Source of the DNA: Loxodes magnus
Lineage: Eukaryota; Ciliophora; Karyorelictea; Loxodida; Loxodidae
DNA length: 64,000 bases
Assembly (NCBI GenBank): GCA_946699065.1
Contig: CAMPDV010000889.1
Span: 1 to 64,000, forward strand
Direction of reading: 5' to 3'
The notes beneath the pieces are model-generated. The model did no database searches, had not been told where the DNA came from, and saw only the letters and a program-made list of their open reading frames with translations. Below are positions 1 to 64,000 of this stretch, piece by piece (the stretch's first letter is position 1; every line of letters begins with the position of its first letter). The translations under genes and the position numbers were made by a program.

Positions 1-1074
1 TACAGAATGAGAAAAATTTAAAGAGAAAAAATACTTAATATAGCAATTTTTCTTAAAAAACTTGTTTTCCTCTTCTAAATTAACATCTTTTCGCAAACTA
101 AAAAACAGATAGTTAGTCGTAGTAAGCTCTTTTCAAAACTCTTTTACTAATCTTAAATTTTTAATATTTTTATAATTATTATAATAAAGCAGAATATTTT
201 AAAATTGATTAATAAATTTTTGTTTCTATATTTTATATAGTTAGGTTAGATATATTATTTAGATCCTTGTTTAATTACTTTTTTTAGATTCTTTGTAAAT
301 TGGCCTAAAATTTATTATTACAGATGCATTATACCTCATTTTTTCTACTTGATTGATCATATTTTTATAAAGAGATTTTTTAGCTCTTTTTAGATTAGTT
401 ATTTTTTAAAATTTACAATATCTATTAAAAAGGTAGTTTTAAGCCCTCTTATAGAAAATTTTTTAACTAATTTATTTCTTCCTAAAATTGTAATTTATTT
501 TTTTATCTTTACTTCTTAAAAGTTATTTAAAAAACTTCTCAAATCTTTTAAAATTCTATCCCTTTAAGAAAAAGATTTATCTATCCCGAAAATCTTTTGT
601 AGGGTATAACTCAGAGCGAAAAAAGGATAATTTTTTCACAATTTCATGGTTATTTTATTATATCTCCTTTTTTCTTGAGATCCTTTTCATTTAAGTAAAT
701 TCTTATAACATTAAAAATTTTAAAACAAATTTTTTCATTTACTCGAAAAGAAGTTCAAAATTAAAAATTGTAATTTTTCCAAAGCATAAACAATAATTTT
801 TTTATCATTTCAAAAATAAATAACCGTATCAAAAATATATTTTTTAATCAAAAATAAAAAAATTTTGTTAAAAATTTTCAAATCAAAAATTTTACTAACA
901 AAAAAAATGTTTTTTATTTTTACAAAATAACATTCGACAAAAAAGATTTCCAAATTCTATTTTAATATCAAATTTTTTTAATTCCTATTTTTTTCTCAAA
1001 AATCTTTTATATTTTGAATTTTTTTTGAAATTTATTTCCTATTTAGGATTTTTTATCCCGAAATCAAAAAATTT

Positions 1075-2290
1075 ATTCCGTCCCAGAAATCTTTGGCAGC
1101 GTAAAACGCTGAGCGAAAAAACAAATTTTTTTATTTTCATGAAATTTAAGCTCTAAAATTGAAAGATAATGATAAATAAAAAACTTAATATCAAAAAATT
1201 TTATAATCCAATCGGAAACGAAAAATATTAGACTTAAATATTAAAATTTATTATTGAACTTAAACACAAGAATAAACAAATTTAAATAAATTTATTAACA
1301 TATAACTTAAAAAATTAAATTACCATCCCAAAATTCAAAATTTTTTAGTTTTAAGTCTATTTATAAAAAAAACCTTTTTTACATATTAAAAAAATGTATC
1401 CCGTCCCAGAAATATTTATCAAAAAAAGTTTTCAAAAAATTCCTTAAAAAAAATTTAAAGATTTTTAAAATTAATTTCCAAATTTTATTTCAAAAACGAT
1501 TTTAGATAATTATTTTCGAAATTATTTTAGAAACGCTTTTCTAAGAAATTTTAAAAACTTTTTTAAAATTACTTTCAAAATTTTTATTCCTATTTAGAAT
1601 TTTTTATCCCGAAATCAAAAAATTTATTCCTATTTAGATTTTTTTATCCCGAAATCAAAAAATTTATTCCTATTTAGAATTTTTTATCCCGAAATCAAAA
1701 ATTTATTCCTATTTAGATTTTTTTATCCCGAAATCAAAAAATTTATTCCTATTTAGAATTTTTATCCCGAAATCAAAAAATTTATTCCTATTTAGATTTT
1801 TTTATCCCGAAATCAAAAATTTATTCCTATTTAGAATTTTTTATCCCGAAATCAAAAATTTATTCCTATTTAGATTTTTTTATCCCGAAATCAAAAAATT
1901 TATTCCTATTTAGAATTTTTTATCCCGAAATCAAAAAATTTATTCCTATTTAGATTTTTTTATCCCGAAATCAAAAAATTTATTCCTATTTAGAATTTTT
2001 TATCCCGAAATCAAAAAATTTATTCCTATTTAGATTTTTTTATCCCGAAATCAAAAAATTTATTCCTATTTAGAATTTTTTATCCCGAAATCAAAAAATT
2101 TATTCCGTCCCAGATATCTTTGGTAGTGTAAAACGCTGAGCAAAAAAACAAATTTTTTGTTTTCAATAAATTTAAACTCTAAAATTGAAAATTAATGATA
2201 AAAAAAAAAATTAATATCAAAAAATTTTATAATCCAATCGGAAACAAAAAATATTAAACTTAAATATTAAAATTTTATAATATCAATAAA
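1075..2290 (+). repeat. Internal duplication flanking the minisatellite
   Basis: The ~190 bp at 1075-1270, starting TTATTCCGTCCCAGAAATC and ending past ATAATCCAATCGGAAAC, recur almost unchanged at 2103-2280 on the other side of the array. Other module copies have this segment once. Unequal exchange or slippage across the array is the likely cause. Confidence 0.8.
1580..2105 (+). repeat. ~40-bp minisatellite, about 13 units
   Basis: A tandem array whose unit runs from TTTATTCCTATTTAGA through TTTATCCCGAAATC and an A-run. Units alternate between an AGAATTTTTT and an AGATTTTTTT variant, so the higher-order period is about 80 bp. Single diverged units occur at about 1030-1080 and at the same place in the other module copies, so the expansion is private to copy 1. 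Confidence 0.9.
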
Positions 2291-2794
2291 TAATTAATAA
2301 TTAATAATAATAATATTTAATAATAAAAAAACAAAATTTAATTAATTTAAAATAAATACTTAATTAAATTTTTTAAATTATAATCAAGATTATTTACTTA
2401 CTTTAACCTTATAAATAATATTTTAACCACTTCACAAAAAAAATGAAAATTTATACTCAACTTGAAATATTTACAAAATCTAAAAATAAATCCATAAAAT
2501 TTTATAGCATAAATTTAAATTTAAATTTATTATTCGTCTTCATTTAACAAAATTATATTTTAAATATTTTTAAACATTACCACTTTAAATCAACATACCT
2601 CACTAATTTCTTTAACCTATCACTCAAACTTTTTTTTAAACCAATAATATTTAAGAATATAACAAATTTTTAATTAATAATTAAAAAACTTCATATAACT
2701 AAAAACATTATTAACATTAAACATTCATTTAAATACATTACCAATATCTTATATCTTTAATCGTAAAATTTAATTAAGTCAAATAGCAAGTTAC

Positions 2795-3866
2795 TCAACT
2801 CGAAACTCTCCACTTTCTTATTGTCCTGTCATATCCTCCCGATACTAACCATCTATTATCAACACTCAATGCTATAGACCATATTGATCCTGTATGCCCT
2901 TATAAAGTCTATATACACTCACCCTTATCAAAGTTCCAAATCTTGATTGTTTTATCCCATGAACCAGAAAAGATAACACTTGAATCGACACTTAACTGAA
3001 TACTTGATACATATCTTGAGTGACCTTGAAGAGTACGAATACACTAACCAGAAGAGAAGTCCCATATCTTAATAGTACTGTCACCAGAACCTGATATTAT
3101 ATACCTATTATCCTTAGACACTATCACTGATAAAACAGAACGTGAATGCCCAGTAAGAGTTCGCACAAGCTGACCAGTCTAGATATCCCAAATCTTTATA
3201 GTGTTATCCCAAGATCCCGATATAATATATCTAGAGTCATAGGAGAGTACTACCGATCAAACTTAATCAGTATGTCCCGTTAAAGTTCTTTGGAGAGAAC
3301 CATTGTGGAAATTCCAGATCTTTATAGTGTTATCCCAAGATCCTGATATAATATAGCTCGAGTCATAGGAGATTACTACCGATCAAACATAGTGAGTATG
3401 CCCAGACAAAGTTCTTTGGAGAGCACCATTGAGGAAATTTCAGATCTTTATAGTAGTGTCATCAGATCCTGATACTATATAGCTAGAGTCATAGGAGATT
3501 ACTACTGAGTTAACTGAGGAAGTATGTCCTGTTATAGTTCTTATGAGAGCACCTGTCTGGAAATTCCAGATCTTTATCGAATATTTAGGATATGCTGAAC
3601 TTGATACTATTCAATTCATATCACTTGATATGGCTACCGATAACACAGCTGAAGTGTGACCAGTGAGGATTTAATCTAAAAAATATTAAAGAAATACCTT
3701 TACTTTGGTCATAACTGATCTTATTTATTAACTTTTAGTAGCATAAATTAGGCAGAATTTCATACTTAAAATGAAGTAGAGATATTTTCCCTAGAATGTG
3801 GCTTCTCGCTCTTAAGAGTTTTCTTAAAAAAATAATTTTAGCAAATTGTTTTTCTTTTTTCTCCAT
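2795..3866 (-). CDS. WD40 repeat protein, seven blades, copy 1
   Basis: Predicted 349-aa protein: a basic helical leader of about 56 residues, then seven WD repeats (GHT...SGS.D.TIKIW pattern) forming one complete beta-propeller, a scaffold for protein binding. The start ATG is at 3866. One 22-nt GT-AG intron (3676-3697) joins the leader to blade 1 in frame, and the exons total exactly 350 codons including the TGA stop at 2795-2797, directly after blade 7. Gln is written TAA/TAG in several places. Four internal TGA codons fall at Trp positions: before IVSSS in blade 1, in one KI-W-N, and in two V-W-S turns. No frameshift is present. Partner and role are unknown. The gene has three other copies in the window (19310, 41781, 61201). 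Confidence 0.9.
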
Positions 3867-4865
3867 TTTAATTTTTATAACTTAATTCAATAACTATTTA
3901 ATTAAAATAACTCAATTAATTTTACTTACTTAATTTCAATACAATTAAACAATTAAATTATTTATTAAACATATTTATAAATATCTTCTAAAACATTGAT
4001 TTTTCTATTTTTGTCTTAAAAAAAGACAAGATAATAAACTAATAGTGTACAAACTTTTACAATTTTAATTATTTTATTTCTTATTACTTTTAAATAAAAG
4101 GATAAGTTATTATTTCAAAAGTTTATAACGAAGAATTATATCCTTATTATAATAACTTTAATATGCATTTATTAGTTACTACTTATTTGTGCTTTAAATC
4201 AAAGACTCTTAATAAGAATACCTTATTTCTTTGTAAACTAATTTAAATGATAAATAAAATATTACAATTCTTTTAAAATCTACTGTTATTAATTATTGCT
4301 TTTCACTTACATTTAATCAAAAAAATTATTTCTTTAAGCTATTTACTAATTAAAAAAAAGTAAATAAAATTGAGTTTCTTATTAATTAGTTTGAATATAT
4401 ATTAAAAAACATCAAATTATTTAAAACAAAGCATTTTTAGAATTTATAATATAAACTCTTTTAATTGCCCACTTTCTTACTACTATTTAATTAAAACTTT
4501 TTATTTATAAAAGTCTCTCTTATAATAATAAAACTAATATAATTTATTATAATGTTGATTCTAAGCAAAATATATAAATGTAATAAATATAAGTAGTAGA
4601 AAGTAAATATTTAAACTAACTATAGGTGTATCACTAATTTTATCTTACAATTATTAAATAGTAATATTTAATTTTATTATTAAAATAAGCTTTAATATGT
4701 TTAATTATGTCTATTAAATACTTAATATTTTATCCTTTTAGCTTTATTAGTTATTAATTAATTTCTCTTTAATTTAGATATTAGATTAGTTATAATTAAT
4801 ACATTTAGATAACTTTCTCTTTTATAGCAAACTAATATTTATTATTTATGTTATTTTTGTAATTA

Positions 4866-5816
4866 TCATTTCTAATTAAAAATACCTAAATTATTCTAGA
4901 TTATTTAAAGATAAAAACTTAATTCTATTATTATATACAAATCTATATTATATTGCTAGCACTACAACTTTATGATTTCGCGTTCCCATCTGCTATTTTT
5001 TAGATAGTTTTACCTTTCTACATTCCTGTCTGGCTTGGTTATAATTCCATATTCTTTCTCTTATACATACTTCCATTTTCGTGCAAAAAAATCTTGTTCA
5101 GCCCAATTGCTTCTGTTCGCTTTGCTTATCACAAATTCCTTTGTTTCTATTGAAACTTCTTACAGTTCTGATATAGCTTTTATTGGTTTTAGAAGCGAAA
5201 GCATCTTTCTGAATCGGAATTAGTCTCATTTGAGGTTAAGCTTAGGGTTTGACGATTATTGAGATCGATCCAGTATTTAGCTATTCCATTCTTGATTCTT
5301 TTAGAAGTTGAATTTCCTATTCTTATTTAACTACTTAATCATTCAGCTAAGTTGTATTCTTATCCAAATGGTATTGGATGTTGAAGAACGCATCCATTTA
5401 GCGCTCATAATTAAATATACGATCCCAGTCCATTTAAGTTTTTCTTCTGGCTTAAAATTAAGTTTTTCGTTCAACTATTTCTACTTTTAAACCTCTTCAT
5501 TAAATTTCACCACCATCAATGCAAATTATTCAATGTCAACTTGATCTGAGTTGTATCCAAAGGTTCTTTCTAGCAATGCAATGCAATCTCCTGCTGATTT
5601 CGAGGTCTCTCTTCCTTTTTTGAGTTTATAGAGTTTGTTTCTGTTGTTTACCCGGCTTTGAAAGTTGTTAGGTCCATTATTAAGTTTTTTTGCTGATAAA
5701 AAGGTTGATCTAATTAAAGAAAAGGACGTGAGGTTAGAAGAAATGGCATCTCGCATGCTCTCTTCCTTTTTATCTTTGTAAGAGGTAGTAAAGAAAGCCT
5801 ATTGGATGTTTAGCAT
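4866..5816 (-). CDS. Unrecognised protein, 3' end fused into the module edge
   Basis: One frame runs from ATG at 5816 to TGA at 4866-4868 (317 codons). It is lysine-rich and mostly hydrophilic; residues after about 110 read NEKLNFKPEEKLKWTG, and later FARKWKYVQEKEYGI. Gln is often TAA/TAG, and two internal TGA codons (5343-5345, 5226-5228) would be Trp. The GC content is higher than the surroundings from about 4970 to 5816. Homology to the dispersed module begins at about 4970, so the last ~30 codons come from repeat sequence; the original C terminus was probably lost when the module arrived. I do not recognise the family. The TGA before the true end could lie elsewhere, since open frames are uninformative in this code. 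Confidence 0.45.
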
Positions 5817-6009
5817 TTTTTTTAATTTCATATAAATAGATGTATCTTATAATTATCTAAGCTAGAAAAAGCTTAAAATTTTATAAAGTTAATAATTTAA
5901 AATAATTTAATTATTAGATTTAACCTTTTTAAATAAAATTTAGTTTTAAAATAAGCTTACTAAATATTATTGCTTTTAAGAAAGCATCTTAAACATTTTT
6001 TATTTTAAG

Positions 6010-6068
6010 TTTTGAAAATTAAATTAAATTTTAAATTAAATTAAATTAAATTAAATTAAATTAAATTA
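6010..6068 (+). repeat. (AAATT)n simple repeat
   Basis: About ten tandem TTAAA/AAATT units in an AT-rich intergenic stretch (5820-6240) that otherwise holds nothing recognisable. Confidence 0.9.
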
Positions 6069-6239
6069 TTAAATATGTTAATGTAAATAATCTTAAATAG
6101 TTTTAGCTTTTAATATTGCTTCAATAAGAGCTTGCAATATTATTAGAATATAAATATTTAAAAGATAGTTTAATTAAAATTGTTTTTAAAGTTTCTATCT
6201 ATATAGAGGACAAAAAACTCAAACTCTATAGATATATTT

Positions 6240-8130
6240 CACATTTCAAATGACGTGGATCACCATGCAAAGCAGCCCCCTAAATTTATGAGAATGATGA
6301 AAAACATATAGGATATCCTGCCACGTCTTCTATTTGCTGTTATATTCTTTCTTTTTTCTTGGTTGAAGATTCCTACTACTTAAATAGATTTTTCTGAAGG
6401 AATATAGTCAGTTTCCTCTTATGTTTCCTCTTATATTTCTTCCTGCTTTTCTTCACTTTCTTCTACATATTTTTGTTATACATCCTGATTTGCTCTTATA
6501 GTTTATCCAAATTACATTGCTATAAGACTTGCTTATTCTTTACATGATTTTCTTTTTTTTCTCCAATTCATATCGTAATTGTTAAGCTTGGAAGTTTTTT
6601 CTTGAAAACCTCATATACTGCGCTATTTTAAAATACTGTTCTTGCAATTATAAATAAAATAAATTTGACTCCTAAAGGTGGCGTAGGTTTTTCTTCTTTA
6701 TAACCATCTAATTTTCTCTTATATAACTCGAGCATTTTCTTCAGTTCGATCTTTTGCTAAACTGAAAATTATAATTTTTCATTCTTTGCTATTTTAAGAT
6801 GTATAAATTTTATTTGAAAAAGGATATCTTAAGATTTGATAAATATTTAACATTTATTTAGTTTTATTTACTTTTTCTTATTCAGTTTATTAAGTACTAA
6901 GAACATTTTAAGTATTTTAGTCTATTTTTAGTGGTATGGGAGCATTTTATTATACTAATCTAAGCATTTCCTGTTCAAACAGCACATCTATTAAACTTAC
7001 TAGCTCCTAGAATAAATTCGGCAACTCCTGCTTCACTTAAGGAGCTTTTCCCACTTGGACAGATTGCTAAACATAGAATAGTAATTCCATTCAAATGTTT
7101 ACAATTTTACCTTACTAAAAAATAATTCTTCTAAGTAGAATATAAGCTAGACATTCTTCATGGTCTCTAAAATACTGTTCTGAAGCAATCTAATTCAAAA
7201 TTTCAACTTATTGTCTTATTTTGCACTGAACTTCATACTTTTTTTGTGTAAATATTCAATCAGCTAATCACTTTCAAGTATGCTGTTTCATTTAAAGACT
7301 TGGAATATTTCTAGCAAATCTTTCCCAAATCATTCTAAGGATTTAGTCAGATAATCCATCAGCTGTTATATTTTATTGATGAGTAAAATATAAACCATAG
7401 AAAAAAACACCATAAATCGGTTATTTAAGAATGCTTTGCTATTTCAAAATCTCTCATATTATAAAGTATGAAGTCATAGTCACTAGGGTCAATAAAATTT
7501 TTATAATATCTATATTTTAAAGCTGCTTCAAGAGAGCTATTTCTCTTCATCATCAATTCTTCCAATAGCTATATTCCTTACAATTTCTACTAAAAGCTTA
7601 CCAAGTTAGGAACTTTCACGGATTATTCTCTTAGAATTATTTATACAGTACTTATCTTAGCCATATATAGGTTAAATATATGTCTTCTCCTAATCTATAA
7701 AAAGCCATTAAAATACAATGAATACATACTAGGTAAGACTAAACCATTTCAAAGCATATATTTTTTATTTCCCCTCTAATCTTAAAAACTTATTCTATGC
7801 ATCAGGCTCTATATGTACGAAAAATGATATTAATCAGTTTTAGTTCTCTTGAAGCTTCTCTCTCCAAAATGCATTATTAATTATACTGCAAGGTAATAAT
7901 CCTAAAACACCTCGCTAATTTACACGCTTCATTCAGACCCAATTATTTGTTCTAAAATACAAACAGGTACAGTTCCCATTTGTAATGTTACATCTGTTTC
8001 TGGTAGTTAAAAAACTAGCACTAAATACGCATCAGCTTCAGTTTTTCCATCATGATTTTTAAAGGTATCATTAAGCATTTCAATTCCTACATTTTATCTC
8101 AATAAATTTTATCTCTCTGCAGCTCACTAA
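6240..8130 (-). CDS. Unrecognised multi-exon protein gene (approximate limits)
   Basis: Protein-like sequence runs through the whole interval on the minus strand but changes frame several times, as expected with very short introns. From the 5' side the readable blocks include HDGKTEADAYLVLVFQLPET, then EPDAQNKFLRLEGKQKIYAL and NNSKRIIRESSQLGKLLVEI, then LKYRYYKNFIDPSDYDFILY. Near the 3' end comes an acidic run (EESEEKQEEIQEETQEETDY). Gln is frequently TAA/TAG. I found no domain I can name; a weak GKSS match near 7020 is not a convincing P-loop. Exact exons were not resolved, and the gene could be decayed. Limits are where the protein-like character fades. Confidence 0.4.
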
Positions 8131-8154
8131 GTATGAGATGGTATTTAATAATTA

Positions 8155-9275
8155 ATTATTGGAGTCAGGCAATCTTAATAAGATATAAAAAGTACAGGGA
8201 CTGTAAATTTAATAACAATAAAAAGTGTTAATTAATATATAATAGATTTTTAGAATATTTATACTACTGAAGACGCGGTATTTGTCAGAATTAATTCCTT
8301 GAACTATTCTTCAGAGATAAAAAATAAAATGATATAATCACTAGCTAAAGATAAGTAGCAAGATGTACTTTAAAAAAGTCTTATCTACTTTTAATGAATC
8401 TTAGTTTATTGTCTTGAATTGGTTATTCTTTTAAAATTACATTGCAATGTATTTATTTCAAATTCTATATAAAACTTCACACTGAATCTTAAATGGATCC
8501 CAACTCTGATGTAGCATTTATTTTAACAAAGTACAGTAACCTTAAATATTTAAAGAATTTAAAATAAATGACTAAACATTTTCAAATAGAACTTTAAGAT
8601 GCTAGTAGTAGCAAATAATTTTAAATAAAGTTTAAATAAAATAGAATAAACATTTTATTCAGATGCAATAGGAAGGTTGAGTGCGATGCCTACTTCACAT
8701 CTTTATTTTAAAGATTAAGATAATAACATTGATTAATATAAATTTCCAACTTATTACTTACACAATATTAAACAAGACAATGATTAGAGAAATAGTATCA
8801 ATTTTCAAATTAATGACCTTTAGTTACAATTTTTAGTATTATTTGAAATATAGGTACTATTAAATAAAACACTCTTAAATTTGCATTTGCGGAGAATAAG
8901 AAACCTATTAACATATTTCTTAATGTGAAGCTCTGCAAGATTTAATGGAAGAATTTAAAGACTTGAAAAATTATGATTTGCTTAAACTTATAACTTACAA
9001 AAAATTTAAATTAATCCTAACTTCCATACTCTAAGATAACTTTAACAAATTGACTACAGAATTAAATACTTTCATTCAAAATTGCTTCATAGAAGAATTT
9101 AAATTTTAGAGTAAAAAAACGAACAAGTGGAAGAGTTAATGGAATAATTTGGCTTGTGAGCAAGTGCAGAAGAAAATGATTAAAGAAAATTAAATCAAGA
9201 TTATTGAGATGGAAGTTGTAAAACATTTTTTATTATCTATATGAAATATGGTAAACACATATAAATTTTAATTAT
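8155..9275 (+). CDS. Unrecognised protein sharing a C-terminal domain with the 46863 gene
   Basis: The 5' half reads as a hydrophilic segment (IYTTEDAVFVRINSLNYSSE) followed by a likely membrane helix (FQWILVYCLELVILLKL). The 3' part from about 8925 contains CEALQDLMEEFKDLKNYDLL, which closely matches CEALQDLIQEFKDFKNYDLI in the gene at 46863-48202, and then an amphipathic segment IDYRIKYFHSKLLHRRIQIL that also has a counterpart there. The two shared pieces are in different frames here, so an intron or a frameshift separates them. The start was not resolved. Function is unknown; the shared block suggests a small membrane-protein family. Confidence 0.4.
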
Positions 9276-9474
9276 TATATATATTAATCAATATAAGTAA
9301 AAAAAATAACCATTTTTAATTTTTAACTTAGTTTTTAAATTTTAATATCAAAACATTTTAATTTAAATTAGAATTATAATTGAAAATATTATTAAAATTA
9401 AGGCTTTGAAATGAAAGCTAATGTTTTCATAATTAAATAATTTTTTTAATTAAATTAGTAATTAGTTATCATTT

Positions 9475-10110
9475 TCATATTATATCAAGATTAAAAATTG
9501 CTTTGCAAGCGTAACAATCTTTTTGCTTAATTAAAATGCTGCAAAAATTTTAATTAATTATAAATAATAAAAATTAAAGTTTAGGTTTAAATCTTAAGTT
9601 ATTGTCACCTTCAATTATCATTGAATCATTTCTTTATTCTTTCAATTCCATTTAAAGATGTAGTTTGTACTGATTTTCTTCTATTTTTTCTAATTTGCTG
9701 ATTAGTTCTTTCTGCTTCTATTGCTAGTTTTGAGATTAACTACTCTAGTCTTGTGATATATTTCAAAATGCGTTAAGGTCTCTTTCTTAGGTCACGAGTC
9801 TCGATTCTATTTCCTCTGCAAGTTCAAGTTTTACATTAACTTCTTATTGTCTTTCTTCAACATTTTTACCTCTTCCTGGAGGTCTACCACCATTTTAACA
9901 AGCTAATCATAGTTTATTTACTATTATGTGGTGAGATTCGAGACTTCCGAGCGCATAATATTCTTATCCTATTTTAGGCTTTTTTAGAGGTGGGAGATTC
10001 ATCCTGATTGATGATTTTTTATTACTCTTTTCCTGGTCCTAACCTTTCTAGGATGTCGTTAACTCCTACTTTTTAGGAGCCACGAAGAATCCCGGTTTGA
10101 ATCCTGACAT
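9475..10110 (-). CDS. Basic coiled-coil protein, PGFF family
   Basis: One frame runs from ATG at 10110 (MSGFKPGFFVAPKK...) to TGA at 9475-9477, 212 codons without a frame break. The N-terminal third is Lys/Gln/Ser-rich; around residue 70 is a Gly/Arg patch, NGGRPPGRGKN, like an AT-hook; the rest is coiled coil (KQKELISKLEKIEEN). Gln is mostly TAA/TAG. Two TGA codons read as Trp (KLWLAC and NAFWNIS), and the second is conserved as TGA in the paralogue at 48830-49400. The PGFF start is shared with the gene starting at 38757. A nuclear, DNA-associated role is a guess from composition. A hairpin at 10052-10111 that resembles a tRNA is part of this coding sequence. Confidence 0.55.
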
Positions 10111-11810
10111 CTTTTAAAAAAAATAAGGTTAAAAGATAATAATTAATAAAGATAAAATGTAAGATAAACTTTAGAATTTATAATAAATAAAATTAAAAAA
10201 AGTAAAATTTCATTCAATTAACAGATAATCCTTATTATTTTTAATTTAGATCCTCTTAAAATAAAATAGATAAAAAGATATTTTAATTAATGTTATAATC
10301 TAAAAATATTAGAAGTAAAAAAAGAGTTAAATCTTAAATGATTCTTTAGTAATAATATTTCTAGATAATCGTTAGTAAAGAAAAAGAAAATCATAAATTT
10401 TAAGATTTTTTATTAAGTTTATGAAGAAAAAATTAATATTAAAATTCATTCCTAAAATGAATTACAATTTAAACATATTTAACTACTAATTATTTAAATT
10501 TTACATATTTTTAAAAAGCTAAATTTTTATATAAATTAAAGAACTATTTCTAAAATTAAATAAATATTTTTATTATATATTAAAGAATTAAAAAATTTAT
10601 AAATGTGCAAGGCAATTACAAATAAACCTTTCTTAAAAAAGAGTTTAGCGTTTAGAAAATTATAAATAAATATATAATTACTAAAACATTTAAACTAAAA
10701 ATTACATAAATATTCTTATTTTTAGCAAATTTTAGCTTTAAATTCTAAAATTAAAAGGTTATCTTAATTTAATAAATAGAGCGATAAAGATATCTAATAG
10801 TAAAAGATTGAAATTAAAAGAGATAATATTTATAGGATATTAATGAATCTATTAAGTAAAAAAGAATTTCTAAAGTTTTATTATTATTATTAAATAATTA
10901 ATTCTTATGCTACATAATTATTTGATTTAGTATAAACTAGCTAAAATGTAATAAAAATATAATATAAAATAAGTTGTTTAAGTTTAATAGAATAGATTTA
11001 AAATACTTTGATTAATATATAGTTAAATATTCTAAAAGGGATTCCTTGATTATGAAAGTTTTAAATTAGGCTTTTTAATAAATTGAATATGATTTAGTGA
11101 TAATTTTAGAATATTTAAAGTAAATTAGGATTATTTAATAAATGATAATTGAATTGATTAAAAAGGATAAAATGATTAGTTAGTATTTTGACTTAAAGTA
11201 GTTAATGAATTAATAGACTAATGATTTAATGATTATATTGATTTTGAATAATAATGTTTATAGTTTTAAAATATTAGTAGTATAATCCCTTATAATGCTT
11301 TTATATTTTTGATGACTAATTTAAATTAATCTTTTTTGATAAAATAATAATTTAATTAATTAATTTTATTATTTTTAAATTAAAATATACTAATTATTTA
11401 TTTATCAATTCATAGTCATTTAACATTATTTAAATAACATTTAACTATATCAACAGTAACTATCAAAACTACTATTACTACTATCAAATATACTATTTAC
11501 ATATTTTTACTAACAAACCTAAATAACTCATTTCAAATTACTTCTTTAATAACTTATATAATATCTATTTATTATTTAACATACAAATATTACATTCTAC
11601 TATTATAACAAAAAACTATAACCTATTTTACTTCTACTAAATCCAAACCCATACCTAGTTATTAGATTATTAGAAACTAAAAAAAACTAAATACCATTTA
11701 CTTTATTCCTATTAATATCAAACCTTTACTAAAATTATTTCTATTTCTTAAATAAGAAAAAGAAGCAATAGTTTAAGGGTATTTCTAAAATTAAAATTTA
11801 GAAATTTAAA
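10111..11810 (+). other. AT-rich intergenic stretch
   Basis: Low-complexity A/T sequence rich in TAAT and TTTA motifs. I see no gene, repeat array or structured element that I can support. Confidence 0.6.
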
Positions 11811-13049
11811 ATGTTTGCTTTAAAGTTTCCTCCTTAATAAACCATTATTTGAGTTATTTGCTTTACTATAATGAAACATACTATTATTTCCTAAAATAGA
11901 ATTTTAACATAAGAACAACATGTGTAAGAGAAAGATTTAGATTAGCTATCTATAATTCATTAAATATTGTACAAGTGTTGGGAATACTAGTTTATTTTTA
12001 CCTTTCATTTTAATATCAACAATGCTAGCTCCAATTTAGCAAAAATAATTCTACTTAGTAAAAAGATAAAAATTACCCCATTTAATCTTTATTCTCAAAA
12101 TCAGAGTAAAGAAATTAATTTGAAGTAAGATAAATATATTTTTTAATTAAGAGTTGTCAAGATAATCAAAACCTTGCTTACTTATGAATATTTGCAAATA
12201 AATATTATAATTGATGATTTCAAAGAGTTTAATAAGCATAGCAATATTTAAATAAAATTTATTCTAATAATACCTTTAAAGAAATGCAGTCATGTCAAAA
12301 GTAAAATGATTTGTTGACTTAATAAGAGATATATATATAAAACGTTTTCTCTTTAATAATATACGCTAAATAAAATAGACATCTAATTTAAGAAACTATT
12401 TCAATCTAAAAACTAATTACTTATACATATAATTTTTAATATGAACTGAATCATCGATGTATCAAATTCAATTTAATAAACTTTGCTTAAGTAAATAGGA
12501 ATTTGATACATTTGAGTACATTTTCAAACGTAATCTTTTTACAGATATTCTAACAAAAATTTTAATAAACTTAAAATAATTAATGGAAAATAGTGTAAAA
12601 GGCTTGTTTTATATGACTAAAACTATATTAATAAATAATTTACAAAAGATAAGATAATTAAATTAGATAAGTACATAAAATTATTTCATCAATAATATTT
12701 AGGAGACCATTTAAGATTTTAAGAACTAGAGTGAAGAGAAAATAAGTTATATTAAAAACCCATAAACAGATTTAATGAGCTTAAAAATTCTTTATCAAGA
12801 TGAGAGTGAAAGAGAACCATGAATGAAATATAGAAACTTTTAAATTTAGCGTAATTTACATAGTTAAATGCCAATAATTATACAATTCTGTCTCAATATT
12901 TAAAATATTTAAACTCTTATAGTTTATTATTATTACTTATTATTTAAACTTTAAATAGTAAATAAGATTTTTAAATTATTAATTTAAAAAATTAAAATAA
13001 ATTATTTTAATAATTATCATTTATTTTATTAATTTAAGCTAAAATATGA
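11811..13049 (+). CDS. Possible 412-codon protein of unknown family
   Basis: From ATG at 11811 one frame continues to TGA at 13047-13049 (413 codons). The later part is protein-like, for example GDHLRFQELEWRENKLYQKP and NEIQKLLNLAQF. At least eight internal TGA codons would be Trp, including 12447, 12504, 12513, 12732, 12801 and 12807. Between about 11830 and 12080 a second frame looks equally protein-like, so there may be an intron or I may be reading the wrong frame there. No family recognised. Because no codon is an absolute stop, the length of the frame is not evidence by itself. Confidence 0.35.
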
Positions 13050-14130
13050 AAATTTTATAATATAATTCTTGATATATATAAATAATAAAAATGATAGGAA
13101 AATAAAATTTAATCATTTAACATTTATAATATTAAAGGATAGTTTTAGTTAAAATATGTTTTTAAATAAAAGAAATAAAGTAATTTAATTATAGTTAAAT
13201 ATTTTATGTAAGTATAATTTTCTTATTATTAGCAAATTAATAATAATGACTTATATTTAAATTTCTTTAAACTGACAATTATAAAATAATTAATTTTACA
13301 TAATTATAATAAGTTTAATTAAATTTGATATATAAATTAATAATTTATACTTAACTTTAAAATATAATAAAAGTTAGTTAAGATTATTATTATAATTACT
13401 TATATTACTTAGAACTAAAAATTATACATTCATTAAATTTATAATTATTGATAATTCTTTATTAATTTTATTTTATACAGTTATCTCTAAAGATATGTTT
13501 AACTATATTTACTTTTTAATTAACTAAATTATTGTTTTAATTATTGTAGACATTAATTATCAAATGTGAACTTTTATATTTTTATAATCTAGTAATCAAA
13601 TGCTTATTGTTAACCAATTATTTAAAACTCATATCAAAATTATGAAAAGCATCCTCTTTATTAGTTTTAAATTGATATAAAGATAATTAATTCTAGCTAA
13701 GCATATAATTATTTAATTATTTTAGATAGTATTTTTAATATTAATATCTTACTATTATAAAGGATTATTTTTAACTATATTTTGCTATCATTTAGAATTT
13801 TATATTATTAAAGTAATAAAGCTAAACTTTCCTTTAGTTTACTTAGAACTTAAATTCCTTTTAGATATTTCTTCCTTTATATTATCTATGTTTTATTAAT
13901 TATAGTTAAATAAAGAGTTCTTTAAATGGCTTAATTAGCAATTTAATTAGTTTTTAGAACTTAAATTTTAATATTTATTTATTATAATAAATGGTATAAA
14001 TTAAAGCTATTTAGTAATAATATTTCAATTTAATAATAGAGTTATTGTAAGAAACTGTTTATTTAAATTTTAAATCAAAAGAGTTTTTTGACATCTATAA
14101 CTGCATGAATTGCTTCCTTTAATTATAGAC
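13050..14130 (+). other. AT-rich intergenic stretch
   Basis: Very AT-rich sequence made of TTAAT, ATAAT and poly-T tracts. I can support nothing in it. Confidence 0.6.
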
Positions 14131-14139
14131 ATTAGTAAA

Positions 14140-16600
14140 TGTTTTTAATGCTTTTTAATTATAATCTTGATCTCATCAATTTTTAATTACTCTTGTTGTA
14201 GTCTCTCTTTAATGTTTTCCTTTTTTGCTTTTTCCATTTCTAATAATTCTAATCTTCTTGATATAAGTTTCTTGTGAAATATTTTTATTTATAGATCTAA
14301 ATGATCCCAAATAAGAATTCGGAAGGGAGTTTATAAGTCCTTAATCATATATTATAAAGCGCTTAAGTCATAACTCCCAATCTTTTACGATAGTCAATCT
14401 CTTATATTAGAATAGTATATACATTTAAAAATGTGCTAAAATGTACCATACTCTCCACACATGCAGTAGGGATTATCATAGGATAATGATAAGCTTAAAG
14501 ATCTTTTGAAAATTAAAAGATTGGGTTCTAAGTTTATATATACTGATAATTTCTTGTCTAAATTATTTGTTCAACTTAGTGTAAGTAATTACTAGAAATG
14601 GTTAAGATACGAAATTGTTCAGTATATATTTTAGTTTTTCATTCTCTTAAACTTTTGAGTAGCTGTATTATAGAAATATTATTGTATTTTGTCTCTTATA
14701 TATTAGTAAAAATTTTTTAATTTGCACTAATCTTGGAATTCTACAGGTAGATACTATAGAGGTCTGATAATTGCTAAACTTGAATATAGCATTGAAATCA
14801 AATTTTTCAGTTGGTAACGAAAAGAGAGCCTATTGTCGATGTTAGAAAATCAATATTTTCTTATTTCATTTTATAATAGAATTTAAAAAATTTTATTTGC
14901 CATAATGTGTTTGAAAGATAACCAGTTTAAATCTATGAAGCATAACTTATTTATGTGCTTAAAGTGCTTTTCTTGAAATCATTCTCATATTTGATTCAAT
15001 TCTATTCAAAACTCAAGTTATTCCTCTCTGAATACACCATGGTACTAGTTCTCTCCATATTCTGCTTTAGGTAATGTAAAAAGTCTGCATAAAGTTTTAA
15101 AATGCCAAGAAATCACATTCTTATATCTCATAAGTTAAAAAAACCTTTTTCATTGCAGCTAAATACTTGATCACGACTTCTCTACAATGAGAATTAAAAT
15201 TCTTCTTCTAATGTAGCATTACATCTAAATATGTTACTTGTTCCTTTTAAATAATTGGTTAATTATCTAATCATAAATTTAAATTTTATTATTTTTAATG
15301 TTTCTTTAAAATTTAGATGCATTCAGATTTGATAAATTTGATCTTTAATTGAGTTTATGTAAAAATGCTTACCTTTAGCACGTTTCCGATAGTTATTAAT
15401 TATTTGTTATATTATTCAAATTTATTAAGTTGTTTATCTAATTTTTATAAATCCCATTTATGTAGGGTGAATCAAATTTCTCTAATAAAGCAGATTGCAA
15501 ATTCTTTTTGTTAAAGCTTTATCATATAGTTTTATAATAATATTAATAAGAGAAACAGGTAGTCAGTTTTTCCAGTCATCTTTGATTCCTTTTTTAAATA
15601 TTGAAATTATCGCCAATGTATTTAATTCCTAAGAGATTCTTCCAAATCTTAACATATTATTCAGAAAAGAGTGAAGAATTATTATCAAATATTATCCACC
15701 ATATTTCAGAAATTCACCTTTTATTCTGTCTGAAAAAGCTGCTTTTCCATTCGTAATTTCTTTTATAATTTTTTGTATTTCTTGTATGGTAAAAAGATAA
15801 AATCCTTATAAATATGAGAGTTGATAATCTTTAATTTCTTAAATACTATCTTATATTTTATCTATTTTTTAATTACTAAGATTTATTTATTATTTAGTTA
15901 GATTAGAATGTTTGTTAAAAATAAATTCTTCCATGACTCAATGGATTTATTTTTGATTTCTTAATTAAAGTTCATTTCATTTATTATTTTAGGCTTTTTA
16001 ATTTTCTTAGTATTTGAAAATATTTCTTTAGAATCTCCATTTAGAAGTAAAAGTTTCTTTTTTGCTTTGTTTTTTCAAACTTTCACAAATTAGAATTGAA
16101 GTCATTCAGAATGTCGTTTCACTTTTTCATGAATATTAGTTAATTATTAGTTTATTCTTCCAGATATAATGTATACTTCTTATATACTGAGTTAGCTCTT
16201 TTAGGCCTATATATTTCTTAGTAAGATCTCGAGGAAATTTGTTATAACTTGAGTCTGGAATAAAGAATCCTAATGTTTAATCAGCATATTATTAGATGTT
16301 ATTTTTGATAAATTCATATTAAACTTCAAGATTATCTTAATCTATCTAAAAGAATTCTAGATAAGTTTGCAGAAAAGATTCTAAATATTTTTGACGATTT
16401 ATTGCATCTTATAACCTATTTATTTTATATTTCCTCAAATTCTTGCTCATCTTCAATTAATCTCATATAAATTTAAGATTTGTTTTATAAACCAATTGCA
16501 GGAAAAAATTTTATTTTTAAGCTATAATATCATCTTATCACTGTTTATCTTATAAAAGAATTCTTTTAAGAATTAAGTTTTTATCTTTAAATAATCTAGC
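14140..16600 (-). mobile_element. Decayed non-LTR (LINE) retrotransposon with deleted RT core
   Basis: Reading 5' to 3' on the minus strand: a poorly preserved endonuclease-side region (16600-15900), then reverse-transcriptase fingers NGKAAFSDRIKGEFLKYGG (about 15760) and WKNWLPVSLINII (the LINE NWRPISLLN motif; its Trp is a TGA), then GFIKIRQTT (matching the QxGFRxGRxT motif). After NNYRKRAK the sequence jumps to the region that normally follows the YADD box: YLDVMLHQKKNFNSH and the helix after it (about 15200). The palm motifs A to C, including the catalytic aspartates, are missing, so this copy is dead. TAA/TAG serve as Gln. The 5' end overlaps the left edge of module copy 2. Confidence 0.75.
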
Positions 16601-19309
16601 AATTTTCAGTTGATATCATAGTATATGAATAAATATAATTACAATCTTTAAAATATTAATAAAATAGATAAATAAACAATAAATAATGACTATTTAATTA
16701 GAAAATGAATATGAAAACATTTTAATTTAATTTCTTGATAAGATATTATAAATTAAAATAAGTGTTTAATCTTTTAAAAATTATATTTATTAAACCACTT
16801 TAAATATTATTATGTTTTGAATATTTAGTATCTTAAATAAAAAATTACTATATTATATATTAAAGCAAACATTTATTAAAGGAATGCTTAAATTATAAAT
16901 TATAATTTAGTTGTCTAATCATTTAGAATCAAACTAGCTCATTATTAAGGTTGTTTATGAAATTGTGTACTATTAGCATTATCGGCTTAGTAGAAACTTT
17001 GCTTTTTATTATGCTATATATGTTTCTTTTTATATTGTACGAAATATTTCCCATTTTTTATAGATATAATTATAATAGTTATTAACTTACACTTTGTATA
17101 TTATTTTAATTATACAAAAGATTAAAGCTTTTAACCTTTTTTGATATAATCAAAACTATATTGATTTCTTAATTATTTACACTTTCATTTTGCTAATTCT
17201 TATTATTTAATATTAGAATATAATTTTATTCTTATTTTAGATGGAATATAAGATAATTTACAAGAAAGTGAAGATTTTTATAATTTTGCATATATTCAAA
17301 TTATTTATATAGTTTACTAGCAAATGCTTTTTATATGATAAATAATCAATCAATTTTTTAAAAAAGCTTTCAGCTTTAATAAAATAGCTTCATTAGAAAT
17401 TCAAATTTTAAGATTAATAAATAAAATCGATTTTCTATATACATAGTAGATATATTCAAGTTGCTTAAAATCAGAAAGTTTATCTTTAAAGCTTTTCTTT
17501 TAATATTACAGAATGAGAAAAATTTTAAAGAGAAAAAATACTTAATGTAGCAATTTTTCTTAAAAAACTTGTTTTCCTCTTCTAAATTAACATCTTTTCG
17601 AAAACTAAAAACAGATAGTTAGTCGTAGTAAGCTCTTTTCAAAACTCTTTTACTAATCTTAAATTTTTAATATTTTTATAATTATTATAATAAAGCAGAA
17701 TATTTTTAAACTTGATTAATAAATTTTTGTTTCTATATTTTATATAGTTAGGTTAGATACATTATTTAGATCCTTGTTTAATTCCTTTTTTTAGATTCTT
17801 TGTAAATTGGCCTAAAATTTATTATTACAGATGCATTATACCTCATTTTTTCTACTTGATTGATCATATTTTTATAAAGAGATTTTTTAGCTCTTTTTAG
17901 ATTAGTTATTTTTAAAATTCGCAATATCTATTAAAAAGGTAGTTTTAAGCCCTCTTATAGAAAATTTTTTAACTAATTTATTTCTTCCTAAAATTGTAAT
18001 TTATTTTTTTATATTTACTTCTTAAAAGTTATTTAAAAAACTTTTCAAATCTTTTAAAATTCTATCCCTTTAAGAAAAGGATTTATCCATCCCGAAAATC
18101 TTTTGTAGCGAAAAAAGGATAATTTTTTCACGATTTCATGGTTATTTTATTATATCTCCTTTTTTCTTGAGATTCTTTTCATTTAAGTAAATTATTATAA
18201 TATTAAAAATTTTTAAAACAAATTTTTTCATTTACTAGAAAAGATGTTCAAAATTAAAAATTGTATTTTTTCCAAAGCATAAACAATAATGTTTTTTATA
18301 ATTTCAAACATAATTTACCTTATCAAAAATCTATTTTTAAATCAAGACAAAACTATTTTGTTAAAAATTTTTTAAATCAAAAAATTTTCTTAAAAACAAA
18401 AATTTTTTTTTTATTTTTACAAAATACCATTTCAACAAAAAAAATTTCCAAATTCTATTTTAATATCAAATTTTTTTTAATTCCTATTTTTTTCTCAAAA
18501 ATCTTTTATATTTGGAATTTTTTCTTGAAATTTTATTCCTTATTTTAAAATTTTTATCCCGAAATAAAAAATTTATTCCGTCCCAGATATCTTTGGTAGT
18601 GTAAAACGCTGAGCAAAAAAACAAATTTTTTATTTTCATGAAATTTAAACTCTAAAATCGAAAAATAATGATAAATAAAAAACTTAATATCAAAAAATTT
18701 TATAATCCAATCGGAAACAAAACATATTAAACTTAAATGTAAAAATTTTATAATATCAATAAATAATAAATAATTAATAATAATAATAATTAATAATAAA
18801 TAATAAATAATAATAATCAATCATAAAAAATAAATAATAAAAAAACAAAATTTAATTTAATTTAAAATAAATACTTAATTAAATTTTTTCAATTATAATC
18901 AAGATTATTAACTTACTTTGAAATAATAAATAATATTTTAACCACTTCACAAAAAAAATGAAAATTTATACTCAACTTGAAATTTTTACTAAATCTAAAA
19001 ATAAATCCATAAAATTTTATAGCATAAATTTAAACTTAAACTTATTTCATTCTTTCATTTAACAAAATTATATTTTAAATATTTTTAAACATTACCACTT
19101 TAAATCAACATACCTCACTAATTTCTATAACCTATCACTCAACCTTTTTTTTAAACCAATAATATTTAAGAATATAACAAATTTTTAATTAATAATTAAA
19201 AAACTTCATATAACTAAAAACATTATTAACATTAAACATTCATTTAAATGCATTACCAATATCTTATATCTTTAATCGTAAAATTAAATTAAGTTAAATC
19301 ATAAGTTAC

Positions 19310-20393
19310 TCAACTCGAAACTCTCCACTTTCTTATCTTCTTGTCATATCCTCCCGATACCAACCATCTATTATCAACACTCAATGCTATAGAATATATT
19401 GATCCTGTATGCCCTTATAAAGTCTAGATACACTCACCCTTATCAAAGTTTCAAATCTTGATTGTTTTATCATCAGAACCAGAAAATATAACACTTGAAT
19501 CAACACTTAACTGAATACTTGATACATAACTTGAGTGACCTTGAAGAGTACGAATACACTAACCAGAAGAGAAGTCCCATATCTTAATAGTACTGTCACC
19601 AGAACCTGATATGATATACCTATTATCCTTAGACACTTTTACCGATAAAACTCAGCCTGAATGCCCAGTAAGAGTTCGCACAAGCTGACCAGTCTAGAAA
19701 TCCCAAATCTTTATAGAGGAGTCAGCAGATCCTGATATAATATATCTAGAGTCATAGGAGAGTACTACCGATCAAATTCAGTGAGTATGCCCCGTTATAG
19801 TTCTTTGGAGAGCACCATTGTGGAAATTTCAGATCTTTATAGTTGTATCAACAGATCCTGATATAATATATCTAGAGTCTGGGGAGATTACTACTGATCT
19901 AACTGAGGAAGTATGCCCCGTTATAGTTCTTATGAGAGAACCAGTCTATAAGTTTCAGATCTTTATGGTTTTATCACCAGATGCTGATACTATATAGTTA
20001 GAGTCTGAGGAGATTACTACTGATCAAATAGTAGAAGTATGTCCTGTTATAGTTCTTATGAGAGCACCTGTCTGGAAATTCCAGATCTTTATAGAATTTT
20101 CAGGAGTTCCTAAACCTGATACAATTCAATTCAGGTCACTTGATATGGCTGCCGATAAAACATCTGAAGTGCTATTAATGACTTAGTCTAAAAAATATTA
20201 AAGAAATACCTTTACTTTGGTCATAACTGATCTTATTTATTAACTTTTAGTAACATAAGTTAGGCAGAATTTCATACTTAAAATGAAGTATAGATACTTT
20301 CCCTAAAATGTGGCTTCTCGCTCTTAAGAGTTTTCTTAAAAAAATACTTTTAGTAAATTGTTTTTCTTTTTTCTCCGTTTGTTTTTTCTCCAT
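19310..20393 (-). CDS. WD40 repeat protein, seven blades, copy 2
   Basis: Predicted 353-aa beta-propeller with the same architecture as copies 1, 3 and 4. Start ATG is at 20393, where a short in-frame duplication adds five residues to the leader (MEKKQTEKKEKQ instead of MEKKEKQ); one codon is missing at the exon 2 start. The 22-nt intron is 20188-20209, and the exons sum to 354 codons with the stop TGA at 19310-19312. This copy has the most internal TGA codons, eight, all at Trp positions: the N-W-I of blade 1, the W of KI-W-N in three blades, both W of a GHTH-W-I-W-S turn, an I-W-S turn, and the W of GHSG-W-V, the textbook WD40 turn. The last of these is about 46 codons before the stop. No frameshift. 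Confidence 0.9.
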
Positions 20394-21796
20394 TTTAATT
20401 TTATAACTTAATTCAATAAATATTTAATTAAAATAACTCAATTAATTTTACTTACTTAATTTCAATACAATTAAACAATTAAATTATTTATTAAGCATAC
20501 TTATAAATATCTTATTAAACATTGATTTTTCTATTTTTGTCTTAAAACAAGACAATATATAAAACTAATAGTGTATAAACTTTTGCAATTTTAATTATTT
20601 TATATCCTTTTACTTTTAAATGAAAGGATAAGTTATTATATCAAAAGTTTTATAACGAAGAATTTATATCCTTATTATAATAACTTTAGTATGCATTTAT
20701 TAGTTACTACTTATTTGTGCTTTAAATCAAAGACTCTTAATAAGAAAACCTTATTTCTTTGTAAACTAATTTAAATGATAAATAAAATATTACAATTCTT
20801 TTAAAAGCTACTGTTATTAATTATTGCTTTTCACTTACATTTAATCAAAAAAATTATTTATTTAATCTTTTTACTAATTAAAAAAATGAAAAAAAAAAAG
20901 TTTCTTATTAATTAGTTTGAATAAATATTAAAAAACATCAAATTATTTAAAACAAAGTATTTTTGGAATTTATATGATAAACTCTTTTAATTGCCCACTT
21001 TCTTACTACTATTTAATTAAAACTTTTTATTTATAAAGGTCTCTCTTATAATAATAAACTAATATAATTTATTATAATGTTGATTCTAAGCAAAATATAT
21101 AAATGTAATAAATATAAGTAGTAGAAAGTAAATATTTAAACTAGCTATAAATGGTGTATCACTAATTTTATCTTACAATTATTAAATAGTAATATTTAAT
21201 TTTATTATTAAAATAAGCTTTAATATGTTTAATTATGTCTATTAAATACTTAATATTTTATCCTTTTAGCTTTATTAGTTATTAATTAATTTCTCTTTAA
21301 TTTAGATATTAGATTAGTTATAATTAATACATTTAGATAACTTTCTCTTTTATAGCAAACTAATATTATATTTATTATTTATGTTATTTTTGTAATTATC
21401 ATTTCTAATTAATAATACCTAAATTATTCTAGATTATTTAAAGATAAAAACTTAATTCTATTATTCTATACTTATCCAAAAAACATAGTTATCACTATTA
21501 ATACTCTCTTTCTTAAAATTAGTTGTTTGATATTTAGAAAATTATAAGCTTTTTTATAAGAAAGCATATTTTTAATATCTTCTATTATTATTTTCTGAAT
21601 TAATAGAAAGAGTAAACTTAACATAATATGTTTCTTTGTAATAAGTATGAGATAATATAAGTATTAGATTAGCTAGTATAAGCTATTTAAAACTAAAATT
21701 AAAGCCACAATAAATCCTAGTCTAGTTGACTTTAGTCATAAAATTTAAAAAGAATACAGTCTTTAGTAGTAATAAGAAAGGATTTAAATAAACATA

Positions 21797-22400
21797 AAGA
21801 AAGTGAGAAAAAAATTAAACCTACAAGATAAGAGTTTTAAAGCTTAAATTGAAATTTATTAATTAAAAGATTTAAGAATATCATTTGCTATCTAGAATGA
21901 AATAGCTGCTAAACTTTAATTTTTTTCTGAATAAATTAAAATAATAAATTGTAACCAAAAGACATGCTTGATATTTAAAAAATATTTAAGTTTGCAAGTA
22001 GTTACAAATTGGATATTGAGCATGGTTTAACAAGTACTTCTTAAGAAAAATAGAATAACAAAAGTTTTATAGAAGAATAAATATTATAGAATTCCAGTGC
22101 TTCTAAATAGAAAAAAAAGAAATCACTAAAATTTAATTAATCAAAGTCTTAAATAAAAAAGTTGCTATTAAATGAGAAATGTACATGTCCAAAGGGGTTG
22201 CCAAAATGTCTACTTTGAACTTATAAATCTAAGAATTGTCCTTTTGAAAAATTAAAAAAATGTAAATCCTTCTAGAACTAGAATATTCAATGGCTTTTAT
22301 AAAATTTAGATTGAAATATTCATGCAATAGCTCGAGATCTAAATTTTCGAAGTAGCATAATTTTACACACTCTTTAAGTTTTTCAATTTCTTGATTATCT
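21797..22400 (+). pseudogene. Broken copy of the module's second gene
   Basis: Homologous to the intact gene at 44267-44866. The base change T to A turns the start ATG into AAG at 21797-21799, and the frame needed at the start does not match the frame of the Cys-rich block near 22200 (offset not divisible by three). The Cys block itself is well kept (KCTCPKGLPKCLL then TYKSKNCPFEKLKKC), including the TGA that would be Trp. The copy is probably inactive. Confidence 0.55.
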
Positions 22401-22989
22401 TAAATCAAAAATTTTCAGTTACGTTTATTTTTTATTCTCTTAGGAATATAAAAATTGCTGTTTTTTTCTCCAACTTTGCAATATCTTAGATTGAATTTGC
22501 TACTTCATTCACTACACTATTCAATAGACATAAATTTAAATCCCAAAACTACAGCATTCATACTTTAGTCTCTTGAAAACATTATCAGTCTAATCCTTTA
22601 AAGCTCTATATGCTTAACTTCCCTTTTCTTAATTTAGATCATATTACCCTAATTGATTTTCCTTATATCTCTAAGCTAAAATAAACCTAAAATATTAACT
22701 ACCATAAAAAAGCATTAAAGCTAGATTTTATTTTTAAATTAGTTTAATATACTTATTAGCAAATATCTTGTAAATAAAAGCTTAGAATGAAATATATAGT
22801 ATATTTAAAGGTTTAATGTATCTTGTTAGTTTATTAAGATACATAAATAAGAAGTATTATACAGAATTAGGCTATCTTTAATTAAAGATACTGAGTCTAG
22901 TAATCTTAATAATATATTAATTTAACTAGTAATGCTCCAATAAATAATCAATTAAATACTTTAATGGATTTATTAACTCTGAGGCTAGT

Positions 22990-24600
22990 ACTTTGAAGTT
23001 GTTTTTGGTCAGTTTGAACTTGCTTTCTTCTCTAATCATTTCAATTTACTGCTCATTGATATGTAGTTCCTCGCTCTTACACTTAGTTTGTCTTTCTTTA
23101 ACATAAATTTTAAGAAGATAAACTGAAAGAAACTAAGCCAGCAACTAAACTATCTTAATTGATTCATATAAGCAAGCAGCTACTTTGAAGGTAAATCTAC
23201 TTCTTAGCTTCAATAATGTAAATCTTCTAAAAAAGAATCATATGAAGTTGTCTATTTTCTTTTACGAAAAGCTTTAAAATAAATCTATCAAATGTTTTTT
23301 GTTTTAAGCTCCAGATTCCACTTATTAGGTAAGTAAATGATATATATGTTCCTTAATCCTTAAATCTTATAGCTTAAATTGATTATTTTTTTGCTTTTTT
23401 CTTCCCTTTTAAAGAAAGTTGCTTATTATCTCTTTACTGCTAGATTAAACTCCTCATTGTAGCTCTGAGACTAAACTTGCAATTTAAAAAATTGAAAGCA
23501 GGGAGTTTAAAAATTTTTTACTAGTCAACTTTACTTGGCAGTTATATTCAGCATGTTAAAAGTAATAGGAGACTCATTGAGATTCTTTAATTTTAAATAT
23601 CTATCGTTGATGGGATATTCCTATACTTTTTTCTTTTTTTAATTCCTTTAGTTCAAACTATTCTTTCATAGTAATAATTCTTCTAAACCTCCGATGGTTT
23701 TATCAGATAATCTTTAAACTATATTTAGTTTCTTTCAAATCTACCCGTTTATATCCAACGAGGTCTGGATTAAAAGCTAACCGTCTATTTCGTTTCTATC
23801 TTTGAAGATGTGACTTTATTTTAAAGATTAAGTTTCATACTGGGAATGTTTTGTTTTTGGTATTTCGTCTTTTTCTGTTTCTTTGATTTTATTCGGGTAT
23901 CAGGCTTAATATTATATATATCAAAATATAGCGAAAAAACTTCCAAAGCTTGATTAGTCTTCTATATATTTTTCTGTTTATCAAGCATTTCTAACTACAA
24001 AAATATCGCAATTCTAGCAATGAAGTTAAGTAGAAATCAGACAGCAATTTAATGTTCTCCGCAGCCTTCATCAAAGAGTTCAAAATTTTTAGCAATCCTT
24101 AGAGAAATTAACATCACTAATAAGAATCTCTCGTTTGGAAGTATTTGAGGCTTTTAAATATTTCTTAGATGAATTCATAGACAAAACCAGTCAAGCAATT
24201 AATGACAAATATAAGATTGTCCAAATACCTCGCTTTATCTTAATTTTAAGCTCATTCTTAGTGTCTATTATTTGCTTCATTCAACATTCTCTACTTTTTA
24301 CTAAAATTTGGACTATAGAAATTGATATCTGACTCTGTCTTTTAGATCACTGTTTCTTATTAGAATAGAATTAAATTTTCATCTTGCTGACTTTTCTTTA
24401 ATGTTCCTTTATTCACCATATAAAGATCTAAAGGAATTGCCAATAAACAACTTCAAGTAAGTTTTTAAGCTTCACATATTACTAGACTAGACTAAGGTTT
24501 TTATTAGATCTCACTATCTTGAATCTATTAAACTGATTGGTATTCAAACGTAGTAAGCTAATTACACCTCACTCACTATAACTACAAATAATGGTAAACC
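22990..24600 (-). CDS. Unrecognised protein gene (approximate limits)
   Basis: Protein-like sequence on the minus strand from about 24600 down to the module edge. Readable blocks in order: VQLAYYVWIPISLIDS, NEANNRHQEWAQNQDKARYL, FVINCLTGFVYEFIQEIF, a helical run KAAENIKLLSDFYLTSLLEL, then FNPDLVGYKRVDLKETKYSL and TMKEQFELKELKKEKSIGIS. Several TGA codons fall where Trp reads naturally. Large parts share one frame, with breaks that could be short introns. No family recognised. Short standard-code plus-strand frames around 24135-24332 are shadows of this gene. Confidence 0.45.
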
Positions 24601-24609
24601 TTAATATAT

Positions 24610-25550
24610 TTAAAAGAAGTAAAAGCTTGTTATTTTAATAGCAACTTATTTTAACCTAAATAGACAAATAATTAGATATTAAAGTAGCAAGGATATAAGA
24701 TTAACAACCTAGCTTAATTAACTAATCACTATATCCTAATTTTAATAGCCTAGCATTATTATATTACAGTTACTAAGACTATTAGCAACCCTTTATTTTA
24801 ACAAAGCAGCTTATTAGTATTATATATTTAGTGCTTTAATGTAAAGACTATAAGAGATATACTTATAACATTTAAATAATTATTAACCATGTATCTTAGT
24901 AATAGCACATCTATATACTATTGTAGAACTTTTAATTTTATAGTGGAAATAGTTAATATGCTTAATTTATTATATTTTTGGTTATTAAACAATATAATGC
25001 TAAAAAGGCTAAAGACTTTTTTAAAAAAACTAATACAAAATTTTATCCTTCAAACAAATTCCTGGAATACAAATTCTATCAATATTGGAATTTTCGCAAA
25101 AGATTTACCCAATAGGTGGAAAATTCTAAAGAGCCTTAAATGATTATTTCTTTTATCCATAGGCTATTAGCAAACAGACTTGAATAATATTGTACGACTT
25201 TATAATTATAATATGTTAGATTAAAAGTGAAGATTAGTAAGATTCTTAAGAAATAATATAACTAGGAATAAAGCTAAAATATCAATTCCATTTTGAGGGT
25301 TTCTAATACTTATTTACTAATAAGTATCGAATAGCATTTATTTGATAATTATAAACTTGATAGTGTTTGTTTAATATAATATAGAGAAGGTATTAAAACA
25401 TTTTGTTAAAAGTAATAATTAGCTAAACTTAAATAAGTCAAAATAATAATAGAAAACAAAGATTTATTATTTGCTATTAAGCTTCTTATATTAGTTATAA
25501 ACTTAATTAATTAATATAAGCCATATATTAGACCAGCTAATACCAAAATA
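24610..25550 (+). other. AT-rich intergenic stretch
   Basis: AT-rich sequence between two minus-strand genes. A standard-code frame at 24889-25143 exists but has no recognisable domain and is probably chance. Confidence 0.5.
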
Positions 25551-25559
25551 ATTACTATC

Positions 25560-26457
25560 ACTAAAAGAATGTAGTTTTACCATGCTTTTTCCTTACTAAA
25601 AATTAATAAATAATAGAATTCCATTAAGCTCCTTTTCTCTTACTCTTCTGATGTTTCCTTCTTAAAATAAGGATAATTTTATTTTTCTGCTATTTGGCAA
25701 TTGTTTTTTCCCTGAATCGTAACATCTAAGTGTTTATCACCTCGACAAATATGTAAACCTTTCCGAAATTTATTTTGTTCTTCTTTATTTTAGCTCTCAT
25801 TTACTAATGAAAAGGTTTTTTTATAAATCTGCACCTTAAAATAGTAAATTTTACCTATCTCTGCCTATTCCTTCATATCTTGTATATGCACAATTGTTTA
25901 AGCTCTGTGTTATTCCGTAATTTTTTATACTCTTCTAAATAGTCAGAGTTAGTTTCAATTACCTTCTAGAGGTTATGTAAAAAATGCCCGCTTACTTTCT
26001 CTGCTTTTACTCAAAAGGATGTTCATTTCTTCTATATCTTTCTATCTATATTTATAATATCGCTATTCATTCTATTAGCTGTTGCTAACTTATTTGGCTT
26101 CACTCTATTTATTGTCAATCTTTTCTGAATTAATGTGGATTATAATATTTTGCTTTAAAAGCTTTTTTACTGCAAAACTTAATGGTTTTCTTTGGTTTAC
26201 TCTTACAGTTTTATTCTCTATGGAGCACAAATTTTTTCATCGATTGCTACTTCTTTTTGAGTTTAATCTTGCTAACATGTTTATCCTGTCTCTTCATTAT
26301 ACCAAGAAACCTTTGGTTTTTCTTCTCGTTTTGGTATAAAATTCAGACCCGCTTACAGTTCCACGAAAGACTCTTATATCTGTTAGTAAATTTACATTTG
26401 AAGCTTTTTATTCTCTCATCCAATTTTTAGAAAAGCCTCAACATCTGCTATAAGCAT
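25560..26457 (-). CDS. Unrecognised Gln-rich protein with possible OB-like C terminus
   Basis: Starts at ATG 26457 (MLIADVEAFLKIG...). The first ~165 codons form one frame of hydrophilic, Gln-rich sequence (ENKKLQMQIYQQIQESFVEL; KREEKPKVSWYNEETGQ). The 3' part, in another frame, reads KITEQHRAQTIVHIQDMKEQ, GKIYYFKVQIYKKTF and KGLHICRGDKHLDVTI, with the alternating pattern of a beta-barrel, possibly an OB fold (weak). Two introns of 16 and 28 nt (both GT-AG) between the blocks would restore one frame, but other solutions exist. TGA reads as Trp at KIGWENK and KKWTSFW. Short plus-strand frames at 26082-26430 are its shadows. Confidence 0.5.
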
Positions 26458-26839
26458 AGTTCAAAGATAAAATCAAAAATTTAATTTCTATTTTTATTTA
26501 TTTTTCTTACAGATGAAATCATAAGTAAATTAAGCCAATATGCTACAATCTTCAATGTCTTTATTTTTTATTATATAAAAGTAAGAAAAAAACCTAATTT
26601 TATTTAAAAAATAGATTTAAGTAGCTCAAAAAGTAGATCTTTCTTGAAGGAATATCTTTAAATAAATACATTAAACTGCAATAATAATAAAAGCTACAAA
26701 TTTAGCTTTATAGACTAAAATGAGAAGCCTGTTTTTTAATTGCTAGAGTGGTAGACTAGAATATTAATTTATATATAGATTCATTTATAAGATTAAATAT
26801 TTAAAAATACAAGAAAGATATGAATGTCTAAAAGTACGT

Positions 26840-28200
26840 TATGCATAATCTAACTTACTTTATGATTTCATTTATCTTTGCTGATATTTTGGAACCATAT
26901 ACAATCATCTTTCGCATCAAAAGTTATTTAATCAAACTCCATTCAAATTTATTTTACTTAATGTATTGCTGACAATAGATCTAAGGTTTTCTATCAATGC
27001 GTTTATTAACGAATGAATCTCTGTTAATTTCTAGTTTTTCAGTAATCCTATGAACTAATAAAATTCTTAATTTATTACCTTATTTCTTATCGTAAGTAAA
27101 TTATTATATTTATTAAATTGGAACATAACAATCCAACTATTAAATCTGAACAATCTTTAACTGTTTTAAATCAATATAATAAATTTCATTTATTGGTAGT
27201 ATTCATCCTAAGGCACCAACATATATTATATTGTAATTTCCAATTGGTACCTATTTATTAGCAATTTCTTTTAATCTTATTTATAAATTTTCAAATATAT
27301 GATGCTATCTTATTTATTTAGTCACTATTAATAATCTACCTCATTTTAATTATTTTCACTCTTTCTTTATTTTTATTTTAAAACAGTTAATCAATTACTA
27401 AAAACTGGTAAATTATGTAATGAATAAAGTGTTATTATGTTTAGGAATTATGCCAATTTCTTATAATTTCCAGGATTTTACTTAATTAGTAGTATCATAT
27501 TGTTAAATATTTTTAATAGTTTAAATTTTCCTATTCCAGTTGATCCTAAAGGAAGAAGTATGTATTAGATATTTTGCTTTTCAAAATTAAATAAATTAAA
27601 TTGCTAACTTTTAATTTATTTATAGTTGAATATCTATAATTTCTAATATTTTAAGTTTAATTTAATTTTTTTAATTTTTAATTTTCTAGTCTTTTTTCTG
27701 AATTTATAAGTTAATTTTGTTGGATAATGCTTATTGCTTATTAATTCTGTATAAAATATTTAAAACGCATCTTCATTGTAACTTTCCGTAGAATTATTTC
27801 TTTTAAATATACAGTTAGTATCTTCTTAATGTCACATGTTTATATAAAAATGAGTTAATTTTAGCAATTTTAGGTAAAAGATTTTTATTTATACTTTTAG
27901 AATCTAAAAAAGTAAATTATTAGATTATTATTTTTTTAATTTTAGTTCTTATAGTAATTATTTTTTTTCCTATATTAAATAATAGAATCAATTCATAATA
28001 GTTATATTTTTTTAATTCTTTGCTACTACTCTCAAATAAACGATTCGGAGTAAAATTTGTTTTGAGTCATATGTAAAAAATCTCATAATTCATCTTCAGA
28101 AAAATAATGCTTATTTCTTATATTTTTCAAATTAGTAAATATTATTAGATATTAGATTAGATTAATTTTTATTAAATTTAAGTTTTCGTTATTTATCTCG
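26840..28200 (-). CDS. Unknown protein with a possible P-loop (approximate limits)
   Basis: Minus-strand protein-like sequence. Around 27524-27550 it reads LPLGSTGIGKFKLLKIF, which fits a Walker A box (GxxGxGK followed by a residue other than the usual S/T). Further on are EIANKQVPIGNYNIIYVGAL with GWILPINEI (Trp from TGA), then a charged tail to about 26850. The blocks lie in more than one frame, so introns or decay are present. If the P-loop is real this is an NTPase, but I see no clear Walker B and cannot assign a family. Confidence 0.35.
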
Positions 28201-28699
28201 ACTTAGTTTTTCATTTAATGAGAACATTTGCAAATTATTCTACTTTCCAAACTTCTCAGTATTTCTAAAATTTTGTATTTCTCAAAAAAGGATTAATTCA
28301 AATATATTTTAATTTACTATTCTACGTTATAATAGTTTTAATAAATATCTATTTACAAAATCCTTTACAATCCATTATTTTTATTTTACTTTTTGTCATG
28401 TTTTTGATTTTATACTTTAGTACATTATTAATATCTAATACAAGCTAAGCATCTTAATTGGTTATTCATAATTGAAGTTAAGGTTTCATGAACGGCAATA
28501 TAAATTTATCATTCCGTCAGGATTTTATAATTTCCTTTTAATAAAAAGCCAATTTCTTATATCTTAACATATAATCTTAATTTGCTGTTTAGTTCTTTTG
28601 CTATTTTTATCGACTTTCCTTTTTAATTTGTTGGTTTATTTAGTTTTTATTTAATGTTAGGTGCATTAGTGTAAAATGATAGTAACTATAATTGTAATT

Positions 28700-30170
28700 A
28701 GTTTGATTAATTTAATTTTATAACATCAATAATGATGTTTTATTTTAGCTAAAATTAAAGTATTATTCTCTAATGTTGCTGTTTATACTTATATATAATT
28801 AATATGATTAATGATATAAAATGTATTATGTAATATATGCTTCATACTTATAATTCAAATCTAAATTAATCTTTATTATAATTTAGTGAAGAGAAAGTTC
28901 CCTATAATTCTCTATTAAAGTAACTAGTTTTGCTATTTTACTAACTGCTACTTAATTTATTACATATCCCTTTTACATAATCTAGATATTTTCATCTATT
29001 TTTAGTTATTTTTAAACTAAATAACTAAAAATAAAATAAATCTCATTTACTAAAGCTAAAATTAATAGAATAGCTTCTATAATTTATTACTTTTAAACTA
29101 TTATTAAATTACAATACTTTAAAACCTTAAACTTTGCTAGATAAGAAAGGAAAATAACCTATTAAGGATATAATAGATTAGATATAAGCATTAATTTTTT
29201 ATTTATTGCTAAATAAATTTAATTCGGAAAGATAATTGAAATCTCATTAGTACAAGAAATATTCCATTATAAGTCTTGCCTTACGTTACTATATTAACTT
29301 TGAGTAAGTTTCATTAAAGCATAAAGTAAACATAGCTACAGACCTCAAGACAATCATATTAAGAATCTCTCTTAGAGCATAAATTTATTTCCTCCTAGGT
29401 ATGAATTTAATATTTTTAAGGATTTTAGGAGATTATTTAGTATACTAAGATTGAGAGAAGCACATAATGATACTCCTACAGACTTTTTATTTTATACTTA
29501 AGCATTTTTTTAAATTTTCTTTGTAATTGAATATTCTTTTTAATAATCTAAGTTATAATGAAACTTAGAGCTATTGAAATCCCTAATACTTTTAACTAAA
29601 TAATTTTAGAATGCTGTTACAAATGTTAAATGATATAGGAATTAAAAATAGAAATAGTATCCAGTTTATAAAAGGATATAATAATTAAAATTAATTTTAG
29701 AGATTATAATAAGTAATTGTATGATATAATAATAATACTTCCAGTTATTATTAGTAAACCATATAATTATACTCAATCTATCATACTTTTCATTTATTTT
29801 CTATTACCATTCATCTTACATAAGTTTAACCAATATAATAGTAAGCCAGGCTTAAATTAAGGCATCAAGAATAACTTTTTGGGACTAGATAATTAGTTTT
29901 AAATAGAAAATTATCAAAACAATATATACTAAAGTCTATAAAATTAATTTAACACTTTATAAAGTAAGCTATTAACATTAGAGTTTAATATATCTTAGGT
30001 AAAATAATAATAACAAAGAGAAATAATAGTATTCTCATATATTCACTTAATTATCCTAATAATAAACCATGTAATATAATATTTTACTTAAAAAGCATAT
30101 AGTTAAAATAAACACATTAAGTGGATTAAGATTTATCAAATAATAAATAATTATAATTTAACTTTAAGAT
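28700..30170 (+). other. AT-rich intergenic stretch
   Basis: AT-rich sequence with no gene, repeat or structure I can support. Confidence 0.5.
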
Positions 30171-30189
30171 ATTCAAGCATAGTTATATC

Positions 30190-30580
30190 AAAAATCAGTC
30201 CTTTAATTAAAATAATTTATTCACTTGATAAATCTTTCAGCTACTTAGCGAATTATCTTAGTTATAATAATCCTTCTTAAATTTTTAAGGCTTTTTTTAT
30301 CCTTATGATCTCTAAATAAGAAACTTCAGCGGTAATTCATTTTCTCTTTATTTTTAAATTATAGAAACAATTTTTTCTTTCTAACTTGATATCCAGTTAA
30401 ATCTTAAATATTGCCTTTAATTTTCAATTGTCTTTTCCGGATATCTCATAGATTTCAATTAAAACACTTAATTGGTTTAAGTTTTTCGTTTTTCAATTAT
30501 CTAGATAATCCTTTCAAAGCATTCTAAATTTTACTTGTTTTTCAAATAATTTATAAGCAATCTCCTTCTTTATGAGTTTT
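30190..30580 (-). CDS. Short unrecognised basic protein fragment
   Basis: One minus-strand frame reads NYLKNKQNLECFERIIQIIE, then MRYPEKTIENQRQYLRFNW and LPLKFLIQRSQGQKKPQKF. It is rich in Lys and Gln, with many TAA/TAG codons. No family recognised and start not identified; it may be a remnant. Confidence 0.3.
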
Positions 30581-32449
30581 TATATTCTTATTATTTATAT
30601 AAAAGTGAGAATCAATATATGATACTTTACTATGATAAGAGAATTATCTAAATAACATAAGATATTATTAATTTATGAGCATTTAAAACATTTTTCTAAC
30701 TTCGATACTATTATTAAGTTTTATATCTAAAACTTAGCAAGACTGTTTACTATGACTTATCAGTAATTATTTCAATTTTCAAATTAAGCGTTTATTTTGA
30801 TGTTAAAATATCTTTATAATTTTATTTCTTTAATCTTAAATAAAAGTATGCTACCACTTTATTATATTTATCTTATTTAAATTTACCAAATGTTTATTCT
30901 TATGCTAATAATACCTATTTTTCCTATAGTAAATAATAATTTTATTAGTAAAAGATTAATATATTATCTATTAATATTCTATTATCTAGAATATCTTTGC
31001 TATGTCTAAATTACTTACTATAAATTTATAAATTTTATTACTTTTTATAGTTTAAAATAGTATGTTTACTATAAATTATAATTATTTAAAATTATTATTT
31101 AAACAGATACTTTACTAAATGGAGAGAATGTATAGTTTCATTAGTTAAATATTTATTAGTATAAATATAGATAGTTTTGTTACTTATAAGAATTAAATAA
31201 AAAAGTTAGTTTTTCATTAAGTTTATTCTGCACTTTGTTAGAATTAAAAAATAGGTCTTTTGATGATTAAGATTTAAAACATATAACATAAATAAAAAAT
31301 CTAAACTAATAAGTTTGATATATTTACTGACATTATTTAAAATTGAACATTATACAGAAACTAAAAACTTTTATGAAGGAGCAAGATTAATAAATAGATT
31401 ATAATCTTTATAAAAATGTCAAAATAATAATAAAGCAAATAACTTGTAAAATTAATTAACTATGATCAAAAATTGTACTATATAAAATCAAATTAAAAAT
31501 TGGAATTTAAATAATCTAAAAAAGTAAATAAATTCTTATAATTAATAGAAAGAGATATAAGCACTCTTCAAAGAATATTAAAAAAGAATTAATTTTAATT
31601 TCTATTTAAATATAAATTTATTAAACTAATCAAAAGTACTACAAAAATAAAATAATTCAACCTTAATTGTAAAATGACAATTCCTGAGAGGATTAAGTTT
31701 TAATCTTAAAGAGAAAAATATTTTCTTTAAGGAAGTCTCTTTTGCGAATTTTTCTTTACATAATTTATTTCTCGATAATTTAGATTTGATCCTTTGCTTA
31801 TTTTACAATAAAATTTTTGTGCAAACAAAAGTTAAACTTATTGTGTTTAAAGCTTAAGTTTAGAAATCAATTTTCCTAAAGTCTTGAAATTATCTGCAAA
31901 TGATACAGATTCATTTCAAGATTTTTGGTAAAAGTTTCTCAAGTTTTCCATTAGTTTTTTTATCATATAAACAAAATCGTAATTAGCAAAAATATTAAGT
32001 ATTTTCTTATTAATTCATAAACTTAAAGTAATTCCTAATTAGAATTAATATCTTGAAGAGAACGCATCAAAAAAATTGCAAGTGGAATTTAAATTTTATA
32101 ATATGATCTTTACATAGAAATTTGTATTTGTGTTCAATGCCTTGTAATATATCCTTGTTAATTTATTAAGAGACACGTTAAAAATATAACGATTAATAGT
32201 TATGCTTTTCAAGTTTCCTAATCTAAAAATTATATATTTTTTAAATTATAAATATTTATTTTTCCATCTAAATTAATTAAAAAAATTATTAATAAATTGA
32301 AGTTTCTTAAGAATTTTAAATGCTTAAATTTTATTTTTATTTTTACTAATTCTACTAGTTTTTTAGCTTTAATTATTTTGATTACTGTAAATTAGATAAA
32401 TTATTATCATTATAAAGTGAAGTTTTTTTTTAAATAATTCAATTATTTA

Positions 32450-32600
32450 AGTAAAATCATTTTAATATAAAGAAATGCTTACTTTTTTATCTAGATACTA
32501 AGATTTTTGGCATTAAAAATATTATATTTAATGAAATTCTTTAATTTTAAAGATTTTTTTATTCTATAAATTTTTTAATTTTTAATTAAATTTTTATCAT
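32450..32600 (+). repeat. Direct repeat, unit A
   Basis: About 140 bp containing TTTTTTATCTAGATACTAAG and TTATATTTAATGAAATTCT recurs in diverged form at 34045-34190, same orientation, 1.6 kb downstream. Confidence 0.75.
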
Positions 32601-34044
32601 TTTTCTTATTTATATGCAACCTATTAAGAAATAATTAAACTTTTTAAGGTTTTCGAAAATAACTTATTTTACTTTCTTTAACTATAATTATGTATAGATA
32701 TCCTAAATTTGCTTAAGTATTTTTATAATATAATGATAATAACTCGTGTATCATATCTTTAATCATAAAATTTAAAAATTAATTTAATAGTTTATTTTTT
32801 AATAACCTTTTACTTACTATCTTACTAAAATTCCAAATTATTTAATATAATAGGATTATAGCTAAAGACTTATTTTGCATTTTTATAATTAGATGTTGAT
32901 AGTAATGTTTTTTAATAAACTACGGATAATTGGAAAAAATTTATCGAATGAATGAAAAAATATTTAGAAGTAATAGTAATTTAGAATTATTAGGTCATTG
33001 ATGCTTAAATTTTTAGATTTAATACAGATTTGTTAATTATTAAAAAAAACTAAATACTAATTAAAAAAACAATTAAAAATGTTTTTAATTTAAAGAAATT
33101 GAGCAAAAACTTTGAAACTTACAGCAAATAAAATAAAATAATTTGATGACTTCAATATTTTAAAGTTCAAATCTTAAAAAAAACTTAAAATTCAAATTTT
33201 ATATTATTCATACATAAAAATTAGTTTACAAAAGAAAATAAAATTATTTTCTTTAGTTTAAACAATAAAATTATTTATTTCCCAAATAAGAAAAAAGTTT
33301 AAATTACGAAAATTATAAATTTAAAATATCATAATTTTTACTTTTTTTCATCGTAATTATAATATTTATTGGAATTTAAAATGCTTTAAGTATATTTTAA
33401 GAAATGTTGGATACTGTAAGAAAGATACAAGAAAAGTAACTAGTTTATGTTTTAATATGTTAATATCTATAAAGGAAAAATTTTATTCAAAATAAAAATA
33501 GTATCCCAAAGAAATTAATATTTCTTTACATTTTATCAAATATTATAAAAATTTAATTTTTTAGTCTCTATAATTTTCTTAGTTTATAATATATTAAAAA
33601 ATAACATCAAGATAGTTTATATTCATAAGTCTGAAAATTATAAATTAATTTTAAATTATTTTCAAATTAAAAAAATTAAATCATAATGCAAAATAAACTA
33701 AAAAATCTAATTATTAATGTAAAATAAAATATAATTTTTATTATTAAATTAAAGATTTATAATTAAAAATGCTAAATTAAAAAGAAAATCATTATATAAG
33801 AACATATTTCATTAATTTTTCTTAAATAAAGCATCTTATAAAAAATGTAATTTAAATAAATAAAATGAAAAAGATTGTACTTTTATAATTTACGATTAAA
33901 AAATTTCTCTAATTAGAATTGGAAAATATAAAATTACGAACAATTTTTAACTATATATGACTAAGTGCAAAATTATTGTAAAGATAAAAATAAAATATTT
34001 TTCTTTTATAATTATTAAATATCTCTTACGTTTTTTAAATTTAT

Positions 34045-34190
34045 TAAAATAAAATAATTTTAATATAAAGAATTGCATATTTTTTATCTAGATATTAAGA
34101 TTTTTGTCAATAAAATTATTATATTTAATGAAATTCTGTAATTTTTCAGATTTTTTTTGTTTTTATTCAATAAATTTTTAAATCCTTAAT
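34045..34190 (+). repeat. Direct repeat, unit B
   Basis: Diverged second copy of the 32450-32600 unit (TTTTTTATCTAGATATTAAG; TTATATTTAATGAAATTCT). No coding capacity was recognised in either copy. Confidence 0.75.
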
Positions 34191-34799
34191 TCTTTAGATA
34201 TTTTGTCAAGCTTCTCGAATTTTCTATCATATACTGTTTTTAACAAAAGAATTAATCTTTTAAAAATCTTCCAAGAAATTTAGTTTACTTCCTTTAATCT
34301 TTACCTGTAAAAGAATCACAGATTTAATCAGTTTTTTTTTAATTTTAATAACTCTTTATTCAAATTTTTAATAGTAAAGTAACTTCTCTTGAGGATATTG
34401 TTGTTTGTATTAACTGATCTCCGGAAGTCCAAAATCCAGAGCTTTTTAGCAAATTATATTTTCATAATACCATAATTTTTTTTAATTAAGCGTTATTTTT
34501 ATTGTTTTATTATAAATTTACAAAAATTAAAATAGAATTATTTTTTAATTTTTTTAAAGTAAAATTTATAATAAAAATTAGTATATTATTTTTTTATTTT
34601 TTAAATAATTTTATAGTACCAAAATTTTATATCCATACTAAAAAATAATTAATAGTTAAAAAATCAAAGTAAAAATAATTTAAAGTTTATGCTTTTTATT
34701 TATTATGAAAAATTTGACTGTTGCTAAGCTAAAATTATTTTAGATTGCATTATATCTTTTAAGGTATTAATTTAAATTTCAATGAATTTGTTTTTTAAA

Positions 34800-36780
34800 T
34801 TCATATTCTCAAACTTACTTCATATTCGACATTTTCTTGATGCTTTCACTCGCCACTATTTTCTCAAAACTACAAATTACTATTTGAATAGAAGATATAT
34901 ATTGTAATTCACTCAAATTCACTCCTATTTATATTTAAATTATATACTTACCTTCTTTTATACTTAACCATCTTTAAGATCTTGCAATAATTTTGAATAT
35001 TTCACTTTCTTATCTATTTCTCTTATCCTCATGATATTACTCCTTTTATATCTCCAGTCAGCACTAATTCGTAAATTTCTCCCTAATATCCTCGTAATAA
35101 TATTAACCTCTCATCTGTTTAGAAATTTCATATTTTTACAATGTGTCATATTATCAAGATATTATAAACTTATTGTTAGTTGCTATTAGTAATATTCTCA
35201 CTAAATTCGTATGGCCTTCTAAAGTTCGTATGCTTTTTTTTGTTGGAAAGTTTCATATTTTGATTGTTTTGTCATAACCTCCAAATATTATGAGTTTTTT
35301 TCATGATTAAATTCTATTGTTATTATCGAATCTTGATATCCTTAGAGAATTAGAATACATTAACCAGTTGAAAAATTTCATATTTTTTATAGATTAATCA
35401 GAACTTTCCGAAACGATTCATTTGTTACCACTACCGATCTAGCATAATCGTGTGTCCCATCAAAGTACTTTTTAAGGTCACATTCAAAAATTCCCATACT
35501 TATATTGTACTAGCATAACTTCCCGGAACTATTTATTTCTAGTCCCTCTTTACAGCTTCATTCGCTCGTTCGGTCGAAGTACTCTTATAGAAATCACTCA
35601 GAAAATCCCAAATCTTTATAGTCGAATCATTACTTCCTGATATGATTATTTCTAGTCACTCGTGACCGCTATCGAATAAATTCAATCCATATGTTTCAGC
35701 AAAGTATCAAAAGATTAGGGCAATTTCAATTACATATTATTTAAATTTCCTCCATCTAAGTTGCAGTTGGTTAGCTTCGCATTCTTCATATTCCTTAGAT
35801 TGACCACTTATAAATTTGAGTTTCTTAGATTACAACCTTGAAAATTTGATTCATTCAATTAGCACCTTAGATTCTTATTCCCTCAAATCTTTTTTATATA
35901 AAATTATAGTTAAAACATTTTAAGATTGCTATCGCATTTGCAGAAGCTTATTCTACTTTGATATCAGCCTTAGATAATTCTATGATATCATTCAATTTTT
36001 TTTTATCAAACCTTAACTTGATAACTGTTTTAATTTAATCAAATCATTTTAATTATTACATATGTTAGAAAATTTAAAGGTTTTTCTTACAAATTAGCAT
36101 TTTTCAAAACTTTATTTTAAAATTTTTCTAATAATTTAGCAACATTCACTACTGTTAATAGTGTAAAATCATATTTAATTTATTATTTAAAATATTTATT
36201 TATTATATCTGCAATATTATAATCTTATGGATTTTAATTCTGCACTTTTCTGCAATAAAATTCATAACGATAAAATAATTTTAATTAACTGATCTGAAAT
36301 TTAATTAACATTTACTTCTTCATTTTTAACTTAGTTATATTTCTAAATCATTAACTTTATCTGTTTGTATTGATGTTTAATTATATGTAATAAGGCTACT
36401 ATTTCTTCTTGTTACTATCTAGTTTATGATGGTAAATGTAATGTTTTTTCTAAATTTTAAATTATTTCTTCGATTTTTCTTATATTATTTTATAATTGCC
36501 CTCTAATATTATTTAAGGTTTGAAGTACATACTTAATTGATGATATTAGAAAAGATTTTTTAGATCATCAATATAACTTTAATGAAGTTAATTTACTATA
36601 TCTTTTATTATTTAAATATTTGCAAATAATTCTATAAATTTTCATTTAGTTTTGCTTTTTATTGAAACTCATTGTTCTCTTCTCAAATTTTCAGTTGAAA
36701 TCTAGTCTTTTAACTCAGATATTTGCCTTTAAATATTTAATAATGTGTTTTACAAAATATTTATTGAGCGACATAAGGCC
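34800..36780 (-). pseudogene. Decayed coiled-coil / pentapeptide / WD40 protein gene
   Basis: Read 5' to 3' on the minus strand. A coiled-coil N-terminal region lies at about 36540-36230 (QLQNNIRKIEEIIQNLEKTL). Next come pentapeptide repeats at about 35860-35730 (NLRNSNLQVVNLRNMKNAKL, with N/L every fifth residue). WD40 remnants follow from 35690 on: [36 protein letters not shown] and a final R-K-W. WD motifs are in three different frames, with indels between neighbouring blades that are too dense for introns, so the gene looks dead. It is not a copy of the intact module WD40 gene; the domain order and sequence differ. Confidence 0.7.
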
Positions 36781-36849
36781 AATTTTAATGCACTTTGAAC
36801 ACATTAAGCAACTATATTGAAGTATCTTAGGAATTCTTTTCTAAGAACC

Positions 36850-37490
36850 AAATTATTTTTTAGGACTTTTATAATTTTACTAATCCATTTATTAAACTAA
36901 AACAAGCTTATAGATTTTAATTAATTATATTATAAATTAAAATTAAAGAGAATTTGTTTAAATGAAAACAAAGTAAAATTAATAAAATAATAAATTTGTT
37001 AAAATAGATATTATTTAATGCTTATAGCTAAGCAGTTTATTAAGCTCTTATTTATATTTTATTTATTTATTTTTTACATTTAAATATTTTAATTTTAGTC
37101 TTATCTTAAAAATTAATTCAAATTTTATATTTTTTAATGTCTATATTTTGGTAATATTTCTACATAATAATAGCAATATCGAGATATAGTGATAATACCT
37201 TGGTAAATACTTAAACAAATTGAAAATAATTTCCTTTACTAAATACTTCGCTAGTCTTCCTCAGTTTTATACTATATCATGACAATTCTACTTATTTTCT
37301 TTTCACCTATTTTGATTTAGATATTAAACTGAAACGGGGACTATTTTCGAATATTTATTAATACTGACTTATAAAGATTTCTACAAACATAGCAAGCAAA
37401 TATTTTCAATTAAGTATTTTAAATCTTTAAATATTATCCTTAGGAGTAATAAGCAGTTTACAATTAATTAATTATAAACTTTAAAATTTC
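36850..37490 (+). other. AT-rich intergenic stretch
   Basis: AT-rich spacer between the decayed WD40 gene and the GC-rich island. Nothing supported. Confidence 0.5.
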
Positions 37491-37494
37491 TCTT

Positions 37495-37775
37495 TCGAGG
37501 GACTGGAAACTCCTTTCCAGCTAGACGACTCAGGGCACTCTCTCAATGCATATAGAGAGGATATCCTGTTGCTTAATTCAATAGCATCAGTCATGTGTTC
37601 CATAACTAGGAGCCGACAGTCTTCAAGTTGCTAGCAAGAGTGGATAATCGGAAAGATTTTGTTTTCCTGCTGAGAATGACTCTAGCCATGGACCTTCTCA
37701 GTGGATAGGAACTTGACCTTATCCAAAATGCTAAAAGGTTTTATGAGAATCAACTTCAGCTCCCATCATCTTTTT
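37495..37775 (+). ncRNA. GC-rich, hairpin-rich island; candidate structured RNA
   Basis: About 280 bp with a far higher G+C share than anything nearby. On the plus strand it carries consecutive hairpins: CTGGAAA/TTTCCAG (37503-37520, 4-nt loop), CTCTCT/AGAGAG (37538-37559), GGAAA/TTTCC (37650-37667), TGAGAA/TTCTCA (37671-37700) and GGATAGG/CCTTATCC (37703-37724). A TTTTT run follows at about 37769, as in Pol III transcripts. I compared it mentally with U1, U2, U4, U6, U3, SRP, 5S, telomerase RNA and the Tetrahymena group I intron and saw no match. It can also be read as protein in several frames, one of them free of TGA, so a coding origin is not excluded. Confidence 0.4.
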
Positions 37776-37849
37776 AATTATCTAATTTTTAAATAATTCG
37801 TACATAATTTTAATATAACTATACATATAATAAAAAGTTTTAAAATTAC

Positions 37850-38757
37850 ATAGTAAACTCTTAATTTTACTATTATTTAATAATGATAATGAAATTAAAA
37901 TGTTCAAAAGTGCCAATCTGGACACTGTTTAAATAAGTTGTTTTATCAGCAATACTACTCATCATTCTTGACTTTCTAATGAAATTATCTTCACTAAGGT
38001 CTTCTCAATTTCTTTGATTTCTTATTCTTATTATTTCAAAAGGTACTTCACATCATTTTCTTCTGTAAATATCTCCATGCTAGTTGCAATAGAGCCTCTA
38101 ATATTTTTCTTATTCTTTACGCCAAAATTTTTCTTGAAATTCTAAAATTTTTAGCAATTCTTGTACAAATGTCACTTACTATTACAGTAGTAGCATTTCT
38201 TCCTTACTTATCTGATTGATTTTCGATTTATAACCTCTTTTTATTCTAATTCCATCTAATTTGTCTAATTAGCTATGTTGTGCTAATATTCTTTTGCTTA
38301 ATAAACTCCAACTCTTGTTTTTATACGATATTTCCAAGCCTTGCTGTTTCTTATCTATGTTCAGTTTAAATGTTCGAATATGCTTGGAGTTCCCTTTCTT
38401 GATTAATAATTCTAATCTCTAAGTTATCTTATCCAAGCGATAATAAATTTCTTAGTTCTTAATTTTCCTACTTAAGCCCTTTAATCTCTTCCTAGAGATT
38501 GGATATTTCAAATACTAACTAATAAACATTGATTTCCTTTTTAATTATCTTTGATGGAAGTTCTTTTCCTGTTATTATATTAGATTCCTTTCTTTTCATT
38601 ACTTTAGGAGGTGTTTATTATAGTTATTAGGTTTTTATTAGTTTTGTAAGTGGGGAGAAGAAGACTCTTGCTAATTTTTTTATGGCTGCTTTTTCTCCAG
38701 AGCTTTTTTCTCTTCTTTGCTGAAGAAAAAGCCGGGAACAAGATTTTAAGAATCCAT
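37850..38757 (-). CDS. PGFF-family protein with helix-turn-helix-like segment
   Basis: Starts at ATG 38757 with MDSQNLVPGFFFSKEEKKAL, matching the start of the gene at 10110 (PGFF followed by a Lys/Gln/Ser-rich tract). A long basic region follows. Around 38150 a different frame gives VIVSDICTRIAKNFRISRK, which resembles a helix-turn-helix and aligns at DNA and protein level with YICEKAARSFSISRK at 48830-49400. The 3' part reads SIATSMEIFTEENDVKYLLK and a hydrophobic helix. Frame changes imply short introns or damage. A sequence-specific DNA-binding role, perhaps from a mobile element, is an inference. The segment 38000-38700 contains TAA/TAG/TGA codons throughout. Confidence 0.45.
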
Positions 38758-41700
38758 TTTTTTTAATTACTATTATTTAATAATAAATAAAAAAGATATT
38801 AAGTTTGAAGATAAATTAAACTTCTCAATAAATCTGTTAAAGCAATGCCATATTTCTTATTTCTAGATTAATTTACCAAATAATAAATCTATTTGTAGTT
38901 TAATTTGAGCATCAATTTTTGCATCTATGGCTTTTGGATTACAATATTTTGATATTAACTGTAATATTTTTGCTCTCAAATTCTTGCACATCTTCAATTG
39001 ATCTCTTATAAAATTAATTTTTTTGTCTTATAAATTTGTTTGTTAGAATTTTTTTAATTATAATGCCTCTTATTTCTGTTTATCTTATAAAAGGATTGAT
39101 TTTAAGAGTTAATTTTTTATCTTTAAATAATCTAACAATTTTTCAGACATTATGAAAACATTAATTACAATCTTTAATCATAAATAAAATAGATCAATGA
39201 ACAAAAAATAATAACTATTTTTAATTAGAAAATGAATATTAAAACATTTTAATTTAATTTCTTGATAAGATCTTTTAAATTTAAATTAGTTGCTTTTTTT
39301 TATTTATTTTAAATAAAGCACTTTAAATATTATTATATTTATGAATATTTAGTATTTTAAATTAAAAATTACTATATTGTATATTAAACCAAACATTTAT
39401 TAAAGGAATCCTTAAATTATCAATTATAATTTAGTTGTCTAATCATTTAGAATCAAACTAGCTCATTATTAAGGTTCTTTATGAAATTGTGTACTATTAC
39501 CATTATCGGCTTAGTAGAAACTTTGCTTTTTATTATGCTATATATGTTTCTTTTTATATTGTACGAAATATTTCCCATTTTTTATAGATATAATTATAAT
39601 AGTTATTAACTTACACTTTGTATATTATTTTAATTATACAAAAGATTAAAGCTTTTAACCTTTTTTGATATAATCAAAACTATATTGATTTCTTAATTAT
39701 TTACACTTTCATTTTGCTAATTCTTATTATTTAATATTAGAATATAATTTTATTCTTATTTTAGATGGAATATAAGATAATTTACAAGAAAGTGAAGATT
39801 TTTATCATTTTCCATATATTCAAATTATTTATATAGTTTACTAGCAAATGTTTTTATATGATAAATAATCAATCTTTTTTTTAAAAAGCTTTCAACTTTA
39901 ATAAAATAGCTTCATTAGAAATTCAAATTTTAAGATTAATAAATAAAATCAATTTTCTATATACATAGTAGATATATTCAAGTTGCTTAAAATCAGAAAG
40001 TTTATCTTTAAAGCTTTTCTTTTAATATTACAGAATGAGAAAAATTTTAAAGAGAAAAAATACTGAATATAGCAATTTTTCTTAAAAAACTTGTTTTCCT
40101 CTTCTAAATTAACATCTTTTCGCAAACTAAAAACAGATAGTTAGTCGTAGTAAGCTCTTTTCAAAACTCTTTTACTCATCTTTTAAATTTTTAATATTTT
40201 TATAATTATTATAATAAAGCAGAATATTTTTAAACTTGATTAATAAATTTTTGTTTCTATATTTTATATAGTTAGGTTAGATATATTATTTAGATCCTTG
40301 TTTAATTACTTTTTTTAGATTCTTTGTAAATTGGCCTAAAATTTATTATTACAGATGCATTATACCTCATTTTTTCTACTTGATTGATCATATTTTTATA
40401 AAGAGATTTTTTAGCTCTTTTTAGATTAGTTATTTTAAAATTCGCAATATCTATTAAAAAGGTAGTTTTAAGCCCTCTTATAGAAAATTTTTTTAACTAA
40501 TTTATTTCTTCCTAAAATTGTAATTTATTTTTTTATATTTACTTCTTAAAAGTTATTTAAAAAACTTTTCAAATCTTTTAAAATTCTATCCCTTTAAGAA
40601 AAGGATTTATCCATCCCGAAATTCTTTTGTAGCGAAAAAAGGATAATTTTTTCACGATTTCATGGTTATTTTATTATATCTCCTTTTTTCTTGAGATCCT
40701 TTTCATTTAAGTAAATTATTATAATATTAAAAATTTTTAAAACAAATTTTTTCATTTACTAGAAAAGAATTTCAAAATTAAAAATTGTATTTTTTCCAAA
40801 GCATAAACAATAAATTTTTTTTATAATTTCAAACATAATTAACCTTATCAAAAATATACTTTTAAATAAAAAAGAAAAAAAGTTTAAATGAAAATTTTTT
40901 GAAAAATTTTCTTAAAAACAAAAATTTTTTTTTTATTTTTACAAAATACCATTTCAACAAAAAAAATTTCCAAATTCTATTTTAATAAAATTTTTTTAAT
41001 TCCTATTTTTTCTCAAAAATCTTTTATATTTGGAATTTTTTCTTGAAATTTTATTCCTATTTTAAAATTTTCATCCCGAAATAATTAAATTTATTCCGTG
41101 CCGAAAATCTTTGATAGTGTAAAACGCTGAGCAAAAAAACAAATTTTTTATTTTCATGAAATTTAAACTCTAAAATTGAAAAATAATGATAAATAAAAAA
41201 CTTAATATCAAAAAATCTTATAATCCAATCGGAAACGAAACATATTAAACTTAAATGTTAAAATTTTATAATATCAATAAATAATAATAATCAATCATAA
41301 AAAATAAATAATAAAAAAACAAAATTTAATTTAATTTAAAATAAATACTTAATTAAATTTTTTCAATTATAATCAAGATTATTAACTTACTTTGCCATAA
41401 TAAATAATATTTTAACCACTTCACAAAAAAAATGAAAATTTATACTCAACTTGAAATTTTTACTAAATCTAAAAATAAATCCATAAAATTTATAGCATAA
41501 ATTTAAACTTAAATTTATTTCATGCTTTCATTTAACAAAATTATATTTTTAATATTTTTAAACATTACCACTTTAAATCAACATACCTCACTAATTTCTA
41601 TAACCTATATTACTCAAACTTTATTTTAAACCAAGAATATTTAACAATATAACAAATTTTAAATAAATAAAAAACTTCATATAACTAAAAACATTATTAA

Positions 41701-41780
41701 CATTAAACATTCATTTAAATACATTACCAATATCTTATATCTTTAATCGTAAAATTAAATTAAGTCAAATCATAAGTTAC

Positions 41781-42867
41781 TCAACTCGAAACTCTCCACT
41801 TTCTTATTGTCCTGTCAAATCCTCCCGATACCAACCATCTATTGTCAACACTCAATGCTATAGATTATATTCCATCTGTATGCCCTTACAAAGTCTATAT
41901 ACACTCATCCTTATCAAAATTCCAAATCTTGATTGTATTATCCCGTGAACCAGAAAAGATAACACTTGAATCAACACTTAACTGAATACTTGATACATAA
42001 CTTGAGTGACCTTGAAGAGTACGAATACACTAGCAAGAAGAGAAGTCCCATATCTTAATAGTACTGTCACCAGAACCCGATATTATATACCTATTATCCT
42101 TAGACACAATCACCGATGAAACATAACCTGAATGCCCAGTAAGAGTTCGTACAAGCTGACCAGTCTAGAAATCTCAAATATTTATAGTTTTATCCCAAGA
42201 TCCCGATATAATATATCTAGAGTCATAGGAGATTACTACCGAGGTAACTCTAGAAGTACGTCCCGACAAAGTTCTTTGGAGATCACCATTGAGGAAATTT
42301 CAGATCTTTATGGTTGCATCGTAAGATCCAGATACTATATAGCTAGAGTCTGGGGAAATTACTACCGAGTAAACTGAGCCAATATGCCCCGTTATAGTTC
42401 TTTGAAGAGCACCAGTCTATAAGTTTCAGATCTTTATGGTTTAGTCATCAGATCCTGATACTATATAGCTAGAGTCTGAGGATATTACTACCGAGTAAAT
42501 GAAAGAATTATGTCCTGTTATAGTTCTTATGAAGGAACTTGTCTGGAAATTCCAGATCTTTATCGATTTTTCAGGATATGCTGAACCTGATACTATTCAA
42601 TTCATATCATTTGATATGGCTACCGATAAAATAGGTGAAGAGTGACCAGTGAGGGCTTAGTCTAAAAAATATTAAAGAAATACCTTTACTTTGGTCATAA
42701 CTGATCCTATTTATTAACTTTTAGTAGCATAAATTAGGAAGAATTTCATACTTAAAATGAAGTAGAGATATTTTCCCTAGGATGTGGCTTCTCGCTCTTA
42801 AGAGTTTTCTTAAAAAAATAATTTTAGTAAATTGCTTTTCTTTTTTCTCCGTTTGTTTTTTCTCCAT
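41781..42867 (-). CDS. WD40 repeat protein, seven blades, copy 3
   Basis: Predicted 354-aa seven-bladed propeller. ATG is at 42867 (leader with the MEKKQTEKKEKQ duplication, as in copy 2); the 22-nt intron is 42662-42683; the exons sum to 355 codons; stop TGA is at 41781-41783, after the seventh RKW. Four internal TGA codons lie at Trp positions: N-W-I in blade 1, KI-W-N in blades 2 and 3, NI-W-D in blade 4. One GHT has become GRT and one SSG has become SSC, minor drift without loss of frame. A standard-code reading would break this gene into pieces; the plus-strand frame at 42132-42377 is only a shadow. Confidence 0.9.
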
Positions 42868-44266
42868 TTTAATTTTTATAACTTAATTCAATAAATATTT
42901 AAATAAAATAACTATATAAATTTTACTTACTTAATTTCAATAAAATTAAACAATTAAATTATTTATTAAGCATACTTATAAATATCTCATTTCTTAAACA
43001 TTGATTTTTCTATTTTTGTCTTAAAACAAGACAAGATATTAAACTAATAGTGTACAAACTTTTACAATTTTAATTATTTTATATCTTTTTACTTTTAAAT
43101 GAAAGGATAATTTATTGTATCAAAAGTTTTATAACGAAGAATTTATATCCCTATTATAATAACTTTAATATGCATTTATTAGTTACTACCTATTCGTGCT
43201 TTAAATCAAAGACTCTTAATAAGAATAACTTATTTCTTTATAGACCCTTTTAAATAATAAATAAAATATTACAATTCTTTTAAATCTACTGTTATTAATT
43301 ATTATTTTTCACTTACTTTTAATCAAAAAAAATTATTTCTTTAAGCTATTTACTAATTAAAAAAAAGTAAATAAAATTGAGTTTCTTATTAATTAGTTTG
43401 AATAAATATTAAAAAACATAAAATTATTTAAGAAAAAGTATTTTTAGAATTTATAAGATAAACTCTTTTAATTGGCCACTTTCTTACTACTATTTAATTA
43501 AAACTTTTTATTTATAAAGGTCTCTTTTAAAATAATAAACTAATATAATTTATTATAATGTTGATTCTAAGCAAAATATATAAATGTAATAAATATAAGT
43601 AGTAGAAAGTAAATATTTAAACTAACTATAAATGGTGTATCACTAATTTTATCTTACAATTATTAAATAGTAATATTTAATTATATTATTAAAATAAGCT
43701 TTAATATGTTTAATTATGTCTATTAAATACTTAATATTTTATCCTTTTAGCTTTATTAGTTATTAATTAATTTCTCTTTAATTTAGATATTAGATTAGTT
43801 ATAATTAATACATTTAGATAACTTTCTCTTTTATAGCAAACTAATATTATATTTATTATTTATGTTATTTTTGTAATTATCATTTCTAATTAATAATACC
43901 TAAATTATTCTAGATTATTTAAAGATAAAAACTTAATTCTATTATTCTATACTTATCCAAAAAACATAGTTACCACTATTAATACTCTCTTTCTTAAAAT
44001 TAGTTGTTTGATATTTAGAAAATTATAAGTTTTTTTAAGAAAGCATATTTTTACTATCTTCTATTATTATTTTCTGAATTAATAGAAAGAGTAAACTTAA
44101 CATAATATGTTTCTTTGTAGTATGAGATAATATAAGTATTAGATTAGCTAGTATAAGTTATTTAAAACTAAAATTAATGTCACAATAAATCCTAGTTGGT
44201 TTTAGTCATAAAATTTAAAAAGAATACAGTCTTTAGTAGTAATAAGAAAGTATTTAAATAAACATA

Positions 44267-44866
44267 ATGAAAGTGAGAAAAAAATTAAACCTACAAGATA
44301 AGAGTTTTAAATCTTAAATTGAAATTTATTAATTAAAAGATTTAAGAATATCATTTGCTATCTAGAATGAAATAGCTGCTAGGTTACAATTTTCCTCAAT
44401 AAAATAAAATAATCAATTACAACAAAAATGCATGCTTGATATTTAAAAAATATTTAAGCTTTTAAGTAGTAATAGATTGGATATTGAGCATGGTTTAACA
44501 AGTGTTTCTATAGATAAAATAGAGTAACAAAAGTTTTACAGAAGAATTAAATAATTATAGAATTCCAGTGTTTCTAAATGAATAAAAAAGAAGTCACTAA
44601 AATTTAATTAATCAAAGTCTTAAATAAAAAAGTTGCTATTAAATGAGAAATGTACATATCCAAAGGGGTTGCCAAAATGTCTATTTTGAACTTATAAATC
44701 TAAGAATTGTCCTTTTGAAAAAACAAAAAAGTGTAAATCCTTCTAGAACTACAAATATTCAATGATTTTTATAAAATTTAGATTGAAATATTCATGCAAT
44801 AGTTTGAGATCTAAATTTTCGAAGTAGCATAATTTTACACACTCTTTAAGTTTTTCAATTTCTTGA
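44267..44866 (+). CDS. Basic Cys-containing protein, module gene 2 (intact)
   Basis: One frame from ATG 44267 to TGA 44864-44866 (199 aa). The N-terminal half is helical and Gln-rich (EIYQLKDLRISFAIQNEIAA; MLDIQKIFKLLSSNRLDIEH). A Lys-rich linker follows, then a short Cys-bearing block, EKCTYPKGLPKCLF then TYKSKNCPFEKTKKCKSF, possibly a small zinc-binding site, though one Cys of the copy 2 version is Tyr here. Two internal TGA codons: 44579 (not conserved in copy 2, which has TAG nearby) and 44687, conserved in both copies. It lies convergent-to-divergent with the WD40 gene inside the same module. No known family. Confidence 0.5.
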
Positions 44867-45639
44867 TTATCTTAAATCAAAAATTTTCAGTTACGTTTAT
44901 TTTTTATTTTCTAAAGAACCTAATTGCTTCAGAATGAGAGTGATATCATAAAAATTATTTTATTAAGCTGAAAGGCAAACATTATTTAATTTAATTTAAT
45001 ATTTTCTAAGGAATATAAAAAATTGCTGTCTTTTTTCCAACTTTGCAATATCTTAGATTGAATTTGCTGCTTCATTCACTTCACTATTCAATAGACATAA
45101 ATTTAAACCCCAAAATTACAAAAGCATTCATACTTTAGTCTCTTGAAAACATTATCAGTCTAATCCTTTAAAACTCTATCTGCTTAACTTCCCTTTTCTT
45201 AATTTAGATCATACTAATCTATTTTGATTTTCCTTATATCTCTAAGCTAAAATAAACCTAAAATATTAACTACCATAAAAAAGCATTAAAGCTAGATTTT
45301 ATTTTTAAATTAGTTTAATATACTTATTAGCAAATTTCTTGTAAATAAAAGCTTAGAATGAAATATATAGTATATTTAAAGGTTTAATGTATCTTGTTAG
45401 TTTATTAAGATACATAAATAAGAAGTATTATACAGAATTAGGCTATCTTTAATTAAAGATACTGAGTCTAGTAATCTTAATAATATATTAATTTAACTAG
45501 TAATGCTCCAATAAATAATCAATTAAATACTTTAATAGATTTATTAACTCTGAGGCTAGTACTTTGAAGTTGTTTTTTGGTTCGTTTGAACTTGCTACTT
45601 TCAGTTTTTTATTACTTTTAATCCTTTAAATATATACTT

Positions 45640-46020
45640 TAATTAAAATGAAACGATACAAATTAAATTAAATTTTCCCTTGGATTATTAAAAAGGTATA
45701 AAGAATGCTATATGGTCTAAGCTATCAAAAATAATTTCAGTAAGAAGGCTAGCAAAGATGATTAATATGATCAATAAGTTTATGATATAGTATTTGATGG
45801 GAAAAAGGGTTTTTATGCTTATGCATTGAATAGCTTTAATGCATATGATGCCGTTTATTTTTTTAATTGTCATTTTGTTATTTTTATTTTGAAGACTTTT
45901 TAAATACTAAATACTATTAATTTAACTATTTTCATTAAAAAGGAAAAGCTCTAACGAGTATCCACCTACATTTAGCTTCGAGGAAATAAAATAAAAAATT
46001 TATTAGCGTGGATCCACCTA
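45640..46020 (+). CDS. Possible short membrane-protein frame
   Basis: Immediately right of module copy 3 the plus strand reads AKMINMINKFMIQYLMGKRV followed by a Met-rich hydrophobic helix (MHWIALMHMMPFIFLIVIL). It may be an upstream exon of the hydroxylase gene or an independent remnant. The open frame on the opposite strand (45688-45873) is equally hydrophobic and cannot be excluded. Confidence 0.25.
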
Positions 46021-46051
46021 AATCGGTATATAACTCTATTTATAATTAAAT

Positions 46052-46866
46052 ATGAAAATTCAGAAGAAGAAGACTGATTACCTGTGGATCACAAGTGTAT
46101 TCCTCTCATTGTATGTTATTGGAACTTATAAAAATCCAGAAATATCTAATTAAGAAGATATAAAGTAGATAGCACAGAATATCAACTTTTTTAAAGTAAC
46201 TTCACCTTGGGCAATGTGACTCATTTATTGGATTGTTGACTTAGCTTCAATATCGTCTATCACTACTTTCCTATATATTATTATTAAAGTTTTAGATAAA
46301 GATATGTCTAACGATAGTTTCAAAAAGTGGATAAAGTCTATTTCAGTCAATATGTTGGCTTTATCTTTGATGCAAACGTTCATCGATTGGACTATCTTAT
46401 AGGACATAACGAAAGTCACTACGGGTCGCACATATTTTTAGTCTGTCATTCGTATATTATGTTATGGATGCTAGGTTTTGAACTTTGGTGGTATACATAG
46501 CATAGAGCATCACATAATATCAAATTTTTAAATCGTTATGGGCATTCATTTCATCCCTAATGGTAAAAACCTGAAGATAAGATTGGAATAACTAATTTTG
46601 CATTCGATCACATAGTAGAAACTTATGTTTCTATGTCAACTTTATTCTACCCTATACTAATATTTCCTATTAACTACTGGGCCAAAGTATTTATATCTTT
46701 AAGTTATATGATGGTTGCTGTAATGTCACATTGGGATAAGTTCCCATACAAATATCATCTCGATCATCATTATAAGATTATAGCTAACTATGAAACAATA
46801 ATAACAATCTTCGACAAAATTTTTGGAACATATTACAGTCAAGAGAAAAAAGAGCACGACAAATGA
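46052..46866 (+). CDS. Fatty acid hydroxylase / sterol desaturase superfamily protein
   Basis: Membrane di-iron enzyme of the PF04116 type, which hydroxylates or desaturates lipids or sterols in the ER. Start ATG at 46052. A 20-nt GT-AG intron (46327-46346) joins the hydrophobic N-terminal part to the catalytic part; the exons total exactly 265 codons to TGA 46864-46866 (264 aa). Histidine motifs: HRASH at 46501-46515 (HX3H), HSFHP at 46543-46557 (HX2H, with Pro at the usual third His) and HLDHH at 46756-46770 (HX2HH), followed by the typical DKIFGTYY end. Upstream GHNESHYGSH adds further His. One internal TGA (46217-46219) reads as Trp. Another intron choice (29 nt, ending before 46320) also restores frame. 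The TGA overlaps the ATG of the next gene. Confidence 0.8.
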
Positions 46867-48202
46867 TAACTCTTTATAAAATCTTATTTAAAAATAAACG
46901 CTTTTTGTTTTCCTTTATTTTAACTTTTATTTTACTTTATTTTTCTCTTAAAATGTGAAATTTCTGTAGACCTGTTTCATATGGGAAACTAGATAAAGAG
47001 AATCGTTTTGAAATTTTAGATATGTAGCGAGGCGTCATCTCTTTTAAAAAATAGAGAAAGAAAGTAGAAATACCAGCTGGGATTTATATTTCGGTAAAAA
47101 CGGAAAAGAGTTTAAGAAAATACATTTTAAAACTTGAGGTTGATATAGATATGAAAAATATCAAAGAGGTAACACAAGTATTTGCATTTAAAGAATGGAT
47201 ACTTTTATCTTTATTTGATTGAAAATAGTAGGACCAGATTTTAAATATTATTATAATTAGTCGTTTTACTACTGAAGCACTGAAATTTACGTTTGTTTAG
47301 ATGTAGTATATTAAAATTTAATTATTACATAGAACAAAATGCTAGTGATATGCAATTAATATGAGTTGAACGATTGATAATCGAATTACTTTATAAAAGC
47401 ATTGTAATGATTTAAATATCAGAAATATCTGAGATATAAAAAAATCGAAAGAGAAGTTACTTTTAAATCAATGATAGATTTAAAAAATAACACCAGAGAA
47501 AAAAAAGGTAAAGAAAATGTCTACTCTATGCTAGGTAAAGTTAAAAAAATAAAGAGCTGTAATAATTTAAATATCTTAGTCGTAATTTCGATCTATATAG
47601 CAGAGATCTTAAATTATGAATATCTTGACTTTTAATTTATATAAAATAGATCTTACATATATCAGCTTATTTAAAATAGAATGCTTATTTATTTTTTGAT
47701 TAAGATACTACTTATTTCCTTAAAGCAACATAAAAATTTGTTAATAATTTTTTTCATATTTCCTTAGTTTGATTCACAGCTGTATACGATTTGAGACCTT
47801 TGAAATTATTTAATTCTAAAAATTATTGATTCCTTCAGACAATATTTTTATTTTGACTTCTATTTTATATCAATTAGCTTTGCTTGTAGCTTTGTTCATA
47901 TTGAATCATGTGAAGCTCTGCAAGATCTAATTTAGGAATTTAAAGATTTTAAAAATTACGACCTAATAAAAATGTTAACATATAATTAAAGTTATCTTAC
48001 TCTTAATTTCCCTACTTAAAAACAGCTAAGAGAAATAGATTTTAGAATTAAAAGCTTCCATTAACAATTATTGAAGAGAAGAATTGAAATCCTATAGTGG
48101 AATGAGGAAATACTACAGTGGCAGAACGATTTGGATAAAGTTGTAGCAGTAGGAGGAGAAGAACAAGAACAAGAAGAAAAAGAAAAAGAACATGAGCAAT
48201 GA
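46863..48202 (+). CDS. Unrecognised multi-pass membrane protein, 434 aa
   Basis: ATG 46863 overlaps the hydroxylase stop. Three exons: 46863-47290, 47307-47403, 47423-48202, with introns of 16 and 19 nt (GT...AG; the second is GTAATG...CAG), total 435 codons in one frame. Likely membrane segments: RFLFSFILTFILLYFSL near the N terminus, ILVVISIYIAEIL, and a hydrophobic stretch before the C-terminal domain. That domain (CEALQDLIQEFKDFKNYDLI onward, from 47909) is shared with the gene at 8155-9275. The end is a charged coiled coil with a Glu-rich tail (EEQEQEEKEKEHEQ) directly before the stop. Internal TGA codons read as Trp, e.g. TIWDLWNYL and KMWNF. Function unknown. Confidence 0.6.
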
Positions 48203-48829
48203 ATAAAATAGGAATGATGAATTAGATGTAAAATAAACAGTTTTATTATCTATATGAAAATATAGTAAAGACATATTAAATGATATTATTATTATTAGCT
48301 TTGCTTGGCTTTCTATATTACCAAACAACGTAAGCTTACTTATTGAATATCGATCTTTTATTTTATGATTTTCGCATGATTATAAACGTTTTAAGTAAAA
48401 ACTCCTCATTACTATTTCTTGTTAGTGCAAATTTTTTTAACTATGACTGAATATGAAAAGCTTTTTAGTTTAATATCTCTTTCATTTACTAAATTTCCTA
48501 TTTGTTTCGGAAAATAAAAATGTTCGAATATCTTTTTTAGTAGATTGTTAATTCACTAAATTTTTATAGCATAAATCACCCAGTTTCTTCTTATCTTTGA
48601 ACTTTAGATATTGTTTAATTTAAATCTGAGAATACTTCTAGCAAATTTTAGTATTTAATTTTGAAATAATTCAAATTTTATCTTATAGAGCTGTAATTAT
48701 AACTCTCTATTTCAATATAAAATGGAACTATGAATGAAAAGAAAATTAAAGGTATAATATAAGACTTTTTGCAAAAATAAATAAAAATAAAAATGCAAAA
48801 TTAAATGTTTGGCGATCTTGGAGATATTT

Positions 48830-49400
48830 CAACCTTTTTCCCGCCAACTTCTAGATTGATCTAGAAACATAAAATAAAAGTTTGAAAATCTCTAAAACTC
48901 TTCTCCTTGCCCATGCTTTTTGTCCTTGAATTCTTAAATCACCTAGATACTAGATATCATTTTTTCTTGCAAGTTTAACATATTTGTTACTATATAGTCT
49001 TTCTCTTTATAGTTTTAGTTGTTACTATCTCTTCTTTTATTTTTCCAAATACTTCTACCAGTTTTAATATTCTTTCTTGAAATTGAGAAACTTCTAGCAG
49101 CTTTTTCACAGATATATTTGAGAATTACAATATTAACATCTTTTTACTTGTCTTTTAGTTGAAATCTTGAGTAATTTTTGTCTTCAATTATTATTAGATT
49201 ATTCCTTATTCTTTCAGTTTCATTTAACGGAGCAATTTTATCTGATTTTCTAATATTTTTCTAACTTGTGAATCAACTCTTTCTACTTCTATTGCTAGTT
49301 TTGAGTTTAGCTGTTCTAGTCTTGCTAAATATTTCAAATTACGTTAAGGTCTCTTTCTTATGCCTTTGATCCAATTCTGTATTTAAATTTAAATTTTTAC
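48830..49400 (-). CDS. Paralogue of the 9475-10110 gene, with HTH-like segment; 5'-truncated
   Basis: The minus strand reads QERDLNVIWNIQQDQNSQTQ then KQKELIHKLEK, matching QERDLNAFWNIS... of the 9475-10110 gene, including the TGA used as Trp. In a second frame follow TERIRNNLIIIEDKNYSRF, then YICEKAARSFSISRKNIKTG (the helix-turn-helix-like segment shared with 37850-38757), a basic RSIWKNKRRDSNN, and finally YLGDLRIQGQKAWARRRVLE in another frame. The PGFF start is missing. Frame changes may be introns or decay. Confidence 0.5.
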
Positions 49401-49960
49401 AAAAATATGAAAATTCTATTTTTAATTTTTAAATAAATAAAGAAAAAACATACTAATTTTTCTATAATTTAAATTTTCTCAATTAATTTACTAAAGTTTG
49501 TTTAAATCTTAAATTAAAAAAATTTTGCATCTATCGACTACATATCTTTACGTAAAAATAAAGTTTTTAGTAATTTAAAAAATTTATTTGAGATTAAATT
49601 AATTAAACGACAAAGTTAATTTATTTTTTAAAAAATTCTTTCTTTAAAAACATGAATATGAAAAAAAGTTGCCATTTATACAATAAAATAAACTTATATA
49701 ATCTATGTTTATCTCATTTAATTTGGTTAATTTATCTATTTTTTTATATAATAAAGAATTTTAATTATAGAGTGCGTAGAACCAGGTTGGTATGCAACTT
49801 TTTCAATATTAATATTAATATAAAAGTGTTCTCATTATTCATGTTATTCATTCTATTCATTCAGTAAATCACATCAGCTTTTCCAAGTGGAAAAAACGAC
49901 CTATTAATAATAAAAAAAATGGAAAATTACTAGTAAAAAATCTCTTCTAAAAAGGAATCA
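49400..49960 (+). other. AT-rich stretch, no supported gene
   Basis: AT-rich sequence. A 71-codon standard-code frame at 49652-49867 is hydrophobic but has no recognisable feature, and the opposite strand is just as protein-like. Confidence 0.4.
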
Positions 49961-49989
49961 TCTTAGTACAGTTATGCGTAATAAAAAAT

Positions 49990-50535
49990 AATTTAAAAAC
50001 TCTAAATCATGCAATAAAAAATTTTAAGCTATAAAGAACTGTACAAGAAATTGAAAGAAAAAATGAAAACTTGATGAGTAATTCAAAAGAGAGAACATTG
50101 AAAATGAAAAGCTAGGAATTATAAGAATAGAATAACTAGAAACAAAATTTAATCAAATCGTAGAGCTAACTGAAAGCATATTACTGCAAAAATTTAAATG
50201 AATGATCCGATGATTGTAAAGAGAAAGCCTAAAGAAGATTATATTCCCGAATGGAAATCAAAAAGATGTTAACAATTAAAGCAACCTAAGCAAAAGTTAG
50301 AAACTGCTTACATATCAAATGAAAAAAAAATAAAATAGAGAACTAATAAGAAACAATCTCGAGGATTTTTTGAAAATAAGAAGGTAAATTATACAGGAAA
50401 AATAACTCAAGATAAACAAAGAAATTATTAACATAAAGAAGGCAGCAAACAATTTATTAAAAAAATGAATGAGAATCGATCTTTCAGAAACTCTAAGAAA
50501 AAATAGAATAAAATTTTTTAGAAGATAAGATATGC
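49990..50535 (+). CDS. Basic coiled-coil protein fragment
   Basis: Plus strand: a coiled-coil stretch ENIEKLGIIRIEQLETKFNQ-like around 50090-50190 (IEQLETKFNQIVELTESIL), then in another frame MNDPMIVKRKPKEDYIPEWK from 50200, followed by a strongly basic, Lys/Gln/Asn-rich run ending near 50535 (QFIKKMNENRSFRNSKKK). It runs into the tRNA-Lys relic. It is similar in style to the other coiled-coil genes of this window, but I cannot prove homology. Confidence 0.35.
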
Positions 50536-50540
50536 AAAAT

Positions 50541-50584
50541 GGCCCAAACCCACCAAATTAAGAGTCTGACTGAGCTAGCCGGGC
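50541..50584 (-). pseudogene. Truncated tRNA-Lys(CUU) relic 1
   Basis: On the minus strand it begins GCCCGGCTAGCTCAGTC and contains the anticodon loop CTCTTAA (anticodon CTT) of eukaryotic tRNA-Lys. It lacks most of the D arm, the variable loop and, compared with relic 2, 13 further bases of the T arm. The 5' flank matches that of relic 2 over about 50 bp. Not a functional tRNA. Confidence 0.75.
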
Positions 50585-51096
50585 TTATTCTTTATAATTC
50601 ATCTTTCTTAAATAATTTTTATTTGCTTTATTCTCAATATAAATGTAAATATAATGTGCGTTTTTTTCGAACTTAGAAATAACTCTTTTATGACTGATTT
50701 TCATTACTCAAGTATATTCACATATTTTTCAAACTAAATTGTATCTATTTTAACCAGTTTTTAAAACTTAAACATCGTAATAGTTATATCAAAAGAAAAC
50801 GGGCCATAAAGATGTGCTTATTTTTAACTATATTAAACTTTTTTACTTTTTAGGAAGTTAAAGATGACTGTATATGGCAGGAAATATTCTGAGATTAAAT
50901 CTCTTTTTTACAAATTTATTTTTAGACCAAAATCTTAAATAAATGTTATTTGAAAATATTTAAAAAAATATTAGAGCATTTTAAATATGCCTTCAAAACT
51001 TATGATTTCAAGTTTATAGCAACTACTAAAATGACTAATTTGCTGTTTTTAAAAATAACATCCTTATAGATACTCATATGAAATAATTTTGCACTA

Positions 51097-51175
51097 AAAA
51101 GATTCAAATGTCCAGTGGTTAGAATATTCTACTATAACTCGAAAGCCCCGAGTTCAAGTCCTGATATTATCTTTT
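51097..51175 (+). other. Weak tRNA-like sequence
   Basis: AAAAGAT at 51097-51103 can pair with ATCTTTT at 51169-51175. Between them are AGTGGTTAG (D-loop-like) and GAGTTCAAGTC (B-box-like). D and T stems pair poorly. Could be a decayed tRNA next to the tRNA-Lys relic. Confidence 0.2.
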
Positions 51176-51198
51176 TATTAATTAATAAAAATAAAAAC

Positions 51199-51253
51199 GC
51201 CCAACGTGGAGCTCGAACCCACCAAATTAAGAGTCTGACTGAGCTAGCCGGGC
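51199..51253 (-). pseudogene. Truncated tRNA-Lys(CUU) relic 2
   Basis: 55 nt on the minus strand. The acceptor stem GCCCGGC/GTTGGGC pairs fully (with G-U), the anticodon arm TCAGA-CTCTTAA-TTTGG can form, and the T arm with TTCGAGC is intact, but about half the D arm and the variable loop are missing (roughly 18 nt shorter than a normal tRNA-Lys). Either a pseudogene or a tRNA-derived repeat; relic 1 is a second copy with shared 5' flank. Confidence 0.8.
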
Positions 51254-51259
51254 TTATTC

Positions 51260-52550
51260 TTTATAACTCATCTTTCTTAAATAATTTTTATTTGTTTTAT
51301 TATTGTAATTTTTTTTTACTTCATTTTTTTTTACTTTTTAAACTTTTATATCATTTTTTTATCAATTTTTATTCGTTTCATTTTTTCTTATTTTTAAAGT
51401 TTTGATTTATGTTTTATATTTTTTTCTGCTTTTTTTCTAATTGCTTTATAATGATTTTTTTTTATTATAATTTTTTTTAAAGTAAGTGATTTGATATATA
51501 GATTTATGATAGATACTTATTTTTATTTATTCGAAAATTATTTTAATTAATTTTTTTAAATTTTTTATTATAATTTAACTTCTTTTTTTTTTCGATGTTT
51601 ATGTTTACATATACAATATTTAACTTATATACAAATTTTTAAGAAACGGTAAATTTTCTTTAAATTTAAATCTTTTTATGTTTGACTTTCTTTTAAATAT
51701 TGATCAAATATATTTGTAAGATTTTTTATTCTTTAATTTATGAATTTTCGTTTTAAGACATATTAACTAATATTAAAAAAATATTTTAAGTGATTTTTTT
51801 ATTATTAATCCAAAAAAAGTTTTTTAATCTATTCTTTTTGAATATAAATCATAAAAAAATTAAAATTAAATAAAAAATAAATAATTTGTTTTCTTTATGT
51901 TATGGCTCTTTTTGATTTCTAAGGTTTTTTATATTTTTCTCGAATCAAGTTTTTTTTTTCTTCCAAAAATTTCTTTTTTCTAAGCAGCCTTTATTTTCAA
52001 TTATTTTCTCATTTATCATAGTTGAAACCTCTATCTTGTTTTCATCTCTTTATATATAAAAGAAAAATTTATTTTAAAGGTTTTTATTAAGTAAAGGAAT
52101 GGATATGAAAACGTGACATTTTTTTTTAAAATTATAATAATTAAGTCTAATAAATAGGTTTGAAATGTTTACATTCTTTAGTTTATATTTACTTTCTTAA
52201 TTTTAAAAAAAATTCATTTTTCGAATGTTTTTTAGAATTTTTATTCTCTTTATAGGTGATTTTTTTATTATCATGCTTTTAAACTTTCTTAGTTAATAAA
52301 GTATCTAAACTTCTATTAAGATTTAGTTTTTTAATTTTTTAATTTAGTAAATAGTTTCTTATTATTTTTATCTTTTGTTAATTATTAAGTTTTATTTTAC
52401 TTTTATATTGTAAAAGCTCTGTTTTTGGTAAATTTTTCTTTGTATTTAGCTCATATAAAGAATTTCTAAAGGAAAGTTCTGTTTAGGATTTAAACGTTCT
52501 AATTTTATATTTTCGAAAAATTTTTAATTTTGCTATCTTTTTAGTGTAAA
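51260..52550 (+). other. T-rich stretch
   Basis: Strongly T-rich on the plus strand with long poly-T tracts. No gene, array or structure supported. Confidence 0.5.
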
Positions 52551-52554
52551 TGTT

Positions 52555-53100
52555 AGAGATTTTGAGTATGAATTAAAAAATTGGCTTATCAAAGATATAG
52601 ATGTAATAGTGCTAGTGATGAGGTTTTTTTGGTATTTATGTCCAAATTAAAGTACAACTAAGCTAAAAAAGATTAAAGCCATCTGTCCAGTTATTAAAAT
52701 TGTTAATAAGAAATATAAGATATAAACCTTAAACTAGGGAAACATTTTTTAGATCATATAAAACAAATTAAAGTTTTACATTTTTCTGACCTAAATCATT
52801 AGATAATAATTAGAAGTTTGAAATCAAATTAAGAAGATAACTTGAAATTTTTAGTTAAACATGAAGCGCTTTCTGTAATTTATAAACAGTTTCAATGAAA
52901 TAGAATTAATTCCAATTAAAGAAATAAATAAAAATAAAAAGAAACAAAGAAAGGCAAATATCTCGGAACAAGATATAGATTAAACAACAATTTTTGGCTT
53001 TACGTGTATTTAGATAATTTTATCTTAACATTCTTCGCATTAAAAGCCTTAATTACAAATATTCTTGCTAGTTTATTGACTCTTTTAATTTAAAATCTTA
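52555..53100 (+). CDS. Unrecognised protein gene fragment
   Basis: One plus-strand frame reads SDEVFLVFMSKLKYNQAKK, LGKHFLDHIKQIKVLHFSDL, NLKFLVKHEALSVIYKQF and ends in a hydrophobic segment (FFALKALITNILASLLTLLI), suggesting a membrane anchor. Gln is commonly TAA/TAG and one TGA reads as Trp. May belong with the frame at 53540-54010. No family recognised. Confidence 0.4.
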
Positions 53101-53539
53101 AAAGCAAAATGGTATTATGATTATTAAAATAGTGATGAAAAGAAGTTAATGTAAGAAGTAGCTATAATAATAATTAATAAAGAGATTGCTCAAAGAACTA
53201 TAAATAAAGCAAAATAATAATAAGTAAAATAATGTTTAATTAAACATAGTTAACTATACTGCTTATATCATTTAATAATTTGAAGATTATTAATAAATTT
53301 AATTTTAATTAAAAAGAGTTCTTATTTAATAAGCAAATAAAATATTCTATTTTTAAAAGAAATGTTTGGAATAATTAAAAACCTTATCTAAATCCTATTT
53401 CTACAAGTACAAGATGAGTAACAGTATAAAAAATAAATAATAAGTAATAGCTAGTAAAATAGAATAACTTAGAACAATAATCATTAGGGAGATATTCTAT
53501 ATAACAAAAATTAAATTTTTATGTTAAAATAATCTATTT

Positions 53540-54010
53540 AAGCTGAATCACTAGTGAGGAATTAAGAACACTTGAAATCGAACTTGTTAAAAAGAAAATC
53601 TTCTTTTCTAATGTCTATTTAAAGATACTTAAGTCACTGAAATAGTTCTGCTCGGATTTGAATATTCGGACCTTATCACCTTTTTCCATACTTATTTTTG
53701 ATTGAAAGGTAGTCAGAATCCATTTCTTTTACGCTCTGAATACTGTAAATGTCGTGCTTTTAAGAATATTCTTTTTAGGATTAAAAGGTAATTTCATTCT
53801 TGATTAATCAGAAGTAGATACGTTAAAGATATCTCTTGATTTCTTCTTTCTATTTTAGCTATAGATCTTTTTACACAGATAAATCCCTTCTAGTGTTTTT
53901 TCCGAGCAAAAGAATCAAATGTGCTATAGAATAAGAATCTTCTATCAATTTTATTATTTTAAATAGAAAGATTCATCTTTCATCTCTTCTTTATTTTCTA
54001 AATATTTGTT
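53540..54010 (+). CDS. Unrecognised protein gene fragment
   Basis: Plus-strand frame: EELRTLEIELVKKKIFFSNV, NIRTLSPFSILIFDW (Trp from TGA), VVLLRIFFLGLKGNFILDQ, SEVDTLKISLDFFFLF. Mixed hydrophobic and charged. It follows the 52555 frame in the same orientation and could be its 3' part. No family recognised. Confidence 0.35.
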
Positions 54011-54252
54011 AGTTTTTATTTTTAATATAGATAAGTGTTTTTTAGTTGTGGCTGAATATTTTCCATTTTGTTTGGCTTTAAAATTTTAAGATTAACTAAA
54101 ATTAAAAAAATTATTAAGTTAGATTACATCTAAAGCATTTAAAGAGTTAAAGTTAAAGTTAAAATTAAAAGATAATTAAAGTGCTTTAGTTAAGCTACTA
54201 CATTTAATATCAAAAATAATATTAAATTAAAGGAAAACTAAGAAGAAAAAAA

Positions 54253-54894
54253 ATGGATTAATCTCTTCGACTCTCAAAAAATTAACTTAGAAACCTAAAG
54301 AGAAAAGCGGCAAAAGAAATTTAGAAAAAATAATAACAATAGGAGGAGTCAAGCTCTTCTTCAGAAGGTAAAATTATGGTAGGATAAATAGAGATAAGTT
54401 AACCTAAAAACGAAACTAATCAAAAACTTTAAATTTAATTAGACCAAATGTAAAAAGTAATCTCAAATTATGAAGAAACAACTTACAACTTAGGCGAAAA
54501 AATACGGGAACTAATGAGTAACATAGAAGATTAGAACAACGAATTACTAATACTTAGAAGATAACTTATTTGTAGCAAATTAATAACGGAAGAATAACTC
54601 TGAACTTAATCATAATAAAATTTTAAATACGACACAAAAATGGAAATAGAAAAAATACCAATAGAATTAAAAACAGAATTGAATCCAGAAAAAGAAATGA
54701 TTGCTACAAGTTTCATTAAAAGATTAGAAAATATAGAAAATAAATTATCATAAAAAAGAACGAAATAAAGATAATAATACAAACTTTGTTGATGTTGCAA
54801 ATCAAATCAACATATTTTAAAAAACTGTTGATAATGAAAGAAAATAAACGAATAAGAGCAGAAAAGAACATGGAGACAACTCAATAAACTATGA
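54253..54894 (+). CDS. Coiled-coil protein with C-terminal CCHC zinc knuckle
   Basis: ATG 54253 opens a single frame: a basic Lys/Gln tract, a five-Ser run (EESSSSSEGK), a coiled coil (QIQLDQMQKVISNYEETTYN; IEDQNNELLILRRQL), and then a CCHC zinc knuckle at 54787-54828, C-W-C-C-K-S-N-Q-H-I-L-K-N-C, exactly CX2CX4HX4C. The knuckle's second residue, typically aromatic, is a TGA read as Trp. TGA-TAA-TGA follows the knuckle at once (54829-54837) and may be the stop; the next in-frame TGA is 54892. The layout resembles retroelement Gag or ORF1 proteins, which bind nucleic acid, but cellular zinc-knuckle proteins look the same. Standard code would fragment this gene; the minus-strand frame at 54606-54800 is a shadow. 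Confidence 0.6.
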
Positions 54895-55060
54895 ATAACT
54901 CCAACAGGGATCTACAAATAAAAGCTTTTTGCAAGACCACTCGAACGGTTACAGTGGTAACCTTCCACTTAATAAAAAGGTCGTGGATCACACCCACGTT
55001 AAAAAAACTGTCCGCAGGAACTGGTTGCAATTCCAGAGAATGCAAAACTCTACTAACTTT
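54895..55060 (+). other. GC-richer tail with three hairpins
   Basis: Directly after the zinc-knuckle gene, a segment without TAA/TAG/TGA in one frame (ATG at 54891) and with hairpins GGTTAC/GTAACC (~54943-54960), CGTGG/CCACG (~54981-54999) and CTGG/CCAG (~55021-55036). It may be an alternative coding tail or a structured RNA. The resemblance to a tRNA-Leu T arm is partial. Confidence 0.3.
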
Positions 55061-55890
55061 AAGTATATTATTATTATTATTATTAAAGGAAAACTTTAGC
55101 TCTTTATAAATAATAAACTTCTCTAGTTTTAATTTTCTAAGTTTCTTTTGTCTATTATAAGCTTATAAGTCTAACTTAATTGTATTTTAATTATTAGTTA
55201 TGTGAACTATAAATAATTAAGTTTTAACTTGTAGATTCTATTATTCAATCTTATATCCAAAATAAAGATGCTATTTAAATACTTGAGGTAAATAAATTTA
55301 CCATAGTTTGCTATATTAGTGATTAGATCTATATTTCTTTTATTCATTTATTCTAGCTGTGTATCAAGCTCAGTAGTTTGCTTGTTTTCTTTTCAAATCT
55401 TTTGTATTTTTCTAATATTTTAAGATAATTTTCATCTAATGTAGTTCATTTAATTATTTTAGTGGAAATATTGCTTAATAATAAAAATAAATAGAATGCT
55501 AATAAATATATAGTAATAGTATAAGATACCTATTGATTAAGATTAACTTAAGAAAGGAATAATTAATTTATTAGTTACTTTTAAAATACTAAGCTTCTTA
55601 ATATTAGTTATATAGCCTTAGTTAAATTACTTATATAAGCTTACTAATGCTATTATTTTTAACTTTAATTTGTATTATAATTTCTTTATTTAGTTTATAA
55701 TACTTTATTATTTTAGCTATATACATTTCCTTATAATTAAAAGCATTAATATCTATATATTAGTTAGTGTTTCTTTATCTATTATTAATATAGTTTATAT
55801 TTTAAAGAATGCTAAGAATAATAATTTAAATATAGTTAACTTAAAGACTTGTATTATGTCATTTATTTTTAATTCTCTATCTCTCTGCAA
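55060..55890 (+). other. AT-rich intergenic stretch
   Basis: Begins with a short (TTA)n tract at about 55066-55085, then AT-rich sequence with no supported feature. Confidence 0.5.
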
Positions 55891-55899
55891 AATTCAAAG

Positions 55900-56700
55900 G
55901 CTAGTTTTATAATCTCCTAATTTAGCTTAAGATATCTTTAATAATTTTGTGAAATCATTGTTAAAAATTCCTAAGTTCCTTTCTATTAGTACATGATAAC
56001 AAAATTTTATTAGAAGAAATAAAAATTAGCTTTCTAGGTTGCTTTTGGTTTTTAGATGCTTTTATTTGAGTCTTATTTCCTAAATTTTTTCTTATTCTAT
56101 CATTAAAGAACTTCCTCTAAATTCTATTTTTTCACTTCCCATTTATTGAACTGAAGGTTGTAGATCATTCTATGGTCTAAAATTATCTTGCTTCGTTATT
56201 TTTGCCGCTTTCGTAATTATTTAATGAGGCATTTCTTTTGTTTTGCGAAGATTTTTCTGAATTCTCAAATTCAGAATTCAAACTGATTATAATATTTCCT
56301 ATTTGTTTATTTTATACTTCTTAGATTTTATTCTTAACAGGTATTTTTTGTAGTTTTTTACTCTTATTCTGCTCAATTAATCCTTTTTCACTTTCAAATA
56401 AAAATAATTTCCAATAGCTTCAGTAAACCTTAAAATCTAAATATTTTATTTTTGATGTCTATTAATTTCTTTTTGATTTATGACTTAAAATTTCTTATTT
56501 GCAAATTATAATTGTTATTCTTATTTACTTGCTAAGTCTCAAATCCTTATTTTGGTATAATTTTTCAGTCAGTTTAGATGGAGTTAAGACTTTAGTGAAG
56601 TTTAGAAGGTATTAAAACATTTATTGTTCCCAGTTAAGTCTTTTATTTCTTTAATTTAAATGAAATAGGAATCTTTCTTTTATTTAATAAAGATTTATAT
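55900..56700 (-). CDS. Unrecognised hydrophilic protein fragment
   Basis: Minus strand reads SEFENSEKSSQNKRNASLNN, ESGKNNEARQFQTIEWST (Trp from TGA) and FSSINGKWKNRIQRKFFNDR. Ser/Asn/Lys-rich, probably disordered. May be joined to the segment at 56960-57330 by introns. No family recognised. Confidence 0.35.
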
Positions 56701-56959
56701 AAAATTAAAGATATTCAATTAATATATTAATAGAAATACTTTTAGTTAAGAAGTCTTCTACTATTATTATTTTTCTTATTCTTAAAATTATACTAATTTC
56801 CTTTATCTAAAATTGAGTCTTATTATTATTATTTTAATCCATTCCTTATTTTTAAATAAGATGATATTATGATTTTGCTCTAATGCTTTATAGCTAAAAG
56901 ATTAAAATTTAAATTCTATTAAAAGATAACCAAGCAAACTAATCTTCTTAATCTTCTTA

Positions 56960-57330
56960 ATCTAATGAATGTTAAAATTTTAGATAAATCAAGTTCACTT
57001 GAAGGCTTAAATCATTATTTCATATCTATAACTTGTTCCTAAACTCTTCCTTTTTCCACTTCTATTCCCTTTTAGTTATTTTTGTTTTTTGGAGTTCTTG
57101 ATGTTCCAGCCAACCGAGAATTGACTTCTATAAAATCCTTGATCTTAAATTACAACTTTCAACTAATCTCTTCAATTAACTTCAATGCTTTTAAACATCT
57201 TATTTGGAATATTCTTTTCTGCTTAAAAATTGTCTCTTTAAGTTAATCCTAATATTTTTAAGAATTGATATCTCAGCATGGTACCATTTAAGAATTTTAA
57301 GTGGAGCTTGAAATTTACGCCTTTAAGTTT
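56960..57330 (-). CDS. Unrecognised basic protein fragment
   Basis: One minus-strand frame: MLRYQFLKILGLTQRDNFQA, NKMFKSIEVNWRDQLKVVIQ, QGFYRSQFSVGWNIKNSKK, then a basic run (KGNRSGKRKSLGTSYRYE). Trp codons include TGA. Could be a DNA-binding protein by composition only. It lies upstream of the 55900-56700 fragment on the same strand. Confidence 0.35.
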
Positions 57331-57779
57331 TATTATTATTAAGTTATAATTATACATATTAATGTATTAAAGTGTTCTTACCTTAGTCTTCATTTGTTAC
57401 TTCTAATGCTTATATTATTCTATTAAGATTTAAGTCTCTTCCTCAATCTTGCAAGCTAACTGTTCACAACTTGTTTATGAATATTATCACAAAATAGAAG
57501 GTTTAGCTGATTCTATAACTAATCTATAATAAAATTTAGTCTCTACAGCTAATAAAATCGCTTAGTAAGTTTTATTAAGTTGATAATGATTTACTTGCTT
57601 CAATAAATTAAGGATTAGCTTTTTTTCTTTTTTAATAAATTTAATTTAAAAATTAATAAAATATAAGTGTTTATTTATTAAAATAGAGCCAAGAAAAGAG
57701 TTCATTAATAACTCTTCATTACAGTTAAGTCTTAAATTATTAAAAATTAATAAAGTAATTTAAGCTTTTTAAGTAAACA

Positions 57780-58390
57780 GAACATAGATAGTCCAAGACT
57801 ACAATTATAAAAAAAAGCCTGAATATTTACCTATACAGCTAAACATTCCTATAGATATATCTCATTGGAGATTAGATGAGAAGTTAAATTTATAAAAGAC
57901 GGAACTGTATAAAAAATGTAATAATATGAAAGATAATCTATATTGCAAGATGCATAAATAATAAAAGAGTAATTATTTGTAAATTTAGAAAAATTAGAAG
58001 CATAAAGCTAATTAGAATCTTAATTAGTAAGATAATAAGACTAATTAGTTCATCAATTGAAGAAAGTTTTAATAAAGAAACTAAAATTTATAATAAACCA
58101 GAGGAAGATTAATTATTAGGGAAATTTAAGAAAATAAGCTAATACCTATAGGTACTAAAAGATAATAGCCTGCTTATATAAATTAGTCTTCATTGATCTT
58201 CAAATTAATATCCTAAGATATATTCTTAGATATTATATTTCTCAGCTGATGGAATTTTTTAATGCAAAAATTATAAATTTAAGAAATAGAAGAGCTATGA
58301 AAATGCATAAATTTAATTGAGAAACACTAAGAAATAAAAAAATATGCAATTGATTTTGCTAGAATAATTAAAGGCAGAAAAATAAATTAA
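57780..58390 (+). CDS. Coiled-coil protein fragment
   Basis: Around 57960-58110 the plus strand gives a heptad-rich segment, EQLFVNLEKLEAQSQLESQL then RQQDQLVHQLKKVLIKKLKF, nearly every Gln written TAA/TAG. Flanking parts are less clear. No start or family identified. Confidence 0.35.
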
Positions 58391-58394
58391 AATT

Positions 58395-58860
58395 TAGGTT
58401 TGAAAGAACTTTAAAGGCTTAAATAAGCCAAAGCACGCACGCAAAATTATCATAGCATCTTTATAAATCGCAATTAGAGCTCTAATTCTTGTTCTTTTAA
58501 TTTTTGTTCGAATTTCTACAGTGATATATCGAATGTAAGTTCTACGCATTAGAAACAAGTATTGCTTGAATTTATAGTTATTCAACTTTTTTTCTAGTTT
58601 TCTTTTCATAGTTATGTTTATATTCACCATGCATCATAGTTCTTTTTCTTTTAGCGCTGATATCTAGCAGAAAAATTACACAAAATAACTTTATCAATAG
58701 ATTTAGGCCTTCTTTTAATTTTATAGCATTTTAGTTTTTTTCTTAAATTTTTCTTTTTATTATTGTTGTTTCTCTCATTTTATCTTTTGTTTTATTCTAT
58801 TTATCTTTCCTAAAATTGTTTTATGCAATAATTTTTCAACTTTTGAAGGTAATTTTCATC
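58395..58860 (-). CDS. Unrecognised protein, coiled-coil C terminus
   Basis: Minus strand: MLQNQKKAQIYWQSYFVQFF, then in another frame NYDAWWIQTQLWKENQKKSW, CFQCVELTFDISLQKFEQKL, KEQELELQLRFIKMLWQF. Five or so TGA codons read as Trp. The standard-code frame at 58394-58630 on the same strand is in a different phase and less protein-like; it could still be the true one. Limits approximate. Confidence 0.4.
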
Positions 58861-59469
58861 AAAATTGCAATCTAAAATTCCAGCTTTAACTTAAATATAA
58901 TTTACTTAGTTATAAATTTTCTAGGTGTAATTTATTTTGGTTGATTTAATAAAGTTATTATTTTATTAGATTATTAGATTATAGATTTTCATTAGCTTTT
59001 AATCATATTAGTCTTATTAGCCTTATCTTGAATAATGCTTAACTAGTTTAATTTTATTGTTTAACAGCAACACCTAGCACGATTAAAAATTAGATCCTTA
59101 ATTATATAGTAAAATAGCTTATTAGAATAAATTGTTAGTCTTAGTTAAAGAAATGTAAAGTAAGTTAAAGCTAAAGGCTTAATATTAAGAGAGATAGTAA
59201 ATTTAGTATAAATAAGTAATTTTGAAAGGTTTCGGTTCATAGTTATTATATAAGGAAGTCTGCTTTTAGTTATTAGAGACTTAATTTTAGTTTGAAATGG
59301 ATTGATTAAAATAATTAGAAACTTAACTTTAGTTTAGTTGATTGATTTTATAATGGTAATTGATATGAGTATCTGAGTAATAGAAATGAGATAATGCAAC
59401 CTAATACAATTTAAATAAAGATAAGTGATTAAAATAAGATAATAATTTAAGCTTATGCTTGGCTTTTAA

Positions 59470-60060
59470 TTAAGCATAATATAATTAACTAATTCGAAAT
59501 TTTTTTTACGCTTAATTTTAGTTCTTAATTCATTTTCACTATCTGTTAATCTTTTTTCACTTACCTTAGATTAAATTCAACTTTTCTCTAAAATTCCTCT
59601 TGCTCTCCCTTGCTTAGTTTCTATTTTCTTTGTTTAGTTAATTCATTATATAATAACGTATGTTCATTAGATCCCAAAAAAATATTTGTCAATTACTTTT
59701 TTATTTTATAAAATTCTTTCAATGTATCTTTTCTTCCTTTTTTTTAATATTCTTTAATGTAATCTTTTACTATAAAGTCTATTTATTACTTCAGTTTTTC
59801 TTATTGATTACGTATTCAGTAATCAAATTGTTAACTGCCTCATTTATGTGTATTAGTTCAAAATTTGGTAAATCTATTAATTCTAACCTGCTATTGAGAT
59901 AAATGTTGTACAATTAAGATTTACATCTTTCTCTTTCTTCCATATATTATTCTCATGTACTTATGATATGAGTTTCGTCTTATACTCCAGTATTGCAGAA
60001 TTTACAAATTATGATGTGCTATAAAGCAAAACATATAGTATTGTTGATTAGGAACCGAAA
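59470..60060 (-). CDS. Unrecognised coiled-coil protein cut by module copy 4
   Basis: Minus strand from the edge of module copy 4: STSQFVNSAILEYKTKLISQ, then in a second frame SRLELIDLPNFELIHINEAV, NNLITEYVINKKNWSNKQTL, KEEKIHWKNFIKQKSNWQIF and a coiled-coil end (GEQEEFQRKVEFNLRQVKKD). TGA reads as Trp four times. The 5' end abuts the inverted module at about 60090 and may have been removed by its insertion. The plus-strand frame at 59660-59902 is a shadow. Confidence 0.4.
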
Positions 60061-60089
60061 GATATAGAATAATAGTAGACTAATAAAAT

Positions 60090-63000
60090 GTATTAAGAGT
60101 AAATAATAATCTATTAGATTAGTTTTAAATAGTTTATATTAGCTAATCTAATACTTATATTATCTAATACTACAAAGAAACATATTATGTTAAGTTAACT
60201 CTTTCTATTAATTCAGAAAATAATAATAGAAGATATTAAAAATATGCTTTCTTAAAAGCTTATAATTTTCTAAATATCAAACAACTAATTTTAATAAAGA
60301 GAGTATTAATAGTGTTAGCAATACAATATAGATTTGTATAGAATAATAGAATTAAGTTTTTATCTTTAAATAATCTAGAATAAAGGTATTATTAGATTGA
60401 AATGATAATTACAAAAATAACATAAATAATAAATATAATATTAGTTTGCTATAAAAAGAGAAAGTTATCTAAATGTATTTATTACATTTATATATTTTGC
60501 TTAGAATCAACATTAAAGGTAATAAATTATATTAGTTTATTATTTTAAGAGAGACCTTTATAAATAAAAAGTTTTAATTAAATAATAGTAAGAAAGTGGA
60601 CAAATAAAAGATTTATCTTATAAATTCTAAAAATACTTTGTTTTAAATAATTTAGAGTTTTTTAATATTTATTCAAACTAATTAATAAGAAACTCAATTT
60701 TATTTACTTTTTTTTAATTAGTAAAAAGCTTAAAGAAATCCTTTTTTTTAATTAAATGTAAGTGAAAAGTAATAATTAATAGCAATAGCCTTAAAAAATG
60801 CTAATATTTTATTTACCAATTAAAAGAGTCTATAAAGAAATAAGGTATTCTTATTAAGAGTCTTTGATTTAAAGCACAAATAAGTTGTAATTAATAAATG
60901 CATATTAAAGTTATTATAATAAGGATATAAATTCTTCGTTATAAACTTTTTAAATAATAACTTATCCTTTTATTTAAAAGTAAAAGGATATAAAATAATT
61001 AAAATTATAAAAGTTTGTACACTATTAGTTTTATATATTGTCTTGTTTTAAGACAAAAATAGAAAAATCAATGTTTTAGAAGATACTTATAAGTATGCTT
61101 AATAAATAATTTAATAGTTTAATTTTATTGAAATTAAGTAAGTAAAATTTATTGAGTTATTTTAATTAAATAGTTATTTAAATAAGTTATAAAAATTAAA
61201 ATGGAGAAAAAAGAAAAGCAATTTACTAAAATTATTTTTTTAAGAAAACTCTTAAGAGCGAGAAGCCACATTTTAGGGAAAATATCTCTACTTCATTTTA
61301 AGTATGAAATTCTGCCTAACTTATGCTACTAAAAGTTAATAAACATGATCAGTTATGACCAAAGTAAAGGTATTTCTTTAATATTTTTTAGATTAAATCC
61401 TTACTGTTCATTCTTCAGCTGTGTTATCGTTATCCATATCAAGTGACCTGAATTGAATAGTATCAAGTTCAGGATATCCTGAAAATTCGATAAAGATCTG
61501 GAATTTCCAGACAGGTGCTCTCCTAAGAACTATAACAGGACATACTTCCTCAGTTAACTCGGTAGTAATATCCTCAGACTCTAGATATATTATATCGGGA
61601 TCTTTCGATAACACGATAAAGATCTGAAATTACCATAATGGAACTCTATAAAGAACTATAACGGGACATACTTCCTCAGTTTACTCGGTAGTAATCTCCC
61701 CTGACTCTAACTATATAGTATCGGGATCTTATGACAATACCATAAAGATCTGAAATTTCCACAATGGTGCTCTCCAAAGAATTATAACGGGGCATACTAA
61801 TACAGTTATATCGGTAATAATCTCCTATGACTCTAGATATATTATATCGGGATCTTGGGATACAACAATAAAGATTTGGGATTTCTAGACTGGCCAGCTT
61901 GTAAGAACTCTTACTGGGCATTCAGGTTCTGTTTTATCGGTGATAGTGTCTAAGGATAATAGATATACAATATCAGGTTCTGTTGACAGGACTATTAAGA
62001 TATGGGACTTCTCTTCTGGTTAGTTTATTCGTACTCTTCAAGGTCACGTAGATGGTGTACGTAGTATTCAGTTAAGTGTTGATTCAAGTGTTATATTTTC
62101 TGGTTCATGGGATAAAACAATCAAGATCTGGAACTTTGATAAGGGTGAATGTATATAGACTTTGTAAGGGCATACAGATCCAATATCTTCTATAGCATCG
62201 AGTGTTGATAATAGATGGTTGGTATCGGGAGGACATGACAATACTGTGAGAAAATGGAGCATTTCGAGTTGAGTAACTTGCTATTTGACTTAATTTAATT
62301 TTACGATTAAAGATATAAGATATTGATTATTCATTTAAATGAATATTTAATGGTAATAATGTTTTTAGTTTTATGAATTTTTTTTAATTTATTTAAAATT
62401 TGCTATATTCTTAAATATTATTGGTTTAAAATAAAGGTTGAGTAATATGTTATAGAAATTAGTGAGGTATGTTGATTTAAAGTGGTAATGTTTAAAAAGT
62501 ATTAAAATATAATTTTGTTAAATGAAGACGTATAATAAATTTAAGTTTAAATTTATGCTATAAAATTTTATAGATTTATTTTTAGATTTTGTAAAAATTT
62601 CAAGTTGAGTATAAATTTTCATTTTTTTTGTGAAGTGGTTAAAATATTATTTATTATGGTAAAGTAAGTTTATAATTTTGATTATTAATTAAAAAATTTA
62701 ATTAAATATTTATTTTATTTTAAATTAAATTAAATTAAATTAAATTTTGTTTTTTAATTTTGTTTTTTTATGATTGATATTTAATATTAATTATTATTAT
62801 TATTAATTATAATTAATTATTAGTGTTTATTATAATTATTAAATTTTAACATTTAAGTTTAATATGTTTCGTTTCCGATTTGGAAAATTAATTTTTCTGA
62901 TGGTAAGTTTTTATCTTTCAGGTTTAGAGCTTAAATTTCATGAAAACAAAAATTTGTTTTTTTGCTCATAGTTTTACACTACCAAAGATTTTTGGGACGG

Positions 63001-63835
63001 AATAAATTTAATTATTTCGGGATAAAAAATCCTAAATAGGAATAAAGTTTTTTATTTCGGAATAAAAAAGCTAAAAAGGAATAAAAAATTTAAAAAATAT
63101 TTTTATAATATATTTTTGAAAGCGATTTTTGAAAATATTTGTTGGAAAGTTTTTAAAAAATTTGTTTTTTTTTAGGAAAATGAATTTTTATAGCTTCCTT
63201 TGATTAAAAATTTTTTCGAAAAATTACAAATTTGTTATTTGCTCAGTGATTTATACTACCATAGATTTCTGGGACGGAATAAATTTAATTATTTCGGGAT
63301 GAAAAAAGTTAAAAGGGAATAAAATTTCAAAAAAAATTTCAAATATAAAAGATTTTTGAAAAAAATAGGAATTAAAAAAATTTTTTAGTATAATTAGAAT
63401 TTGTAAATCTTCTTTTTAAAATGGTATTTTGTAAAAATGAAAACACTTATTTTTGTTTTAAGGAAAAATATTTGATTTTTTTTGATTTTAGCAAATTTTT
63501 TGTTGCTTTTTTATTTCAAGAAAAAAAATTTGATAAGTTTAATTTTTTTGAAATTGAAAAAAAAAGCTATTGTTTATGTTTTTGATAAAAATGAATTTTT
63601 TTTGACTTGAACTAAAATTTAAAAAATTTTAATTTCTTTTCAAGTAAATGAAAAACTAGTGATAAAATTTTTTAATTTTATAAGAATTTACTTAATTGAG
63701 AAGGATCTCAATTAAAAAGAGAGAAAAGAAAGTAAAGAATGAAATTGGGAAAAATTATTTTTTATTTTTTAGCTCTGAGTCTTACACTTCAAAAGATTTT
63801 CGGGATGGATAAATTAAAAAAAAGGGTTAGATTTT
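60090..63835 (-). repeat. Dispersed WD40 module, copy 4 (inverted, short form)
   Basis: Reverse-complement match to copy 1 (and to 17900-21700 of copy 2). One end, near 60090, corresponds to a point just before the second gene of the long copies; the other, near 63835, lies a few hundred bases inside the left end of copy 1. It shares with copy 1 a variant stretch (CAATACAATATAGATTTGTA at about 60319) absent from copies 2 and 3, so copies 1 and 4 are the closer pair. Apart from the WD40 gene the sequence is AT-rich. Confidence 0.9.
61201..62272 (+). CDS. WD40 repeat protein, seven blades, copy 4
   Basis: Reference model for the family. Exon 1 61201-61369 (leader, [14 protein letters not shown]...), 22-nt intron 61370-61391 (GTATTT...TTTTAG), exon 2 61392-62272; 350 codons with the TGA stop at 62270-62272, giving 349 aa. 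The seven WD repeats end in KIW, KIW, KIW, KIW, KIW, KIW, RKW; two of these W are TGA (61625-61627, 61751-61753), and a third TGA (61454-61456) is the W before IVSSS in blade 1, all in the same reading phase as the stop. Gln is TAG/TAA at several sites, for example in FQTGQL and TLQGHT. Blade 1 is the most divergent. Three standard-code minus-strand frames overlapping here are shadows. Confidence 0.92.
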
Positions 63836-63864
63836 TGATAGATATAAAAATTTTTAACAATGGT

Positions 63865-64000
63865 TTTTAAATTAAGATATCAAAGATTAAGCTTATGAAC
63901 TTCTTGACACATTGCTAAATAAGTTTGATGAGAATCCACATATACTGACGGGAAATTTCAACACTCTTTTATAAGGTTTTGCATACAATCCTGAAAATAA
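63865..64000 (+). mobile_element. Start of a LINE-type endonuclease frame (runs off window)
   Basis: Plus strand reads ELLDTLLNKFDENPHILTGN then FNTLLQGFAYNPEN. ILTGNFNT fits the (I/V)xxGDFN motif of the apurinic-type endonuclease of non-LTR retrotransposons, with Asn in place of the usual Asp. It starts right after module copy 4 and continues beyond the window. Only about 40 codons are visible, so the call is tentative. Confidence 0.35.

Follow-up and report, generated by a model that had tools for sequence, protein, structure and literature searches.

Evidence for UGA as both tryptophan and stop in a large family of WD40 genes of the ciliate Loxodes magnus

The WD40 genes and their surroundings

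The DNA analysed here (the window, 64,000 nt, positions 1-64,000 of contig CAMPDV010000889.1 in the Loxodes magnus assembly GCA_946699065.1) carries four genes of a common build, each consisting of a short N-terminal exon of about 57 residues and a second exon that encodes one 7-bladed WD40 propeller. Copy D lies on the forward strand at 61201..62272, with its ATG at 61201, exon 1 at 61201-61369, an intron at 61370-61391, exon 2 at 61392-62272, internal in-frame TGA codons at 61454, 61625 and 61751, and a stop TGA at 62270-62272. Copies A, B and C share this build on the minus strand. Copy A runs from 3866 to 2795 (intron 3697-3676; internal TGAs at 3613, 3442, 3385 and 3259; stop TGA 2797-2795), copy B from 20393 to 19310 (intron 20209-20188; internal TGAs at 20128, 20026, 19957, 19831, 19780, 19774, 19654 and 19453; stop TGA 19312-19310) and copy C from 42867 to 41781 (intron 42683-42662; internal TGAs at 42599, 42428, 42302 and 42176; stop TGA 41783-41781). 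The intron, which was overlooked in a preliminary description of this DNA, is a 22-nt GT..AG element (GTATTTCTTTAATATTTTTTAG) whose letters are identical in all four copies. Its removal is required because only then does the ATG at 61201 join the WD40 frame, and we infer its splicing from the frame and from this conservation.

When TGA is entered as X, copy B matches the Pfam WD40 model with an E value of 1.3e-61. Structure prediction of the exon-2 proteins, with Trp at each TGA, gives a complete 7-bladed propeller (mean pLDDT 95.7, pTM 0.92), the best structural match of the predicted fold being the designed 7-bladed WD40 protein 7big (TM 0.95); since the predicted propeller is complete, the terminal TGA would sit at the end of the fold. 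All four genes are embedded in repeated DNA, the repeats reaching about 6 kb in length and sharing roughly 86-92% identity.

Of the 128 strand-kilobases in the window, about 55, picked by a crude coding score, were scanned with Pfam, several stretches on one strand only; the intervals 1-4.8, 10.3-16.4, 31.5-34.5, 38.9-46 and 58-64 kb, which include copies A, C and D, lay outside the scans on both strands. Within the scanned stretches, the families that exceeded curated cut-offs were WD40-type propeller models, pentapeptide repeats and FA_hydroxylase. The last of these marks a fatty acid hydroxylase gene on the forward strand at 46052..46866 (PF04116, E 9.4e-9), which ends in a stop TGA at 46864-46866 and has a 23-nt intron at 46452-46474 and a single internal TGA, at 46217, flanked by M and L outside the Pfam domain. 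A decayed pentapeptide and WD40 relative with frameshifts, on the minus strand at 34900..36000, provides a natural pseudogene control. The window also holds two pairs of repeated stretches with charged, coiled-coil-like frames (8912-9112 with 47897-48098, and 9580-9789 with 49154-49360), for which the Pfam scan gave no match and which are possibly transposon remnants.

Internal TGA codons in the WD40 genes

The preliminary description counted 4, 8, 4 and 3 in-frame TGA codons in copies A, B, C and D, 19 in all, and placed the end of each gene at a TGA after blade 7; the coordinates, the counts and the gene ends are all correct. The same four genes contain 11, 5, 6 and 8 in-frame TGG codons (30 in total) and 7, 7, 9 and 7 TAA or TAG codons (also 30). 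Because copies A-D share ancestry, these 19 TGAs are not to be counted as independent events. If blade positions are numbered so that the Trp of the KIW motif falls at register 42, the 19 TGAs are distributed over registers 42 (nine), 27 (four), 19 (four) and 17 (two). The proposal that every one of them lies at a canonical Trp position holds strictly for the nine KIW sites and extends to the four near-invariant ones, but fails for the six at registers 17 and 19, two hypervariable surface positions at which Trp is optional and N, Y, R, Q, T, I or S occurs in other copies. The 28 KIW codons of the window are 19 TGG and 9 TGA, with no other codon among them, and register 27 (DLN-W-IVS), a single homologous column, is TGA in all four copies.

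Residues were assigned to codons by scoring against 55 prokaryote WD40 loci (nearly all bacterial, with one archaeal MAG) while the three "stop" codons were masked. Fifteen of the 19 sites had 15 or more alignments, a set that excludes the four thinly aligned TGAs of register 27; over these, TGA scores as Trp with 50.7 bits, the next residue being Tyr with 5.4. The 30 TGG sites of the same genes, taken as a control, give Trp with 96.3 bits, and 41 of 49 listed sense codons were assigned as in the standard code, the eight miscalled ones being AGC, AGG, CAA, GAA, GCT, GTG, TTA and TTG. Trp makes up 72-90% of the aligned residues at the nine KIW TGA sites, but only 4-20% at the six in registers 17 and 19. 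The assignment of TAA and TAG to Gln within the WD40 genes, also part of the preliminary description, is less clear from these genes alone: TAG scores 28.7 bits as Glu versus 23.5 as Gln, the best residue for TAA is Arg with 8.5 bits, and Gln is thus not separable from Glu here, the matter being settled in favour of Gln by the Ras loci described below.

The family across the genome

The assembly comprises 705,730,643 bases in 7,843 contigs, and a first look with the N-terminal exon returned 2,905 candidates in it; the 150 that were scored are 91-98% identical, and the family has at least 150 copies. No relatives of this exon were found in IMG/VR. We read 26 further copies (L134-L159), of which 22, when TGA is translated as Trp, run from the ATG through the intron to a TGA past blade 7, two are without the usual intron donor and two are frameshifted; because these copies were chosen among the best exon matches, 22 of 26 is not a genome-wide estimate. 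Counting the window genes, and allowing for two copies (L142 and L148) that share a protein, 25 distinct copies are available for comparison. Their 175 KIW codons comprise 119 TGG, 54 TGA, 1 TGT and 1 TAG, and at register 27 they have TGA in 23 cases, TGG in one and TAA in one. The 100 internal TGAs of these copies fall at register 42 (54), at register 27 (23), at registers 17, 19 and 35 (21), at register 16 (1) and at register 33 (1), the last of these being in an otherwise intact copy (L151), at a position occupied by Gly, Glu, Asp, Ala or Arg in the others.

The statement that the last 45 or so codons use TGG only is borne out in the window (9 TGG, 0 TGA), but one of the 25 family copies has a TGA 30 codons before its stop, which is the nearest internal TGA in this set of related copies with few Trp sites in that stretch. 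The TGG-only gene ends amount to three columns only and are not significant by themselves.

Amino-acid change within the blades peaks at registers 17, 19, 35 and 37, which rank 1, 2, 3 and 5 of the 42 registers. Over the 25 copies pN/pS reaches 1.93 at these four registers, against 0.41 in the rest of the blade and 0.12 for exon 1; any claim of selection from these values is provisional because simple pairwise counts ignore relatedness and recombination. The surface codes made up by the four registers are distinct in 24 of 25 copies, with a median difference of 21 of 28 residues, and 21 of the 57 Trp residues at these registers are encoded by UGA.

Many other matches to WD40 blades are scattered over the genome, as in contig C1503 at 12.6-101.6 kb (L056-L063), contig C119 at 708-737 kb, and contigs C9, C272, C620, C1832 and C6957. 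They often recur at multiples of 126 nt, in C1503 across most of the contig, and some lie in open frames of more than 2,000 codons. One stretch of C1503 (L056) has near-identical blades with TGA in HADWV and LRTWIGH. Such stretches may represent either satellite DNA or a giant gene.

Ras, protein kinase and eRF1-type genes

Two unrelated gene families of the same genome, each aligned within itself, were represented by the best-scoring 30 of 150 Ras matches and the best-scoring 30 of 136 kinase matches. Among the Ras genes TGA (22 of 23 codons being scorable) scores as Trp with 128.8 bits, followed by His with 5.8, and 20 of the 22 lie in columns that are at least 60% Trp; two such Trp columns contain 18 TGG, 9 TGA and 3 other codons, and 15 TGG, 11 TGA and 4 other codons, respectively. 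The 21 kinase TGAs give Trp with 85.5 bits and Phe next with -19; 13 of them are in columns of at least 60% Trp, one of which has 22 TGG, 7 TGA and 1 other codon. The preliminary description held that internal TGAs at non-Trp positions of conserved domains in other genes would speak against its reading. What we find in both families is TGA at conserved Trp columns, an outcome largely in favour of that reading, with some exceptions (for Ras 2 of the 22 scored TGAs and for kinases 8 of 21, mostly in variable columns), to which the WD40 copy L151 and the window pseudogene may be added.

These genes also separate Gln from Glu. As Gln, TAA and TAG score 132.4 and 56.1 bits in Ras; in kinases Gln is the best residue for both codons, with 29.0 bits for TAG and a weak 6.7 for TAA. 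The CAA control gives Gln with 52.8 bits in Ras and 97.7 in kinases, and the CAG control gives Gln with 38.8 in kinases, with no residue above zero at its 16 Ras sites. A reading of TAA and TAG as Glu, left open by the WD40 genes, is ruled out by the Ras loci.

C-terminal cysteine motifs mark the end of Rab-type proteins. In 13 of the 30 Ras-type genes the first TGA past the domain comes immediately after such a motif or no more than a few residues away from it, as is expected of a real stop; a fourteenth ends in CNLL, and the others, in this comparison without intron models, have no cysteine motif before their first TGA.

Two eRF1-type genes lie about 35 kb apart on contig C196 (19713-20081 and 54613-54981; L125 and L126). 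Trp is encoded by TGG only in the stretch that was read, both genes end in TGA, and the stop-recognition motif is RAQNIKS, the usual eRF1 motif being TASNIKS.

The genetic code and its alternatives

We assign a probability of about 96% to the reading that these genes use the karyorelict nuclear code, in which UAA and UAG would specify Gln and UGA would specify Trp inside genes and stop at their ends, and that the WD40 genes are intact and belong to a large set of paralogs. The karyorelict-type ambiguous code of the preliminary description is thereby supported, TGA being found both at gene ends and, in the WD40, Ras and kinase families, at positions where Trp is conserved. In terms of NCBI table 27, UGA as Trp within coding sequence is found in all three families, UAA and UAG as Gln in Ras (and as the best residue in kinases), and UGA as stop in five window genes and in 13 of 30 Ras-type tails. 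Translation would be the default for UGA, and nearness of the transcript end would favour termination, as proposed in published models (PMC4967479).

The alternative that retains the most weight concerns not the code but the tRNA that serves it, and would have UGA read by a tRNA-Trp with anticodon UCA. Three loci for tRNA-Trp(CCA) were examined: a tandem array on contig C67 at 482321-491201 (L127), a second array on contig C148 at 155464-169421 and beyond (L129), and a gene on contig C110 at 470105 (L128). The one copy read in each array has a 4-bp anticodon stem with its top unpaired (A.C in one, T.C in the other), whereas the stem is 5 bp long at C110, so that the short stem is present in two of the three genes read. 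A tRNA pattern with anticodon CCA gave 125 matches in the genome, the 100 listed being all on C67 and C148. The preliminary description had suggested a search for a tRNA-Trp(UCA) gene, and the same single pattern with anticodon UCA gave 0 matches genome-wide; the pattern is strict, in that it misses the C110 gene and would miss a tRNA with an intron, an odd variable loop or another T-loop. A cognate tRNA is the commonest solution in other reassigned codes, according to PMC13092985. Given the search result we nevertheless regard a tRNA-Trp(UCA) as an unlikely reader of UGA in Loxodes, and consider that the tRNA-Trp(CCA) with a 4-bp stem probably reads UGA in the cell. Because regularly spaced copies are also seen for other tRNA-type genes of this genome, no special link between the tRNA-Trp arrays and the code is claimed.

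A Condylostoma-type code, in which UAA, UAG and UGA all serve both as sense and as stop, assigns the same sense meanings to the three codons, and rare UAA stops occur in karyorelicts. We consider it very improbable for this genome, in view of the gene ends: the five in the window and the 13 of Ras type are all TGA, so that no UAA or UAG stop is present among the 18 ends placed from sequence.

Least probable of all is the view that the four WD40 genes are pseudogenes, untranslated repeat copies in which TGG has decayed to TGA. In its favour are the setting of copies A-D in repeated DNA, the presence of a true WD40 pseudogene in the same window, the two frameshifted and two donor-less copies among the 26 read elsewhere, and dN/dS values of up to 0.87 between copies in propeller segments. 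Over the six pairs of copies, however, 749 of 6306 coding sites differ (11.9%) and all 7 coding indels are multiples of three. The 500-nt flanks diverge less, by 7.2 and 8.2%, and yet have 29 and 23 indels, of which 27 and 21 break the frame. It is because none of 7 coding indels breaks the frame, versus 48 of 52 in the flanks, that the four copies are not pseudogenes. Whole-gene dN/dS is 0.41-0.57, below 1 in all six pairs (segments range from 0.08 to 0.87). G-to-A decay, moreover, should yield TAG as often as TGA, and the KIW codons of the window include no TAG at all, those of the 25 copies merely one, besides one TGT, of 175. The window pseudogene shows what decay looks like, since four of its six covered TGAs are at sites without Trp, where relatives have Gly, Asp/Asn or a mixture, and two are at Trp. 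Together with the unrelated Ras and kinase genes, which follow the same TGA rule, these intact frames, dN/dS values and KIW codons lead us to reject decay.

A further question is whether coding continues beyond the terminal TGA. In the first 110 nt past it, differences among the six pairs number 23, 10 and 10 at frame positions 3, 2 and 1, a mild third-position excess of few and non-independent differences that could be a weak hint of readthrough or of a frame that was coding until recently. Continuation is unlikely because the first 100-300 nt after this TGA are AT-rich (16-18% GC), the 500 nt that follow it hold 23 pairwise indels of which 21 are frame-breaking, and the predicted propeller is finished there; the published code argues against it as well.

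Comparison with known systems

The code itself is already known and has been published for L. magnus. As given in PMC11441545, the species uses NCBI table 27, in which UGA is the only stop but can encode Trp where the poly-A tail lies sufficiently far downstream, and UGA is depleted for about 20 codons before the stop; introns average 19.3 nt, with 93% of them at 25 nt or less, GC content is 33.5% in coding sequence and 18.6% in 3'-UTRs, and the macronuclear assembly of 706 Mbp is rich in repeats. Our introns of 22 and 23 nt (one of 21) fit those sizes, and GC content here is 34.6-35.1% in coding sequence and 17-18% downstream of the stop. The table 27 code of karyorelicts (Parduczia, Loxodes) has the same UAR as Gln, the same UGA as Trp and stop, the same tiny introns and the same AT-rich 3' ends, and no differences were found in the features tested. 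The UGA finding is thus a correct independent rediscovery from raw sequence, to which are added per-gene evidence of UGA codons for Trp in intact genes.

The preliminary description likened this pattern both to karyorelicts and to Condylostoma, and the first likeness stands. Condylostoma magnum (table 28) has the same sense use of UGA and UAR and a position-dependent stop, but is less close because UAA and UAG can also stop there, in contrast with the TGA-only ends of the genes examined here. A tRNA-Trp(CCA) with a 4-bp anticodon stem has been reported for Loxodes (PMC13092985), and the tRNAs of Blastocrithidia nonstop, Condylostoma and Loxodes share with ours the CCA anticodon and the unpaired stem top. 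The difference here is the arrangement in two tandem arrays, and these arrays of 4-bp-stem genes are an addition of value beyond the known code.

The hypervariable WD40 family with its conserved flanks is the part worth following. In the het-d and het-e genes of Podospora, positive selection acts on codons 7, 9, 25 and 27 of the WD40 unit, which lie at the top of the propeller (PMC1805685). A constant shift of 10, which ranks first of the 42 possible shifts, aligns codons 7, 9, 25 and 27 of the Podospora HET-D/HET-E/NWD proteins with registers 17, 19, 35 and 37 here, and the two sets are both hypervariable. The diversifying selection at four surface codons that characterizes NWD/HET-E is likewise found here, provisionally, by simple pairwise count (pN/pS 1.93 vs 0.41). 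What differs is the NACHT/NLR part of the fungal proteins, which was not found: none of the best 25 of 33 Pfam families near copy B, on both strands of 16.4-23.1 kb, is NACHT, and the genes here consist of the short N-terminal exon and a single 7-bladed propeller. In the open-licence literature we found no report of a Loxodes WD40 repertoire, none of ciliate WD40 non-self recognition with positive selection and, by title among the matches listed, none of expansion or paralogs of a WD40-repeat family in ciliates. A large hypervariable WD40 family that peaks at the four HET-D/HET-E positions is, provisionally, what is new here. We suggest tentatively, and with somewhat less than even confidence, that these genes serve as a diversifying recognition repertoire of very large size, in which the N-terminal exon stays almost constant, the propeller top varies at four HET-type positions and UGA-encoded Trp is part of this variation. 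If true, a single-celled ciliate would possess variable binding proteins by the hundreds or more, with an architecture like that of the sensors of fungal non-self receptors.
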